DNA from: Acidipropionibacterium acidipropionici
GTDB taxonomy: Bacteria > Actinomycetota > Actinomycetes > Propionibacteriales > Propionibacteriaceae
Length of the DNA: 64,000 nt
Assembly: GCF_001441165.1 (NCBI RefSeq)
Contig: NZ_CP013126.1
Coordinates: forward strand, 1,703,551 to 1,767,550
Direction: 5' to 3'
The notes under the pieces were generated by a model. It did no database searches, was not told the origin of the DNA, and saw only the letters and a program-made list of their open reading frames with translations. Numbering within the stretch: the first letter of the stretch is position 1; every line of letters begins with the position of its first letter. Positions 1-64,000 of the stretch are shown here, piece after piece. The translations under genes were made by a program, and so were the position numbers.

Positions 1-210
1 GATCAGCACCCCGGAGATCCAGAACAGCGGGTTGCGGCGCAGGTCGAACCAGGCGTCGCTCCACAGGGACCGCGGCTTCGTGCCGGTCACCGGGCCGCCG
101 GTGGTGGCGTCGACGCCGGTGAGATCCTCGGCGACCGCCGCTCCGGACAGCTCTCCTCCGGAGGCGCCGACGACGTCGGGCTCCGGGCGGTTCTTCGTGG
201 TGTCAGTCAT
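1..210 (-). CDS. Oligopeptide ABC transporter permease, DppC-like (3' part beyond window)
   Basis: This is the N-terminal 70 codons of a second inner-membrane permease of a peptide/nickel-type ABC importer. The ATG at 208-210 overlaps the end of the upstream permease by 8 bp, so the two are translationally coupled. A roughly 45-residue hydrophilic leader rich in Gly, Glu and Thr precedes the typical DppC entry sequence DLRRNPLFWISGVLI, which begins the first membrane helix. The remainder, including the EAA loop that contacts the ATPase, lies outside the window. The family call rests on context and this short signature; substrate cannot be told. Confidence 0.75.
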   Translation of the reverse strand, partial: MTDTTKNRPEPDVVGASGGELSGAAVAEDLTGVDATTGGPVTGTKPRSLWSDAWFDLRRNPLFWISGVLI

Positions 211-1126
211 GGCTGATCCTCGGGTCGAGCACCCCGTACAGCAGGTCGACGAGGAGGTTGGCGAGCAGATACACCAGCACCAGGCAGGTCACCGCACCGA
301 CCACCGAGACGCCGTCGCGCTGGTTGATGGATCGGAAGATGAAGTTGCCGATGCCGTTGATGTTGAAGATGCGCTCGGTGACGATCGCCCCGCCCATCAG
401 GGATCCGAAGTCGTAGCCGATGTAGGTGATCACCGGGATGAGGGAGTTGCGCAGCGTGTGCACGGTCACCGTCCGGAACCCGGACAGGCCCTTGGCCTTG
501 GCGGTGCGGACGTAGTCGGCGCGCTGGTTCTCGATGAGGTTCGAGCGGGTGAGCCGGGCCACATAGGCCACCGACAGGGACCCGAGCACGAACCCTGGTA
601 AGAGTAACTGCCCCCACGAGCCGTCTCCGGATGTGACCGGGAACCAGTGCAGCTTGAGGCCGAAGGTCAGCTGCGCCAGGGAGCCGATGACGAAGGTCGG
701 GATAGAGATGATCACCAGCGAGGAGACGAGGATGAGGTAGTCGAGGAAACGGCCGTGGGTGACGCCGGCGATGACTCCGGCGATGATGCCGACGATGATC
801 TCGACGAGCAGGGCGATGACGGCCAGCTTGACGGTGGTCGGGTAGCGCGCCGCGAGTTCGCTGACGACGGTGTTGTCGTAGAAGTTGGTGCCCAGATCGC
901 CGCGCAGCAGCTTGCCCAGGTAGAGGGCGTACTGCACGAGAAGCGGATCGTCGAGGTGGTACTCGGCGCGGAAGGCCGCGACGTAGGCCGGGGGGCAGGG
1001 CCGCTCACCGCAGCGGCCGGCGGTGGGGTCGCCCGGCAGGGCGAAGACGAGGCAGAAGAGGATGAAGGTCGCACCGAGGACGACCGGGATCATCTGCAAC
1101 AGGCGTCTGATGATGTATTTCAGCAA
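203..1126 (-). CDS. Oligopeptide ABC transporter permease, DppB-like
   Basis: A 307-residue inner-membrane permease of the DppB/OppB family, the usual length. It opens with the family's characteristic MLKYIIRRLLQMIPVVLGA helix, has the periplasmic loop with the AEYHLDDPLLVQY segment at about residues 53-65, and an EAA-type cytoplasmic loop around RADYVRTAKAKGLSGF, the coupling site for the ATPase. The start is TTG, chosen because a GAGGAG ribosome site lies six bases upstream. It follows the binding-protein gene on the same strand across a strong hairpin and overlaps the next permease by 8 bp. A loop cysteine pair in GRCGERPC (about residues 38-44) is less common. Confidence 0.9.
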   Translation of the reverse strand: MLKYIIRRLLQMIPVVLGATFILFCLVFALPGDPTAGRCGERPCPPAYVAAFRAEYHLDDPLLVQYALYLGKLLRGDLGTNFYDNTVVSELAARYPTTVKLAVIALLVEIIVGIIAGVIAGVTHGRFLDYLILVSSLVIISIPTFVIGSLAQLTFGLKLHWFPVTSGDGSWGQLLLPGFVLGSLSVAYVARLTRSNLIENQRADYVRTAKAKGLSGFRTVTVHTLRNSLIPVITYIGYDFGSLMGGAIVTERIFNINGIGNFIFRSINQRDGVSVVGAVTCLVLVYLLANLLVDLLYGVLDPRISHD

Positions 1127-1147
1127 TGGAGGCTCCTCACAACCACA

Positions 1148-1181
1148 GACGGTCCGCCGGACGTGAGTCCGGCGGACCGTC
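1148..1181 (-). terminator. Perfect 15-bp stem, 4-nt loop hairpin between SBP and permease genes
   Basis: Bases 1148-1162 pair perfectly with 1167-1181 around a GTGA loop. It sits in the 87-bp gap after the solute-binding-protein gene and before the permease. No T-run follows on the minus strand, so it is more likely an mRNA-stabilising or partial-termination structure than a full terminator. Confidence 0.7.
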
Positions 1182-1213
1182 CATTGGTCACGCCAGGCGG
1201 CGCTGTCGTGAAA

Positions 1214-2872
1214 TCACTTGACGCTGATCGCGCTCAGGTCGATCGTGCCGAATGGGGTGAGCTTGACGTTCGTCACCTTGTCGGACCATCCGAACGGGGT
1301 GGAGGAGGTCCACAGCGGGATGACGGGCATGTCGGTGGCGAGGACCTTCTCGGCCTCCTGGTACAGCTTGTTGGCCTCCTCGTCGGAGGTGGCCGCGGCG
1401 GCCGCCTTCAGCTTGGCGTCGAACTGCTTGTTCGAGTAGTCGCCGTCATTGGAGGAGGCGCCGGTGGCGTAGAGCGGGGTGAGGAAGTTCTCGATGGACG
1501 GGTAGTCCATCTGCCAGCCGGTGCGGAAGAAGCCGGACAGCTCGCGCTTGGTCACCTGATCGCGTAGGGTCTTGAAGTCCGGGGTCACCTTGAGCTGGCA
1601 GTTGAGGCCGAGGTCCTTCTTCCAGCCGTTGCACACGGCCTGCGACCAGCCCTTGTGGTCGCCGTCACCGTTCACCGCGATGGTGAGGGTGCCCTTGTAG
1701 CCGCCGGCCTTGTCGTAGAGGGCCTTGGCCTTGGTCTTGTCGTACTTGCACCACTCGCCGCACTGGTCCTTCTTGTAGCCGTCGACGACGGGGGAGACCC
1801 AGCCGTCGGAGGGGGCGCGGGAACCGGCGAAGATCTGCTTGGTGATCGTGGCCCGGTCGATGTCCATGGCGAGGGCCTTGCGCAGGTCGACGTTCTTGAG
1901 CTGTGCGTCCTTGGTGCCGGGTGTGATCGTCTGGGTGATACCGGACTGGCGGATTCCCCAGCGGTTGGGCAGCGACTGCTTCCACTGGTCGTTGGTGAGC
2001 TGATCGGTGGGGATCAGGTCGGTGACGTCCAGGTTGTTGGCGACGGTGTCGTTGAAGGCCGGCGCGGCGTCGTTGTAGATCTTGTAGGTGACCTTGTCGA
2101 CGTGGGCCTTGTTCTTGCCCGAGTAGTTCTTGTTCTTCTCGAAGGTGATCGCGGTGGCGGTGTTCGAGTTGATGGTGAAGGGGCCGGCTCCGATCGGCAT
2201 CTTCTTCCACTTGGCATTCGTCGGATCCTTGAGGAAGGCGTCCGGCAGCGGTGCGAAGGCCGTGTAGCCCAGGCGCACCTTGAGGTTCGAGACCTTCTCC
2301 GATGTCTTGATGGTGAAGGTGGTGTCGTCGACCACCTTGAGGCCGCTCATCTTGTCGGTCTTGGGCTTGGTCTTGCAGGCCTCATCGGCGCACTGCAGGT
2401 CGGTGTAACCGGCGATGGGCTCGAAGAAGTAGGAGTTCTGCTGGGCGTTGGGGCCGTAGGCGTCCCAGTTCCAGGCGTCGACGAAGTTGCTGGCCTTGAC
2501 GACGGTGCCGTCGGAGAACTTGTAGTCAGGGTTGAGCTTGACGGTGAAGTTCTGGTTGTCGGAGGTCTCGATGGACTTGGCGATGTCCATCTCGGGGGCC
2601 GCGGTGTCGGAGTTGTAGTGCACCAGCTTGGCGGTGACGGCGTCGAGGACGTTGCCGCCGCAGGTCTCATTGGTGTTGGCCGGGATGAGAGGGTTCTGCG
2701 GGGTGCAACCGCGCACGGTGATGTCCCCGCCATCCTTGGCGGGCTCGGACTTCGTGCTGGAGTTGCCGGAGCTGCCGCTGGAGGGGTTGTCTGCCGCGAC
2801 GTCCTGACCACAGGCCGACAGCAGCAACACCCCCGACAGGGACAGCGCCACGAGTGGCGTGATTCGACGCAT
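1214..2872 (-). CDS. Family 5 extracellular solute-binding lipoprotein (peptide ABC importer)
   Basis: A 552-residue substrate-binding protein of the SBP_bac_5 (DppA/OppA) family, expected to be lipid-anchored outside the membrane and to deliver peptides to the adjacent permeases. The signal peptide ends in a lipobox, LLLSACG, at about residues 17-23, followed by a Ser/Gly/Asn linker. The mature part has family features such as the KFSDGTVVKASNFVDAWNW segment and the DLRKALAMDIDRATI segment. ATG at 2872 was chosen over longer frames because GAGGAG lies seven bases upstream and the lipoprotein signal begins there. It is first gene of the minus-strand operon with the two permeases. Ligand unknown. 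Confidence 0.93.
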   Translation of the reverse strand: MRRITPLVALSLSGVLLLSACGQDVAADNPSSGSSGNSSTKSEPAKDGGDITVRGCTPQNPLIPANTNETCGGNVLDAVTAKLVHYNSDTAAPEMDIAKSIETSDNQNFTVKLNPDYKFSDGTVVKASNFVDAWNWDAYGPNAQQNSYFFEPIAGYTDLQCADEACKTKPKTDKMSGLKVVDDTTFTIKTSEKVSNLKVRLGYTAFAPLPDAFLKDPTNAKWKKMPIGAGPFTINSNTATAITFEKNKNYSGKNKAHVDKVTYKIYNDAAPAFNDTVANNLDVTDLIPTDQLTNDQWKQSLPNRWGIRQSGITQTITPGTKDAQLKNVDLRKALAMDIDRATITKQIFAGSRAPSDGWVSPVVDGYKKDQCGEWCKYDKTKAKALYDKAGGYKGTLTIAVNGDGDHKGWSQAVCNGWKKDLGLNCQLKVTPDFKTLRDQVTKRELSGFFRTGWQMDYPSIENFLTPLYATGASSNDGDYSNKQFDAKLKAAAAATSDEEANKLYQEAEKVLATDMPVIPLWTSSTPFGWSDKVTNVKLTPFGTIDLSAISVK

Positions 2873-3179
2873 CAATGTCTCCTCAGAGATGTGGGACCGC
2901 GCCGGGGACGATTCCGCGAACAATCTCGTCGGCACGATCTCGGTCTGGACGGAGCCCATGTGGCACCGCCGACCGCCCGCGTCCAGGGCATCCGGACTGC
3001 GGGCAGTTGGCAGGAGTCTGCACCGTGGACGCCGGGATGTGTAGCGTGTTTGCGTCGATGAAACAGCATCGTTAGCAATTCGCAACCAAACGGCGGCCGA
3101 CGGACGATTACGCGCGTGAGACGTCACGAAAACCCGGCTCCCGGGGTGCGCCAGGCCGGGGGCGTCGGTCAGCCTTCGA
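2873..3179. other. Intergenic region upstream of the SBP operon
   Basis: These 307 bases separate the SBP start from the end of the first LURP-one gene. They include the SBP ribosome site and a comparatively AT-rich patch near 3040-3090 that probably carries the SBP promoter, but no convincing -35/-10 pair could be assigned. No further gene is seen. Confidence 0.4.
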
Positions 3180-3731
3180 TCAGGCGGTGTGGCTGCGGTG
3201 GGAGAGCTGCTTGTCGTGGAGGATGTCGATGGCCACGGCGGCGCCGATCATCGCACCCCGGTAGGCCGGGGGGAGGGCCGGATCCAGGCTGAGCACGTAG
3301 CGTCCGCGACCCATCAGGTTGTAGGGGACGCCCTGCATCTGGCCTGCGATCCGCGCCGCGACCCGTTCGCCCATCGTGACGGTGAAGTCCTGCCCGGCGA
3401 GGGGCCCTTCGCACTCGAAGATCGCGCCGTCGCCCATCTGGACGGTGATCTTCGTGGTGAACAGTCCGTTGTGGGAGGTGAGGACGGCCAGCTCGGTGCC
3501 GGCCGCGTCGGTGACGACGCGGCCGTCGGTGATCTGCAGGACCGGCCGGCCGTTCTCGGTGATCGTCATGTCCCGGCTGCCGCGGAAGAGCCGGGAGACG
3601 GCGGAGTCCTCAAGGCGGATCGTCGCGGCGGGGGACCCGTCGACGTTGAGGATGGTGCAGTCTCCGCCGGTGAGATTTCTGACCTGGTCGAGGACGAGGA
3701 CATTCTGTTCGAACAGTGACATGGGTTCCAT
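3180..3731 (-). CDS. LURP-one-related/tubby-like protein, paralogue 1
   Basis: A 183-residue protein of the LURP-one-related fold (tubby C-terminal-like, related to phospholipid scramblases). It shows the repeating beta-strand pattern of the family: MSLFEQNVLVLDQVRN at the start, a DGSPAATI hairpin, FRGSRDMTI, ENGRPVLQITD, and a hydrophobic C-terminal helix in PPAYRGAMIGAAVAIDIL, the buried helix of the barrel. No signal peptide. The ATG at 3731 has GAGGG five bases upstream; a second in-frame ATG at 3722 aligns better with the paralogues. Two related genes follow upstream on the strand, and an operator-like site lies 16 bp before the start. Biochemical role unknown; bacterial members are mostly uncharacterised. 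Confidence 0.75.
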   Translation of the reverse strand: MEPMSLFEQNVLVLDQVRNLTGGDCTILNVDGSPAATIRLEDSAVSRLFRGSRDMTITENGRPVLQITDGRVVTDAAGTELAVLTSHNGLFTTKITVQMGDGAIFECEGPLAGQDFTVTMGERVAARIAGQMQGVPYNLMGRGRYVLSLDPALPPAYRGAMIGAAVAIDILHDKQLSHRSHTA

Positions 3732-3746
3732 GCTCGCCCTCGCAGG

Positions 3747-3760
3747 GTCAGGTACCTGCA
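3747..3760. promoter_or_regulatory. Putative operator, third copy of GTCAGGTACCTGAC (12/14 match)
   Basis: The sequence GTCAGGTACCTGCA differs from the perfect palindrome at 5750-5763 only in its last two bases. It lies 16 bp upstream of the first LURP-one start, a natural position for repressor control. Assignment to the nearby MarR regulator is inference. Confidence 0.55.
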
Positions 3761-3815
3761 TGTGGCTTCGGCGGACGGTGGGCTCGAGGGCCGCGTCGGT
3801 GGGCCGGGGCGCGGG

Positions 3816-4379
3816 TCAGGATCCGCTGGAGGCCGCGTCCTCCTTGGCGCGGATGAGATCGATGGCGATGACGGTGCCGATGATCGCCCCGCGGTATGAC
3901 GGCGGGAGGCTCGGATCCATCGAGAGTGCGTATCGGTCACGGCCCATGAGCGCGTCGGCGACACCCGGCATGCGTCGTTCGATCCTGGCGGCGACCGCAT
4001 CGCCGCGGCTGATGGTGAAGCTCCGGCCGAACAGGGAGCCGGTGCACAGCAGGGAGGTGCCGTCGGCCAGGTCGGCCTGGATCTTCCTGGTGGCGAAGGT
4101 GAACAGCTTGGTGAGGGTCGCGAGGGTCGCCCCGGAACCGTCGGCCACGGTGTAGGTGTCCCGGGAGAGGATGTTCACCTCATCGGTGATGCGCAGTACT
4201 GGTCGGCCGTCCTCCAGGACCGTCAGTTCGCGGTTGCCACGGAACATCCGCGACAGGGCGGATCCCTCGGTGTGGATCGTGGCCACCGGGGACCCGTCGG
4301 CGTCGAGGATGTCGAAGTCGTTGGTGAGGAAGGACCTCACCTGCTGGAGGACGAGGACGTTCTGGTCGACGAGAGACAT
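3816..4379 (-). CDS. LURP-one-related/tubby-like protein, paralogue 2
   Basis: A 187-residue paralogue of the neighbouring 183-residue protein, with the same order of landmarks: MSLVDQNVLVLQQVRSF, DGSPVATI, FRGNRELTV, EDGRPVLRITDE and the closing PPSYRGAIIGTVIAIDLI helix. It has no signal peptide or catalytic motif I recognise; the fold family binds lipids or acts as an adaptor elsewhere. ATG at 4379 is chosen because the MSLxxQN beginning is shared by the paralogues, although GGAGG sits almost directly against it. Gaps of 77 and 84 bp separate it from its neighbours on the same strand, so one transcript is plausible. The tail ends in a short acidic/Ser stretch lacking in the others. Confidence 0.75.
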   Translation of the reverse strand: MSLVDQNVLVLQQVRSFLTNDFDILDADGSPVATIHTEGSALSRMFRGNRELTVLEDGRPVLRITDEVNILSRDTYTVADGSGATLATLTKLFTFATRKIQADLADGTSLLCTGSLFGRSFTISRGDAVAARIERRMPGVADALMGRDRYALSMDPSLPPSYRGAIIGTVIAIDLIRAKEDAASSGS

Positions 4380-4456
4380 GCCTCCATCGTGGCCGATGCC
4401 GGGTCCGCGTGCCGGACCTGCGCGAAGCGGACCGTCTACCGCTCGGGGAGGACCGG

Positions 4457-4996
4457 TCACGGCTGGTAGGCGGTGCGGCGATCCTTGTGGAAGAGCATCT
4501 GCAGGATGATCGCCGCCCCGAGGAGGGCCGCGCGGTGGAGCTGCGGCAGGCCGGGCGCGAGGTTGAGGGCCAGACGCGTCGTCCCGGCGTCCTCGCTGGG
4601 CCAGGTGGCCTTGGCCGCCGGCACGTCGTCCCGGAAGAACTGCGTCGTGGGCTCCAGACCCGCCCCCGGTGAGGATTTCATGCGGGTCCCGTCCTCGATG
4701 TCCAGGAGGATCGCCCCCGTTCCGGATGTCACCGTGGCCTTCGCGAACTGGTGCCCGGAGGCGTCCTCGATGACGAACTTGTCGCGGCCGAGACGGTGCG
4801 GATCCGTGACGGTCAGGACGGTCTGTCCGTCCTCGATGATCCGCCAGGCTTTGGGCCCCCGGTTGGTGAGGCTCCTGCGGCTCGCGGGCTCGGCGGTCGC
4901 GACCGGCCGGCCGGACGGCGTCGAGATGGTGAGCGGATCCTTGCCGTAGTGGTCGAAGAGGTCGATCTCGAGGGCGTCGTGGTCGAAGAGGCTCAT
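4457..4996 (-). CDS. LURP-one-related/tubby-like protein, paralogue 3 (divergent)
   Basis: A 179-residue, more divergent member of the cluster. It begins MSLFDHDALEIDLFDHYG and keeps the SGRPVATAEPAS hairpin, the RIIEDGQTVLTVTD strand pair and a hydrophobic C-terminal helix in HRAALLGAAIILQML, but the middle is richer in charged residues and the FRGxR motif is absent. The start codon overlaps the stop of the upstream membrane protein (ATGA), so translation is coupled. That pairing suggests the protein works at, or with, that membrane protein. Function unknown; homology to the other two is visible mainly in the strand pattern and the C-terminal helix. Confidence 0.65.
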   Translation of the reverse strand: MSLFDHDALEIDLFDHYGKDPLTISTPSGRPVATAEPASRRSLTNRGPKAWRIIEDGQTVLTVTDPHRLGRDKFVIEDASGHQFAKATVTSGTGAILLDIEDGTRMKSSPGAGLEPTTQFFRDDVPAAKATWPSEDAGTTRLALNLAPGLPQLHRAALLGAAIILQMLFHKDRRTAYQP

Positions 4997-5646
4997 GGTG
5001 TCACGCTTTCCTTCTGGGTGCGCGTCCGGCGCCAGTGCTGGACGACGAGATAACCGGCCGTGAGCCCGAAGGTGAGCAGCAGGATCCCGCAGATCCCGCT
5101 GGACAGGCGGTCGGGCCATGGCATCGCCACGGGCAGGGGGAGCATCCCCATGACGAAGGGCTCCAGAATCGCTCCGGCCGGGATGAGGAGCCGAGCGATG
5201 AGCCCCGGCACGTTGCGGCGTCGCGCCAATGATCCGACCAGTCCCAGCGGGGCGCCGAGGACGACCGCCCCGATGAACCAGCTCTTGTTGCTCCACCAGA
5301 TCGAGGAGTGCATCTGGCCGGTCGCGATGCCGAGGGTGTAGTGCACCACCAGGGCCAGTTCACAGGTCAGGACCGCTGCGACGGCTGCCCGGAGGGGCCG
5401 GCGGAGGCACCATCCCGCGGCGATTGCCAGCCCCGCCCAGGCGGTGCCGGAGTTGAAGATCTTGCTGATCGTCAGCCGGATCGCCAGGACGGCGTTCGAC
5501 CGGCCGGCGAGCTGGGCGGCGGTCGTGAGATTGCTCAACAGCGAGCAGATCGCGAGCAGCAGGCCGAGGCTCAGGGCCCTGACCCATCCGCTGGCCCATC
5601 CGGAGGCGAGGAGCGACCTGGCTGTCAGTGTCCTGGTGCGCTCCAT
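4993..5646 (-). CDS. Polytopic membrane protein of unknown function
   Basis: A 217-residue integral membrane protein with about six hydrophobic stretches: WVRALSLGLLLAICSLL, the AWAGLAIAAGW region, AAVAAVLTCELALVVHY, WFIGAVVLGAPLGLVGSL, the LIARLLIPAGAILEPF region and GICGILLLTFGLTAGYLV. The N-terminus is basic and the end (HWRRTRTQKES) is cytoplasmic-looking. The ATG at 5646 is the first good start. It leads the LURP-one operon and overlaps the next gene by 4 bp. The 157-bp gap to the divergent MarR gene holds two operator-like palindromes. It resembles small actinobacterial membrane proteins of unknown role; I cannot name the family with certainty. Confidence 0.75.
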   Translation of the reverse strand: MERTRTLTARSLLASGWASGWVRALSLGLLLAICSLLSNLTTAAQLAGRSNAVLAIRLTISKIFNSGTAWAGLAIAAGWCLRRPLRAAVAAVLTCELALVVHYTLGIATGQMHSSIWWSNKSWFIGAVVLGAPLGLVGSLARRRNVPGLIARLLIPAGAILEPFVMGMLPLPVAMPWPDRLSSGICGILLLTFGLTAGYLVVQHWRRTRTQKESVTP

Positions 5647-5703
5647 GGCGATGAATCTAGCGGACCTCGGGGGAAGGGCGACGGGACCAGCGCGGTTTCT
5701 TGC

Positions 5704-5717
5704 GTCAGGTACTTGAC
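5704..5717. promoter_or_regulatory. Putative MarR operator O1 (GTCAGGTACTTGAC)
   Basis: A one-mismatch version of the 14-bp palindrome at 5750-5763; the centres are 46 bp apart. It contains a TTGACA hexamer at 5713-5718, but no well-spaced -10 follows. It lies between the divergent membrane-protein and MarR genes, nearer the former. Confidence 0.6.
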
Positions 5718-5749
5718 AATCGACTGGCGGGGGCGCACGCTGGATATCA

Positions 5750-5763
5750 GTCAGGTACCTGAC
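5750..5763. promoter_or_regulatory. Putative MarR operator O2 (perfect palindrome GTCAGGTACCTGAC)
   Basis: A perfect 14-bp palindrome ending 40 bp upstream of the MarR start, in the divergent gap shared with the LURP-one operon. MarR proteins usually bind such palindromes as dimers and repress themselves and the divergent gene; that this one does so here is inference. Confidence 0.65.
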
Positions 5764-5803
5764 ACAACGAGAGATCGGAACACATCCTGGAAGGAACGAG
5801 ACG

Positions 5804-6676
5804 ATGAGCGAGAACATCGAGAACGAGAACTTTGAGAGCGAGATCGCCGGCGACCAGGGCGTTGACGGCGTGGAGAGCCCTGAGGACAGCACGACCGGCG
5901 CGAGCGACGTCCGCCGGCTGGCAGCCGAGCGACTGGCCTACCTGGCCGTCCTGCAGTTCCAGCACCGCCGTCGCGGCGGGCGGGGGGAGCCGTGGCGCGA
6001 TCCGCGGCACGGGCAGGGTCGGGTGCTGGCCCTGCTCAAGCTCAAGCCCGAGATGGCCCAGCGCGAGCTGACCTACCTCATGGGGATGTCGCGTCAGTCC
6101 ATCGCCGAGCTGCTCGCCAAGCTGGAGAAGCAGGGGCTCGTCGAGCGCGAGCCCTCGCCAGAGAACCGGCGTGCCGTCATCGTGAGACTCACCGACAAGG
6201 GTCGGGCGGCATCCCAGGGAGACGGCCCCGAGGCGCCCGGCATCGCAGGTGTCCTGGAGGTCCTCAGCGATGACGAGGTGGCCGATCTGGCCGACTATCT
6301 GGGGCGGATCATCGAGCGACTGGAAGAGGAGTCCGGCGAGGACCGGGAGCACCGCCGCGAGATGATCGAGAGGTTCTGGCGCGAGCGGGGCGAGGAGCCC
6401 CGGTGGCGCGGCGGGCCTGGATTCGGACCGGGGTTCGGCCCGGGACCTGGTTTCGGACCGGGGTTCGGCGAGCCCGGGGAGGGACCTCACGGTCCCGGTC
6501 ACCACGGTCCTGGCTCTGAAGGCCACCACGGCCCGCACGGTCCTGGCCATCATGGGCCTCACGGGCCGGGACACCACGGCCCTCACGGGCCCGAGGGACC
6601 TCACGGTCCGTGCGGTCCGCACGACGGCCCGGTCCCGCCGGTGCCGCCGGCTCCGCCCGCTGAACCGCAGGTCTGA
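5804..6676 (+). CDS. MarR-family regulator with Gly/Phe and His-rich C-terminal tail
   Basis: A 290-residue winged-helix regulator, about twice the usual MarR length. After an acidic N-terminus (about 1-40), the DNA-binding part shows GRVLALLKLKPEMAQREL, the recognition region MGMSRQSIAELLAKLEKQGL and the wing ENRRAVIVRLTDKG at about residues 70-140. From about 204 the protein becomes repetitive: FGPG-type units (about 204-226), then GPHGPGHH-type units (about 227-276) carrying 14 histidines and one cysteine, then a proline-rich end. The tail could bind Ni, Zn or Cu. AAGGA precedes the ATG. It is divergent from the LURP-one operon and flanked by two palindromes, so it likely represses both directions. 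Confidence 0.88.
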   Translation: MSENIENENFESEIAGDQGVDGVESPEDSTTGASDVRRLAAERLAYLAVLQFQHRRRGGRGEPWRDPRHGQGRVLALLKLKPEMAQRELTYLMGMSRQSIAELLAKLEKQGLVEREPSPENRRAVIVRLTDKGRAASQGDGPEAPGIAGVLEVLSDDEVADLADYLGRIIERLEEESGEDREHRREMIERFWRERGEEPRWRGGPGFGPGFGPGPGFGPGFGEPGEGPHGPGHHGPGSEGHHGPHGPGHHGPHGPGHHGPHGPEGPHGPCGPHDGPVPPVPPAPPAEPQV

Positions 6677-6795
6677 GGCTCAAGCCGTCAGGTTGTGTAG
6701 GAAGTCGGCGAGCAGACGGACCAGTTTCCGACACAACCGACGGTGGTCGGTTCCCAGAACGTGGAGGTCGACCCCGGGCGGGGCTCGAAGGCAGT

Positions 6796-6841
6796 CAGAA
6801 CTGGCGACGTCAGTGAAATTCCACTGACGTCGCCAGTTCTG
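6796..6841. repeat. Perfect 20-bp inverted repeat, 6-nt loop, upstream of mmuM
   Basis: Bases 6796-6815 pair exactly with 6822-6841. It lies 119 bp after the MarR stop and 60 bp before the methyltransferase start. No T-run follows on the plus strand, so it may be a terminator of the MarR gene or a leader element of the methionine genes. Confidence 0.6.
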
Positions 6842-6901
6842 CCTGCCGCCGAGGATGGACGGCGATCGGCGGGCATCCGAAGCGACCGTAGGCTGTCCGC
6901 C

Positions 6902-7849
6902 ATGAATCCACCCACCGATCTGTTCGCCGCCGCTGAGGAGGGCGTCGTCGTCCTCGATGGCGGGCTCGGAACCCTTCTGGAGGCTCGGGGCAATGACATC
7001 ACCGGGCAGCTCTGGTCGGCGCAGATCCTGCGCGACCGCCCCGAGGAGGTGCTCGCCGCCCACCGCGACTTCTTCGCGGCCGGGGCCCGGGTGGCGACGA
7101 CGGCCTCGTACCAGGTGACTCGACAGGGGCTCGCGGCGATCGGCGGCAGGCCCGAGGAGGCCGATGAGCTCCTGAGACGCAGCGTCGAGGTGGCCCGGCG
7201 GGCCGTTGACGAGGCTGCTGCCAGAGCCGGCGGGGATGGCGTCGACCGCTGGGTCGCCGCCTCGATCGGACCTTATGGGGCCGGCCCGGGACGGGGCACC
7301 GAGTACGACGGCGACTACGGGCTGACCGTCTCTGAACTGGCCGCCTGGCACCGGCCCCGGATCGAGGTGCTGGCGTCCACCCACGCCGACGTGCTGCTCG
7401 CCGAGACCATCCCCAGCATTCTGGAGGTCGAGGCGCTGGCCCAGGAGCTGTCGGACGCCGCGCTCCCGGCGATGCTCAGCCTCACCGTCGCCGACGGGAG
7501 GATGCGCGACGGCACTGAGCTGTCGGAGGTCACGCGGGTTCTGGCCGGGGTGCGCAACATCCGCGCCGTCGGCGTCAACTGCTGCGGTGCCGAGGACGCC
7601 CTGGCCGCGGTGCTGATCCTGGCCGAGGGCACCGACCGGCCGCTGATCGCCTATCCGAACAGCGGGGAGCGGTGGAATCACGTCGCCCGCACCTGGGAGC
7701 CACGCGAGAAGGGCGAACTCACGCCCCTCGGCGCCGTGCCCGACCTGCTCGGAGCCGGTGTGCGGTTCCTCGGTGGCTGCTGCCGGGTCACCCCGCGCGA
7801 GATCGAGGCGATGACGGGACTGATCGGGAAGCAGGAGAGCCATGGCTGA
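6902..7849 (+). CDS. mmuM: Homocysteine S-methyltransferase
   Basis: A 315-residue zinc-dependent methyltransferase expected to make methionine from homocysteine using S-methylmethionine or a related methyl donor in the cytoplasm. The N-terminus holds VVLDGGLGTLLEARG, and the three zinc cysteines appear as GVNCCG at about residue 227 and GGCCRVTP at about residue 300, both diagnostic. Length matches the family. ATG at 6902 opens the conserved region; longer frames would run through the inverted repeat. It overlaps the following permease gene by 8 bp, the classic methyltransferase/S-methylmethionine permease pair. Confidence 0.92.
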   Translation: MNPPTDLFAAAEEGVVVLDGGLGTLLEARGNDITGQLWSAQILRDRPEEVLAAHRDFFAAGARVATTASYQVTRQGLAAIGGRPEEADELLRRSVEVARRAVDEAAARAGGDGVDRWVAASIGPYGAGPGRGTEYDGDYGLTVSELAAWHRPRIEVLASTHADVLLAETIPSILEVEALAQELSDAALPAMLSLTVADGRMRDGTELSEVTRVLAGVRNIRAVGVNCCGAEDALAAVLILAEGTDRPLIAYPNSGERWNHVARTWEPREKGELTPLGAVPDLLGAGVRFLGGCCRVTPREIEAMTGLIGKQESHG

Positions 7850-9320
7850 AATGGCTGAACAGGTTGTCGAGCCGCAGGACGTGGCCGCGCCACAGAACTC
7901 CTCGTTGCAGCGGTCCATGAGATCGCGCCACCTGGTGATGATCGCCCTGGGTGGGGTGATCGGCTCGGGGCTGTTCGTCTCCTCGGGCTACACCATCTCC
8001 CAGGCCGGGCCGCTGGGCGCCGTTCTGGCCTACGGCATCGGGGCCGTCGTCGCCTACCTGGTGATGGCCTGCCTGGGCGAACTGGCCGTCGTCTACCCCG
8101 TCTCGGGCGGATTCCACGTCTACGCCACCCGCAACCTGGGCGCGGCGTGGGGATTCACCACCGCCTGGCTGTACTGGATGTGCTGGGCCGTGGCCCTGGG
8201 CAGCGAGCTGACGGCGTCGGGGATCCTCATGAAGCGCTGGTTCCCCGGGGTGCCCGTGTGGGTGTGGTGCCTGGTCTTCGGCGCGGCGCTGTTCACGATC
8301 AACGCGATCTCCTCGCGGGTCTTCGGGGAGACCGAGTTCTGGCTGTCGCTGATCAAGGTGGTCGCCGTGCTGGCGGTCATCGTCGTGGGCGCCGCCACCA
8401 TCATCGGGGTCAACCCGGCCGCCGGGCTGGGCAATTTCGTCACCGACCAGGGACTCTTCCCGAAGGGTCTCACCGGTGTGCTCATCACCGTGCTGGCGGT
8501 GTTCTACGCCTTCAGCGGTACCGAGCTGATCGGGGTGGCGGCGGGCGAGGCCGAGGATCCGCAGCGCACCATTCCACGGGCGATCCGCACCGCCGTCATC
8601 AGGCTGACGGTCTTCTTCATCGGGGCCATCGCGGTGATCGCCGCCATCGTGCCCTTCAAGAGCGCCGGCCTGGACGAGAGCCCCTTCGTCACGGTCTTTG
8701 ACCGGGCGGGGCTGCCCGCGGCCGCCGACATCATGAACTTCGTCGTCATCTCCGCATTGCTCTCGGCGGGCAACTCCGGGCTCTTCTCCTGCGCCCGGAT
8801 GCTGCACTCCCTGGCGGCCGAGGGGCAGGGGCCGAGGATCTTCGCCCGCACCACCCGCAGGGGTATTCCGCTGGTGGCGCTCAGCGTCTCCATGATCGGC
8901 GGGGTGGCCTCTCTGCTGTCCAGCGTGGTCGCGCCGGGGAGTCTCTTCCTGGCGATGGTGTCGATCGCCGGGTTCGCTGTCGTGGCGGTCTGGATCTCGA
9001 TCGTCGCCTCCCTGCTGTCCTTCCGGCGTCGGCTGGTGCGAGGCGGGGGAGACGCCGGGGCGCTGTCCTATCACGCCCCGGCCTTCCCGGTGGTGCCGGT
9101 GCTCGCGATCGTGCTGCTTGTCGCCTCCCTCGTCGGGGTGGCCCTCGACCCGGAGCAGCAGGCCTCGCTGTGGTTCGGCATCCCGTTCACGCTCGCCTGC
9201 CTCGCCTATTACAGGATCAGGCACGGGGCCGGGGTGTTCCGCCCGCACAACGACCCCGTCCAGGATGCGGCACAGGGGGTGGGGGCCGCCCCGGAACGGG
9301 TCGACACCGGGAATATATAA
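7842..9320 (+). CDS. mmuP: Amino acid permease, probable S-methylmethionine transporter
   Basis: A 492-residue APC-superfamily permease of the AAT type with about twelve membrane helices. The first helix carries the family signature GGVIGSGLFVSSGYT, and the long conserved stretch ending in FYAFSGTELIGVAAGE, with EAEDPQRTIPRAI after it, is typical of this subfamily. Its start lies inside the end of the S-methyltransferase gene (8-bp overlap), which makes S-methylmethionine the most likely substrate, though related amino acids cannot be excluded. The stop codon sits within the left arm of an AT-rich hairpin that ends transcription. Confidence 0.85.
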   Translation: MAEMAEQVVEPQDVAAPQNSSLQRSMRSRHLVMIALGGVIGSGLFVSSGYTISQAGPLGAVLAYGIGAVVAYLVMACLGELAVVYPVSGGFHVYATRNLGAAWGFTTAWLYWMCWAVALGSELTASGILMKRWFPGVPVWVWCLVFGAALFTINAISSRVFGETEFWLSLIKVVAVLAVIVVGAATIIGVNPAAGLGNFVTDQGLFPKGLTGVLITVLAVFYAFSGTELIGVAAGEAEDPQRTIPRAIRTAVIRLTVFFIGAIAVIAAIVPFKSAGLDESPFVTVFDRAGLPAAADIMNFVVISALLSAGNSGLFSCARMLHSLAAEGQGPRIFARTTRRGIPLVALSVSMIGGVASLLSSVVAPGSLFLAMVSIAGFAVVAVWISIVASLLSFRRRLVRGGGDAGALSYHAPAFPVVPVLAIVLLVASLVGVALDPEQQASLWFGIPFTLACLAYYRIRHGAGVFRPHNDPVQDAAQGVGAAPERVDTGNI

Positions 9321-9352
9321 CTCCAGTTATATTAACTGGAGTTATATATTCC
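9310..9352. terminator. AT-rich 20-bp hairpin overlapping the permease stop codon
   Basis: Arms 9310-9329 and 9333-9352 are perfectly complementary with a TAT loop. It lies between convergent genes and can serve both. Most of it is A and T, unlike the surrounding high-GC sequence, and the permease TAA (9318-9320) is part of the stem. Confidence 0.75.
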
Positions 9353-9420
9353 GGCGTCCCAGTCGGGGCGTCACGCCGAGGTGCCGGTGCGCCTCAGCCC
9401 ACGGGCCCCGAGCGTGGGGG

Positions 9421-11412
9421 TCACTCATCCTCGATGTCTGGTTCGTCGCCCTCGGTGGCGTCCTTGTTCTTGTCCCTCCTGGCGAACGATCCGAATGCGG
9501 CTTTGAGCGCGGACCCCGCTTCCTCGGCCTTGGCCCTTGCGCGAGGCTTGTCCGGGATGCCGTCCCCGTCGATGTCGACTGCTCGGAAAGCGTCGAAGAA
9601 TCCTCCTCCGGGCTTTTCCGGCGCGGCAGGTACGGGCGATCCGATCGGTGTCAGCCCTTTCTTCACCAGGCAGTCCAACGCCCGATCCACGGCTTCCAGC
9701 TTGCGCTTCAGTTCCTTCAACCCTGGCGCCGAGGGATCCGAGCAGGCTGCGAGACGGGTGTGCTCCCGCTGGAGCTCAATCCGCGTTCCGGTGAGGCTCA
9801 TCCACGTCGAAGGATCCTGATCGAGCCCTTGGCGATCGCGCAGGAGGGCCGCGGCCAGCTGAGAGGAGACGACGGCCTCGACCGTCTCGGCAGCGATTGA
9901 CGGACTCGTGAGTCCGATGGCGATGCCGCCACCTCCGGCGCTCACGAGAGCTCCGGCGGTGAGCAGGCCGCCGACCATCCCACCCGGGCCGAAGGTGGCC
10001 AGGGCACTGGTGAGGACGGCTGCGCCCGCCACCCCGGGGGCCGCGGCCAGGGCGAGGCCGCCCGTCGCGGCGACAATGGCGGCGGCGCCGACTCCGAGGG
10101 CGGCCCACTTGACCCAGGCGGCCCCATTATCGAGGAGTTCCTTGCGTGCTTCGTCCACCGCAGCGACCACGTCTTGGCCGAACCGGCGGCTGAGGCCCAG
10201 CTCGATCCCCAGGTCCTCGACGGCTTCCCGGAGGATGCCGGGGCTCACGCTGATCTCGAAGGGGCGGATCGTGTTCGTCGTGGCGAGGCTCACCAGGACG
10301 ACGACGGCATCCTCGCGCGAGATGCTGTCGGGGCGTCGCGGTTCGGGCGCATCCGAAGTAGGGTCCGACAGGTCCACCATGAGGCTCGCAATTGCGGCCG
10401 GGAGCGGCTGCCCCTCCTCCCGGGACCGGTCCCGCACCTGGCTCACGGTCTCGGCCTGCACCTGTCGAAGCGCTTCGCGGAAGCGATCCTGCAGGCCTCC
10501 CGAGAGCTTGGACGCGATGAGGTGCCCGTACCGCAGAACCATGAGCACCCAGCTCTCGAGGGCGTTCAATGGGATGTCATCAACACCCTGGTCGATGCGC
10601 GCCAGGTCTCGACCCAGCGACCCGTGGAGTGCATATCCGATGGCTGTGGCAACCGATGGGCTGCTCAGGTACCTCGTCGCGTCATGAACATGCGGGTCCA
10701 GCCGCGAAGGAAGGCGGAGGTCGATCATCCATGGGAATACCGATGAGATGCCGCGACCCGCGGCGACCGGGTCAGGACCGTTCCAGAAGTTCACCCACCA
10801 GCCAAGATTCACCGGGGGCTGCCTCAGAACCTTCTCGAGGCCGTCGACGTGGAACTGCACGTTCCCGAGTGGACTGCCGATCGTCACCATTCCGGCCACG
10901 TCGACCGCCCTGGGCAGTCGGCGCACGAGATCCGCGGCGATCACCGATCCCAGGCTGTGCCCGACCAGCACGAGCCGCCCTGAGGCCGGGACCTCCTTGA
11001 GAATCCTGGTCAGCACGCTGGCGCGGATACGAGTGTCCCGGAGGTAGTTCGCCGCCTGGAAGAAGACAGGAGCAGTCAGCGCTGCGTCCACGACGGCGTC
11101 CGCAGGAGGACGGATCCTGCCCTGATCGGTCGGACCGAGTAGAGCTTCGATCGCTGCCTCCCTTCGCTGAAATTCTCGCCGGTTGAGCTGTGCCTCCTCG
11201 CCGGTCGGCAGTGCAACCGTCAGGTCCGGAAGCGGGAGGTCGTCGTCGACTCCGTTGAGGGTGTTCGGGTACTTCGGTGCGATGACCTTCACTCCGTCCA
11301 GCCCGGGATAGCCGAGGGCCTCGAGACCCTCGATCAGCGACTCCTGCCAGGCGTCCTCCTGGTCGCCGGTACCGACGCCGTGGAGGAACAGGAGGACTGG
11401 GGCTTCAGACAT
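9421..11412 (-). CDS. Alpha/beta hydrolase with C-terminal glycine-rich hydrophobic segment
   Basis: A 663-residue protein with no signal peptide. The first 330 residues form a lipase-like alpha/beta hydrolase: VLLFLHGVGTG for the oxyanion strand and the nucleophile elbow GHSLGS with Ser about 153. A linker full of charged residues follows, then a helical domain and, at about residues 425-510, a long Gly/Ala-rich hydrophobic tract (such as GVGAAAIVAATGGLALAAA) able to form two or three membrane helices. The end contains a calcium-loop-like DIDGDGIPDKP and a very acidic tail. ATG at 11412 is preceded by GTGAGG. It stands alone between a convergent permease and a divergent membrane protein. Role unknown; a membrane-acting lipase or effector is only a guess. 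Confidence 0.75.
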   Translation of the reverse strand: MSEAPVLLFLHGVGTGDQEDAWQESLIEGLEALGYPGLDGVKVIAPKYPNTLNGVDDDLPLPDLTVALPTGEEAQLNRREFQRREAAIEALLGPTDQGRIRPPADAVVDAALTAPVFFQAANYLRDTRIRASVLTRILKEVPASGRLVLVGHSLGSVIAADLVRRLPRAVDVAGMVTIGSPLGNVQFHVDGLEKVLRQPPVNLGWWVNFWNGPDPVAAGRGISSVFPWMIDLRLPSRLDPHVHDATRYLSSPSVATAIGYALHGSLGRDLARIDQGVDDIPLNALESWVLMVLRYGHLIASKLSGGLQDRFREALRQVQAETVSQVRDRSREEGQPLPAAIASLMVDLSDPTSDAPEPRRPDSISREDAVVVLVSLATTNTIRPFEISVSPGILREAVEDLGIELGLSRRFGQDVVAAVDEARKELLDNGAAWVKWAALGVGAAAIVAATGGLALAAAPGVAGAAVLTSALATFGPGGMVGGLLTAGALVSAGGGGIAIGLTSPSIAAETVEAVVSSQLAAALLRDRQGLDQDPSTWMSLTGTRIELQREHTRLAACSDPSAPGLKELKRKLEAVDRALDCLVKKGLTPIGSPVPAAPEKPGGGFFDAFRAVDIDGDGIPDKPRARAKAEEAGSALKAAFGSFARRDKNKDATEGDEPDIEDE

Positions 11413-11557
11413 CGATGTGTGCCTCACTCTCATGATCTGAGGACGACTCCCCGCGTTCCCTCGATAGCAATATATACGGTGTGCCTGACACGGCTCATGT
11501 GTCCCTCGTGTGAGGCGCGGCGCGGGCGACGGCCCTGTCGAATGGCACCATGGCGCG

Positions 11558-12367
11558 ATGAACGGCACGCAGGCACACAGCCGTGCCCCGATCATCGTGG
11601 GCAGCAGCCTGGGTCTGGTCATCGGTGCGACGATCATGATCCTTCTCCACGAGAGCAGCCACGCCATCGCCGGCGCGGTACAGGGACTCCACCCGACCCA
11701 GGTGCCCTTCGCGGTGGACTACACCCCCGAACCCGGCACCTCCGCTCATGTCATCGCGCTCCTGGCGGGCCCGGCATTCAGCCTGGTCAGCGGCGCGATC
11801 GGCATCGCGGTCGACCGGATCGCCGTCCCCCTCCTCGGCCGCCCCTTCTGGCGGATGGTCTGGGTGTGGACGATCTTCACCAGCGTCCAGGAGGGCCTGG
11901 GCTATCTGCAGATCACCGCGATCATGGGAGCCGGGGACACCGCCCAGGCCTTCGACCTCATGGGCCTCTCCTCCGGCGCCCTCATCACCGCCACTATCAT
12001 CGGATGGGCAGGGCTCCCGGTGACGGCATGGCTGTTCGCCGGAGCCATCCGGCCGATGTGCTCGACAGTCCGCGAGAAGCGGGCCCTGGCCGTCTGGCCG
12101 TGGATCATCGGCACCGTCGTGCTGCTGGTCCTCATGACGATCTACGTGCTCCTCGGCCCGGTGAAGGACGCCGGGGTGATCGTCGCCGTCCTCGCCGGAG
12201 CCCTGGCCGTCGGCATTTTCGCCCCGATATCAATGATGTTCGGCACCGAGAAGGTCGGTGCCGACAAGCCGTTGACGATGCACTGGCCCGCGACCGGCGG
12301 GCTGATCCTGCTCGTCATCCTCGTCGCGGTGAACCTGGTTCTGACCCAGAGCTGGATCTGGCCGTGA
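11558..12367 (+). CDS. HExxH-containing membrane protein, M50-protease-like
   Basis: A 269-residue membrane protein with about six hydrophobic stretches. The first helix runs directly into LLHESSHAIAGAVQG, an HExxH motif at the membrane face as in site-2 (M50) proteases, near residue 30. I do not see the usual second motif (NPDG or LDG), so proteolytic activity is unproven. The ATG at 11558 has no strong ribosome site; a GTG at 11510 would add 16 unremarkable residues. It is divergent from the alpha/beta hydrolase and followed by a bidirectional terminator shared with the convergent tRNA-Pro. Confidence 0.65.
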   Translation: MNGTQAHSRAPIIVGSSLGLVIGATIMILLHESSHAIAGAVQGLHPTQVPFAVDYTPEPGTSAHVIALLAGPAFSLVSGAIGIAVDRIAVPLLGRPFWRMVWVWTIFTSVQEGLGYLQITAIMGAGDTAQAFDLMGLSSGALITATIIGWAGLPVTAWLFAGAIRPMCSTVREKRALAVWPWIIGTVVLLVLMTIYVLLGPVKDAGVIVAVLAGALAVGIFAPISMMFGTEKVGADKPLTMHWPATGGLILLVILVAVNLVLTQSWIWP

Positions 12368-12388
12368 GCTGCTTCCGAGCATGAGAAA

Positions 12389-12412
12389 GGGGCCCGCCTG
12401 ACGGCGGGCCCC
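12389..12412. terminator. Bidirectional terminator between membrane protein and tRNA-Pro
   Basis: A 10-bp GC stem (12389-12398 with 12403-12412) and TGAC loop. On the minus strand it is followed by TTTCTC, a fair U-tract for ending the tRNA transcript; on the plus strand the tail is weaker. Confidence 0.75.
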
Positions 12413-12415
12413 TCA

Positions 12416-12494
<79 letters not shown>

Positions 12495-12578
12495 ATCCGA
12501 CCTCTGAAGCTGTTGCCAGCCCCGTAAGACCGAGTGTCAGCTTAGACCACCTGACCCCTCAGGCACCAATTGAGTCAA

Positions 12579-12621
12579 TGGAGGGGACGACCCCTCCATG
12601 CTCGCGCAGGCGCTCGCTGCC
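12579..12621. repeat. Intergenic repeat copy 1
   Basis: A small hairpin (TGGAGGGG paired with CCCCTCCA, ACGA loop, 12579-12598) followed by a 21-bp stretch at 12601-12621 that recurs exactly at 21031-21051, where it again follows a G-run/C-run hairpin. Confidence 0.65.
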
Positions 12622-12674
12622 GCCCCGAACAGGTCGGGACCGCGACCGCGATGACGACTTCGCGCCCCCCTCCG

Positions 12675-13664
12675 TCAGGCGCTGCGCGGGAGGAGGGCCA
12701 CCAGGCTCGCCTCGGGGCGGCAGAACGTCCGGTACGGCGCGAAGGGGGAGGTGCCCAGGCCCGCCGAGACATGCAGCCACGCGGTATTGCCGCCCGCCTC
12801 ATGGGTCGACAGGCCCTTGACGCGCGCCGGGTCGATATCGCAGTTGGTGATGATGGCCCCCTTGAACGGCAGGCAGACCTGACCGCCGTGGGTGTGGCCG
12901 GCGAAGATCATGTCCATCCCGTCGGCGGTCATCGCGTCCAGGATGCGCAGATAAGGGGCGTGGGTGACGCCGATATTGAGATCGGCGTCCGCGGCCGGCC
13001 CCGCCACCCTCTCGTAGTGGTCCCGATGGTGATGGGCGTCATCGGTGCCCCGGAAGGCGATGGTGCGCCCGGCCACCTCCAGACGGCCCTGTCGATCGTT
13101 GAGGTCCAGCCATCCGGCGGAGGTGAAGGCCCGGCGCAGCGACTCGTGATCCAGCTCCGGATGGTCCTCGGCGGAGTCGGCGCGCGACCGTCCGTACAGC
13201 AGATAGCTGAACGGATTGCGGAAGTCGGGCTTGAGGTAGTCATTGGACCCGAAGATGAACACCCCGGGCCGCTCCAGCAGGTCGCCGAGGCTGTCCAGCA
13301 GGGGCGCCAGGGCGTCGTCGGCACAGAAATTGTCGCCGGTGTTGACCACCAGGTCCGGATCAAGATCCGCCAGCCGTGCCACCCACTCCTGCTTGCGGCG
13401 CTGCCTGGCCAGCAGGTGGATGTCGGAGATGTGCAGCACCCGGATGGGATCGGCCCCGGCCGGCAGCACCGGCACCTCGACCCGCCTCAGGGTGAACAGG
13501 TGGGCCTCGGCCACCCCCCAGGTGAGCCCTGCCGCGGCCACCGCGGCCCCGGTCAGTGCCGTACGCCCCAGGACGCGGCCGACCCGGCGTCCAGCACCGG
13601 GGCCCGTCACGGCGTCACTACCTGCCACGGCGTCAGCGCCCGCCGGTGGAGCCGCCGCTGCCAC
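12675..13664 (-). CDS. Membrane-anchored metallophosphoesterase
   Basis: A calcineurin-like phosphoesterase of about 329 residues with an N-terminal anchor (TALTGAAVAAAGLTWGVAEA, about 35-55) that should place the enzyme outside the membrane. Metal-binding motifs are in order: HISDIHLL (D and H), VVNTGDN, GSNDY in place of GNHD, VTHAPY and AGHTHGGQV. The frame's GTG at 13664 overlaps the preceding PBP gene by 32 bp; GTG at 13628, just after the PBP stop, is an equally plausible start. It follows the PBP on the same strand, as in M. tuberculosis (Rv3682-Rv3683, from memory), suggesting an envelope role; natural substrate unknown. Confidence 0.88.
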   Translation of the reverse strand: MAAAAPPAGADAVAGSDAVTGPGAGRRVGRVLGRTALTGAAVAAAGLTWGVAEAHLFTLRRVEVPVLPAGADPIRVLHISDIHLLARQRRKQEWVARLADLDPDLVVNTGDNFCADDALAPLLDSLGDLLERPGVFIFGSNDYLKPDFRNPFSYLLYGRSRADSAEDHPELDHESLRRAFTSAGWLDLNDRQGRLEVAGRTIAFRGTDDAHHHRDHYERVAGPAADADLNIGVTHAPYLRILDAMTADGMDMIFAGHTHGGQVCLPFKGAIITNCDIDPARVKGLSTHEAGGNTAWLHVSAGLGTSPFAPYRTFCRPEASLVALLPRSA

Positions 13665-16071
13665 CCCGCTGGGACTGCTTCTTGGTGGCCGTGGCCTTCG
13701 GCTTCGAGGACGCCGACGACTTGGGCTGGCTGGTCGCGCTGGCCTTGGGCTCCGCCGGGGCCGGCCCCGCCGAGACCCTCAGCTGGATCGTCGTCCCCAT
13801 GCTCACCGAACCGCTGCTCGGATATGTACCCAGGAAGGTGCCCTCCGGGTAGGAGGAGTAGACGCGATCGACGGAGGTGGCGAATCCGGCCTTGGTGAGC
13901 GCCGCCTTGGCCTGTTCGAAGGACATCCCGTCCGTGCTCGGCACGTTGACCTGCTTGCCGTTGACGATGGTGTTGCTGGGGTCCTTGAAGGAGGTCTTCG
14001 GCTTGTTGCGCAGCACCGAGGCCATTGCCCGCCGGTAGATCTGGCCGGCGTCGCCTCCGCCGGATCCCTGCAGGTACTGGCCGGTGCTCAGGTACAGCCC
14101 CTTGACGGACTTGTACTCGCGGCCCCTGAAGCGCGAGGCGCTCTTGTCGGCGGCGATGAGGGCCACGCCGGCCGCCTGCGGGGTGTAGCCGGCGAACCAG
14201 ACGGCCTCGTTGGAGTCCGTGGTGCCCGTCTTGCCGGCCTGCGGATAACCGCCCGGGATCGTCGCAGGGGCGCCAGTGCCGTTCATGACCCCCTGCAGCA
14301 CCGAGTTGACGCCGTCGGCCACCGACTGGGAGACGACCCGCTTGCAGTTGGCGCTGGGCACCGAGAGCGACTTGCCGTCACGATTGACGACCGACTTGAG
14401 GATGACCGGGTCGCAGTGGGTGCCGCGCGCCGCGAAGGTGGCGTAGGCGGTGGCCATCGACAGAGGGGTCACCTCAGCGGTGCCCAGGGTGAAGGACGGG
14501 ATGTACTGGTACTCCTTGACGATGTCCTTGCCGCTGGAGAGCTGGACGCCGGTCTTCTTCGCCATATTCGTCACATCGCACAGGCCGGTGTCGCGTTCCA
14601 GCTGCACGAAGTAGGTGTTGACCGAGTAGGCGGCGGCCTCATAGAGGTCGATATTCGTGGAGTGACCGGTCGAGTTGTTGACCTCGAAGGAGCTGGACTT
14701 GAATGCGCCGTCGCAGCTCTTGAAATTCTCTCCGGTGAAGTCCATCGGGGAGGACGCCGTGTACCGGGTTCTGATCGGGAAGCCCTTCTGCAGGGCGGCG
14801 GCCATCGTGAAGGTCTTGAAGGTCGAGCCGGCCTGGTAGCCCTCGGCGCCGCCCATCTCCTCCGATGCCATGTAGTTGTAGTAGGTCTGGCCCTTGCCGG
14901 TGCCCATCTCAGGCCGGGACTGCGCCATCGCCATGATGAGGCCGGTGCCCGGCTGGACGATCGCGGTGCCGCCGATGACCGGGTCGGTGGGGCCGACCAT
15001 CCTCGCCACGGCGCTCTCCGCCGAGGCCTGGGCCTTCGGGTCGATGAGGGTGTGGATGGTCAGACCGCCGCGGTTGAGCAGCGTGAGCCGCTCCTCCTTG
15101 GTCTTGCCGAGGGCGGGCATGTTGAGAAGTGCGTGCTTGGCGTAGTCGCACACGAAGGGGTACTTCGAGGCGATGCAGTCCTTCTTCGCGCTGACGACCT
15201 TGGACTTGTCGAAGGCGACCTTCTTCGCCTGCTCGGCCTCGTCCTTGCTGATGATATTGAGCTGGGCCATCCGGTTGAGCACCGTGTTGCGCCGGGTGAT
15301 CGCGGCCTCCGGATTGTTCACCGGGTCGGTGGCCACCGGGTTCTGCACCAGACCGGCCAGCATGGCGGCCTGGGGGAGGGTGAGCTTGGCCGCGGTGGTG
15401 TTGAAGTAGTGCTTGGCGGCCGCCTCGACGCCGTAGGCGCCGTCGCCGTAGTAGGCGATGTTGAGGTACTTCTCCAGAATCTCCTTCTTGGAGTACTTCT
15501 TCTCCAGGGCGACCGCGTATCGCAGCTCCTGGATCTTCCTGGAGAGGGTCTGCTCCTGGGCTGCCTGGACGCCGGCCTGGTCGCCCTTGGCCTCGGCGGC
15601 CTCGATGCGCACCTGCTTGACGAACTGCTGGGTCAGGGTGGAACCGCCCTGGGTGGACCCGCCGGCGACATTGGACAGCAGCGCCCTCGAGGTGCCGCGG
15701 AAGTCGATGGGGCCGTGCTCGAAGAACCGGTTGTCCTCGATGGCCACCTGCGCCTTCTGCATGATCGGCGCCACCTGCCCCAGGGACACGTCGACCCGGT
15801 TCTCGGCGTAGAAGGTGGCCAGGACCGACCCGTCGGCGTTGAGCAGCTGGGAGCGCTGAGCCTGCTGGCCGATGTTCATGTCGGTGGGCAGATCCTCCAG
15901 GGAGTCCGCACCGGAGCGTGCGATGGCGCCCGTCATGGCGGCACCGGGTACGACGAAGCCAGCCATCAGCAGACCCGCCAGGACACTGACGACTCCGAAC
16001 ATGGCCAAGGAGTAGAGCTTGCCAGACTTCGGGGAACCCATGGGCCCAAGGGTACGCGAGGATACTGACAT
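13633..16071 (-). CDS. Bifunctional class A penicillin-binding protein with PASTA domain, PonA2-like
   Basis: An 812-residue peptidoglycan synthase. After a short cytoplasmic end and one membrane helix (YSLAMFGVVSVLAGLLMAGF), the GT51 glycosyltransferase domain shows EDNRFFEH with catalytic Glu about residue 112 and QGGSTLTQQFVK. The transpeptidase has SxxK in GSTFKTF (Ser about 416), SVN in YSVNTYF and GKTGTTD (Lys about 613). A single PASTA domain follows, then a basic Pro/Ser/Lys tail. ATG at 16071 has GAGGAG directly against it; ATG at 16041 is the alternative. The gene is divergent from a WhiB gene and followed by a phosphoesterase, the ponA2 arrangement of mycobacteria. Confidence 0.94.
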   Translation of the reverse strand: MSVSSRTLGPMGSPKSGKLYSLAMFGVVSVLAGLLMAGFVVPGAAMTGAIARSGADSLEDLPTDMNIGQQAQRSQLLNADGSVLATFYAENRVDVSLGQVAPIMQKAQVAIEDNRFFEHGPIDFRGTSRALLSNVAGGSTQGGSTLTQQFVKQVRIEAAEAKGDQAGVQAAQEQTLSRKIQELRYAVALEKKYSKKEILEKYLNIAYYGDGAYGVEAAAKHYFNTTAAKLTLPQAAMLAGLVQNPVATDPVNNPEAAITRRNTVLNRMAQLNIISKDEAEQAKKVAFDKSKVVSAKKDCIASKYPFVCDYAKHALLNMPALGKTKEERLTLLNRGGLTIHTLIDPKAQASAESAVARMVGPTDPVIGGTAIVQPGTGLIMAMAQSRPEMGTGKGQTYYNYMASEEMGGAEGYQAGSTFKTFTMAAALQKGFPIRTRYTASSPMDFTGENFKSCDGAFKSSSFEVNNSTGHSTNIDLYEAAAYSVNTYFVQLERDTGLCDVTNMAKKTGVQLSSGKDIVKEYQYIPSFTLGTAEVTPLSMATAYATFAARGTHCDPVILKSVVNRDGKSLSVPSANCKRVVSQSVADGVNSVLQGVMNGTGAPATIPGGYPQAGKTGTTDSNEAVWFAGYTPQAAGVALIAADKSASRFRGREYKSVKGLYLSTGQYLQGSGGGDAGQIYRRAMASVLRNKPKTSFKDPSNTIVNGKQVNVPSTDGMSFEQAKAALTKAGFATSVDRVYSSYPEGTFLGTYPSSGSVSMGTTIQLRVSAGPAPAEPKASATSQPKSSASSKPKATATKKQSQRGGSGGSTGGR

Positions 16072-16264
16072 CTCCTCGACACGGTCTCGCCGGGGTCTGA
16101 TCCGGCGCGCTGGTGGACGTCGTCCGCGCGGGGGACAGCGCCGCTCAGATCCGCCTGTGCAGCGGTCCCGCGGCCCCGAAAACTCCGATGCTCCCGACAG
16201 CCTTTTCACAGCGTCCGACAATCAACCTTGTCATCGGGAGGCCGTTCAGCGTAGCGTGTGTCAC

Positions 16265-16570
16265 GTGACAGGCGACGATGTTGACGACTGGACGTTACTC
16301 GCGAACTGTCGCGGAATGGCGGATGCTCTCTTTCCTGATGGCAAGGAGCAGCGCAGGGCGCGACGGATCTGCGTGGACTGCCGTGTGCGCGCTCGATGCC
16401 TCGCTGAGGCCCTGGACAACAGGATCGAGTGGGGCGTGTGGGGCGGTATGACCGAGCGGGAGAGACGACGGCTGCTGCGTGAGCGGCCCGGCGTCACCTG
16501 CTGGCGCGACGTGCTCGAGTCCGAGTTCGACGAGGACGAGGTGCAGCGGCAGCAGGCCGCCTCCGAATGA
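16265..16570 (+). CDS. whiB4: WhiB-family Fe-S regulator, WhiB4-like by position
   Basis: A 101-residue redox-sensing regulator. The four cluster cysteines are in LLANC, CVDC and RARC, giving the WhiB spacing C-x29-C-x2-C-x5-C, and the G[VI]WGG turn is present as GVWGGMTERERRRLL. The basic segment after it is the DNA-binding part, and an extra Cys lies in GVTCWRD. The start is taken as GTG 16265; a GTG at 16256 is also in frame. Divergence from a PonA2-like PBP and closeness to RidA, Crp and Nth match whiB4 of M. tuberculosis; the subtype is assigned by synteny only. Confidence 0.88.
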   Translation: MTGDDVDDWTLLANCRGMADALFPDGKEQRRARRICVDCRVRARCLAEALDNRIEWGVWGGMTERERRRLLRERPGVTCWRDVLESEFDEDEVQRQQAASE

Positions 16571-16729
16571 ACATGTGCTGGTGATCCTGCGCGGGTGATT
16601 CCCTGCACGTGGTGGCGTGCTCGGGCGCCTGTGCGCAGCGGGCCGGGTCGCGGGTCGCGATGATGCACCGGCGAGACCAGGGGCCCATGCCCATGGTCAG
16701 CGGCACGACCCGCTCGCTACTGTGACGTC

Positions 16730-16906
16730 ATGACTCGTTGGGAATACTTCACCGCACCGATTCTGGTGCACATGTCGCAGCAGATCCTCAACAACTTCGG
16801 GGCCGATGGGTGGGAGCTGGTTCAGGTGGTGCCCGGGCCGAACTCCGAGTCCCTGGTGGGCTACTTCAAGCGCCCGCTGCCTCAGACCGAACAGGAGCAG
16901 CGATGA
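16730..16906 (+). CDS. Small DUF4177-type protein
   Basis: A 58-residue protein beginning MTRWEYFTAPI and containing the family's closing pattern FGADGWELVQVVPG and GYFKRP, a small beta-alpha fold. Its stop overlaps the RidA start as ATGA, so the two are co-translated. A similarly small gene precedes the RidA homologue in mycobacteria, which supports it as real despite its size. Function unknown. Confidence 0.8.
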   Translation: MTRWEYFTAPILVHMSQQILNNFGADGWELVQVVPGPNSESLVGYFKRPLPQTEQEQR

Positions 16907-17358
16907 GCGCCTCGCAGAGGCTCGCCGAGCTCGGCGTCGACCTGCCGCAGGTGGCCGCCCCGGTGGCCGACTACGTCCCCGCGGTCCGCAGCGGCAGCCA
17001 GATCGTCACCGCCGGTCAGCTGCCCTTCGTCAACGGCGAGCTTCCCGCAACCGGTCGGGTCGGCGCCGAGGTGGACGTGGAGGACGCCGCCTCCATGGCG
17101 CGTCTGGCCGTTCTCAACGCGGTGGCCGCAGCGGCCTCGGTGGCCGGTGGCGTCGACGCCATCGCGGGTGTCGTCAAGGTGGTCGTCTTCGTCAACAGCG
17201 CCCCCGACTTCACCGGCCAGGCGGCCGTCGCCAACGGGGCGTCGGGCCTGCTGGGCGAGGTTTTCGGTGAGGCGGGCCGACACGCCCGCAGCGCCGTCGG
17301 CGTCGCCTCCCTGCCGCTCGGGTCCCCGGTCGAGGTGGAGCTGACCGTCGAGGTCTGA
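16903..17358 (+). CDS. RidA/YjgF-family protein
   Basis: A 151-residue member of the Rid family, whose best-known members hydrolyse reactive enamine/imine intermediates. The conserved beginning YVPAVRSGSQIVTAGQLPF, the central AVLNAVAAAASVAGGVDAI helix and the C-terminal HARSAVGVASLPLGSPVEVE containing the conserved Arg are all visible. It belongs to the larger Rv3678c-like branch (YjgH-type) rather than classical RidA, so substrate specificity is uncertain. The start overlaps the upstream DUF4177 gene by 4 bp; it converges with the Crp gene. Confidence 0.88.
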   Translation: MSASQRLAELGVDLPQVAAPVADYVPAVRSGSQIVTAGQLPFVNGELPATGRVGAEVDVEDAASMARLAVLNAVAAAASVAGGVDAIAGVVKVVVFVNSAPDFTGQAAVANGASGLLGEVFGEAGRHARSAVGVASLPLGSPVEVELTVEV

Positions 17359-17411
17359 GGGTGGCGCCCACCACCTGCCGTCGCGGCACCCGTCGTTCCG
17401 GGCGGCCGGCG

Positions 17412-18116
17412 TCAGGTGCTGGTGCGCATCCTCAGCTTCTCCAGGTCCAGGATCGTCACCGTCCTGGGCCTGGCCGTGATCCACTCCCGCTGGGTGAAAT
17501 CGGTGAGCGCCTTGTTGACGGTCTCCCGGGAGGAGCCCACCGCCTGGGCCAGCTCCAGCTGGGTGAGGTCATGGCGCACCACGATGTGCCCGGTCGTCGG
17601 GTCCTGCCTGCCGAAGCGCTCGGCCAGGTCGATGAGGATGAAGGCGAGCCGGCTGGGGACGTCGCCGACGACGAAGTGGGCCGTGGTGTTGTCGGAGCGG
17701 CGCAGCCTCTCGCTCATCCTGCCCAGCAGCGCCAGCGCGACGTCGTGGCGGGACTCCACCAGATCCTCGAGATCGTGGCCGGGGACGCGCAGCAGACTCG
17801 CCCTGGTGAGGGTGGTCGCGGTCGTCGAACGGGTGCCGCCGTCGACCAGGGAGAGCTCGCCGAACATGTCGCCGGGGCCCATCAGCCACAGCAGCGACTC
17901 GCGATGGGGGCTGGTGATGCTGGTGGTCGGCCGGGTGAGCTTCACCTTGCCCTCGACCACCAGGAAGAGGTCGGCGGCCGGGTCGCCGGCCTCGAACAGC
18001 ACGGAGCCGCGGGAGCACACCATCACCTCCGACAGGGAGATGATCCGGGCGGTCGAGTTCGCATTGAGCATCGACAAGAAGGGCTGCGTCGCCGCCGTGG
18101 CCACTACGTTCGTCAT
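17412..18116 (-). CDS. crp: Crp/Fnr-family transcription regulator (cAMP receptor-like)
   Basis: A 234-residue global regulator. The N-terminal cyclic-nucleotide fold spans about residues 20-130 and includes FEAGDPAADLFLVVEGKVKL and GDMFGELSLVDGGTRSTTA, where the Glu-Leu-Ser and Arg-Ser/Thr pocket matches cAMP-binding members. The C-terminal helix-turn-helix is TQLELAQAVGSSRETVNKAL. Length and position next to nth are those of Rv3676/GlxR-type proteins. ATG at 18116 follows AAGGA by five bases. A near-perfect TGTGR-N6-TCACA site lies 65-84 bp upstream, indicating autoregulation. Confidence 0.93.
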   Translation of the reverse strand: MTNVVATAATQPFLSMLNANSTARIISLSEVMVCSRGSVLFEAGDPAADLFLVVEGKVKLTRPTTSITSPHRESLLWLMGPGDMFGELSLVDGGTRSTTATTLTRASLLRVPGHDLEDLVESRHDVALALLGRMSERLRRSDNTTAHFVVGDVPSRLAFILIDLAERFGRQDPTTGHIVVRHDLTQLELAQAVGSSRETVNKALTDFTQREWITARPRTVTILDLEKLRMRTST

Positions 18117-18180
18117 GCATGTCCTTCCAGCATCGGGGCGCTGACCGGAACGCGTCCGGGGAATCACTGAATCCCCCTCT

Positions 18181-18200
18181 ATTGTGGCAGTTGTCACAAT
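18181..18200. promoter_or_regulatory. Putative Crp-binding site between crp and nth
   Basis: ATTGTGGCAGTTGTCACAAT is a 20-bp palindrome with two mismatched positions and fits TGTGA-N6-TCACA except for one base in the left half. It is placed to control the divergent crp (65 bp away) and nth (132 bp away). Confidence 0.7.
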
Positions 18201-18331
18201 TTTGCCTGTCACCGGCCCTCCGGGAGGGGCGGTGGGGGGGATTCGGGACGCCGTGCCCGGCGCCGTCCGGCGGGCTTTCCGAGCCCCGGAGCCGGGCCTC
18301 GACGTTGACGCGATCTTCTAGTCTTACCGGT

Positions 18332-19036
18332 ATGTCCGCACCTCCATCGGCCGGCGTCGTCACCCGCCGGCAGGCCCGCCAGATGTACGAGGAGCTGAGC
18401 GCCTGCTACCCCGACGCCCGGTGCGAACTGGACTTCGCCGGCCCCTTCCAGCTGCTGGTCGCCACGGTGCTGTCGGCCCAGAGCACCGACCGACGGGTCA
18501 ACCAGGTGACCCCGGCGCTCTTCTCCCGGTGGCCCGACCCGGCGGCCCTGGCCGGTGCCGCGCTCGCCGACGTCGAGGAGATCATCCGGCCGTTGGGCTT
18601 CTTCCACACCAAGGCCGCCTCGATCGTCGGACTTTCGGCAGAACTCGTGGAGCGTTTTGACGCCCGGGTCCCCGGTGATCTCGCCAGCCTCGTGACGCTG
18701 CCGGGAGTCGGCCGCAAGACCGCCAATGTGGTGCTCGGCAACGCCTTCGGGGTGCCGGGGATCACTCCCGACACCCACCTCATGCGCGTCGCCCGGAGGA
18801 TGGGATGGACGACGTCGACGACCCCCGGCGGGGTGGAGTCCGACGTCGGCGCCCTCTTCGACCCGGAGGACTGGGTGATGGTGTGCCACCGGGTCATCTG
18901 GCACGGGCGGCGCCGATGCCATGCTCGCCGGCCCGCCTGCGGGGCCTGCCCGGTCGCCGCCCTCTGCCCCTCCTTCGGGGAGGGGCCGACCGACCCGCGG
19001 ATCGCGGCGACGCTGGTGAGGGAGCCGAGACGATGA
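18332..19036 (+). CDS. nth: Endonuclease III
   Basis: A 234-residue base-excision repair glycosylase/AP lyase that removes oxidised pyrimidines. The helix-hairpin-helix LPGVGRKTANVVLGNAF holds the catalytic Lys, and TPDTHLMRVARRMGW holds the catalytic Asp. The [4Fe-4S] cysteines are present as C-x6-C-x2-C-x5-C near the C-terminus (CGACPVAALC end). ATG at 18332 matches the family's N-terminus. It is divergent from crp, and its TGA overlaps the next ATG, starting a three-gene coupled operon (nth, thioredoxin, Nudix) conserved in mycobacteria. Confidence 0.96.
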   Translation: MSAPPSAGVVTRRQARQMYEELSACYPDARCELDFAGPFQLLVATVLSAQSTDRRVNQVTPALFSRWPDPAALAGAALADVEEIIRPLGFFHTKAASIVGLSAELVERFDARVPGDLASLVTLPGVGRKTANVVLGNAFGVPGITPDTHLMRVARRMGWTTSTTPGGVESDVGALFDPEDWVMVCHRVIWHGRRRCHARRPACGACPVAALCPSFGEGPTDPRIAATLVREPRR

Positions 19037-19689
19037 GACGCCGTGGCCTGAATGCCCGTCTGGCGGGGGCGGTGGCGATCTGCTGCCTGGCCGGCGGGTG
19101 CACGACCTCCTCGCCCGGGGCCGCTGAGAGCGCTGGTGCCGGTGCGGCCGATGCCAGTGCTGCCAGGGCGTCGGCCGGGCTGGCCTCCTGCACCACCGGC
19201 GCCTCGGATCGTTCGAGCGCGACCGGCGCGACGAGTGGGACGCGGTCCGGAAGGGCGGTGGCCGGATCCCCGCTACCCGCACTCACCCTGGCCTGCATCG
19301 GCGGTGCCCCCCAGGTGCCCGTCCGCGCCGCCCTGGCCGGGAAACCCCACGTCATCAACCTGTGGGCCAGCTGGTGCCGGCCATGCCGGGCCGAGGCGCC
19401 GATGATGGCTACGGTGAGCCGCGAGCTGGACGGGAAGGTCGGCTTCCTGGGCATCGACTACGGGGAACAGTCCACCGACGACGGCATCGGATTCGCCGCC
19501 GCGGCCGGCTGGGGCTACCCCCAGCTTCAGGACCCGGACGCCGCCACGAAATCCGCCTGGGGAATCACCGGGCTCCCCGTAACGCTACTGGTAGGTGCGG
19601 ACGGCACGGTCGTCCGGCGGCTCGACGGCGCATGGACGTCGCCCGACCAGCTGAGACGGGCCGTCCGCGAGAGCCTGGAGGTGTCATGA
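19033..19689 (+). CDS. Thioredoxin-like lipoprotein, TlpA/ResA type
   Basis: A 218-residue exported thiol-disulfide protein. The signal peptide ends in lipobox CLAGGC (about residue 23), then comes a 55-residue Ala/Ser/Gly linker, then a thioredoxin fold with active site NLWASWCRPCRAEAP (about residue 114) and the cis-Pro region ITGLPVTLLVGADG. It should reduce or isomerise disulfides outside the membrane, for example in cytochrome c maturation. It overlaps nth and the Nudix gene by 4 bp each, which fixes both start and stop. An extra Cys pair in the linker (ASCTTG and LACIGG) is unusual. Confidence 0.9.
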   Translation: MRRRGLNARLAGAVAICCLAGGCTTSSPGAAESAGAGAADASAARASAGLASCTTGASDRSSATGATSGTRSGRAVAGSPLPALTLACIGGAPQVPVRAALAGKPHVINLWASWCRPCRAEAPMMATVSRELDGKVGFLGIDYGEQSTDDGIGFAAAAGWGYPQLQDPDAATKSAWGITGLPVTLLVGADGTVVRRLDGAWTSPDQLRRAVRESLEVS

Positions 19690-20357
19690 GTGCAGAACAG
19701 GTCGGCGAGGCCGGCCCCGACGTCGGATCCCTGCGCACCCTGGTCCGCTCGATCCGGAGCGCCGGCCACGATGCCGGGCCCCTGAAGGGGCGTCGCGCCG
19801 GGGGCGGGCGGCCGTCTGCAGTGCTGGCGCTCATCAGCGAGGGGACCCTCCCCGACATCGTTCTCACCAGGAGAAACGCGACCTTGAGGTATCACGCCGG
19901 GCAGGTGTCGCTGCCCGGCGGACGCGCCGAGACCGGAGACGCCACACTCATCGAGACCGCGCTGCGCGAGGCCCACGAGGAGGTGGGCGTCGACCTCGGA
20001 GAGGTCGAGGTGGTCGGCACCATGCCGACCTCCCATATCGCGGTGAGCTCGGCCGACGTCACCACCGTCGTCGCCAGCTGGGACGGCACCGGGCCGCTCG
20101 GCGTCGTCGACCCCGCAGAGGTGGCGTCGGTGAGGCGGGTCGCGATGGCCGACCTGGCCGATCCCGCCAACCGGGCGCGGGCGCGTCATCCCTCCGGGTT
20201 CACCGGGCCCGCCTTCCTCATCCCCGACCTGTTCATCTGGGGATTCACCGCCCAGCTGCTCGATCGGCTGCTCGCCTGGGGAGGGTGGTCGCAGCCCTGG
20301 AACCGCAACCGGACGGTGGAGATCCCCCAGGACTACCTCGGCGGGCTGCACGGCTGA
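19686..20357 (+). CDS. Nudix hydrolase, coenzyme A pyrophosphatase type
   Basis: A 223-residue Nudix enzyme. The Nudix box is GGRAETGDATLIETALREAH followed by EEVGV, and the upstream LTRRNATLRYHAGQVSLPGG is the signature that sets apart CoA/acyl-CoA pyrophosphatases (NudL group). It probably splits CoA to phosphopantetheine and adenosine 3',5'-bisphosphate. The N-terminal 40 residues are family-typical. It overlaps the thioredoxin gene by 4 bp and ends before a terminator facing the convergent holin-like gene. Confidence 0.88.
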   Translation: MSAEQVGEAGPDVGSLRTLVRSIRSAGHDAGPLKGRRAGGGRPSAVLALISEGTLPDIVLTRRNATLRYHAGQVSLPGGRAETGDATLIETALREAHEEVGVDLGEVEVVGTMPTSHIAVSSADVTTVVASWDGTGPLGVVDPAEVASVRRVAMADLADPANRARARHPSGFTGPAFLIPDLFIWGFTAQLLDRLLAWGGWSQPWNRNRTVEIPQDYLGGLHG

Positions 20358-20426
20358 GATCCGGCGGCGACGGCAGATCTTAGGAGACCGACCGCTACCG
20401 GCTGATCGGAGCCTTCCGGAGACGCG

Positions 20427-20458
20427 GACACCGCCCCGGCCGATGCAGGGGCGGTGTC
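20427..20458. terminator. Terminator between convergent Nudix and holin-like genes
   Basis: An 11-bp stem, 20427-20437 with 20448-20458, and a 10-nt loop. There is no long U-tract, but the position between convergent stop codons (20357 and 20473) supports bidirectional use. Confidence 0.65.
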
Positions 20459-20472
20459 TGAAGGTCTGCGGG

Positions 20473-20955
20473 TCAGGACCGGCTGCGCGCCGTCTCCGGG
20501 TGCTCCTTCTCGGCCAGGGCGGCCGAGGTGGCGTTGTACTTGCCGTGCTGGAAGGCCGACTTGAGGGAGGCGACGCTCTGCTTGGCCTCCAGGATCGTCT
20601 GGCGGGGCGGCTCGACCTTCGAGATCTGCGACTTGCCGACCAGGGCGAGGATGCCCGCCAGGACGAGCAGGATGACGCCGCCTGCGCCGAACCCCACCAC
20701 CAGGCAGAGCAGAAGATCCCAGCCCCACAGGTGCTGCGCCCACAGGCTCAGGGCGAAACTGCCGCACAGGTAGAGCAGCGTCGCCGCGTTGATCGCGAAG
20801 TATCCCGCTCCGCCGAACAGACCGCCCCCGACCCCGGCATGGATCGCGGCTGGCTTGAGCTCGGCCTTCGCCAACGCGATGTTGTCCTGGATCAGCGACT
20901 GTCCGTCGCTCTTGAGAGTGGCGACGATTTCGCCGAGCTGGCGCGTTTCTGCCAT
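20473..20955 (-). CDS. Phage-holin-superfamily-like membrane protein (DUF1469 type)
   Basis: A 160-residue protein with an amphipathic N-terminus (MAETRQLGEIVATLKSDGQS), two membrane helices (about 45-68 and 80-107) and a basic cytoplasmic tail. This pattern is that of the actinobacterial holin-superfamily proteins encoded in bacterial chromosomes; despite the name nothing indicates phage origin here. Mycobacteria carry a similar protein in the same neighbourhood. Start ATG 20955 is the first in frame. Role unknown. Confidence 0.8.
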   Translation of the reverse strand: MAETRQLGEIVATLKSDGQSLIQDNIALAKAELKPAAIHAGVGGGLFGGAGYFAINAATLLYLCGSFALSLWAQHLWGWDLLLCLVVGFGAGGVILLVLAGILALVGKSQISKVEPPRQTILEAKQSVASLKSAFQHGKYNATSAALAEKEHPETARSRS

Positions 20956-21005
20956 GGGTGCCTCCGGATCAGCGGTCTGGTGGCCCCAGCCTATGCCAAT
21001 TCATA

Positions 21006-21051
21006 GTGGGGGGAGACCACCCCCCCCTCGCTCGCGCAGGCGCTCGCTGCC
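21006..21051. repeat. Intergenic repeat copy 2
   Basis: A G-run/C-run hairpin (about 21006-21025) followed at 21031-21051 by the same 21 bases as at 12601-12621. It lies between the holin-like gene and the methyltransferase. Confidence 0.65.
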
Positions 21052-21130
21052 CCCCTCGGCCGGTCGCCGGGCCGGGGGTGGGGTTCGTACCGGTGGCCGG
21101 GCACGGCGGTTCGGGTCTGCGAGCGTGATC

Positions 21131-21202
21131 AGACGAGAATCCCGCTCAACGGGGGTTCTCGTCTCCGTGGAGCCGAAAGGGTCCGTTGAGCGGGATTCTC
21201 GT
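21131..21202. repeat. Long inverted repeat with an alternative short hairpin
   Basis: Bases 21133-21152 are perfectly complementary to 21183-21202 (20 bp). The outer part of the left arm, 21131-21139, can instead pair with 21156-21164 (9 bp). The two folds exclude each other. It lies immediately downstream of the minus-strand methyltransferase stop codon. Confidence 0.7.
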
Positions 21203-21208
21203 TCCGGC

Positions 21209-21967
21209 TCACAGGGAGATGGTCAGCCCGGAGTCGTCGACGTCGATGGAGGCGGTCAGCTCGTCGTGGCTCACCCACGCCCGCCAGCACTCCAACTGGT
21301 AGGGCAGCCGCAGCCCGCCGGGGCCCGCGGAGTCGTCGTGGAGGGCCTCGACCTTCTCCAGCAGTTCGGTCCGCCGTCCTGACTCCAGGGCCTTGACGGC
21401 CGTCAACGACGCCGCCATGTCCACCAGCTGCTGGCGGGTGGCCGGCACCCAGATGCGGTACTGGGTGCGTTCGGCGGTGGGGAAGTACTTGCTCGAGAGC
21501 AGCGACTCCACCGCTGAGGTGCCGTAGCCGCCGGCCATCGCCCGGGGGTCGACGGTGCGCAGCAGTGCGGCCAGCCGGCGCACCCACGGCACGGTGTCGT
21601 CGCGGGTCATCCACGACACGCCGACGCAGCATCCGGGCTTGAGCACCCGCGCCATTTCCGAGAGCACCAGGCCGGGGGCCATGTTCTGGAAGGCCTGATG
21701 CACCAGCACGGCGTCGAAGGTGCACGGATCCAGCGGCAGCGACTCGGCCAGTGCGCAGATCCCGGTGGTGTGCTCCATCCGGTGACAGGTGGCGGCGACC
21801 TTCGGCTCGCGATGCACCGCGAAGAGGTCGACGCCGCGACGCGACAGCATCCGGGCGAAGGAGGGCGCCGATCCCAGGGTGAGGACGCGATCCCCCTGAC
21901 CGGCATGACCCCCGGCGAGCCAGTCGAGAGCCTGCTGGGGGAACTCGGGGCTCGACGAGGACGGCAT
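21209..21967 (-). CDS. SAM-dependent methyltransferase (class I)
   Basis: A 252-residue putative methyltransferase. The motif I region is weak (VLTLGSAPSFARML) but is followed by the expected acidic strand end (FAVHREPKVAATCHRM), a motif II-like LDPCTFDAVLVHQAFQ and the MARVLKPGCCVGVSWM segment of UbiE/COQ5-type enzymes. The C-terminal half has no recognisable domain and may bind the substrate. ATG at 21967 starts the compact gene. It is divergent from the Tad locus, whose first promoter block with DnaA-box-like sites lies between them. Substrate unknown. Confidence 0.75.
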   Translation of the reverse strand: MPSSSSPEFPQQALDWLAGGHAGQGDRVLTLGSAPSFARMLSRRGVDLFAVHREPKVAATCHRMEHTTGICALAESLPLDPCTFDAVLVHQAFQNMAPGLVLSEMARVLKPGCCVGVSWMTRDDTVPWVRRLAALLRTVDPRAMAGGYGTSAVESLLSSKYFPTAERTQYRIWVPATRQQLVDMAASLTAVKALESGRRTELLEKVEALHDDSAGPGGLRLPYQLECWRAWVSHDELTASIDVDDSGLTISL

Positions 21968-22073
21968 GGGGCCGATTCTAGGAGGTTCGGGCGGTGTCGT
22001 GGAGTCGGCCACACGGTGTTCCCGACGCTGCGGATCTGGCGCCGCCGGGACGCGGACCGGTCTTCCTGCCGAG

Positions 22074-22144
22074 TTGTCCACAGGCCCGGCGGGGCCGAGA
22101 AGTTTTCCACAGATGTGGTCGGCGTCGACAGATCGGGGGGTCCG
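22074..22144. promoter_or_regulatory. Tad regulatory block A with two DnaA-box-like sites
   Basis: TTGTCCACA (22074-22082) and TTTTCCACA (22103-22111) are spaced 29 bp apart and followed by a GACAGATCGGGGGGTCCG tail. The whole block recurs at 26057-26128 before the pilin genes. It ends 17 bp upstream of the ssd-like start. Confidence 0.7.
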
Positions 22145-22161
22145 GCCCCTAGAACTGGGAC

Positions 22162-23217
22162 ATGAAGGACATTTCTCAACACGAGGGACGAGCCAGACCC
22201 GGGCCGGAGGAGCCGTCGGTCACCCTGGCCAGCGGTGACGAGCGGCTGGCGGAGGTGGTCGGATCGGTGGCGGCCAGCATCGGGGTGGCGCTGCATGCGG
22301 TGAGCACCAGGGCGGACGTCGTGGCGGCCTGGGAAGCTCCGGGGCCGCTCCTGGTGGGGCAGGACCGCGCCTCCGCCGCGGTCGCCTGGCAGCTTCCCGT
22401 CCGTCAGGGGATCCACGTCGTCGGCCAGGACGCCGAGCAGGCGTCCCGCTGGTCGGCCGCCCTGGGTGCCAGCGTCATCGTCGTCCCCCAGGGCAACGCG
22501 ACCCTGGCCGAACTGCTACGGGACGGCATCCAGGAGGCCGGCCGCGGCACTGTCATGCTCATCGACCAGGCCGGCGGGGGGATGGGCGCCAGCACCCTGG
22601 CCGCCGGCGTCGCCGCCGACGCGGCCGCGGCCGGGCTGCCCACCGCGCTGGTGGAACTGGATCCCGGCGGGGGAGGCATGGACCTCCTGCTGGGGGCCGA
22701 ACGCGTCGAGGGCTGGCGCTGGCCCGAACTCGCCTCGGCGCGAGGCACGGTGAGGGAACTGGCCCAGCATCTGCCTGCACTCGACGCCGTCACCGTCGTC
22801 TCGGCAGGGCGGGAGCCCTGCCAGGTGGGGCAGGCGGCGCGGGCCGCAGTGGTCGCCTCCCTGGCGGCCGACCACGACCTGGTGGTTCTGGACCGGGGCC
22901 ACCTTCCGGGTGAGGCAGTGGCAGGGATGACCGTCGACCGGCGCGTCATGGTGATCGGCGCCGACCTGCGATCCCTCATGTCGGCCCGTGCGCTCGGCAT
23001 GTCGGGTGCCACGCCGGTGCTTCGGCACGGGCCCGGGCACCGCATGTCCGCACCGGATGCTGCAGCGATCGTGGGTGCCGAACCACTGCTGGTGGTGCCC
23101 CACGACCACCGGCTGCCCCGGGCGGCCGACGTCGGGGAGGCGCCGTGGGTGATGGCGGGCCGGCGCTGGCGACGGGCCTGCCGCGACCTGCGGGAGGCGG
23201 TGATCCCCGATGAATGA
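22162..23217 (+). CDS. Ssd/TadZ/CpaE-like P-loop protein, first gene of the Tad locus
   Basis: A 351-residue ParA/MinD-related protein, called septum-site-determining protein Ssd in mycobacteria and TadZ/CpaE in other Tad systems, where it places the pilus assembly machine. The N-terminal 120 residues look like a degenerate receiver domain. The ATPase fold follows: VMLIDQAGGGMGASTLAAG, ALVELDPGGGGMDLL, and LVVLDRG. The Walker A has Ala where the catalytic Lys normally stands (GGMGAST), so ATP hydrolysis is doubtful. It overlaps the ATPase gene by 8 bp. The upstream gap holds the DnaA-box block. Confidence 0.85.
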   Translation: MKDISQHEGRARPGPEEPSVTLASGDERLAEVVGSVAASIGVALHAVSTRADVVAAWEAPGPLLVGQDRASAAVAWQLPVRQGIHVVGQDAEQASRWSAALGASVIVVPQGNATLAELLRDGIQEAGRGTVMLIDQAGGGMGASTLAAGVAADAAAAGLPTALVELDPGGGGMDLLLGAERVEGWRWPELASARGTVRELAQHLPALDAVTVVSAGREPCQVGQAARAAVVASLAADHDLVVLDRGHLPGEAVAGMTVDRRVMVIGADLRSLMSARALGMSGATPVLRHGPGHRMSAPDAAAIVGAEPLLVVPHDHRLPRAADVGEAPWVMAGRRWRRACRDLREAVIPDE

Positions 23218-31592: not shown

Positions 31593-31858
31593 GACTGCTC
31601 CTCAATGCGTCGTAGGGTCTTGGGCCTTGCCTCCATGCAGTGGAAGACGACCACTGTCCTTGGTGGGACGAGGAATCCGAACACCTCAATCCTCGTCCCG
31701 GATCGTGATCGTCCGATCCAGGCCGCGGTGTCGGGTCTTCCCTGGACGCGCGCCGCGTCAAAGCGGGGCACATAGATCTCGGGATCGCTCATTGCCCGGA
31801 GGGCATCGGTGAGCGCGAACCCATGCTTTCCGGCGCTCTCGGTGAACTCGATGGCCAT
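31589..31858 (-). CDS. BrnT-like toxin (divergent)
   Basis: An 89-residue basic protein upstream of an RHH antitoxin. It matches the outline of BrnT: FTESAGKHGFALTDALRAM resembles the KHGV-x-F-x-x-A helix, followed by RPDTAAWIGRSRSGTRIEV strands, VVVFHCMEARPKTLRRI and a short end. Identity to BrnT proper looks low, so the family name is tentative. The ATG at 31858 lies four bases beyond a palindrome that overlaps the promoter. Confidence 0.6.
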   Translation of the reverse strand: MAIEFTESAGKHGFALTDALRAMSDPEIYVPRFDAARVQGRPDTAAWIGRSRSGTRIEVFGFLVPPRTVVVFHCMEARPKTLRRIEEQS

Positions 31859-31862
31859 AGAT

Positions 31863-31877
31863 TACGGTACTACCGTA
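31863..31877. promoter_or_regulatory. Operator palindrome TACGGTACTACCGTA of the BrnTA-like pair
   Basis: A perfect 7+1+7 palindrome starting five bases upstream of the toxin ATG. It also covers the stop codon (31870-31872) of the helicase gene. Repression by the RHH antitoxin is inference. Confidence 0.65.
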
Positions 31878-34245
31878 TCCCCTGCGTGGCAAGGCCCCGG
31901 AGCGGATCCATCGCCGCGGCGAGCCGACGGGCCGCGTCCTTGTCGAGCATCTGGTTGGCGTTGCCGCACTTGGGGGAGACCACGCACGACGGGCAGCCGG
32001 CCTCGCACGGGCACTCCGCCAGCCGCATTGCCGTCGCATGCCACCACTTCTCGGCCCGCTCGAAACCGGCGCGGGCGAACCCCGCCCCGCCGGCCTGACC
32101 GTCGTGGACGACGATGGTGCAGGCCCCGGTATCGGTCATCAGGGCGCTCGACACCCCGCCGACGTCCCACCGGTCGCACGGCGCGAAGGCCGGCAGGATG
32201 CCGATCGCCGTGTGTTCCGTGCCGTGCGCCGCTCCGGCCAGGGCCACGGCGTCCAACCCCAGCCGGTCGGTCACCGCATCGGGCACCACCCACCAGCAGG
32301 CCTGGGTCACCATGGTGTGCTCGGGCATCTCCAGGGCGGTGGAGTCCCACACGTCGTTGGTCACCTCGTCGCGGCGCAGATAGCCGATCACCTGCTCGGT
32401 GAGCTCCACCTGCCCGCACGCCACATACCCGTCCCCGAAGGCCCGGCGCTGCTCCTCGGCGACGATCCGCACACTCGACGCCGACTGCGGCTGGGTCCAG
32501 AACCCCGGCACCTCCCGGTGCACCAGCGCCTGATGATCGTCGGGCAGATACTCATCAACCAGCCACTGATCCCCCTGGTGCAGGTACACCGCCCCCGGAT
32601 GGACCGTGCGGTCCCCGGCCTTCTCGTCCACCACGCCGACCACCCGGCCGGTCAGCTTGTCGATGACGTCGATGCCCATGCCCCCCATCGAGCGCAGGTC
32701 GATGGCGTCGACCGCCCTATCGGGCCGCGTCCAGAACAGCTTCTGGCCGCGGCGCCGCAGCACCTTCTGGGCCACCAGCATGTCGCCGACCGGCGCCAGT
32801 GCCGGCCCGTAGAACTCCTCGTCGGCGGGGGAGATGAATCCCTCCTGGGCCGCCGCCGCCAGATGCGGGCCCATCACATAGGGATTGACCGGATGCAGCA
32901 CCGTCGTCTCCACCGACCGGCCGAAGAGCAGCTCGGGATGGCCGAACAGGTACTGGTCCAGCGGATCCTCGCGGGCCAGCACCGTCACCAGGGCATCGCG
33001 TCCCGCCCTTCCGGCCCGCCCCGCCTGCTGCCACAGCGTCGAGAGCCGACCCGGATAGCCGACGATCACCACGGCGTCCATCCCCGAGACGTCGACGCCC
33101 AGCTCCAGGGCGTTGGTGGCCACCACCGCCCGCACCGACCCGTCCTGAAGACCGGCCTCGATCGCCCGGCGCTCCTCGGGCAGATAGCCCGACCGGTAGG
33201 AGGCGATCACGCCGTCGCCGATCACCTGGTCCTGGGCGTGCACCGCGATCACCTCCGCCAGGCTGCGCGAGGCCACGAAGCAGATGGTCTGGCGCCCCTC
33301 GTCGGCCAGCCTGGCCACCAGCCGCGCGGCATCGGCGGTCGCGGACTCTTCGGGCTGCCACAGCACGACGTCGCGGGCCGGGTGGGGGGAGTCGTCGCGA
33401 TCCACCACCTCCACCGGTGCCCCGATGAGCCGGGCGCCCGCCTCGGCGGCATTGGTGGAGGTGGCGCTGGCCAGGATGAACACCGGATCGGCGCCGTGCA
33501 TCCGGCACAGCCTGCGCAGCCGGCGCAGCACCTGGGCCACATGGGCGCCGAAGACCCCGCGATAGCGGTGCGCCTCGTCGACCACCACGTAGCGCAGGCT
33601 GCCCAGCAGCGACGACCAGCGGGCGTGGTTCGGCAGCACCGAGTGGTGCAGCATGTCGGGATTGGTGAGCACGTATGTGGCGTGATCGCGGGCGAACCGT
33701 CGCTCGGCCTGGTCGGAGTCGCCGTCCAGGGCCGAGACCGCCCAGCCCTCTGGCCCCAGCTCGCGGCAGGCCCTCCACTGGTCGTGGGCCAGGGCCTTTG
33801 TCGGCGCCAGGTACAGCGCCGAATGGCGCCGGCGCGAGGTCAGCTGGGCGCGCAGCGAGGTGTCCTCGACGCCGAGCACGGGTGTGTGGGAGGCGGTCGC
33901 GGCCATCACCGGCAGCAGATACGCCAGGGTCTTGCCCGAGGCCGTCGAGGTGCAGATCGCACTGTGACGCCCCGAGAAGGCCAGATCCGCCAGGGTGCGC
34001 TGATGGACCCACGGCCTTTCAATACCCGCCGCCAGGATCGAGTCGCGGCAGTCGGCGGGAAGCCACTGCGGCCATTCGGTGACCAGACCGGCAGAGGCGT
34101 CGCGGTGGTCCACATGGACCACCTGATCGCCACGCATCCATCCGGGAACAGCCACGGGGACAGCGTGCCACCTTCCGGTGACATCTCGAGACGCGGCGTC
34201 TCCTGCGCATTTCACCAGCTGGAGGCCGGGATCCGACAGAAGCAT
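31870..34245 (-). CDS. DEAD/DEAH-box helicase with C-terminal cysteine cluster (MrfA/Rv3649-like)
   Basis: A 791-residue superfamily 2 DNA helicase. Motifs in order: TSTASGKTLAYLLPV (Walker A), APTKALAHDQW (Ia), TNPDMLHH (Ib), VVDEAHRYRG (II), ILASATSTN (III), ATNALELGVDVSGMD (V) and QQAGRAGRAG (VI). The C-terminal domain ends with CPCEAGCPSCVVSPKCGN, the four-Cys metal site of MrfA, a DNA-repair helicase for cross-linked DNA. The same gene follows the Tad locus in mycobacteria. ATG 34245 is the longest plausible start but lies in the loop of an inverted repeat; ATG 34137 is the alternative. Confidence 0.92.
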   Translation of the reverse strand: MLLSDPGLQLVKCAGDAASRDVTGRWHAVPVAVPGWMRGDQVVHVDHRDASAGLVTEWPQWLPADCRDSILAAGIERPWVHQRTLADLAFSGRHSAICTSTASGKTLAYLLPVMAATASHTPVLGVEDTSLRAQLTSRRRHSALYLAPTKALAHDQWRACRELGPEGWAVSALDGDSDQAERRFARDHATYVLTNPDMLHHSVLPNHARWSSLLGSLRYVVVDEAHRYRGVFGAHVAQVLRRLRRLCRMHGADPVFILASATSTNAAEAGARLIGAPVEVVDRDDSPHPARDVVLWQPEESATADAARLVARLADEGRQTICFVASRSLAEVIAVHAQDQVIGDGVIASYRSGYLPEERRAIEAGLQDGSVRAVVATNALELGVDVSGMDAVVIVGYPGRLSTLWQQAGRAGRAGRDALVTVLAREDPLDQYLFGHPELLFGRSVETTVLHPVNPYVMGPHLAAAAQEGFISPADEEFYGPALAPVGDMLVAQKVLRRRGQKLFWTRPDRAVDAIDLRSMGGMGIDVIDKLTGRVVGVVDEKAGDRTVHPGAVYLHQGDQWLVDEYLPDDHQALVHREVPGFWTQPQSASSVRIVAEEQRRAFGDGYVACGQVELTEQVIGYLRRDEVTNDVWDSTALEMPEHTMVTQACWWVVPDAVTDRLGLDAVALAGAAHGTEHTAIGILPAFAPCDRWDVGGVSSALMTDTGACTIVVHDGQAGGAGFARAGFERAEKWWHATAMRLAECPCEAGCPSCVVSPKCGNANQMLDKDAARRLAAAMDPLRGLATQGIR

Positions 34246-34278
34246 CCTGAAATCGGGTCTCCAGCGAGTGAAATGCGC
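34205..34278. repeat. Inverted repeat between divergent helicase and methyltransferase genes
   Basis: Arms 34205-34224 and 34259-34278 match at 18 of 20 positions around a 34-nt loop. The loop contains the proposed helicase ATG; the plus-strand methyltransferase starts 32 bp beyond the right arm. Confidence 0.6.
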
Positions 34279-34309
34279 GCTGTGTCCGGGGTCGCGCCAC
34301 ACTGGGCCC

Positions 34310-35809
34310 ATGAGTCTGCTGGAACCTGACGCCGTCTCCCGCCTTCGCGACGCCTTCGAAGAGATCGGATACCGCACCGACGACGTGCTGGAGGCGGTGG
34401 GCCAGGCCGGCCAGCGGGGCCTGGGACGCAACACCACCGTCGCCGCCCAGACCGCCCTGGCGGGGCGCGACGACCCGCTCGCCTCGGTGATCAACCTGTG
34501 GCTGCTGCGCCGATCCGTGCCCCTCGGCCGGCTGGCCGCACTGCCGCTGGGCGACCTGTCCGCCGCCGGGATCATCGAGACCGACGGTGAGAACGCCACT
34601 GCGGCCGTCGACATCCGCCCCTACGACTCCCCGGATGACGACGCCACCGGCTGGGTGGTCTGTGACCCCACCCCCGGCCTCGACAAGCAGATCACCAGAA
34701 CCCGCCCCGACTACGTCCTCGGCGTCTCTCCGGCGTCGACCTCCCTGGCCCAGATGACCTCGCGGCGGACGGTCGGCACGGCCCTGGACTTGGGCTGCGG
34801 ATGCGGGGTCCAGTCGATGCATCTGGCCCGGCACGCCGACCGGGTCATCGCCACCGACGTCAATCCGCGCGCCCTGCAGATGGCCGAGCTGTCACTGGCA
34901 CTGTCCGGGACCAGCACCACCCAGGGGGCAGATGTCGAGCTGCGCGAGGGATCCCTCTTCGACCCGGTCCCCGAGACCGTCGACCTCATCGTCTCCAACC
35001 CGCCCTATGTCATGAGCCCGCCCCAGCCGAAGGGGCAGCGTCTGACCTACCGGGAGGCCGGATTCAGCGGCGACGGGCTCATCGAGCAGGTGGTCCGTCA
35101 GGCGCCCGGTCATCTCAATCCCGGTGGCACCGTGCAGATCCTCGCCAACTGGGCGCAGATCGGCGATCAGCCGTGGGCCGATCGACTGGCCGGATGGGTC
35201 GAGGGGCTGGGCGTCGACCTGTGGGCGCTGGAACGCGAACACCTCGACGTCCACGAGTACATCGAGACCTGGCTCACCGACGCCGGCCTCGACGGATCGC
35301 CGCAATGGCGGCCCCGCTACGACGAATGGCTCGGCTACTTCGCGCAGCTGGGCATCACCGGGGTGTCGATGGGCTGGATCACGCTGACGGCCGCCGGCCG
35401 CGAGCACCCCGACCTGTCCTTCGAGGAATGGCCCTGGAGCATCGAACAGCCCGTCGGCCAGGCCGTCGGCCAGCGCCGCGCGGGGGTCGACGACGCCCTC
35501 GCCTCCGATGACGCCCTGCTGGGCGGGCGCTGGGCCGTCCGCGACGACGTCATCGCCGAATCCACCGGCCGTCCCGGCGCCGCCGATCCCGAGCACCTCG
35601 TGTTCCGGCAGCGCTCGGGGCTGTGCCGGGCCATGGAGGCAGACACCGTGCTCGGCGGGGTGCTGGGCGCCTGCGACGGGGACCTGAACCTCGGTGCCAT
35701 CGTCGCGGCCGTCGCCGAGATCCTCGACGTGGACGCCGGTGAGGTCCGCGAGCAGATCCTGCCCCAGGTGCGCCGGGCCCTGCGGGAAGGGATCCTCGTG
35801 CGGGCGTGA
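34310..35809 (+). CDS. Class I SAM-dependent methyltransferase with NPPY motif
   Basis: A 499-residue protein. The first 150 residues form an N-terminal substrate domain; the methyltransferase core holds motif I ALDLGCGCGVQSMHLA, ATDVNPRALQMAELS and DLIVSNPPYVMSPP at about residues 225-235. NPPY marks enzymes that methylate amide or exocyclic amino groups (PrmC, RlmG, RsmC types). The last 200 residues look like a winged-helix-like extension (DGDLNLGAIVAAVAEILDVD). ATG 34310 gives the start. Divergent from the helicase. Target (rRNA or protein) not determined. Confidence 0.85.
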   Translation: MSLLEPDAVSRLRDAFEEIGYRTDDVLEAVGQAGQRGLGRNTTVAAQTALAGRDDPLASVINLWLLRRSVPLGRLAALPLGDLSAAGIIETDGENATAAVDIRPYDSPDDDATGWVVCDPTPGLDKQITRTRPDYVLGVSPASTSLAQMTSRRTVGTALDLGCGCGVQSMHLARHADRVIATDVNPRALQMAELSLALSGTSTTQGADVELREGSLFDPVPETVDLIVSNPPYVMSPPQPKGQRLTYREAGFSGDGLIEQVVRQAPGHLNPGGTVQILANWAQIGDQPWADRLAGWVEGLGVDLWALEREHLDVHEYIETWLTDAGLDGSPQWRPRYDEWLGYFAQLGITGVSMGWITLTAAGREHPDLSFEEWPWSIEQPVGQAVGQRRAGVDDALASDDALLGGRWAVRDDVIAESTGRPGAADPEHLVFRQRSGLCRAMEADTVLGGVLGACDGDLNLGAIVAAVAEILDVDAGEVREQILPQVRRALREGILVRA

Positions 35810-36051
35810 ACCCTGGTGTCATTCCTGGCCCGGATTCCACGGATGCCGGCGATTGGGGTATCGGGCCTTCGTGGCGCCCCGGTACTTCCACCCTGCCGTG
35901 CGATCCAGCGCGGCAGAGCGGTTTTGTGGGCGTTCTTGTCCGAGACCCCCTATGTCTCGCTGAAATGCCCGGCGCCAGCTAGGTACGGGGGATCCGTGCG
36001 CCACTCATGCCCGGTGCCGCAGCGCTGACCACGACGCGCGATTGACGAGGG
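35810..36051. other. Non-coding stretch after the methyltransferase
   Basis: With the uncertain small gene that follows, up to 630 bp here lack a confident gene. I see no repeat, tRNA or strong terminator. Base composition is less GC-rich than the neighbours and could be decayed sequence. Confidence 0.35.
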
Positions 36052-36396
36052 TCACTTGTACTGGCACGTGATGAGCATCTGGGGAGCATTCCCGTCAGCA
36101 ACCGGGAACACTGCTTGTTCACCGTGCCAGCGCAAGGACCACTGGCCAGCCTGGATCGGGTCATGGCCGCTGGTTCCCCCGCCGATGCTCCACCGCCCCT
36201 CATCCGTCTTCCGGGTGGTGACAGATCCTGGGTCTGCGACGAACAGGCGCCCCGTCGTTCCGTCCAACAACGACGCTGACTCGGCAACGATTCGGCGGCC
36301 TTCAGGGCTTGCGGGAGTCGGAACGTGGTAGCGGCGGCTCCCGAGGAGCCGCCGGAAGGGCACCGATCGGGGCCGGTGACTGGGCTGGGAACACAC
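36052..36396 (-). CDS. Small hypothetical protein, possibly a gene fragment
   Basis: A 114-residue frame starting at GTG 36396. The stretch from residue 45 on reads like real protein (LLDGTTGRLFVADPGSVTT, then RWSIGGG and WSLRWHGEQAVFPV), with alternating beta-strand character, whereas the first 30 residues are poor. Third codon positions are less GC-rich than in neighbouring genes, which suggests acquired DNA or a remnant of a larger gene. There is no convincing ribosome site. No family recognised. Confidence 0.4.
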   Translation of the reverse strand: MCSQPSHRPRSVPFRRLLGSRRYHVPTPASPEGRRIVAESASLLDGTTGRLFVADPGSVTTRKTDEGRWSIGGGTSGHDPIQAGQWSLRWHGEQAVFPVADGNAPQMLITCQYK

Positions 36397-36407
36397 CTGT
36401 TATTATT

Positions 36408-36426
36408 TTGACGAGTTGATCGTCAA
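36408..36426. promoter_or_regulatory. Inverted repeat TTGACGA-N5-TCGTCAA before the DUF2249 gene
   Basis: Perfect 7-bp arms in an unusually AT-rich stretch, ending 13 bp before the ATG. A regulator of Crp/Fnr or Rrf2 type could bind here; identity unknown. The left arm also provides a TTGACG -35-like hexamer. Confidence 0.6.
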
Positions 36427-36439
36427 TAAAGGAGATGCG

Positions 36440-36736
36440 ATGACCCACGAGATCCCGATCACCGAGACCCACCACTGCGCCTGCGGGGAGACCGATGAGG
36501 GCCTGCCCGTCCTCGACGTGCGCACCATCCCGCACGCCATCCGTCACGGCTCGGTGATCGGCGCCTTCGCCCAGCTGGCCCCCGGTCAGGCGATGGCCCT
36601 GGTCGCCCCGCACAATCCGCTCCCGCTGCTCGGCCAGCTTCAGCAGATCAACGGCGACGCCCTCGACGTCTCCTACATCGAGGAGGGGACCGCCGACGAC
36701 GGCGCCTGGAAGCTCAAGCTCACGCGAGTCGCCTGA
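36440..36736 (+). CDS. DUF2249 domain protein
   Basis: A 98-residue protein of the SirA/TusA-like DUF2249 fold: LPVLDVRTIPHAIRHGSVIG, then LAPGQAMALVAPHNPLPLL and a closing strand WKLKLTRV. The N-terminus has a His/Cys group, THHCACG, which could bind metal. Members often sit in nitric-oxide, anaerobic respiration or Fe-S settings. AAAGGAG lies seven bases before the ATG, a strong ribosome site. It stands alone, with its own operator-like repeat and terminator. Confidence 0.87.
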   Translation: MTHEIPITETHHCACGETDEGLPVLDVRTIPHAIRHGSVIGAFAQLAPGQAMALVAPHNPLPLLGQLQQINGDALDVSYIEEGTADDGAWKLKLTRVA

Positions 36737-36793
36737 GGTCCCTTCGCGGACACACCGGTCTCAGGCGGAGCTCCGCCACATTCCGGCCTGAGG

Positions 36794-36815
36794 CGCGCCC
36801 GGATCGCCGGGCGCG
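36794..36815 (+). terminator. Terminator after DUF2249 gene
   Basis: A 9-bp GC stem (36794-36802 with 36807-36815) and ATCG loop, 57 bp after the stop. A second G/C-rich hairpin spans about 36875-36916. Confidence 0.6.
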
Positions 36816-36932
36816 AAACCCGTAGTGGCCGCCCGGCAACCACACGCACACATCGCCGTCGCCGGCCTCGACGGACCGCCCCGCCCCGACCCTTCGCAGG
36901 GTCGCCGGCGGGGCGTGTCGCTCCCCGACCCG

Positions 36933-36961
36933 TTACCGTGGGCGCTCCATGGCGTTGTATA
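36933..36961 (+). promoter_or_regulatory. Probable topA promoter
   Basis: TTACCG at 36933-36938 and a TTGTATA tract at 36955-36961 are spaced 16-17 bp, about 75 bp before the topA ATG. The TATA-rich -10 stands out in this GC-rich sequence. Confidence 0.5.
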
Positions 36962-37038
36962 TATGGGTCCGACAGCCCCCCTGAGCCCCGGGGAGGCCCG
37001 CGAACCAGGACAGCCGAGAGTCCTACGGGAAGGTAGAG

Positions 37039-39900
37039 ATGGCACCCACCAAGAGCCTCGTGATCGTCGAGTCGCCCCACAAGGCGACGATGATCGCCGG
37101 CTATCTGGGCCCCCGGTACGTGGTGCGCGCCAGCCAGGGCCACGTGCGCGACCTGCCGACCAGCGCCTCCCAGGTGCCGGCCAAGTACAAGGGCGAGCCG
37201 TGGGCGCGCACCGGGGTCGACGTCGACCACGGATTCGCACCGATCTACGTCGTCTCCCCGGACAAGAAGTCCACCATCCGCGAACTCAAGGAACTCCTCA
37301 AGGGATCCGACGAACTCCTGCTCGCCACCGACGGCGACCGCGAGGGAGAGGCCATCGCCTGGCACCTGCTCGACACCCTCAAGCCCAAGGTGCCGGTCAA
37401 GCGGATGGTCTTCAACGAGATCACCGAGAAGGCCATCACCGACGCCGTCGCCCACACCCGCGAGCTCGACACCGACCTCGTCGACGCCCAGGAGACCCGC
37501 CGCATCCTCGACCGCCTCTACGGCTACGAGGTCTCCCCGGTGCTGTGGAAGAAGGTCATGCCCCGGCTGTCGGCCGGCCGCGTGCAGTCGGTGGCAACGC
37601 GCCTGGTCGTCGACCGGGAGCGCGAGCGGATCGCCTTCACGAGTGCGAACTACTGGGACCTCGAAGGGGTCCTGGAGACGAAGGACTCCCACGAGTCCTT
37701 CACCGCCAAGCTGGCCACCCTCGACGGGACGCGCATCGCCCAGGGCCGCGACTTCGACGCCGACGGAAAGCTGGTCGGCACCCGCAAGGACCGCGACGTC
37801 CGCCGCCTCGACGAGGCCTCGGCCACCACCCTGGCCGGCGCCCTGGAGAAGGCCGACTTCACCGTCACCTCCGTGGAGGCCAAGCCCTACACCCGCCGCC
37901 CCTACGCCCCCTTCCGCACCACCACGCTGCAGCAGGAGGCCGGCCGCAAGCTCGGCTTCACCTCCCAGCGCACCATGTCGGTGGCCCAGGACCTCTACGA
38001 GGGCGGCTACATCACCTACATGCGAACCGACTCGGTGGCCCTGTCCGACGAGGCCATCCGGGCCGCCCGCGCCCAGGCCGTCGAGCTCTACGGCTCCGAC
38101 CACGTCCCCGCGAAACCCCGGGTCTACGCCTCCAAGGTCAAGAACGCCCAGGAGGCCCACGAGGCCGTCCGCCCCGCCGGCGACCACTTCCGCACCCCGG
38201 CTCAGACCGGCCTGACCGGCGAGAAGTTCAAGCTTTACGAGCTGGTCTGGATGCGCACCATCGCCTCCCAGATGGCCGACGCCAAGGGCGAGACCCTGTC
38301 GGTGGGGATCGACGCCGTTCCCGCCTCCCCGGTCGCTCTCGCCGGCGGTGACGTCACCCGGGCCGGGTTCACCGCCTCGGGCCGCACCATCACCTTCCAC
38401 GGATTCCTGCGCGCCTACGTCGAGTCCGTCGACGAGGGCTCCTCGGACGACGCCCAGAAGCGCCTTCCGCAGCTGAGCCGGGGCCAGTCCCTGGACTGCC
38501 AGGAGGTCACGGCGTCGGGTCACGACACCCGCCCGCCGGCCCGCTACACCGAGCCCAGCCTGGTGGCCAAGCTCGAGGAGCTGGAGATCGGTAGGCCGTC
38601 GACCTACGCGTCGATCATCCGCACCATCACCAGCCGCGACTACGTCTTCAAGAAGGGCCAGGCCCTCGTGCCCACCTGGCTGGCCTTCGCCGTCACCCGG
38701 CTGCTCGAGGACCACTTCTCCCATCTGGTCGACTACCAGTTCACCGCCGACATGGAGGACACCCTCGACGAGATCGCCCAGGGCAATGCGAAGCGCGTCC
38801 AGGTGCTCACGAACTTCTACTACGGGCAGGACGGCAAGCAGGACGAGAACGGGCATGACGGCGTCGCCCCCTCGGGCCGCGAGGGCCTCCACCAGCTCGT
38901 CACCGAGCTCGGGGACATCGACCCCCGCGCCACCTCCACCTTCCCGGTCGGTGCCGAGGACTCCGGCATCGTCGTGCGGGTCGGGCGTTACGGCACCTAT
39001 GTGGAGGACGCCGAGGGCAAGCGCGCCAACGTCGACGACGACCTGCCGCCCGACGAGCTCACCGTCGACAAGGCCCGTGAGCTGCTCGCCAGCCCCAACG
39101 GCGAGGAGCGCGAACTCGGACTGGACCCGCACACCCACACGATGATCGTGGCGAAGAACGGGCGCTTCGGCCCCTACGTCACCGAGGTGCTGGAGGACGA
39201 GCCCGCAGCCGAGGCCCCGAAGACCGTCTCGAAGTCCACTGGGAAGACGACGAAGGGGAAGGCGAAGAAGGTCAAGCCGCGCACCGCCTCCCTGTTCCGC
39301 TCGATGGATCTGGCCACCGTCACCCTCGACGACGCCCTCAAGCTGCTGTCCCTGCCCCGGGTGGTCGGCACCACCGAGGACGGCACCGAGATCACCGCAC
39401 AGAACGGCCGCTACGGCCCGTACCTCAAGAAGGGCACCGACTCGCGGTCCCTGACCAGCGAGGACGAGCTGTTCTCCATCACCATGGAGCAGGCCGAGGA
39501 GATCTACTCCAAGCCCAAGCAGCGCGGGCGGGCCGCCGCCAAGCCGCCGCTCAAGGAGCTCGGGGAGGACCCGACGTCGGGAAAGCCCATCGTCGTCAAG
39601 GACGGCCGCTTCGGACCCTATGTCACCGACGGCGAGACCAACGCCACCCTGCGCAAGGACGACTCGGTCGAGGAGATCAGCGCCGAGCGCGCCCAGGAGC
39701 TGCTGGCCGAGAAGCGGGCCAAGGGACCCTCGACGCGGCGGAAGGCTCCCACCAGGAAGACCACCGCCAGGAAGTCGAGGGCGAAGAAGACCACGACCAG
39801 GAAGTCTCCCGCCAAGAAGACGGCCGCGAAGAAGTCGACCGCGACGAGGAAGACAACCGGGAAGGCCTCGGAGTCGGCGGAGCCCGGCTCGGACCGGTAG
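37039..39900 (+). CDS. topA: DNA topoisomerase I
   Basis: A 953-residue type IA topoisomerase that relaxes negative supercoils. The N-terminal TOPRIM domain begins KSLVIVESPHKATMIAGYL and contains LLATDGDREGEAIAWHL. The active-site Tyr is residue 327 in GGYITYMRTDS. After the core, actinobacterial C-terminal repeats with GRYGTYVE/GRFGPYVT segments replace zinc fingers (about 640-890). The last 60 residues are a Lys/Arg/Thr-rich tail with KKTTTRK-type repeats, as in mycobacterial TopA, where it aids strand passage. AAGGTAGAG precedes the ATG. It starts a run with the CYTH-like gene, tmk and holB. Confidence 0.97.
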   Translation: MAPTKSLVIVESPHKATMIAGYLGPRYVVRASQGHVRDLPTSASQVPAKYKGEPWARTGVDVDHGFAPIYVVSPDKKSTIRELKELLKGSDELLLATDGDREGEAIAWHLLDTLKPKVPVKRMVFNEITEKAITDAVAHTRELDTDLVDAQETRRILDRLYGYEVSPVLWKKVMPRLSAGRVQSVATRLVVDRERERIAFTSANYWDLEGVLETKDSHESFTAKLATLDGTRIAQGRDFDADGKLVGTRKDRDVRRLDEASATTLAGALEKADFTVTSVEAKPYTRRPYAPFRTTTLQQEAGRKLGFTSQRTMSVAQDLYEGGYITYMRTDSVALSDEAIRAARAQAVELYGSDHVPAKPRVYASKVKNAQEAHEAVRPAGDHFRTPAQTGLTGEKFKLYELVWMRTIASQMADAKGETLSVGIDAVPASPVALAGGDVTRAGFTASGRTITFHGFLRAYVESVDEGSSDDAQKRLPQLSRGQSLDCQEVTASGHDTRPPARYTEPSLVAKLEELEIGRPSTYASIIRTITSRDYVFKKGQALVPTWLAFAVTRLLEDHFSHLVDYQFTADMEDTLDEIAQGNAKRVQVLTNFYYGQDGKQDENGHDGVAPSGREGLHQLVTELGDIDPRATSTFPVGAEDSGIVVRVGRYGTYVEDAEGKRANVDDDLPPDELTVDKARELLASPNGEERELGLDPHTHTMIVAKNGRFGPYVTEVLEDEPAAEAPKTVSKSTGKTTKGKAKKVKPRTASLFRSMDLATVTLDDALKLLSLPRVVGTTEDGTEITAQNGRYGPYLKKGTDSRSLTSEDELFSITMEQAEEIYSKPKQRGRAAAKPPLKELGEDPTSGKPIVVKDGRFGPYVTDGETNATLRKDDSVEEISAERAQELLAEKRAKGPSTRRKAPTRKTTARKSRAKKTTTRKSPAKKTAAKKSTATRKTTGKASESAEPGSDR

Positions 39901-40005
39901 ATTCGGCCCCGAGCCGGTGGCCGGTGCGGGTGGCGGCCGCCGGGCTCGCAGCAACGGGAACCTGCGGTGGGCCCGCACCCGGAGACGATCGTGGAGAGGG
40001 ACCTG

Positions 40006-41523
40006 ATGGGATCGGCGCGTCAACCCCTTCGGTTCGAGGCCTCCTGGGCCGCCGAGCCGCCACTGCTCACCAACCCCGACGTCGACGTCGCCAGGCTGGT
40101 GGCCCGCGGGAGAGGCCGCTCCTTCACGAGCGACGTCACCCTGCTCGACTCCACCGACCACCGGCTGCTGCGAGCCGGGGTGGTGCTCGCCCACCGGGTC
40201 ATCGACTCGATGGGGGAGTGGTACATGGACGCCCCCTCCTGGTCGCCCTGGCTGCCCGCCGACTGCTCCATCGCCCTGGACGCCGCAGGCGACCTGCCCC
40301 GCGACTTCACCTGCCTGGTCAAGCCCTTCCTGCGCGGCGCCACCCTGACCCCCTCGGCCGCCCTGTCCTGCGACCGGCGCGAGATGAGGCTGTTGAAATT
40401 CGACGGCAGCCCGCTGGCCGACATCCGCGACGACCGGATCAGCGTCGTCGAGTCGGGAGTCACCACCAGCCGGGCCCGCGAGGTCACCATCACCCCCCAC
40501 ACCAAGCTCACCGCGAGCCAGCGGGACTGGTTGATCACCCGGATGATCGCCCTGGGCGCCACCCTGGTGGACGCCTTCCCCTCCACCCTCGAGCGGCTCG
40601 GCCCGCGGGCCGGGGCGATGTCCGACGTGCCGCGCAGCGTCCCGCCCAATGTGGCGGCCACCCTCGAGGGATTCGTCGCCAATCGCCTCACCCAGTGCCT
40701 GCGCGCCGTCATGGAGGCCGATCTGGCGGCCCGCAGCGACGGCATGAGGCTGCCCTCGGGGACGGCCGAGCACCCGGTCGAGAAATCCCGCGAGCCCGGG
40801 GTACTGCCCGACAGCAGGCTGCCCGACGAGCTTCTCGATCTGGGCTCCGATCCCATCACGGCGCCCGCCGACGGCATCCACGACGACGGCCGCCACGGCC
40901 GCATCGACGCCCTGCTGGCCACCGTGGCCGAGCTGAGGGCCGTCGTCGAGGGGTTCTCCGATCTGCTGGAACCCCACTGGGTCGGGGATCTGTCCAGGCT
41001 GATCGACCGCGTCCTGGCCCTGGATCCCGACCGCATCACCGTGCACCGGATGCCCGAGACCTACTACCAGTTCCTCGACATGCTGGTCACCTCCACCCGA
41101 GCCCCCAAACTCCGGGGCGACGGCAATGTGCCCGCCGGCCCCGTGCTGGCCGAACGCATCACGACCGGCGTCAGGGAGGTCGTCGAGCGCTGCGACCAGC
41201 TCGACCTGAACAGCGACCACGGATGGGCGCGGGCCCGTCATGCCGCCGAGTCCGCCGCCTCCCTGGTGGGCACGCTGCAGGGCGCCGGCGATTCCCAGAA
41301 GCTGTCCAAGCGGTTGGCGAAGGTGGCTCGTGAGCTGGGGCGCACCGGCTCGGTGAGCCCCGGACCGACCCCCGAGCAGATCGCCGGGTACACCCCCGAG
41401 GAGGCCTTCGAGGCGGGACGCCGCCTGGAGCGCGACCTCGACCGTCAGCGCGAGGGGCGGGCCGAGTTCCTCGAGGAGTGGCCCCAGCAGCGTCGCAGGA
41501 TCGTCAAGGCGATGAAGGCATGA
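40006..41523 (+). CDS. Degenerate CYTH-like protein with helical C-terminal domain
   Basis: A 505-residue protein. Residues 1-190 resemble a CYTH (triphosphate tunnel) domain: LLDSTDHRLLRAGVVLAHRV matches the YxDTxxxxLxxxGxxLRxR segment, and TTSRAREVTITPH the later strands. The first strand is FEASW instead of the catalytic ExExK, so enzyme activity is doubtful. The C-terminal 300 residues are helical (RIDALLATVAELRAVVEGFS) and may be a CHAD-like domain. ATG 40006 has AGAGG upstream. It overlaps tmk by ATGA, so its expression is tied to DNA-precursor synthesis. Confidence 0.7.
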   Translation: MGSARQPLRFEASWAAEPPLLTNPDVDVARLVARGRGRSFTSDVTLLDSTDHRLLRAGVVLAHRVIDSMGEWYMDAPSWSPWLPADCSIALDAAGDLPRDFTCLVKPFLRGATLTPSAALSCDRREMRLLKFDGSPLADIRDDRISVVESGVTTSRAREVTITPHTKLTASQRDWLITRMIALGATLVDAFPSTLERLGPRAGAMSDVPRSVPPNVAATLEGFVANRLTQCLRAVMEADLAARSDGMRLPSGTAEHPVEKSREPGVLPDSRLPDELLDLGSDPITAPADGIHDDGRHGRIDALLATVAELRAVVEGFSDLLEPHWVGDLSRLIDRVLALDPDRITVHRMPETYYQFLDMLVTSTRAPKLRGDGNVPAGPVLAERITTGVREVVERCDQLDLNSDHGWARARHAAESAASLVGTLQGAGDSQKLSKRLAKVARELGRTGSVSPGPTPEQIAGYTPEEAFEAGRRLERDLDRQREGRAEFLEEWPQQRRRIVKAMKA

Positions 41524-42236
41524 ACGCGGGAATCCTGATCGTCCTGGAGGGCGGCGACTCGGTGGGCAAGACCACCCAGTCCCAGTACCTCGACCAGTGG
41601 CTGGACGGCCACGGCGTCGACCATCTCATGACCCGGGAGCCCGGCGGCACGCCGCTGGGCGCCCGGATCCGGGCCCTGCTGCTGGACCCGGCGTCGGGCG
41701 GCATCGACGACCGGGCCGAGGCCCTGCTCTATGCAGCCGACAAGGCCCAGCATGTCACCGAGGTGCTGCGGCCCGCCCTGGAGCGCGGGCAGGTGGTGGT
41801 CTGCGACCGCTATATCGACTCGACGCTGGCCTACCAGGGGGCCGGGCGGATCCTGGAGGCCGAGGAGATCCGGGCCCTGGCACGGTGGTCCACCGACGGG
41901 CTGCGCCCCGACCTCACCGTGCTGCTGGACGCAGACCCCGCCGAGACCACCGCCGCCATCGAGGTCAAGGACCGGATGGAGTCGGAGAGCCTGGAATTCC
42001 ACCGCCGGGTGCGCGACGAGTTCCTGGCACTGGCCGCCCGCGACCCCGGGCGTTACCTGGTGCTGCCTGCCCGCGACTCCCGCGAGTCCATCGCGGCCGC
42101 GGTCCGCGAGCGTCTGGCACCGATGCTTGGGATCGACACAGGGCTGGCAACGGACACAGGGCTGGCAACGGGCACAGGGCCGGGGATCGACGCCGGCTCG
42201 GATTTGTCGGGCCCCGATGGCACCATGAGACCGTGA
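41520..42236 (+). CDS. tmk: Thymidylate kinase
   Basis: A 238-residue kinase converting dTMP to dTDP with ATP. The P-loop is LEGGDSVGKTTQSQYLD, the nucleotide-binding TREPGGTPLGARIR and the DRYIDSTLAYQGAGR segment are typical. The start overlaps the CYTH-like gene and the stop overlaps holB (GTGA). The last 30 residues contain an 18-bp tandem repeat giving TGLAT units and are unrelated to the enzyme core. Confidence 0.96.
   Translation: MNAGILIVLEGGDSVGKTTQSQYLDQWLDGHGVDHLMTREPGGTPLGARIRALLLDPASGGIDDRAEALLYAADKAQHVTEVLRPALERGQVVVCDRYIDSTLAYQGAGRILEAEEIRALARWSTDGLRPDLTVLLDADPAETTAAIEVKDRMESESLEFHRRVRDEFLALAARDPGRYLVLPARDSRESIAAAVRERLAPMLGIDTGLATDTGLATGTGPGIDAGSDLSGPDGTMRP
42135..42184 (+). 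repeat. 18-bp tandem repeat in the 3' end of tmk
   Basis: The unit GACACAGGGCTGGCAACG occurs twice (42135-42152, 42153-42170) and a third, decayed partial unit follows to 42184. The reading frame is kept. Confidence 0.8.
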
Positions 42237-43456
42237 CCAGCGACCCGCAGACGCCGACCGGATCCCCCCTGACCGGGGTGTGGTCCGAGCTCGTCGGTCA
42301 GGAGAAGGCCGTCGCCGTGCTGCGCCGCGCCGTGGCCGGGCAGGCCCACGCGATGAGCCACGCCTGGCTGCTCACCGGCCCGCCCGGTTCGGGACGCTCG
42401 AACGCGGCCCGGGCCTTCGCCGCCGCCCTGGAGTGCGCCGAGGGCGGCTGCGGGGTCTGCAACGACTGCCGGACCGCCGTGTCCGGGGCCCACCCCGACG
42501 TCACCCTGGTGCGCACCGAGACCCTGTCCATCGGGGTCGACGAGGTGCGCCAGCTGGTGCTGCGGGCCGCGATGAGCCCGTCGCGGGGCCGCCGTCAGGT
42601 GGTCGTCGTGGAGGACGCCGACCGGATCACCGAGCGCGGCGCCGACGCCCTCCTCAAGGCCATCGAGGAGCCCGCCGCGCGCACCGTCTGGGTGCTGTGC
42701 GCCCCGACCCCCGACGACGTCATCGTCACCATCCGCTCCCGATGCCGGCGCCTGCACCTGGCGACCCCTCGCGACCGGGCCGTCGCCGAGCTGCTGGCCG
42801 ACCGCGACGGCGTCTCCCCCGAACTGGCCGCCGAGGCCGCCAGAGCCGCACAGGGGCACATCGGCCGGGCCCGCCGCCTGGCCCGCGACGAGGACGCCCG
42901 GGCCCGCCGCGACAAGATCCTCGCCCTGCCCACCAGCCTGGGCGACCTCGGCGACTGCCTGCGCGCCGCCCAGGAGCTCGTCGCCGAGACCGGGGAGGAG
43001 GCCGTCGCCGCCACCGCCGACCAGGACGCCAGGGAACGCGCCGAACTGGAGAAGGCCCTCGGATTCGGCACCAACAGCGCCGGCGGGAGAGGGGTCCGGC
43101 CCAAGCACACCGCAGCCGCGATCAAGGACCTCGAGGATGAGCAGAAGGCCCGCGTCAAGAGGCTCCAGCGCGATGCCCTGGACCGGGTGCTCACCGAGCT
43201 CACCACCTTCCACCGGGACGTCCTGGCCCTGCAGACCGGGGCGGTGCGCCCCGGCGAGGAGCAGCGGCTCGACGGCGCCAGGCTCGTCAACGCCGGGATC
43301 GCCGACCGGATCCGCCAGGTGGCCGAGTCCACCACCTGCGACCGGACCGTCAGGCGCATCGACGCGATCCTCGAGGCGCGCACCGCGCTGGAGACCAACG
43401 TCGCCCCGCAGCTGGCGATGGAGGCCCTGCTGGTCGATCTGGTGCGCCGGGTCTGA
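42233..43456 (+). CDS. holB: DNA polymerase III delta' subunit
   Basis: A 407-residue clamp-loader subunit. AAA+ features are VGQEKAVAVLRRAV, a degenerate Walker A GPPGSGRSNAA without Lys as expected for delta', the zinc cysteines C-x5-C-x2-C-x2-C in CAEGGCGVCNDC, VVVVEDADRITERGADALLKAIEEP spread over the Walker B region, and TIRSRCR as the SRC motif. The GTG start overlaps the tmk stop. The C-terminal 150 residues hold an acidic linker and the helical collar. Gene order topA-x-tmk-holB is an actinobacterial pattern. Confidence 0.95.
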   Translation: MTSDPQTPTGSPLTGVWSELVGQEKAVAVLRRAVAGQAHAMSHAWLLTGPPGSGRSNAARAFAAALECAEGGCGVCNDCRTAVSGAHPDVTLVRTETLSIGVDEVRQLVLRAAMSPSRGRRQVVVVEDADRITERGADALLKAIEEPAARTVWVLCAPTPDDVIVTIRSRCRRLHLATPRDRAVAELLADRDGVSPELAAEAARAAQGHIGRARRLARDEDARARRDKILALPTSLGDLGDCLRAAQELVAETGEEAVAATADQDARERAELEKALGFGTNSAGGRGVRPKHTAAAIKDLEDEQKARVKRLQRDALDRVLTELTTFHRDVLALQTGAVRPGEEQRLDGARLVNAGIADRIRQVAESTTCDRTVRRIDAILEARTALETNVAPQLAMEALLVDLVRRV

Positions 43457-43522
43457 GGGGCCTGGGCGGGGCCACGGAGCGGCCCGTGGAAGGGCACCGC
43501 GGTTCGCGTCCGGCGATTCTCT

Positions 43523-43534
43523 TACACCGGTGTA
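43523..43534. promoter_or_regulatory. Perfect palindrome TACACCGGTGTA
   Basis: A 12-bp palindrome in the 186-bp gap between holB and the DoxX gene, 108 bp before the latter. Operator function is only a possibility. Confidence 0.35.
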
Positions 43535-43642
43535 GTTCGCCGTGCGTGTTGCTCCTGCGCGTCGCCGGGATCCGATGACACAGTGAGAACGTGCCGTGCC
43601 TTGGAGTGAGGCCCGGTTCGATCGAGCCCGTGAGGAGCTGAC

Positions 43643-44458
43643 GTGAGCAAGGCTGTCAAGAGGACGACCGGCAACGACACGAGCGACGACGCCGATACCG
43701 AGTCGACGACAATCATCCCGGAGGCGCCTGAGGCCACCGACGACAACCCGACACAGGTGCTCGGATCCGGCGACAGTGCCCCCTACCGGACGGCGTCCGA
43801 GGACATCTACCGGTCCGGGGACGAGGATTCCGCCGAGCACACCCAGGTGCTGTCGGGGGCGACCCCCGACGAGCCCGACGACCTGGAGGAGCTGCGCCAG
43901 GCCGATGAGCGACGTCGGCAGGAGGCCGAGGAGCGCGCCCGGGAGCGGGCCTCGCGCGACCGCACCCTGGGCACCGTCACCCCGGTCGACGAGCCCGACC
44001 CCGTCGTCGAGCCCGTTCCCAGGCCGTCGACCGACAAGTGGTGGCCCTCACTGGGGCTCTTCCTGTTCCGCCTGGTGATCGCCGGGGTGCTCGGCGTCCA
44101 CAGCTTCCAGCACCTCACCCAGCGCGCCGGCACCCTCGAGATGATCGAGGGGATCGGCCTGCCCTACGCCCCCGAGCTGGTGTGGGTGCTGGGCATCTGC
44201 GAGGGCCTGGCGGCACTCGCCCTGGTGTTCGGGCTGGCGACCCGGATCGCCGGGCTGGGCACCCTGGCCCTGGGAGCCGCGGCCCTGGCCCTCGTCCACT
44301 GGGGCAACTTCAACATCTTCGAGGACTCCGGCATCAAGGGGGAGCCGGCCCTGCTCATCGCGGCCGCCGGCCTGCTGCTGCTGTGCGTGGGCGCCGGTGG
44401 ATGGGCGATCGACGCCCGCAACCGCCACCGTCGCGCCGAGGCCAAGGCCTCCCGCTGA
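43643..44458 (+). CDS. DoxX-family membrane protein with long acidic N-terminus
   Basis: A 271-residue protein. Residues 1-125 are cytoplasmic, charged and low-complexity, with EELRQADERRRQEAEERARE likely helical. The DoxX domain (about 130-260) has four helices, including LFLFRLVIAGVLGVHSFQHL, VWVLGICEGLAALALVFGL and ALLIAAAGLLLLCVGAGG. DoxX proteins act with redox enzymes in oxidative stress responses; the partner here is not apparent. GTG 43643 has GAGGAG eight bases upstream. Confidence 0.85.
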   Translation: MSKAVKRTTGNDTSDDADTESTTIIPEAPEATDDNPTQVLGSGDSAPYRTASEDIYRSGDEDSAEHTQVLSGATPDEPDDLEELRQADERRRQEAEERARERASRDRTLGTVTPVDEPDPVVEPVPRPSTDKWWPSLGLFLFRLVIAGVLGVHSFQHLTQRAGTLEMIEGIGLPYAPELVWVLGICEGLAALALVFGLATRIAGLGTLALGAAALALVHWGNFNIFEDSGIKGEPALLIAAAGLLLLCVGAGGWAIDARNRHRRAEAKASR

Positions 44459-44477
44459 ACCGATCACTTCACTCCGC

Positions 44478-44513
44478 ACCCGCCCCGGCGTCCTCGAGGA
44501 CGCCGGGGCGGGT
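44478..44513. terminator. 36-bp perfect palindrome, terminator after DoxX gene
   Basis: An uninterrupted 18+18 palindrome 20 bp after the stop, followed by CGTTGTC. It would form a very stable hairpin in RNA. Confidence 0.75.
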
Positions 44514-44542
44514 CGTTGTCCGGGGACCGATAGGCTCGCCCC

Positions 44543-45445
44543 ATGGCCCGGGTGATTGCCGTCGCGTTCCAGGAGTTCGGGACGCTCCACTACCTCGACG
44601 TCGGCGACGCCGAGGTGTCGGTGGGCGAGTGGGTGCTCCACCCCACCCCCGATGGGGATGAGCCCGCACGCTGCGTGTGGGGGCCCGGGGAGGTCGACGA
44701 GCCCGATCCGGTGGCCCCCCGTTGGGCCGGGCCGGCCGATGGGAGTCAGGTCGAGCAGGCGGCCGCCCGCCGCGCCGAACGGTCCGGGATCGTCGAGACC
44801 GTGAAGAAGGCGGTCGCCGATCACGAACTGGCCATGGATGTGCTGGCCGTCGACAACATCGACCACGACGACGGCTCCAGGCTCGTCGCGGTGTACTACC
44901 GCAGCACCCACCGGGTGGATTTCCGGGCCCTGGTTCCCGATCTGGCGGGGAGGCTGCGTGCCCGGGTGGACATGCGGCAGGTGTCCGGGCGCAATCCCGC
45001 CCGGCTGGCGGGAGGGGTCGGGGTCTGCGGCCGGGAGCTGTGCTGCACCAGCTTCCTGGATGAGCCCGAGGCGATCGGCATGAGGCTGGCCGCCGATCAG
45101 GGCTACGCCTCCAACCCGCTGGCCGTGACCGGGGTCTGCGGCAAACTCATGTGCTGCCTGCGCTACGAGCACCCCTACTACGTCGACTTCAATGAAAAGG
45201 CGCCACGACTCGGGGAGACGGTGGAGACGCCGTCGGGCACCGGCCCGGTGGTGGGGCGAGATCCGGCCTCGGGGAGCGTGGAGGTGGCCGTCGACGGGAG
45301 GACGATGAGCTGCCCGCTGGTCTCGGTGTGCACGACGGCGGCCCGCCGGCGGTCCCGCGACGAGAACCGGGGCGAGGCCCGGGTCCAGGGCGGCGGGAAG
45401 GCCGGGCGAGGGACCCGGCCCGGACCGTCGGGGGACGACCGATGA
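44543..45445 (+). CDS. ricT: PSP1 C-terminal domain protein, RicT-like
   Basis: A 300-residue protein with the PSP1/RicT core. Conserved features are AVDNIDHDDGSRLVAVYY, VDFRALVPDLAGRLRARVDM, the paired cysteine motifs GVCGRELCCTSFL and GVCGKLMCCLRYEHP, and VDFNEKAPRLGE. In Bacillus the RicT complex binds Fe-S clusters and assists RNase Y; the actinobacterial role is less clear. It commonly neighbours holB, as here. The ATGA overlap joins it to the S33 peptidase. The C-terminal 60 residues are basic and disordered. Confidence 0.92.
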   Translation: MARVIAVAFQEFGTLHYLDVGDAEVSVGEWVLHPTPDGDEPARCVWGPGEVDEPDPVAPRWAGPADGSQVEQAAARRAERSGIVETVKKAVADHELAMDVLAVDNIDHDDGSRLVAVYYRSTHRVDFRALVPDLAGRLRARVDMRQVSGRNPARLAGGVGVCGRELCCTSFLDEPEAIGMRLAADQGYASNPLAVTGVCGKLMCCLRYEHPYYVDFNEKAPRLGETVETPSGTGPVVGRDPASGSVEVAVDGRTMSCPLVSVCTTAARRRSRDENRGEARVQGGGKAGRGTRPGPSGDDR

Positions 45446-47109
45446 GGCTGCGTGCGGCAGCCGCCGCCGTCCTCGCCGCGATCCTGGTGGCCGGCTGTCA
45501 GGGTGCCTCGCAGACCGGCTCGGGTACAGGTTTGGCGTCACGGCCCGCCGCGACCCGCGCGTCGGCCTCCGGGACGGGTGCCGGATCCTGGAGCAGTGCC
45601 GACGCCACCCCGGCGTCCGATCCGCCGGTGGCCTCCTTCGACCCGGCGGCCCACGGCGTCTTCACCGGCGACACCTCCCCGGACCGCCAGAAGGCCGGGT
45701 CCGGAGACTGGGTCGTCGCGCCGGCCGGCCTGGCCTCCCCGCCGGCCGGATCCGGCGTCAGCCGCTATCTGAACTCGAAGATCAGCTGGAAGGCCTGCGG
45801 CAGGTTCCAGTGCGGCAGCGTCGCCGTGCCGCTGGACTGGGACCGTCCCGACGGGCCCGCGATCACCCTGAGGATGAAGAAGGTCACGGCCACCGGCACC
45901 CGACGCGGCACCCTGTTCATCAACCCCGGCGGGCCCGGCTCATCGGGCCAGGACATGCTCAACCGCTTCGACGCCTCCGCCTTCCCCGATCACGACATCA
46001 TCGGCTGGGACCCGCGCGGATCGGGACAGTCGACGCCGGTGAAGTGCGGCACCGACAAGCAGACCGACGCCTACTTCAATCTGGACTCCTCCCCGGACGA
46101 TCAGAAGGAGTGGGACGCCCTCATCGCCGGGAACAAGGCCTTCGCGCAGCAGTGCCGGGCGGCGTCCGGAAGTCTTCTGGACCAGATCTCGACCATCGAC
46201 ACCGCCCGGGATCTGGACTTCCTGCGGTACCTGGTGGGCGACAAGAAGCTGGACTATCTGGGGATCTCCTACGGCACCTTCATCGGCTCCACCTACGCCG
46301 AGATGTACCCGGGACGGGTAGGGCGGATGGTGCTGGACTCGGCGGTCAATATCACCGGTGACGACTCGGTGACCCAGGTGATGGGCTTCGACAAGGCCTT
46401 CCGCGCCTTCGCCGAGTGGTGCGCCGAGCACAACGACCAGTGCCCGCTCGGCAACACGGCCGACAAGGTGATCGCCTCCACGACGAAATTCCTCAACCAG
46501 ATGGACTCCCGTCCCCTGGCGGTCGGATTCCGAGAGCTCACCCAGTCCCTGGCGTCGACCGGGATCGCCTTCTACCTGTACTCGGGAACCGAGTCCTACC
46601 AGTATCTGGGGGCCGCCATCACCTGGGCCCAGCGCGGCGAGGGACGCTACCTGCTGGCCGCTGCCGACTACCTCAACGGACGCGACCCCGACTCCGGGAA
46701 GTGGGAGTCCACGGCCTACGCCTTCCCGGCCATCGCCTGCCGCGACGAGGCCGACCGCGGGCTGGCCGGGGCCAGGACGCAGTGGGCCACCGATTCGAAG
46801 AAGGCCCCGATCCTGGGGCCCACCTTCGGGGCGTCGTTGAGCTGCGTCTACTGGAGTGCGCAGCCCGCCGAGCAGATGCGCATCACCGCGGCCGGTGCGG
46901 CTCCGATCGTCGTGCTGGGGGTCACCGGGGACCCGGCGACTCCCTACGAGCAGGCCCGCTGGATGGCCTCCCAGCTGAGCTCCGGGGTCCTGGTGACTTG
47001 GCGGGGGGCCGGTCACTCGGCCTGGTCGTTGGGCAACTCCTGCCTGCGCTCGGCCGTCTCCGAGTATCTCAATGCCGGGAATGTGCCCCGGAACGGGCTG
47101 ACCTGCTGA
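45442..47109 (+). CDS. Secreted S33-family alpha/beta hydrolase lipoprotein (tripeptidyl aminopeptidase-like)
   Basis: A 555-residue exported peptidase-like hydrolase. The signal ends in lipobox ILVAGC (about residue 19), followed by a Ser/Thr/Gly linker. The catalytic fold starts near KACGRFQCGSVAVPLDW; the oxyanion loop is FINPGGPGSSGQD, the nucleophile elbow GISYGTF with Ser 276, and the C-terminal acid and base lie in GVTGDPATPYEQA and GAGHSAW. It belongs to the group with Streptomyces tripeptidyl aminopeptidases and mycobacterial CaeA-like proteins, which trim peptides outside the cell. It overlaps ricT by 4 bp. Confidence 0.92.
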   Translation: MRLRAAAAAVLAAILVAGCQGASQTGSGTGLASRPAATRASASGTGAGSWSSADATPASDPPVASFDPAAHGVFTGDTSPDRQKAGSGDWVVAPAGLASPPAGSGVSRYLNSKISWKACGRFQCGSVAVPLDWDRPDGPAITLRMKKVTATGTRRGTLFINPGGPGSSGQDMLNRFDASAFPDHDIIGWDPRGSGQSTPVKCGTDKQTDAYFNLDSSPDDQKEWDALIAGNKAFAQQCRAASGSLLDQISTIDTARDLDFLRYLVGDKKLDYLGISYGTFIGSTYAEMYPGRVGRMVLDSAVNITGDDSVTQVMGFDKAFRAFAEWCAEHNDQCPLGNTADKVIASTTKFLNQMDSRPLAVGFRELTQSLASTGIAFYLYSGTESYQYLGAAITWAQRGEGRYLLAAADYLNGRDPDSGKWESTAYAFPAIACRDEADRGLAGARTQWATDSKKAPILGPTFGASLSCVYWSAQPAEQMRITAAGAAPIVVLGVTGDPATPYEQARWMASQLSSGVLVTWRGAGHSAWSLGNSCLRSAVSEYLNAGNVPRNGLTC

Positions 47110-47292
47110 ATCTGCGACCCGGGTCGGATGCCGACTCGGCCCACGGAGGGACCACAGTCCGGCGTCCCGGTGCTGGCGGTCGGACGACGGTCCGGGTTTG
47201 CGCCGTCGCCTCCCCGATCCCGAAACGCCAACTACCGTTGTCCACATGCCGCCGCTGTGCAGGACAGACGCGGAGTTCGAAGGGGTAGGTCG

Positions 47293-47622
47293 ATGGTGGG
47301 TCCGGGCACGATCGGGAGCCGGTGTCTTCGGCTCGCCGGGGTGCTGGCCATCGTGATGATCGTCCTTGGCCTCGAATGGGCGTGGCGCAGCCACTCCTGG
47401 ACCAACCTGGAGAAGAGCTCCGGGCAGTGCGTCATGGTGGGGGAGCGCGTCGACAACGGGAGGGTGCCCGTGGTGCCCTGCCACGACACCGGAGCCAGGA
47501 TGGTGCGCAGCGTCATCAGGCTCGACGCCGAGTGCGACGCCGGCGAGCAGAAGGTCGCCGTCCGCCACGAACTCAGCCACGACACGGGCTATATCGGCGC
47601 CCTGTGCCTCAGCAATCCGTGA
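47293..47622 (+). CDS. Small membrane-anchored protein, LppU/SCO3897-like domain
   Basis: A 109-residue protein with one N-terminal helix (LAGVLAIVMIVLGLEWAW) and an extracytoplasmic domain carrying SGQCVMVGERVDNGRVPVV, PCHDTGARMV, LDAECDAGEQ and YIGALCLSNP. The four cysteines suggest two disulfides, and the spacing resembles the LppU/SCO3897 family. ATG 47293 has GGGGTAGG upstream. It is separated by 183 bp from the S33 gene and convergent with the DUF885 gene. Function unknown. Confidence 0.7.
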   Translation: MVGPGTIGSRCLRLAGVLAIVMIVLGLEWAWRSHSWTNLEKSSGQCVMVGERVDNGRVPVVPCHDTGARMVRSVIRLDAECDAGEQKVAVRHELSHDTGYIGALCLSNP

Positions 47623-47668
47623 CGGACGCCTGAAACCCCTCCACCGGTCGGCGAGGTGGTGCCCGGTA

Positions 47669-49369
47669 TCACCCCAGAATCGCCGACCTCAGGACGTCGA
47701 GGGGGAGTCCGCCGAGGGCCAGGGCGCGGGTGTGGAAGTCCTTGAGGCTGAGATCCGGATCGGCCGCACGGGCGGCGTCCCGCAGCTGGATCCAGGTGCG
47801 CTCGCCGAGCTTGTAGGCCGGAGCCTGGCCGGGCCAGCCGAAGTAGCGGTTCACCTCGAACAGCGCCGAGCCTTCGTCCATCGAGACGTGATTGTTGAAG
47901 AAGGTCCACGCCTTGTCCCAGTTCCAGGCGCCGCCGCCGACCTCGGCCGGGGCGTCGAAACCGCAGTGCAGGCCGATGTCGAGCACCACGCGGGCGGCGC
48001 GCATCGACTGGCTGTCCAACAGGCCCATGAGGTGGCCGGGGTCCTCCATGAATCCGAGGTCGCGCATCAGCCACTCGGCGTACAGCGCCCATCCCTCGCC
48101 GTGGCCCGACGTCCAGCAGGCGTTGCGCCGCCACGAGTTCAGCTGGTCGTGCTGAGCGATGGCCGAGGAGATCTGCAGATGGTGGCCGGGTACGCCCTCG
48201 TGGTAGACGGTGGTGAGTTCGCGCCAGGTGGTGAAGGTGTCGACCCCCTCGGGGACCGCCCACCACATGCGGCCGGGGCGGGAGAAGTCGTCGGAGGGGC
48301 CGGTGTAGTAGACGCCGCCGTCGTGGGTCGGGGCGATCATCCCCTCGATCCGTCGGGCCGGTTCGGGGATGTCGAAGTGGACGCCGTCGAGAGCCTCGAT
48401 GGCCTCGTCGGCGCGGGCCTGCATCCAGTCCTTGAGCGCCTGCGTGCCGTGGATCTGGTAGGCCGGATCGGCGTCGAGGGCCTCCATGGCCTCGGCGACG
48501 GTGGCTCCGGGACGGATGCGCGAGGCCGTCTCCCGCTGCATCTCCTCGATCCGGGCGAGCTCCTCCTGACCCCATGTATAAGTCTCGGCGAGGTCGATCG
48601 TCGACCCCAGGAATTCCCGGGAGGCGAGACGGTAGCGCTGGACGCCCACGGCGTCCTCGTCGGTGGCCTGCGGGTCGATCCGGGTGCGCAGGGTGGCCGC
48701 GACGCCGTCGTAGGCATCCTTGGCCACCTGGACGGCGTCGCCCAGCTGCGAGCGGAGGCTGTCGGAAAGGGGGCCGTCGGCGATGGCGGCGCCGGCGAGG
48801 TATTCGTCGAAGAACCCGCCGGCGGTGGTCCATCCGTCGATCTGGGAGGCCAGCAGGCGCACCTGCCGACGTGCCGGACGGATGCCGGCGTCGATGGAGG
48901 CGAGCTGGGAGGCCAGCCAACCGTCGATCGCCTCGGGTAGCGCGCGGAGGCGCCGGGTGATGGTCTCCCACTGCCCGGGGGTGTCGGTGGGCATGGCGTC
49001 GTAGACGGCGCGGATCGAGTGCAGACCGGTGTCGATGCCGTTGATGGCCAGCAGGTCGTACCCGTTGTCGTGGGTCTCGGCCTCCAGGCCGAGGCGGTTG
49101 CGCATCGCCGCGCGGGTCACCCGGTCGATGTCGTCGGTCGGGACGGTCTGGTCCAGCTCGTCCAGGGCTTTCATGGCGCGCCGGTAGTCGGCGTCGATGC
49201 CGGCGGGGGAGAGGTCGTCGTACTCGTCCTGGCGGCTGTCCAGGCCCAGGTCGGTGGCGAGGAGGGGGCTGGCCTCGACGATCGCGTCGTAGTATCGCTC
49301 GGCGACCTGATCCACCTCGGTGTGGGGGTGGTCGACGGGAGTGGTGGGGGAGTCATCAGCTGCGGTCAC
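47669..49369 (-). CDS. DUF885 family metallopeptidase-like protein
   Basis: A 566-residue cytoplasmic protein of the DUF885 family. The zinc site is TVYHEGVPGHHLQ (HExxxxH type) near residue 370, followed by SGHGEGWALYAEWLMRDLGF, the family's second signature. The N-terminal half is helical. Members are thought to be carboxypeptidase-like enzymes acting on small peptides. The GTG at 49369 is the frame's first start and has no ribosome site. Divergent in direction from tRNA-Thr. Confidence 0.9.
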   Translation of the reverse strand: MTAADDSPTTPVDHPHTEVDQVAERYYDAIVEASPLLATDLGLDSRQDEYDDLSPAGIDADYRRAMKALDELDQTVPTDDIDRVTRAAMRNRLGLEAETHDNGYDLLAINGIDTGLHSIRAVYDAMPTDTPGQWETITRRLRALPEAIDGWLASQLASIDAGIRPARRQVRLLASQIDGWTTAGGFFDEYLAGAAIADGPLSDSLRSQLGDAVQVAKDAYDGVAATLRTRIDPQATDEDAVGVQRYRLASREFLGSTIDLAETYTWGQEELARIEEMQRETASRIRPGATVAEAMEALDADPAYQIHGTQALKDWMQARADEAIEALDGVHFDIPEPARRIEGMIAPTHDGGVYYTGPSDDFSRPGRMWWAVPEGVDTFTTWRELTTVYHEGVPGHHLQISSAIAQHDQLNSWRRNACWTSGHGEGWALYAEWLMRDLGFMEDPGHLMGLLDSQSMRAARVVLDIGLHCGFDAPAEVGGGAWNWDKAWTFFNNHVSMDEGSALFEVNRYFGWPGQAPAYKLGERTWIQLRDAARAADPDLSLKDFHTRALALGGLPLDVLRSAILG

Positions 49370-49545
49370 AGGACGACGCTATCGCGCCGGTGCGACAGGG
49401 AAGGGTGTGACTGGTCGGGGCCCGATGGTGGGTGGCGCCGGGACGGGGTGCGGGACCGGGCTCACGGATTTCGCCTCGCAGCTGCGCGACCGGTATAGTT
49501 CCAGCGGTCCCTCCGGCGGCTCCCAGGAGCTTGCGGGTCGGGCAG

Positions 49546-49621
49546 GCCGTCGTAGCTCAGTCGGTAGAGCGACGCTCTCGTAAAGCGTAGGTCACGGGTT
49601 CGATTCCCGTCGACGGCTCCA
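49546..49621 (+). tRNA. tRNA-Thr (anticodon CGT), CCA encoded
   Basis: A 76-nt cloverleaf: acceptor GCCGTCG/CGACGGC, D-arm GCTCAGTCGGTAGAGC, anticodon stem ACGCT/AGCGT around loop CTCGTAA giving CGT, T-arm GGGTTCGATTCCC, discriminator T and encoded CCA. It reads threonine codon ACG. Confidence 0.97.
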
Positions 49622-49623
49622 GT

Positions 49624-49660
49624 GAAACCCCTGGTCAATCGATGATTGGCTGGGGGTTTC
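49624..49660 (+). terminator. Terminator of tRNA-Thr
   Basis: Outer stem GAAACCCC (49624-49631) with GGGGTTTC (49653-49660) and an inner CAATC/GATTG stem, directly after the tRNA CCA. Confidence 0.75.
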
Positions 49661-49976
49661 GTCATGTCTGCCCCGACCGCCTGTCCTTGAATCGGTCTTG
49701 CGGAGTTCGTTCCGGGGTGGCTCGGCCCACGATGCGCCCACATCCGCTCAGCCCGGCCGGGGTTCTGCGCCGTAAGACGGTTACTGCGATTCTCGACGAG
49801 ACTGGCGCCGATCCGGCGAGGTCGTCGTGATGGTGACGTCAGCTTTGTCGACTTCGGCAGTCTCCAGGCCTGGTACCACTACTGATCCGGCTTGATCAAG
49901 GAACTCAGAGGGGGCGGGTGTACGGCTGAAACCGGTCGAGCCTCATTCGCTGAATGCTCGGAGGATCGGGTGAGGC
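49661..49976. other. Gap downstream of tRNA-Thr
   Basis: These 316 bases contain no recognisable gene, no repeat of the tRNA 3' end and no integrase remnant that I can read. Confidence 0.4.
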
Positions 49977-50606
49977 TCAGGAGTCCTGGCGGGGCGCATG
50001 GACGGTCGCCGCACGGGCCTTCCGATAGTGCCGGCGGGACCTGTTGCGCTCCCCGCACATCGCCTGGCTGCACCAGTGGCGGTTGTGGCGGGGGCTGGTG
50101 TCCAGGAACGCCCAGCCGCAGGCGGCGTCGCCGCACTGACCGATCCTCCCGGCGTTCGAGGTGAGCAGCGGCACCACATGCCTGGCCAGTCGGCACCGGA
50201 TCGTGCTGAGGTCCACGCAGACGTCGCGCCACACCCAGATGTCGTTCTCCAGCGTGAGGTGTCCGCACCGCTGCGCGGTCCTGTAGGCGTCGTCGATCGT
50301 CTCGACCCGGTCGCGTGCGCCCAGCGCGGTCTCGTACAGGGCCTCGCGCAGGGAGATCGCGTCCGTCAGCGCCGCCTCGGCACCGACGGGGTCACCGGTG
50401 GCCTCCCGCCGGATCTGCTCGGCCTCGGCGGAGCTGACGACGCCGGCCAGCTCGGCCCAGGTGACCAGGTCGCCGTAGTCCCTGAGCAGCTCGGTGCGCC
50501 TGTCCTCGTCCAGTCTCCAGTCGACGGTGTTGACGAAGTCCAGAGCCGGGTCCCCGGCGATGAAGCCGAAACGTTCTCCGGTGTCCGTCGCCACATCTGT
50601 GCTCAT
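49977..50606 (-). CDS. CGNR zinc-finger (ABATE-domain) regulator
   Basis: A 209-residue putative transcription regulator. The N-terminal ABATE stress-response domain starts FGFIAGDPALDFVNTVDWR, and the C-terminal CGNR zinc finger reads CGDAACGWAFLDTSPRHNRH followed by WCSQAMCGERNRSRRHYRKAR-type residues, with the four Cys and the CGxR/K signature. ATG 50606 has GGAGG eight bases upstream. It is divergent from a small coupled gene pair, with repeated TCACACGTGA sites in between. Confidence 0.88.
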   Translation of the reverse strand: MSTDVATDTGERFGFIAGDPALDFVNTVDWRLDEDRRTELLRDYGDLVTWAELAGVVSSAEAEQIRREATGDPVGAEAALTDAISLREALYETALGARDRVETIDDAYRTAQRCGHLTLENDIWVWRDVCVDLSTIRCRLARHVVPLLTSNAGRIGQCGDAACGWAFLDTSPRHNRHWCSQAMCGERNRSRRHYRKARAATVHAPRQDS

Positions 50607-50745
50607 CGCGGTCGCCTCCAGATCCTTGACGCGTTCCTCTATTCCGATCTCGCGCCCGGGATGCGTGGCCGGCAGTGCCGCGAATCGGACCCTGCTCGTC
50701 GCATTCCGCACACCAGGGGAGCGGTCTGCTCCTAAGTGCAGTGTC

Positions 50746-50821
50746 TCACACGTGATCAACCTCTTGTATGTGCCACGACGCTATGGCATGCTCTCACGCA
50801 TGATATCCGATTCACACGTGA
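50746..50821. promoter_or_regulatory. Cluster of TCACACGTGA-like sites
   Basis: Exact copies at 50746-50755 and 50812-50821 and a related TCACGCATGA at 50794-50803, all in the gap between the divergent CGNR regulator and the small ORF. Probable binding sites of the CGNR protein (inference). Confidence 0.5.
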
Positions 50822-50832
50822 GGAGTAGTGCC

Positions 50833-50919
50833 ATGAACCCGATCCTGGCCACGCGAGCAATCACCGTCGAAACCACCGGACGCGACCCTGCACCACCTCA
50901 AGGAACAGACGACAGATGA
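50833..50919 (+). CDS. 28-codon small ORF coupled to the next gene
   Basis: The frame MNPILATRAITVETTGRDPA, then eight more residues, has a good GAGGAG ribosome site and ends ATGA-overlapping the next gene. The start resembles the N-terminus of an ABC ATPase, so this may be a leader peptide or the remnant of a deleted ATPase gene. Confidence 0.45.
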   Translation: MNPILATRAITVETTGRDPAPPQGTDDR

Positions 50920-51356
50920 CCAATCGACAGATCACCCGAACCTTCAGCCGACCCCAGACGGTCGACATCCACGGAGTCTCCAACAGCCCCGGCGCATGGG
51001 CCCTCATGCACGACCTCGGCGACGAGAGCTCTGACGAATTCATCATGATCCCGATCCGATTCATCATCGGGATCGCCCGCGACTGCGTCTCCGGAGTCAC
51101 ACTCATGAGACGACGCGTCGGCATCGCCATGCTGCTTCTGCTCGGCGTGGCACTGCGCCTGGGCGGAGTCACCGGCGTCGGCGGCTCCCTCTACTGGCTG
51201 CACATCCGCTCCGGCAACCATGCGGCCGGATTCAGCTCAGGCACCCGTGACGGGATCATCGGACTGGCTGCGGCCTCGATCATCGCCCTCGTGCTGGGCG
51301 GGATGCTGGCCAGCAGAGTCCGTCCCCGGCATCGCAGGAGGGCCGCACATGCCTGA
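50916..51356 (+). CDS. Small two-helix membrane protein
   Basis: A 146-residue protein with a 40-residue hydrophilic start, membrane-like stretches around VGIAMLLLLGVALRLGGVTG and IIGLAAASIIALVLGGML, and an Arg/His-rich end. It starts inside the stop of the 28-codon ORF. No family recognised. Its placement opposite the CGNR regulator suggests regulation by it. Sequence quality is intermediate, and the N-terminal part could come from a rearrangement. Confidence 0.5.
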   Translation: MTNRQITRTFSRPQTVDIHGVSNSPGAWALMHDLGDESSDEFIMIPIRFIIGIARDCVSGVTLMRRRVGIAMLLLLGVALRLGGVTGVGGSLYWLHIRSGNHAAGFSSGTRDGIIGLAAASIIALVLGGMLASRVRPRHRRRAAHA

Positions 51357-51394
51357 CGCCACCGCGACGGCCACCGGCGGCCGCCCGCCACCGC

Positions 51395-51922
51395 TCACAT
51401 CCGGACGTGAGTCGCCTCCGGATCATCGGTATCGGCCAGTGTCTGGGCCACCGGGATCCTCTGGAACCGGCGGCGGCCCGTCTCGAAGCGGTGCCGGTTG
51501 ATGCGGGTCTGAGGCCTGATCCAGCAGTCCTCCCAGTGCTCCTCATCGGGCACCCGGAGGCTGATCCGCACCGCCTGGCCCGGCGCCAGCTCGGTCGCCT
51601 CGAAGACGGTGAAGGGCTGCTCGTCGCCGCCCAGACATCGCACCGTCTCCACGCCGAAGGCTGAACCTGTGCCGACATTGGCCAGTTCCAGATCGGCCAG
51701 CACGCCGAGCCCGCCCGGCCCTCGTCCCGGATCGACCCACCCGTCGACCCCCGGGGCGGGGGCCGGTGCGGGCTCGAGCATCGCCGCACCGCGCAGCGAC
51801 CACTTCACCCGGGGCCGGCGCCACCACTGCACGAGCGCCGTGACGAGCAGGGCGATGAGGGTCGCTAGGGCGATCGCCCACGCGACGCCCACGTACCATG
51901 CTCCGGATTCAGCCCAGTCCAT
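51395..51922 (-). CDS. Membrane-anchored hypothetical protein
   Basis: A 175-residue protein with one N-terminal helix (VGVAWAIALATLIALLVTAL) followed by WWRRPRVKW and a beta-rich domain with LADLELANVGTGSAFGVETV and GQAVRISLRVPDEEHW, reminiscent of an immunoglobulin-like fold. It converges with the two-helix membrane protein gene. No family recognised. Confidence 0.65.
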   Translation of the reverse strand: MDWAESGAWYVGVAWAIALATLIALLVTALVQWWRRPRVKWSLRGAAMLEPAPAPAPGVDGWVDPGRGPGGLGVLADLELANVGTGSAFGVETVRCLGGDEQPFTVFEATELAPGQAVRISLRVPDEEHWEDCWIRPQTRINRHRFETGRRRFQRIPVAQTLADTDDPEATHVRM

Positions 51923-52077
51923 GACCCCATCCTCTCAGGGAGGGGCCGTTGGCAACAGGACCGCCCCGAGCCGGTAACATCGCCTGTGCAGTTCTGACAC
52001 TGCGTGGGTTCTGATCAGGGGCGGACGCCGCCATCGTCGCGCGGTCCCCCCGTCGGCCCACCCGATCAGGAGGACAC

Positions 52078-53424
52078 ATGTACGACAGCATCATCGTCGG
52101 GGCCGGTCTGTCCGGTCTGACGGCCGCCACCGACCTCGTCGCGCAGGGCCGCGACATCCTGGTGCTGGAGGCCCGGGACAGGGTCGGCGGCCGGGTGGAG
52201 AACGCGGGCCTGGCCGGCGGCGAGGTTGTCGAGCTCGGCGGGCAGTGGGTCTCCGAGGCCCACGAGCAGATGCGCTCCCTGATCACCGCGCAGGGACTGG
52301 CTTTCGCGGGTCCCACCAGTGGCGACGTCGTCGTGAAGATGCACGGCACCGTCTCCCAGGTGCCCTCGGCCTCGGCCGCCAAGGACTCCCTGACCCCCTT
52401 CGAGTTCGCCGACCTGGGCCAGGGCCTGCTGCGCTTCCGCCGGCTGGCCGAGCGGATCGCCCAGAATCCGGTGTGGACCCAGGCCAACCGCGCCTGGCTC
52501 TCCCAGACCCTGGGCCAGTGGATCAACTCCAACCTTCGCACAGACGGCGGCCGGGCCTACTTCACGGCACTCACCGCCCGCGCCCTCGGAGTCGCCCCCG
52601 AGTCCGCCGCCCTCATCGACGCGCTCGCGAAGGCCGGCGACGGCGTCGACCTGGAATCACTCGTCGCCGTCAACGGAGACCTGGCGCAGCAGCGGGTGGT
52701 CGGCGGCGTCGCGCAGGTGGCCGACAATCTGGCCATCGGCTTGGGCGACGCCCTGCGCCTCTCGACGCCGGTGGTCGGAATCGTCCGTGAGGCCGATCAC
52801 GCCGTCGTCGTGACCCGTGACGGGGAGCGCCTGGAGGCGCGCACCGTCGTGGTGGCGCTGCCTCCCCGCCTCCTCGTCGATCTGACCTTCGATCCACCGC
52901 TGCCCGAGGAGAGGGTCCAGCTGGCCGAGAAGGTGCCGCCGGGCAACGTCATCAAGGCTTTCCTGGTCTACGACTCCCCGTGGTGGCGTCGCAGCGGTGC
53001 CTCGGGGCAGATGGGCGCCGATGAGGGCGCGGTCCGGGTGATGTTCGACACCTCCGATGACACCACCGGCAAGGGCGTCCTCATGGGATTCTTCGAGGGG
53101 GCCGAGGCCTCCGGGTACGGCAGGCTGTCGGTCTCCCTGCGCCAGAGGGCCTTCGAGGAGGTCGTCGAGGGGGCCTTCGGCAAGGCGCCGTCCGAACCCG
53201 TCGAGTACCTCGACCGGGACTGGTTGTCGGAGCGCTACACGGGCGGCTGCCACGGCGCCCACTTCGCACCCGGGCTGTGGACCACCAGCGGCCCGGTGCT
53301 CGCCCAGCCCCTGGACACGGTGTTCTTCGCCGGAGCCGAGTACGCCACATCCTTCAACGGATACATGGAGGGCGCGGTGCGCCGCGGCCACGAGGTGGTC
53401 GACGAGGTGACCGCCGCCCTCTGA
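52078..53424 (+). CDS. Flavin-containing amine oxidase
   Basis: A 448-residue FAD enzyme of the monoamine/putrescine oxidase family, oxidising a primary amine to an aldehyde with release of ammonia and hydrogen peroxide. The Rossmann start is SIIVGAGLSGLTAATDLV, followed by VLEARDRVGGRVEN and the ELGGQWV region; the C-terminal flavin-binding end is DTVFFAGAEYATSFNGYM. GGAGG lies five bases before the ATG. No signal peptide, so it is cytoplasmic. Single gene with its own terminator. Substrate not determined. Confidence 0.92.
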   Translation: MYDSIIVGAGLSGLTAATDLVAQGRDILVLEARDRVGGRVENAGLAGGEVVELGGQWVSEAHEQMRSLITAQGLAFAGPTSGDVVVKMHGTVSQVPSASAAKDSLTPFEFADLGQGLLRFRRLAERIAQNPVWTQANRAWLSQTLGQWINSNLRTDGGRAYFTALTARALGVAPESAALIDALAKAGDGVDLESLVAVNGDLAQQRVVGGVAQVADNLAIGLGDALRLSTPVVGIVREADHAVVVTRDGERLEARTVVVALPPRLLVDLTFDPPLPEERVQLAEKVPPGNVIKAFLVYDSPWWRRSGASGQMGADEGAVRVMFDTSDDTTGKGVLMGFFEGAEASGYGRLSVSLRQRAFEEVVEGAFGKAPSEPVEYLDRDWLSERYTGGCHGAHFAPGLWTTSGPVLAQPLDTVFFAGAEYATSFNGYMEGAVRRGHEVVDEVTAAL

Positions 53425-53467
53425 TCCGGTGCGGCCCCGCGCAGGCGGGGCACCGGACCCGCACAGA

Positions 53468-53511
53468 CAGACGCCGCCGGCCCCGGAGAGATCCGGGGCC
53501 GGCGGCGTCTG
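53468..53511. terminator. Bidirectional terminator between amine oxidase and FMN reductase
   Basis: A perfect 19-bp stem (53468-53486 with 53493-53511) and AGAGAT loop between convergent genes. Confidence 0.8.
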
Positions 53512-53543
53512 CGAGGGCTCAGCGATCGAGCGTCATCGGTCGC

Positions 53544-54104
53544 TCAGGCGGCGGCCTGCCAGCGCTGGGTGGTGGCGACCAGGGAGTTGACGACCTCGGC
53601 CAGCTCGCCGGCGCGGCGGGCCTGCGGGGCGACGCCGTTCTGGTCGAAGTCGGTGAACAGTCCCAGGGCGACCGAGGAGCGGATGGCGATCATCGAGAAG
53701 TTGGCGACGATCTGGCGCCAGTGCTCGGTGGCGCGGACGCCGCCGTCGGCCCCGTAGGAGATGAAGGCGATCGGCTTGCCGGAGATCTCCTTGCCCAGCC
53801 AGTCGATGGCGTTCTTCATGGCTCCCGGGACCGAGTGGTTGTACTCGGGGGTCACCAGGATGTAGGCGTCGAAGGACTCCATCTTGCGGCCCCAGCTGGC
53901 GACGGCCGGATCCTCGAAGGGCTCGGTGAGGGCCATCGGGCTGACCGGAGCGTCGAAGACGGGCAGGTGGTACTCGGCCAGCGGGACGACCTCGAACTCG
54001 ACACCGTCCAGTCCGAGCTCCTTGGCGGACGACTCGACCCAACGGGCCACGTGGGCGGAGTTGCGGCCCTGGCGCACGGAGCCGGAGATGATGCCGATCT
54101 TCAT
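53544..54104 (-). CDS. NADPH-dependent FMN reductase
   Basis: A 186-residue flavodoxin-fold reductase. The FMN phosphate loop is SGSVRQGRNSAHVA near the N-terminus, the family signature ILVTPEYNHSVPGAMKNAID spans about residues 82-101, and FISYGADGGVRA follows. It resembles azoreductase/ArsH-like quinone reductases. AAAGG lies seven bases before the ATG. Probably role in stress or electron transfer to quinones. Confidence 0.92.
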   Translation of the reverse strand: MKIGIISGSVRQGRNSAHVARWVESSAKELGLDGVEFEVVPLAEYHLPVFDAPVSPMALTEPFEDPAVASWGRKMESFDAYILVTPEYNHSVPGAMKNAIDWLGKEISGKPIAFISYGADGGVRATEHWRQIVANFSMIAIRSSVALGLFTDFDQNGVAPQARRAGELAEVVNSLVATTQRWQAAA

Positions 54105-54241
54105 ATCGTTACCTTTCGGTGGACGTCTCAGTAGAGGGTTCGTGGGGCCCGAGGACCGCCACCGAGTGGTTGAAACGTCACCTATCTGGGATCTATTCCC
54201 GCGGAAGCGGTTCGGATCGGTGTCCGGGCATCGATGCGGGT

Positions 54242-54315
54242 GGGGAATCTCCTCCCAACACGCCGTCCCCCAGCTCTGGCGGGCGCCGGGACGGCGTGTT
54301 GGGAGGAAAATCCCC
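54242..54315. repeat. 28-bp inverted repeat
   Basis: Arms 54242-54269 and 54288-54315 match at 25 of 28 positions, with a perfect 19-bp inner part. It lies upstream of FMN reductase and downstream of the fusion gene; it could be the terminator of the latter. Confidence 0.7.
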
Positions 54316-54344
54316 GGGAATGTAAGGGGTTTCGGGCGGTAAGG

Positions 54345-54441
54345 GGTGTCAGGGGGATGCGGTGTCAGGGGGATACGGGTGTCAGGGGGATACGGGTGTC
54401 AGGGGACGCGGGTGACGGGTGACGGGGGACGCGGGTGACGG
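54345..54441. repeat. Tandem minisatellite, 16-17 bp unit
   Basis: Units of the type GGTGTCAGGGGGATACG occur about four times from 54345 and then decay into GGTGACG/GGGGACGCG copies to 54441. Non-coding, just downstream of the fusion gene stop. Confidence 0.8.
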
Positions 54442-54468
54442 GCCGCCCCGGGCCGGTGACAGGGTCCG

Positions 54469-56826
54469 TCAGTCCTCCGGCCACGCGACCCGGTGGTGGT
54501 CGGAGGCCCGGGACCCCTCTCCGATCGGCTTGCGGCCGTCGGGCCCGGCCACCGAGACGCTGAAGGCCTGGACCAGGGGGTCGGCGAGCCCGACCATCCG
54601 CATGTCGGCGATGAGCGCCCCGTCGCGGCACGGGATGCGCCAGCGCAGCGACGCCGGGCCCTCGGCGGTGAGGATCCGCGACTCCAGCGGCCCGGGATCG
54701 GGCAGGATCGGGCCGGTCCTCTCCAGCGCCCGCTCCAGCCTGGCGTGCCTCTCCTCGGTGGTGGCGTCGCGCAGCACATTGCGGGCCAGACGGTAGTGCT
54801 CCACCCCGATGCAGCGCCCCGAGATGACGGCGGCATCGAGCCTTCGCGCAGCATCCAGGGTCTGGGGCCACAGCGTCACCGACGCCGAGGGGGCCCCGGC
54901 CGCCTCGAGCACGCCCCGCAGCAGGTCGCCGGCCACCCGCCAGGTGCCGAAGCTGTCCGAGTTGGCCATCACGACCACCCCGACCCCCGACGCCGGGTGC
55001 CAGCACATGTGGGAGGAGTAGCCGGGCAGCCCTCCGGAGTGCTGGACGATTCTTCCGAACCGGTGGTCGGCCTCCACGATGACGCCGTATCCGTACCCGG
55101 CGCCGTCCAGATTCTTGCCCTCGAATGGCCAGTCGGTGGTGAGCATCAGGGTGTGGGCGGTCTGCATCCGGCGGCGGGTGGCGGTGCTGAGCACGGCCTC
55201 GTGGGCCGGGTCGTGGAAGTCGTCGAAGGCCGATCCCAGAAAGTGCATCCAGGTGGCCAGGTCGGCGACATCGCTGTACAGCTCGCCGATGCAGCCCAGG
55301 GCCCCGGCGTCCAGGACGGGCTGGGCGGTGAACGTCTCACCGGAGTCGACGGTCCGGTAGCCGGCCGCCAGATCCGTGCCCTCGGGGTAGAGGGAGGCCT
55401 TCGGCCGGGTCATGGACAGGCCGAGAGGGTTGAGGATGCGCTCGGCGATCACCTCGTCGACGGGCCGGTGGGTGCGTGCCTCGATGGCCCGCCCGACCAG
55501 GGACACGCCGAGATTCGAGTACTGGTAGGTGGTGCCGGGGTAGGCCGACAGGGTGAGCCCCTCCTCGATGACGCCGGCGATCTCCCCGCGCGGGGCGGGG
55601 AGGTGGTCGTCCCCCCACGGGTTGTCCTCGGCCAGTCCGGAGCGGTTGCTCAGCAGCTCCTCCAGGGTGGCGTCGAAGCCGGTGCGGGTGTCGGGCATCG
55701 AGGCGCGGTCGATGCCGGGGATGAAGCGGGCGGCGGGATCCGAGAGGTCCAGCAGGCCGTCGTCGCGCAGCGACAGGGCGGTCGCCGCGAGGAAGGACTT
55801 CGTCATCGAGGCGATCCGGAAGACGGTGCGGGCGGTGGTCTCCGAGTCGTCGAGCCGAGGCCGTCCGTGGGCCTGAACCGCCACCACCTCGCCGCGGAAG
55901 GTCACCGCTGCCACGCAGGCGGGCGCCTGGGCCAGGGTGCGTGGGTCCAGACGCTGCGGAAGAACCGACTCGGCGGCGGTGCTCACCCGTGCAGCGGCGT
56001 CGCGCAGGACGCCGTCGAGGCCCTGGATGTCCGATCCGACGGCGGCGTCCAGGCCGTTGGCCGCCCCGGAGCGACGCGCCTCGGCGCGCACCTCGGCGGC
56101 GAAGGCGGCCACCAGGTCGCGGGCCGCGGCGGTGTTGGCGGCGTCCACCTCGCGGGCGGCGGCCACCAGTTCGGCCAGCGAGTAGCCCTCGGTGCTCATC
56201 GCGGCGTCATCCCAGCCCGACAGGCTCTCCGCGCTCGCCTCGGGATGGAACTGGAGCCCGCGGACGTGCCGGCCGATCCGGAAGGCCTGGTTGGCCAGGG
56301 CGGCCGAGGAGGCCAGCAGGACCGAGCCGGGGGGAAGCTCGGTGATCATGTCCTGGTGGTTCTCGATCATCGGGGCGCCCTCGCCGAGAGTGCCCAGCAG
56401 ACGGTCGGAACGGCCCAGGTCGTTGGGGCAGATGAGGGTGGCCCCGCGCTCCTTGGGGCCGTGATCGGCCCGCACCTCGCCGCCGGCCACGTGGGCCAAC
56501 AGTTGGCCGCCCAGGCAGATGCCCAGGGTCGGCAGGTCGGCGTCGATGGCCTGGGCCGCCAGATCACGTTCAGCGGGCAGCCAGGGGCCCTTGACGTCGT
56601 CATCGGGCATCATGCCGCCGCCCAGCATCACCAGGCCGTCGTAGCCCTCGATGCTGTCGGGCAGCCCCTCGGAGCCGAGCTTCTCGACGACCCTCAGCCC
56701 GGACTCGGCGAGCCAGTCCCCGAGCCGTCGCGGCCCGGAGGTGGGGGAGTTGACGATCACCAGGACGGCCGGGCCGTCGCCCGCGGCCCGGGTATCGCCG
56801 GACGGGGTGTGCTGGGGAGATGTCAT
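54469..56826 (-). CDS. Fusion: class I glutamine amidotransferase domain plus beta-lactamase-like serine hydrolase
   Basis: A 785-residue two-domain cytoplasmic protein. Residues 20-215 are a GATase1 domain with nucleophile Cys 104 in LGICLGGQLLAH and the His 194/Glu 196 pair in LQFHPEAS. After a helical linker, residues 290-650 are a class C beta-lactamase/DD-peptidase-type hydrolase: SMTK with Ser 340 and Lys 343, YSN with Tyr 436, and HSGG near residue 596. The end is an extra beta domain. ATG 56826 has AAGGA upstream. It is 13 bp behind an M19 dipeptidase gene. All catalytic residues are kept in both halves. A role in amide or peptide hydrolysis is inference. Confidence 0.88.
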   Translation of the reverse strand: MTSPQHTPSGDTRAAGDGPAVLVIVNSPTSGPRRLGDWLAESGLRVVEKLGSEGLPDSIEGYDGLVMLGGGMMPDDDVKGPWLPAERDLAAQAIDADLPTLGICLGGQLLAHVAGGEVRADHGPKERGATLICPNDLGRSDRLLGTLGEGAPMIENHQDMITELPPGSVLLASSAALANQAFRIGRHVRGLQFHPEASAESLSGWDDAAMSTEGYSLAELVAAAREVDAANTAAARDLVAAFAAEVRAEARRSGAANGLDAAVGSDIQGLDGVLRDAAARVSTAAESVLPQRLDPRTLAQAPACVAAVTFRGEVVAVQAHGRPRLDDSETTARTVFRIASMTKSFLAATALSLRDDGLLDLSDPAARFIPGIDRASMPDTRTGFDATLEELLSNRSGLAEDNPWGDDHLPAPRGEIAGVIEEGLTLSAYPGTTYQYSNLGVSLVGRAIEARTHRPVDEVIAERILNPLGLSMTRPKASLYPEGTDLAAGYRTVDSGETFTAQPVLDAGALGCIGELYSDVADLATWMHFLGSAFDDFHDPAHEAVLSTATRRRMQTAHTLMLTTDWPFEGKNLDGAGYGYGVIVEADHRFGRIVQHSGGLPGYSSHMCWHPASGVGVVVMANSDSFGTWRVAGDLLRGVLEAAGAPSASVTLWPQTLDAARRLDAAVISGRCIGVEHYRLARNVLRDATTEERHARLERALERTGPILPDPGPLESRILTAEGPASLRWRIPCRDGALIADMRMVGLADPLVQAFSVSVAGPDGRKPIGEGSRASDHHRVAWPED

Positions 56827-56839
56827 CGGCAGTCCTTCC

Positions 56840-57934
56840 TCAGGAGGCCCGGGTGGCCCGGGCCTGTGCTGCGGCAACGATGGTGTGAGGGTCCGGCTGG
56901 CCGGCTCGTCCCTGGAGGAAGGCGCGGTAGGGATCGTCGTTGGCCTCCAGGACGCGCAGCACGTTGCGGTGCGCCGCGGCCTCCAGATCGGCCTGCGACC
57001 ATCCCCGCCGGGCCAGTTCGGCGAGAAGATCCTGGTAGTGGGAGACGTCGTCCAGGCCGATCGGCATGGAGTCGGTGCCGTCGTAGTCGGCGCCGATCCC
57101 CACCGCGGCGACCCCGGCCACCTCGCGGATGTGGTCCATGTGGTCGGCGACGTCGCCGATCCCGACGGCCGGCGGCTCCCCGACCTCCCCGGCCTCCACC
57201 CAGTCGTGGCGGGCCTGGGAGACGAATGAGGGCACGAAGGCCACCATCACCACCCCGCCGGCGGCGCCGATCGCGGCGATGACGTCGTCGGGCACATTGC
57301 GCGGATGGTCGCACAGCGCCAGGGCGGCTGAGTGGGAGACCATCACCGGCGAGGTGCTCACCGCCAGGGCGTCGCGCATCGTGGAGGGGGCGACGTGGGC
57401 CAGATCGACCACCATCCCGATGCGGTTCATCTCGGCGACGACGTCGCGGCCGAAGGCGCTCAGCCCGCCGTTGCGGGGCTCGTCGGTGGCCGAGTCGGCC
57501 CAGTCGGTGGTCACCGACCAGGTGAGCGTCATGTAGCGGGCCCCGGCCCTGGCGTAGGCCCGCAGCACCGCCCCAGAGTCGTCGATCTGGGCGCCTCCCT
57601 CGACGCCGATGAGGGAGGCGATCCGGCCCTCGGTCATCGCCCGGCGCACCTGCTCGGCGGTGCGCGCCAGACCCAGCTCGCCGGGGTGTGCCTCGGCCAT
57701 CCGGTGCACGAAGTCGATCTGCTCCAGGGTGGCGGTCACCTGCTCGGCGCCGCGCAGGACCGGATCCACCCACACCGACCAGAACTGGCCGGCCACCCCG
57801 CCGGCGCGCAGCCGGGGGATGTCGGTGTGCAGCCCGGCCTGCGGCCCGTCGAGTCCGTCGACGCGGTAGCCGCGGGAGGACCGGCTGGCCCAAGCCAGAT
57901 CGTTGTGGCCGTCGATGACCGGGATCACGGGCAT
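56840..57934 (-). CDS. Membrane dipeptidase family (M19) metallopeptidase
   Basis: A 364-residue zinc dipeptidase of the renal-dipeptidase family, whose bacterial members cleave dipeptides including L-D forms. Metal ligands are in PVIDGHNDLAW (His, Asp), LIGVEGG (bridging Glu), MVSHSAA (His) and GIGADYDG. Length is normal. The ATG overlaps the upstream aminotransferase stop (TGATG), so the two are coupled; the fusion hydrolase follows after 13 bp. No signal peptide: it works on imported peptides in the cytoplasm. Confidence 0.93.
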   Translation of the reverse strand: MPVIPVIDGHNDLAWASRSSRGYRVDGLDGPQAGLHTDIPRLRAGGVAGQFWSVWVDPVLRGAEQVTATLEQIDFVHRMAEAHPGELGLARTAEQVRRAMTEGRIASLIGVEGGAQIDDSGAVLRAYARAGARYMTLTWSVTTDWADSATDEPRNGGLSAFGRDVVAEMNRIGMVVDLAHVAPSTMRDALAVSTSPVMVSHSAALALCDHPRNVPDDVIAAIGAAGGVVMVAFVPSFVSQARHDWVEAGEVGEPPAVGIGDVADHMDHIREVAGVAAVGIGADYDGTDSMPIGLDDVSHYQDLLAELARRGWSQADLEAAAHRNVLRVLEANDDPYRAFLQGRAGQPDPHTIVAAAQARATRAS

Positions 57935-58806
57935 CACTGTCTCCGGGCGTCCAGGCCGGTGTTGATGAGTTCGGTGGCCCGGTGGTCGACGGTGATCCTG
58001 CGCCCGTCGAGGGTGCGGATCGGGGCGGCCCCCCGGGTGCTGGAGCACAGCCACATGGCGCCCGCGGTCTCCAGGTCGTTGACCGACAGGGTGTCCACCC
58101 GGGTCGGCACCCCCTGGCGCTCCAAGTCGGCGAAGACGTCGCCCTGGGTGGTGCCCGGCAGGATGCCCAGGCTGACGGGCGGGGTGATGTAGGTGCCGTC
58201 GATGCGGGCGATCAGAGTCGAGCTGGGGCCCTCCAGCACGTAGCCGTCGGAGCTGATGAAGATGACGTCGTCGGCCCCTCGGCGCTCGGCCTCGCGCAGC
58301 GCCGCCTTGTTGATGGCGTAGGCGAGGGTCTTGGCGCCCGCAAGGAGCCAGGGGGAGGTGTCGGCGACGTCGTGGCGGTAGCCGCGGTCCAGCAGCACGA
58401 CGTCGAGCCCCTCGGCCTGAGCCGGGGCCGGATCGTCGGCCAGGAATCCCAGCGCCCAGCCGGTGGGGGCCGAGGCGGCCCCCTCGATGCCGCGGGTCAT
58501 GATGAACTTCACCGCGGTCAGACCCGGCTGATCGGCCATGTCGGCGGCCGCGGCCCCCACGGCCCGGCGCCACAGGTCCAGATCGGGTTCGGGCAGATCG
58601 AGCATCCGCGCCGACCGGGCGAATCTGGCCAGGTGCGCCTCCAGGGCCAGCGGGGTGCCGTGCAGCACGGCTGCGACCTCGAAGATGCCGTCTCCCCGGG
58701 TGATACCGAGGTCGTCGACCCGCACGAGGGTCTCGTCGGGTTCGTGACGGGTGATCGAACCACCGGGGACCGACAGGTCGATCAGGTGAAGGGTGAGGGG
58801 TTTCAT
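57934..58806 (-). CDS. Class IV PLP-dependent aminotransferase (paralogue B)
   Basis: A 290-residue fold-type IV enzyme with DLGITRGDGIFEVAAVLHG, the catalytic Lys in LAGAKTLAYAIN and the ISSDGYVLEGPSST phosphate loop. It is the same length as, and clearly related to, the protein at 27320-28192. ATG 58806 has AAGGA five bases upstream; a TTG at 59040 would read through the intergenic operator and is rejected. First gene of the operon with the dipeptidase and fusion hydrolase, which favours a D- or branched-chain amino acid aminotransferase over folate synthesis. Confidence 0.88.
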   Translation of the reverse strand: MKPLTLHLIDLSVPGGSITRHEPDETLVRVDDLGITRGDGIFEVAAVLHGTPLALEAHLARFARSARMLDLPEPDLDLWRRAVGAAAADMADQPGLTAVKFIMTRGIEGAASAPTGWALGFLADDPAPAQAEGLDVVLLDRGYRHDVADTSPWLLAGAKTLAYAINKAALREAERRGADDVIFISSDGYVLEGPSSTLIARIDGTYITPPVSLGILPGTTQGDVFADLERQGVPTRVDTLSVNDLETAGAMWLCSSTRGAAPIRTLDGRRITVDHRATELINTGLDARRQ

Positions 58807-59006
58807 GGAAGTCCTTCCCGGGTGCAGCAGCGGCATGGTCGAGTCTAGGGATATCAGTCGTCCGGGGATGTGGGGCGTCCACGGATGCCGGGCCGGGGCC
58901 GGGCGGCGGTGGCCGGCCGATGACCTGCCGATAGTCTGCCATCGGGGGAGGGCCGGGTGCCGGGAAACACCCGCACGGCGCGCGATGGGGACAGGGTCAG
59001 CACAGG

Positions 59007-59023
59007 ATCGGAAATTTTCCGAT
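59007..59023. promoter_or_regulatory. Operator palindrome ATCGGAAATTTTCCGAT
   Basis: Perfect 8+1+8 palindrome in the middle of the divergent control region, 42 bp upstream of the TTGACA of the uptake operon. No regulator gene is adjacent within the window. Confidence 0.65.
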
Positions 59024-59064
59024 GAAGGACTGCGCGGCAACGTGTTCTTCCGGGTTTTGGTGAG

Positions 59065-59092
59065 TTGACACTGTGTTTCGAGTGCGTAACAC
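59065..59092 (+). promoter_or_regulatory. Probable promoter of the oligopeptide ABC operon
   Basis: A consensus TTGACA (59065-59070), 16-bp spacer and TAACAC (59087-59092) precede the SBP gene by 111 bp. The -10 is imperfect. Confidence 0.55.
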
Positions 59093-59203
59093 TCCCGGGA
59101 TTTTCGGTCGAACCTATTGACCGGTGCTGTGGGAATGCGGTTCGATCACTCCATCGACCGCGCTGTGAGCGGCCGACTCCCGGTTCTGACGAAGGGTATT
59201 GCG

Positions 59204-61051
59204 ATGCGAACCAGATCCCGTTCCTTCCGCTGTCTGTCGGCCTCCCTGGTCGCCGGCGCACTGCTGGCGGCCGGCTCGATGGGTGGGGCGGGGGTGGCAC
59301 GGGCATCCGGCAACAATGACGTCGCCGATTCCTCGGCCTCCGCGTCGGCGGCCAAGGGCAACGTGCTGCGCATCGCCACCTCCGGATTCGTCGACTCCTT
59401 CAACCCCTTCACGTCGATCTACCTGCTGCCCACCAATGCGCTGCGCTACATGTACGAGAACCTGGTGGCCAACGACCAGAAGGACGGCTCACCGACCAAG
59501 GGTCTGGCGGACTCATGGAAGGCCACCGACGGCGGCAAGACGTGGACCTTCACCATGCAGGACGGCCTCAAGTGGTCCGACGGGCAGCCGATCACCTCCG
59601 CCGACGTCGAGTACACCTACAACCAGATGCTCAAGAATCCGGATCTGGGCGAGGCCAACGGGAACCTGGTGACCAACTTCGCCTCCGTCGAGGCCCCCGA
59701 TGCCAAGACCGTCGTCATCCACATGAAGGCCCCCCAGGCCCCGAACCCCGGCGTTGAGATCCCGATCGTGCCCAAGCACGTGTGGGAGAAGGTCAAGGAC
59801 CCGGCCAAGTTCTCCAACGACTCCCACACCGTCGTCTCCGGCCCGCTGCAGCTGGAGAGCTACAAGGCCAACCAGCAGATCAACTTCAAGACCAACCCCA
59901 ACTACTGGCGGGGCGCTCCCAAGTACGACGGAATCCAGTACATCTACTACACGAACTCCGACGCCCAGGTGCAGGCCCTGCGCTCCGGCGCCGTCGACTT
60001 CGTCACCGGCCTGTCGTCCACCCAGTTCAATGCGCTGAAGGGGGCCAAGGGCATCACCACCCACTCGGGTGTCGGACGCCGCTACAACTCCCTGAGCCTC
60101 AACGTCGGCATGGAGACCCGCGACAACAAGGCCTACGGCACCGGGTCGGCAGCCCTCAAGGATGTCAAGGTGCGCCAGGCCCTGCGCCAGTCCATCGACA
60201 CCAAGACCCTCGTCGCGAAGGTGCTGTCCGGGCAGGGCACCGTCGCCACCAGCTTCATCCCCGCCTCCTTCCCGAAGTGGTCGCTGCCGGCCGACGACTC
60301 GGTGATCGTCAAGTACGACCCCGAGGCCGCGAAGAAGACCCTCGACGCCGACGGCTGGAAGGCCGGGGCCGACGGGATCCGCGTCAAGGACGGTAAGAAG
60401 CTCAGCCTGCGGCTCATGACCGACTCGGGCGAGCCCAATGAGCAGAACGCCGCCGAGTACATCAAGCCCTGGCTCAAGAACGTCGGCATCGACCTGAAGG
60501 TCGAGTCCACCGACGCCGACACGGTCTCCGCGAAGGCGATCAAGGGCGACTACGACATGTACTTCTCCGGCTGGTCGGTGGGCCCCGATCCCGACTACCA
60601 GCTCGGTATCAACACCTGCTCCAACCGTGCCCAGCGCACCGACGGCACGGGCGGCACGTCTCAGGACGGCTACTGCTCGGCCGCCTACGACAAGCTCTAC
60701 GCCCAGCAGCGCTCCGAGCTCGACGAGACCAAGCGCCGGGCCATCGTCAAGCAGATGCTGGAGCTCAACTACACCGACACCCCGCAGATCGCGACCTGGT
60801 ACGCCAACTCCCTGGAGGCCTACCGCTCCGACCGGTTCACCGGGTTCAAGCTCCAGCCGGCCTCCAACGGCATCATCGCCAACCAGTCGGGGTACTGGGG
60901 ATACCTGGACCTCGCCCCGGTCAGCGGCTCCGACAACGACTCCAGCTCCCACACCGGTCTGATCGTCGGCGGAATCGTCGTGGCGGTGATCGTCGTGGCC
61001 GGCGTCGTGTACCTGGTGCTGCGCCGCCGCAGGGCCGACGAGACGGAGTGA
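59204..61051 (+). CDS. Family 5 solute-binding protein with C-terminal membrane anchor
   Basis: A 615-residue SBP_bac_5 protein. It has a normal signal peptide (about 1-35, ending GVARASG) without lipobox. The core includes YLLPTNALRYMYENLV, KWSDGQPITSADVEYTYNQM and the DVKVRQALRQSIDTKTLV segment. Instead of a lipid anchor it ends in a membrane helix, LIVGGIVVAVIVVAGVVYLV, followed by RRRRADE. ATG 59204 has GAAGGG seven bases upstream. First gene of an operon with two permeases and a double ATPase, so it captures peptides for this importer. The anchor type differs from the lipoprotein at 1214-2872. Confidence 0.94.
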   Translation: MRTRSRSFRCLSASLVAGALLAAGSMGGAGVARASGNNDVADSSASASAAKGNVLRIATSGFVDSFNPFTSIYLLPTNALRYMYENLVANDQKDGSPTKGLADSWKATDGGKTWTFTMQDGLKWSDGQPITSADVEYTYNQMLKNPDLGEANGNLVTNFASVEAPDAKTVVIHMKAPQAPNPGVEIPIVPKHVWEKVKDPAKFSNDSHTVVSGPLQLESYKANQQINFKTNPNYWRGAPKYDGIQYIYYTNSDAQVQALRSGAVDFVTGLSSTQFNALKGAKGITTHSGVGRRYNSLSLNVGMETRDNKAYGTGSAALKDVKVRQALRQSIDTKTLVAKVLSGQGTVATSFIPASFPKWSLPADDSVIVKYDPEAAKKTLDADGWKAGADGIRVKDGKKLSLRLMTDSGEPNEQNAAEYIKPWLKNVGIDLKVESTDADTVSAKAIKGDYDMYFSGWSVGPDPDYQLGINTCSNRAQRTDGTGGTSQDGYCSAAYDKLYAQQRSELDETKRRAIVKQMLELNYTDTPQIATWYANSLEAYRSDRFTGFKLQPASNGIIANQSGYWGYLDLAPVSGSDNDSSSHTGLIVGGIVVAVIVVAGVVYLVLRRRRADETE

Positions 61052-61058
61052 TGCGAAG

Positions 61059-62093
61059 ATGACCAACGCCGTGCCCGCCACGGCCTCCGCCATCGAGGAG
61101 GTGGACGAGCCGGAACGCGGGGTCCCCGCCACCCGGTTCCTCCTCTCCAAGGTGGGCGGGGCCCTCATCTCCCTGGTCCTGGTGATCATCCTCGGGTTCT
61201 TCCTGTTCAAGCTGATGCCGGGCGACCCGGTGGCGTCGATGGCCAAGGAGCGCCCGATGACCGCGGCCCAGATGGACCAGCTGCGCGAGCAGCTGGGCCT
61301 CAACAAGCCGATGATCGAGCAGTTCTGGGACTACCTGGTCAACGTCTTCACGTTGAACTTCGGAACCTCATACGTCTACGAGCAGTCGGTGGCCAGCCTC
61401 ATCGGGCAGTACTTCTGGAACACCATCCTGCTCACCGGCACCTCGGCGGTCATCGCGATCGCCCTCGGCCTGTGGCTCGGGCAGAGGTCGGCGTGGAAGC
61501 GCGGCACCTGGTTCGACCGGATCACCTCGGGCACCTCCCTGGTGTTCTGGTCGGTGCCGACCTTCTGGCTCGGCCTCATCCTGCTCATGATCTTCGGGGG
61601 CACCCTCCAGTGGTTCCCGACCGGCGGGATGATGAGCCCCGACCCGCCCGACGGCTTCTTCCCCAAGGCCCTCGACGTCGCCTCCCACATGGTGCTTCCG
61701 GTGATCACCATGGTGGCGGTGGTCTACGCCCAGTACGTCATGGTGATGCGGGCCTCCCTCATCGAGGAGATGAGCGCGGACTACCTCACCACCGCCCGCG
61801 CCAAGGGCCTCATGGAGGACAAGGTGCGCAGCCGCCATGCGGTGCCCAACGCCCTGCTGCCCACCGTCACCCTGGTGTTCATGCACCTGGGCGGGCTCAT
61901 CGCGGGCGCGGTGACGGTGGAGACGGTGTTCTCCTGGCCGGGGCTCGGCAAGCTCACCTATGAGGCGATCCGCGGCCCGGACCTGCCGCTGCTGCAGGGC
62001 ACCTTCGTGGTGTTCTCGGCCATCATCATTCTGATGAACCTGCTGGCCGATCTGGTCTACCGGCAGCTCGACCCGAGGGTGAGGACGTCATGA
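61059..62093 (+). CDS. Oligopeptide ABC transporter permease, DppB-like
   Basis: A 344-residue permease, slightly long because of a 25-residue cytoplasmic leader. Family features are GGALISLVLVIILGFFLFKL as first helix, LMPGDPVASMAKERPMT, the periplasmic LREQLGLNKPMIEQFWDY and the EAA loop SADYLTTARAKGLMEDKV. It begins 7 bp after the SBP gene and overlaps the next permease by ATGA. Confidence 0.94.
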   Translation: MTNAVPATASAIEEVDEPERGVPATRFLLSKVGGALISLVLVIILGFFLFKLMPGDPVASMAKERPMTAAQMDQLREQLGLNKPMIEQFWDYLVNVFTLNFGTSYVYEQSVASLIGQYFWNTILLTGTSAVIAIALGLWLGQRSAWKRGTWFDRITSGTSLVFWSVPTFWLGLILLMIFGGTLQWFPTGGMMSPDPPDGFFPKALDVASHMVLPVITMVAVVYAQYVMVMRASLIEEMSADYLTTARAKGLMEDKVRSRHAVPNALLPTVTLVFMHLGGLIAGAVTVETVFSWPGLGKLTYEAIRGPDLPLLQGTFVVFSAIIILMNLLADLVYRQLDPRVRTS

Positions 62094-63019
62094 CCGTCAC
62101 CACACCGAATGAGGCGGGAGCCGCCCCTCGCTCCGCCCGGGCGATGGTCTGGGCGCGGAGGGGCGCCGCCGCCAGGGACTTCTGGTCCCAGTTCCGCCGC
62201 AATCCGGCCGGCATGACCGGCCTGGTCGTGCTCGTGGTGATCATCGTGCTGGCCATCCTGGCACCGGTGCTCGCCCCCCAGCGGATGCTCGACGTCACCC
62301 AGCTGCTCGACAGCCCGCGCTACGCCCCGCCGTCGGCCGAACACCCCTTCGGCACCGACCATCAGGGTCGCGAGATCTGGGTCCGGATGCTGTGGGGGGC
62401 CCGCGTCTCCCTGGTCGTGGGCTTCGCCGCCACCGCCATGTCGATGATCATCGGCACCATCATCGGGATCGCCGCCGGCCACTTCTCCGGCTGGGTGGGC
62501 GGCCTGCTGATGCGCATCGTCGACTTCTTCCTGGTGCTGCCCTCCCTCATCCTGGCGATCGTGCTGGCCGCCGTGCTGGCACGCGGGGTCACCACCATCG
62601 TCATCGCCATCGGCCTCACATCCTGGGCCGGCACGGCCCGCGTGGTGCGCTCCCAGACGCTGTCCATCGAGTCGCGCGACTACGTCCAGCGGGCCCGGGT
62701 GCTGGGGGCGGGGCACTGGCACATCATCGTCAAGCACCTGCTGCCCGCCGTGTTGCCACTGGTGCTGGCCAACACCACCCTGACCGTGGGATCGGCCATC
62801 ATCTCGGAGTCGACGCTGTCTTTCCTGGGGCTGGGAGACACCACCAAGCAGTCCTGGGGCACCATCCTCAAGAACTCGATGGACGTCTCGGCGGCCACCA
62901 GCGGCTACTGGTGGTACGTCCTCATCCCGGGCCTGGCGATCCTGCTCGTCGTGATGGCCTTCACCCTGGTGGGCCGCGCCGTGGAGAGCATCGTCAATCC
63001 GACCCTGAGGAGCCGATGA
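62090..63019 (+). CDS. Oligopeptide ABC transporter permease, DppC-like
   Basis: A 309-residue permease with the DppC entry FWSQFRRNPAGMTGLVVLV, the EHPFGTDHQGREIWVRMLWG segment that marks this subfamily, and the EAA loop ESRDYVQRARVLGAGHWHI. Coupled to the upstream permease; its TGA is directly followed by the ATG of the ATPase gene. Confidence 0.94.
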   Translation: MTVTTPNEAGAAPRSARAMVWARRGAAARDFWSQFRRNPAGMTGLVVLVVIIVLAILAPVLAPQRMLDVTQLLDSPRYAPPSAEHPFGTDHQGREIWVRMLWGARVSLVVGFAATAMSMIIGTIIGIAAGHFSGWVGGLLMRIVDFFLVLPSLILAIVLAAVLARGVTTIVIAIGLTSWAGTARVVRSQTLSIESRDYVQRARVLGAGHWHIIVKHLLPAVLPLVLANTTLTVGSAIISESTLSFLGLGDTTKQSWGTILKNSMDVSAATSGYWWYVLIPGLAILLVVMAFTLVGRAVESIVNPTLRSR

Positions 63020-64000
63020 ATGCCCGATCTCATCTTCGATGACGTCTCCATCACCTACACCACCTCGGGCCGCCATGACCGCGGCCAGGTGGCGGCGGTG
63101 CGCAACGTGTCACTGGACCTGCCCGCCGGCGGCACCCTCGGGGTGGCCGGCGAGTCCGGATCCGGGAAGTCCACCCTGGCGATGAGCGTGCTGAGGCTGC
63201 TGCCGAAGAACGCGACACTCACCGGATCGGTGCGCATCGGCGACACCGACGTCGCGGACCTGTCCTTCGGCAAGCTGCGGGCGGTGCGCTGGGCCGAGGC
63301 CTCGATCATCTTCCAGGGGGCGATGCACTCGTTGAACCCCGTGCACACCGTCGGGCGACAGATCACCGAGGCCCTCGAACTGCACGTGACCGACAAGTGG
63401 AAGACCGACAAGGCCCGCGCCGCGCGGGTCGACGAGCTGCTAGCGGCCGTCGACATGCCGCGCGAGAAGGCGTCGTCCTACCCCCACGAGCTGTCGGGGG
63501 GCCAGCGCCAGCGCATCATGATCGCGATGGCCCTGGCCTGCGAGCCCGACATCATCGTGGCCGACGAGCCCACCACCGCCCTGGACGTCATCGTCCAGAA
63601 GCAGATCCTCGACATGATCAACGGGCTCGTCACCGAACGGGGCATCTCCCTCATGATGATCAGCCACGACCTGTCGGTGCTGGCCACCGCCTGCTCGCGG
63701 ATCGCCGTGATGAAGGACGGGGAGCTCGTCGAGGTGGGGCCCTCCCACCAGATCTGCCTGGAGCCGCGGGAGCCCTACACCCGCCAGCTCGCCTCGGCCT
63801 TCCCCACCATCGGGGACCCGGCGTCCCGGATGAACCCGGTCTCGCGCCGTGAGCGTCCGCCCCGCCCGCCGGTCGCCGAGCGCCACGCGATGACCGACGA
63901 GGCGCTGCTGGAGGCCAAGGGACTCAACGTCACCTATCGCACCGGCAAGGCCACCGTGAGGGCGGTCCGCGACGTCGATTTGACCGTCCACGCCGGAGAG
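63020..64000 (+). CDS. Oligopeptide ABC transporter double ATPase, DppD-DppF fusion (3' part beyond window)
   Basis: The 327 visible codons contain one complete ABC domain and the start of a second. The first has Walker A GESGSGKSTLAMSVL, Q-loop IIFQGAMHSLNP, signature LSGGQRQRIMIAMAL, Walker B DIIVADEPTTALDV, and the H-loop MMISHDLSVL, then the oligopeptide-specific extension EPREPYTRQLASAFP. After a Pro/Arg linker, LLEAKGLNVTYRTGKATVRA opens the second domain, cut by the window end. Both ATPases of the importer are therefore one polypeptide. Confidence 0.93.
   Translation, partial: MPDLIFDDVSITYTTSGRHDRGQVAAVRNVSLDLPAGGTLGVAGESGSGKSTLAMSVLRLLPKNATLTGSVRIGDTDVADLSFGKLRAVRWAEASIIFQGAMHSLNPVHTVGRQITEALELHVTDKWKTDKARAARVDELLAAVDMPREKASSYPHELSGGQRQRIMIAMALACEPDIIVADEPTTALDVIVQKQILDMINGLVTERGISLMMISHDLSVLATACSRIAVMKDGELVEVGPSHQICLEPREPYTRQLASAFPTIGDPASRMNPVSRRERPPRPPVAERHAMTDEALLEAKGLNVTYRTGKATVRAVRDVDLTVHAGE

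Follow-up and report, generated by a model that had tools for sequence, protein, structure and literature searches.

Gene organization of the locus

The window analyzed here is a stretch of 64,000 nt from Acidipropionibacterium acidipropionici (GCF_001441165.1, NZ_CP013126.1 positions 1,703,551-1,767,550). It holds a minus-strand operon and the first part of a divergent importer operon. For the genes beyond the window, the window-equivalent position is the coordinate in locus L002 plus 52000.

54469..56826, minus strand: fusion of a class I amidotransferase (GATase) and a class C/S12 serine hydrolase (PF00117, 59 bits; PF00144, 159 bits)
56840..57934, minus strand: M19 dipeptidase (PF01244, 349 bits)
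57934..58806, minus strand: class IV aminotransferase (AT4), CpuTA1/Rv0812-like, putative D-Ala/D-Glu transaminase (PF01063, 154 bits)
58807..59203, no strand: divergent control region, 397 bp (sequence)
59009..59021, no strand: 13-bp palindrome CGGAAATTTTCCG, candidate operator (CGGAAWWWWTCCG pattern search)
59204..61051, plus strand: family 5 solute-binding protein (SBP) (PF00496, 297 bits)
61059..62093, plus strand: OppB-type permease (PF00528 and PF19300)
62090..63019, plus strand: OppC-type permease (PF00528 and PF12911)
63020..64000, plus strand, continuing beyond the window: OppD-OppF double ATPase (two ABC_tran stretches); gene end at window-equivalent 64681, outside the window
L002 12678-13676, outside the window: S66, putative LD-carboxypeptidase, importer operon
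L002 13676-14143, outside the window: AsnC regulator, importer operon
L002 14316-15206, outside the window: SH1, class-A-fold hydrolase, importer operon
L002 15203-16273, outside the window: C45 hydrolase, importer operon
L002 16270-17094, outside the window: SH2, class-A-fold hydrolase, importer operon

The first-pass annotation had described three coupled minus-strand genes and, on the opposite strand, an oligopeptide importer with an anchored SBP and a double ATPase, both operons starting from a shared 397-bp region. All of these are present, judging from Pfam matches, hydropathy, and the gap itself. The minus-strand genes are coupled, since the AT4 stop overlaps the M19 start (TGATG) and the start of the fusion, preceded by a GGAAGGA-like ribosome site, lies 13 bases past the M19 stop. 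The importer operon, however, extends past the genes named earlier by the five lying outside the window. By hydropathy, the N-terminus of the SBP is hydrophobic and its C-terminus forms a transmembrane helix; no hydrophobic N-terminal stretch was detected on the island enzymes. A promoter and terminator scan gave no matches, and a literature search of titles and abstract beginnings found no published description of the island.

The control region contains islands conserved across five species. The palindrome is the sole match to CGGAAWWWWTCCG on both strands of the 3.65-Mb genome. Four of the five corresponding gaps match the pattern, and the fifth (G003) differs by one mismatch. The palindrome is a candidate operator for an AsnC-type regulator, and the regulator of the importer operon probably controls both operons through it.

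Conservation and genomic links

The arrangement of AT4-M19-GATase-hydrolase against SBP-OppB-OppC-OppDF-S66-AsnC-SH1-C45-SH2 is syntenic in all five Acidipropionibacterium genomes sampled, and is therefore more than chance. The core is repeated in three loci of Microbacteriaceae (Microbacterium, Leucobacter, and Ca. Agrococcus). In Microbacterium S66 follows OppDF; in Leucobacter it is on the opposite strand, past OppDF. In G371, SBP, OppB, OppC, OppDF, S66, SH, M19, and GATase are co-directional in one operon. M19, GATase, and the hydrolase also occur in two different fusion pairings: GATase and hydrolase are fused in three of the eight loci holding both (the window, G003, and Leucobacter) and separate in G027, G047, G063, L042, and L044, and M19 and GATase are fused in 2 of 11 loci. 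The proposal that the two operons belong together is thus well supported; they form one unit, conserved in the genus, recurring in another family, joined in the G371 operon, and linked by shared fusions. The first condition that would have refuted the first-pass proposal, a lack of co-occurrence in other genomes, therefore does not hold.

The wider distribution should also be noted. Among the 11 non-genus loci picked by SH2, eight have importer, S66, and SH without M19 or GATase, two lack such an importer set, and one (G117) has M19 and GATase; the search of the G117 locus revealed no AT4, S66, AsnC, SH2, or C45. Of ten M19 homologues from across the class (54-58% identity), nine are not part of such a cluster, which counts against the pathway. 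M19 is present in 21 of the 23 genomes with S66, as against 43 of 147 overall (S66 E 1e-15, M19 E 1e-20; Fisher test, which ignores the relatedness of the genomes). M19 at 56840..57934 is the sole M19 match in its own genome.

In all three Microbacteriaceae loci, GNAT, SIS, and NSAR-like genes stand immediately upstream of M19. The own genome carries an M20 gene with a GNAT-SIS-NSAR-AT4b block at C1 ~798.8-803.7 kb, away from the island. In G004, importer-S66-SH adjoins M20-GNAT-NSAR. In G011, the SH gene and a gene for a DgcA/AEE-like racemase (below cut-off) overlap, the importer being ~4 kb away. The NSAR-like proteins score above the cut-off of the o-succinylbenzoate synthase (OSBS) model (262-290 vs 201 bits), so the name NSAR is based on solved relatives, on context, and on the existence of a separate MenC. 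The Microbacterium copy, of the NSAR/OSBS type, scores 283 bits to the N-acylamino acid racemase 2ggj. PF13378 has four matches in the own genome: the NSAR-like protein, MenC, and two weak ones (34.5 and 31.2 bits). The true MenC lies elsewhere, near MenB (413 and 513 bits against cut-offs of 288 and 378). A menaquinone role for the own NSAR-like gene was set aside on account of this clear MenC, although its product scores above the OSBS cut-off.

The neighboring genes were assigned by different means. In L042, GNAT (PF00583) and M20 were assigned by Pfam and the racemase by NCBIfam and a PDB match. The acyltransferase, racemase, and deacylase genes of L043 and L149 were assigned partly by Pfam and partly by homology. 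No M20 model reached cut-off. The own acyltransferase-like gene has no Pfam match at 1e-5, and is 45% identical to the Microbacterium one. No SIS match was found in G003, although G003 has the island, and the Microbacterium SIS protein matched no NCBIfam model at E 1e-8. The repeated links to GNAT/NSAR-like/M20, DadA-like, and enolase-family racemase genes, together with the CpuTA1-like aminotransferase, suggest from context that the products are D-amino acids.

Features of the island enzymes

The best solved relative of the M19 enzyme is 3id7 (344 bits), which we take to be Sco3058; renal dipeptidase 1itq follows with 274 bits. Sco3058 prefers L-D dipeptides. The zinc-site motifs DGHND, GVEGG, DLAHV, VSHS, and GADYDG are all retained in sequence and alignment. 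In the fusion, the GATase spans residues ~1-260 and the class C/S12 hydrolase residues ~275-785, the latter with SxxK, YSN, and HSG motifs. The Cys-His-Glu triad of the GATase is present (GICLG and HPE), and its residues are invariant in all ten aligned domains. No synthetase partner domain or gene was found among the scanned locus genes, and the GATase is therefore read as a hydrolase.

S66 is the most murein-like enzyme of the island; lying beyond the window, it was invisible to the first-pass annotation. PF02016 and PF17676 are above cut-off and the motifs GSSD, LED, and GFGH are present, whereas the LdcA model gives only 99 of 378 bits. The protein also resembles MccF (60 bits, vs 80 for the best match). 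SH1 and SH2 carry the class A β-lactamase motifs SxxK, SDN, and KTG. In alignment with GES-14, SH2 has Arg at the place of the class A deacylating Glu, presumably position 166, and was ruled out as a class A β-lactamase for want of this Glu. In SH1, inspected by eye in the Agrococcus copy only, the matching stretch contains no Glu. C45 had no PDB sequence match at E 0.001 and is confined to the genus among the mapped loci. The solved relatives of the SBP do not narrow its ligand, the best being peptide, nickel, and sugar binders with AppA (1xoc, 133 bits) first.

The best solved relative of AT4 is CpuTA1 (5k3w, 269 bits), followed by 6q1q (189 bits). Alignment with both identifies K159 as the catalytic Lys, and R37 and K100 as the carboxylate residues R51 and K117 of CpuTA1. 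These residues are not discriminating, since the own paralogues also keep them by eye. The best curated model is aminodeoxychorismate lyase (PRK07849; 268 bits, below the cut-off of 273), not a D-amino acid transaminase. Of the first-pass proposal of D-residue breakdown by one pathway, the unity of the operons stands, the D-amino acid products are a matter of context, and the aminotransferase is not identified as a D-amino acid enzyme by its model.

Proposed function and comparison with known systems

We consider, with a probability of roughly 0.6, that the island imports and catabolizes short D-residue peptides, most probably peptidoglycan stem peptides. Breakdown would be cytoplasmic and would supply carbon or nitrogen, or serve recycling. 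In the scheme below, both the precise substrate and the assignment of bonds to enzymes are assumptions. The anchored SBP, OppBC, and OppDF would bring in peptides of the L-Ala-γ-D-Glu-Dap(-D-Ala) type, and S66 and the β-lactamase-fold hydrolases would remove D-Ala. The GATase, as a stand-alone γ-glutamyl hydrolase, would cut the γ-D-Glu bond or the iso-Gln amide. M19 is a candidate L-Ala-D-Glu peptidase, and AT4 would transaminate D-Glu and D-Ala. That all this is one pathway with D-amino acid products is an inference. The GNAT-SIS-NSAR-AT4b/M20 block elsewhere may serve as a backup, converting D- to L-amino acids via N-acyl intermediates.

Ordinary scavenging, in which general L-oligopeptides are imported and degraded by mixed peptidases or side activities without D-specificity, is unlikely. 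The general binders matched by the SBP and the eight importer-S66-SH loci without M19 or GATase agree with it, but no common L-aminopeptidase or endopeptidase family appeared in Pfam scans of the operon genes. Furthermore, S66, M19, the S12/class A folds, and the links to NSAR-like, DadA-like, and enolase-type racemase genes point to D-residues. Import of an antibiotic-like compound (a β-lactam or D-residue antibiotic peptide), to be inactivated or consumed by the class A, class C, and C45 enzymes, is quite unlikely. Three β-lactamase-fold domains and a penicillin acyltransferase-like C45 enzyme are suggestive of it, and animal M19 enzymes open carbapenems. However, the Glu166 place is altered in SH2 and, by eye, in the Agrococcus SH1, the island enzymes look cytosolic, and C45 is limited to the genus among the mapped loci. 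In addition, no resistance model reached cut-off among those listed for the fusion (25 of 34), SH2 (25 of 26), and SH1 (1 of 1).

GGP1 is a γ-glutamyl peptidase and GliJ a Cys-Gly dipeptidase, and a similar pair could degrade γ-L-glutamyl peptides or glutathione conjugates, with the GATase acting before M19. The GATase domain does match γ-glutamyl peptidase 1 (41.6 bits), and M19 matches GliJ (182 bits). This explanation is very unlikely, since no cysteine or C-S lyase gene was seen in the set and M19 is nearer to Sco3058; nor does it account for S66, the class A folds, or the NSAR-like gene. Highly improbable is the view that AT4 is the folate enzyme PabC, co-transcribed with peptidases by accident. 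The lyase is its best NCBIfam model, yet three other own paralogues score above the lyase cut-off (280, 312, and 313 bits), so that the AT4 copy would be dispensable for PABA on sequence grounds. AT4 clusters with NSAR-linked copies apart from the two strongest PabC-like paralogues, and its linkage to M19 is retained in all five genus genomes; the folate reading was rated low on the basis of the other copies and this grouping. The paralogue closest to AT4 is AT4b, beside the NSAR-like gene; its 280 bits exceed the lyase cut-off, which is a point in favor of the folate reading.

Catabolism of D-residue peptides would bear on how Gram-positive bacteria use fragments of cell wall, a subject that is poorly worked out. 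In a genus of dairy bacteria, the island brings together a dedicated importer, a candidate operator, and a short list of enzymes that appear to be soluble, so that the question of L-Ala/D-Glu splitting is directly testable. It would also suggest roles for orphan groups: stand-alone GATases beside peptide importers, cytosolic β-lactamase-fold enzymes, bacterial M19 dipeptidases, and actinobacterial PabC-like aminotransferases next to NSAR-like genes.

The island M19 resembles Sco3058 and renal dipeptidase in score and zinc-site motifs. It differs from them in being operon-bound and in places fused to GATase. The NSAR route converts D- to L-amino acids. NSAR cascades are treated in PMC7431475. 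The GNAT-like, NSAR/OSBS-type, and M20 gene set resembles that route, whereas its formal model is o-succinylbenzoate synthase, an uncharacterized SIS protein of 224-250 aa is added, and an AT4-like gene occurs in three of the five family loci mapped. According to the respective papers, CpuTA1 takes D-Ala as a substrate (PMC5131300) and Rv0812 combines ADCL and DAAT (PMC8105722). AT4 has these two as its nearest solved relatives and retains CpuTA1 R51, K117, and the catalytic Lys. In the carboxylate trap of Rv0812, however, only Arg26 is kept (R37), Arg115 and Arg185 being replaced by Asp and Ser, and the context of AT4 is peptide degradation, not synthesis.

The closest comparison is with Bacillus ykfABCD, as described in PMC3305447. 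Both systems have a peptide ABC importer component, adjoining the catabolic genes in the island, together with an S66-type protein and cytoplasmic enzymes for the γ-D-Glu and L-Ala-D-Glu bonds; in the island, the LD-carboxypeptidase and the enzymes for the two bonds are putative. Contrarily, no enolase-superfamily gene for a YkfB-type L-Ala-D/L-Glu epimerase is present in the island, and no YkfC-type NlpC/P60 γ-D-Glu endopeptidase was found among the scanned island genes. GATase and M19, which are not orthologous to YkfC or YkfB, would replace them; if M19 splits L-Ala-D-Glu, the epimerase would be unnecessary. The same 2012 paper states that no enzyme cutting L-Ala-D-Glu had been described in any eubacterium. 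A self-contained, non-orthologous actinobacterial murein-peptide pathway, in which a GATase-fold enzyme cuts the γ-D-Glu bond and M19 is the L-Ala-D-Glu peptidase, is a tentative proposal that we hold to be possible but doubtful. Relative to ykfABCD, the island adds putative D-amino acid enzymes and extra β-lactamase-fold hydrolases.

Gene layout of the island and its control region

The genome of Acidipropionibacterium acidipropionici is a single contig (C1) of 3.65 Mb, and the window corresponds to C1:1703551-1767550. The first-pass annotation described an aminotransferase (AT4, class IV), an M19 dipeptidase, and a GATase/hydrolase fusion that diverge from SBP, OppB, OppC, and OppDF genes across a shared control region. 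Gene and family scans found all of these genes as described, and the gap is indeed 397 bp (58807-59203). The importer operon extends five genes past the window.

Genes of the importer operon beyond the window (+ strand, in order)
First: S66 LD-carboxypeptidase (family assignment)
Second: AsnC-type regulator
Third: SH1, class-A-fold hydrolase
Fourth: C45 hydrolase
Fifth: SH2, class-A-fold hydrolase

In the sequence, the stops and starts of the island genes overlap or almost abut. Hydropathy shows a hydrophobic N-terminal stretch in SBP and a membrane helix at its C-terminal end. No hydrophobic N-terminus was found in the catabolic enzymes by the same measure, and they therefore look cytosolic.

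A palindrome, CGGAAATTTTCCG, lies inside the divergent gap (59009-59021) and is the sole match to CGGAAWWWWTCCG in the genome. Of 187 fetched loci, 11 contain the pattern CGGAAWWWWTCCG, and each of these covers the same gap of this genome or of the genus-mates G027, G047, or G063; the gap of a further genus-mate, G003, has the palindrome with one mismatch. Since the AsnC gene is confined to genus loci among the 23 loci mapped, we infer that the AsnC-type regulator may bind CGGAAATTTTCCG as a candidate operator.

In each of the five sampled genus genomes, a flavin amine oxidase gene (52078-53424 of the window) converges on the island, and in genome G117 it adjoins the GATase gene; it may be part of the metabolism of the island. 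In G000, G003, and G047, the fusion and the amine oxidase are separated by an FMN reductase gene (window 53544-54104), which has no match in the G027 and G063 loci.

Conservation and linkage of the genes

The full divergent set is present in all four other Acidipropionibacterium genomes of the 147-genome family sample, including G063, a draft with broken reading frames. The M19 gene is found at at least 70% identity in 7 of the 147 genomes. GATase is adjacent to it in all seven and the importer lies beside it in six; the seventh, G045, is represented by a contig of 7.9 kb.

GTDB contigs were scanned with the GATase alignment, and the best 80 of 390 relatives were examined. The top three of these, all Microbacteriaceae (Microbacterium, Leucobacter, and Candidatus Agrococcus), carry M19-GATase-hydrolase. 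OppB/OppC genes are within the fetched DNA in five of the top six loci (the sixth is a 10.6-kb contig with S66-SH1-SH2) and in 3 of the remaining 74. S66 follows OppDF in Microbacterium and lies past OppDF on the opposite strand in Leucobacter. Separately, a related stand-alone GATase gene is found less than 10 kb from a different Opp importer in five loci of other actinobacteria (L033, L034, L035, L045, and L047).

In the class sample of 394 genomes, ten genomes besides this one have M19 at E 1e-100 or better, all at 54-58% identity. G371 has SBP-OppB-OppC-OppDF-S66-SH-M19-GATase on a single strand. The fetched stretches of the other nine M19 loci contain neither GATase nor an island-like cluster (that of G319 ends at the contig end); a weakly similar SBP and OppB are about 7 kb away in G396. 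The M19 family therefore has homes outside such clusters, which limits the linkage claim.

Eight of the 11 loci picked by SH2 outside the genus contain the importer, S66, and SH without M19 and GATase. In G117, M19/GATase and the importer are present and S66 was not found; neither G124 nor G028 has an importer set of this kind at the corresponding place. In the family sample, M19 (E 1e-20) is present in 21 of the 23 genomes with S66 (E 1e-15), compared with 43 of all 147 (Fisher p 1.3e-11, relatedness ignored). In eight genomes of another genus, the S66 and M19 starts are 2.0-2.8 kb apart in seven and 6.7 kb apart in one. The loci L153-L159 of another genus of the family, where these starts are 2.0-2.8 kb apart, have no importer match in the fetched stretch, and a single gene separates M19 and S66 in two of the three with reading frames listed.

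M19 and GATase form one reading frame in 2 of 11 loci tested (G045 and Microbacterium), and GATase and the hydrolase in three of the eight holding both (window, G003, and Leucobacter). Fusion in two different pairings suggests that the three domains act together.

AT4 and the D-amino acid gene context

Five class IV aminotransferases are encoded in the genome. The four scanned all belong to the PRK07849 group, and three of them exceed the 273-bit cut-off for ADC lyase: the paralogue AT4b (280) and the copies at C1:1311724 (312) and C1:1730948 (313; window about 27398-28036). AT4 falls short of this cut-off, at 268 bits. The 312- and 313-bit copies are further PabC-like aminotransferases; one genome keeps four members of this group. 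In a tree of ten sequences, five locus AT4 copies and three NSAR-linked copies are split from the two strongest PabC-like paralogues (100/100).

The best solved relative of AT4 is CpuTA1, whose R51 and K117 correspond to the conserved R37 and K100 of AT4. PMC5131300 describes turnover of D-Ala by CpuTA1 in lysates, and PMC8105722 assigns both the ADC lyase and the D-amino acid transaminase reactions to Rv0812. Within the Rv0812 trap, Arg26 is kept in AT4, and Arg115 and Arg185 are replaced by Asp and Ser.

Upstream of M19, each of the three Microbacteriaceae loci carries genes for a GNAT, a SIS-domain protein, and an NSAR/OSBS-type enzyme. Two of these loci are flanked by M20 genes, and in Leucobacter there is in addition a DadA-like oxidoreductase (168 bits, below the 383 cut-off). 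The nearest solved structures to the Microbacterium NSAR/OSBS-type enzyme are N-acylamino acid racemases (283 bits). The NSAR-like proteins formally exceed the o-succinylbenzoate synthase model cut-off; in A. acidipropionici, MenC is encoded separately, close to MenB, and both score above cut-off. The M20/GNAT-SIS-NSAR order, followed by AT4b, is found elsewhere in this genome.

M20/GNAT-SIS-NSAR-aminotransferase block of A. acidipropionici
L149:5830-10698 (C1 about 798.8-803.7 kb)

The acyltransferase-like protein of this block has no Pfam match and was placed by 45% identity. SIS is matched in 13 of the 147 family genomes; the M20/GNAT-SIS-NSAR order occurs in all five mapped (this one and 4 of the 12 others), with an AT4-like gene following in three. 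G003 has no SIS match in the family-sample search despite its island. In G004, the importer-S66-SH operon adjoins M20-GNAT-NSAR. G011 carries a racemase gene that overlaps the SH gene, and SBP lies about 4 kb away; the best models for this racemase are N-acetyl-D-Glu racemase and L-Ala-D/L-Glu epimerase, under cut-off.

Proposed pathway and comparison with the ykf system

The simplest account that leaves no gene out is that a D-residue peptide would be imported and then broken down stepwise in the cytosol, and stem peptides fit best as the putative substrate. The SBP/Opp importer would take in the peptide, S66 would cut the L-Dap-D-Ala bond, GATase the gamma-D-Glu bond, and M19 the L-Ala-D-Glu bond; M19 enzymes reportedly prefer L-D dipeptides, as in the Sco3058 work. 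D-Glu and D-Ala would be handled by AT4 or an NSAR-like route. Less well supported are readings in which the importer would serve peptides in general, the system would be directed at an antibiotic, or gamma-L-glutamyl peptides would be broken down, and so is a plain folate role.

The proposed breakdown of stem peptides has a counterpart in Bacillus, where, as described in PMC3305447, YkfA, YkfC, and YkfB act together with a dipeptidase; there, the authors stated in 2012 that a peptidase splitting L-Ala from D-Glu was undescribed for any eubacterium. Because the epimerase and the YkfC-type gene, two defining features of the ykf system, were not found among the island genes scanned, the island is, judged by its gene content, not a member of that system. 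The island nevertheless probably works like the ykf system.
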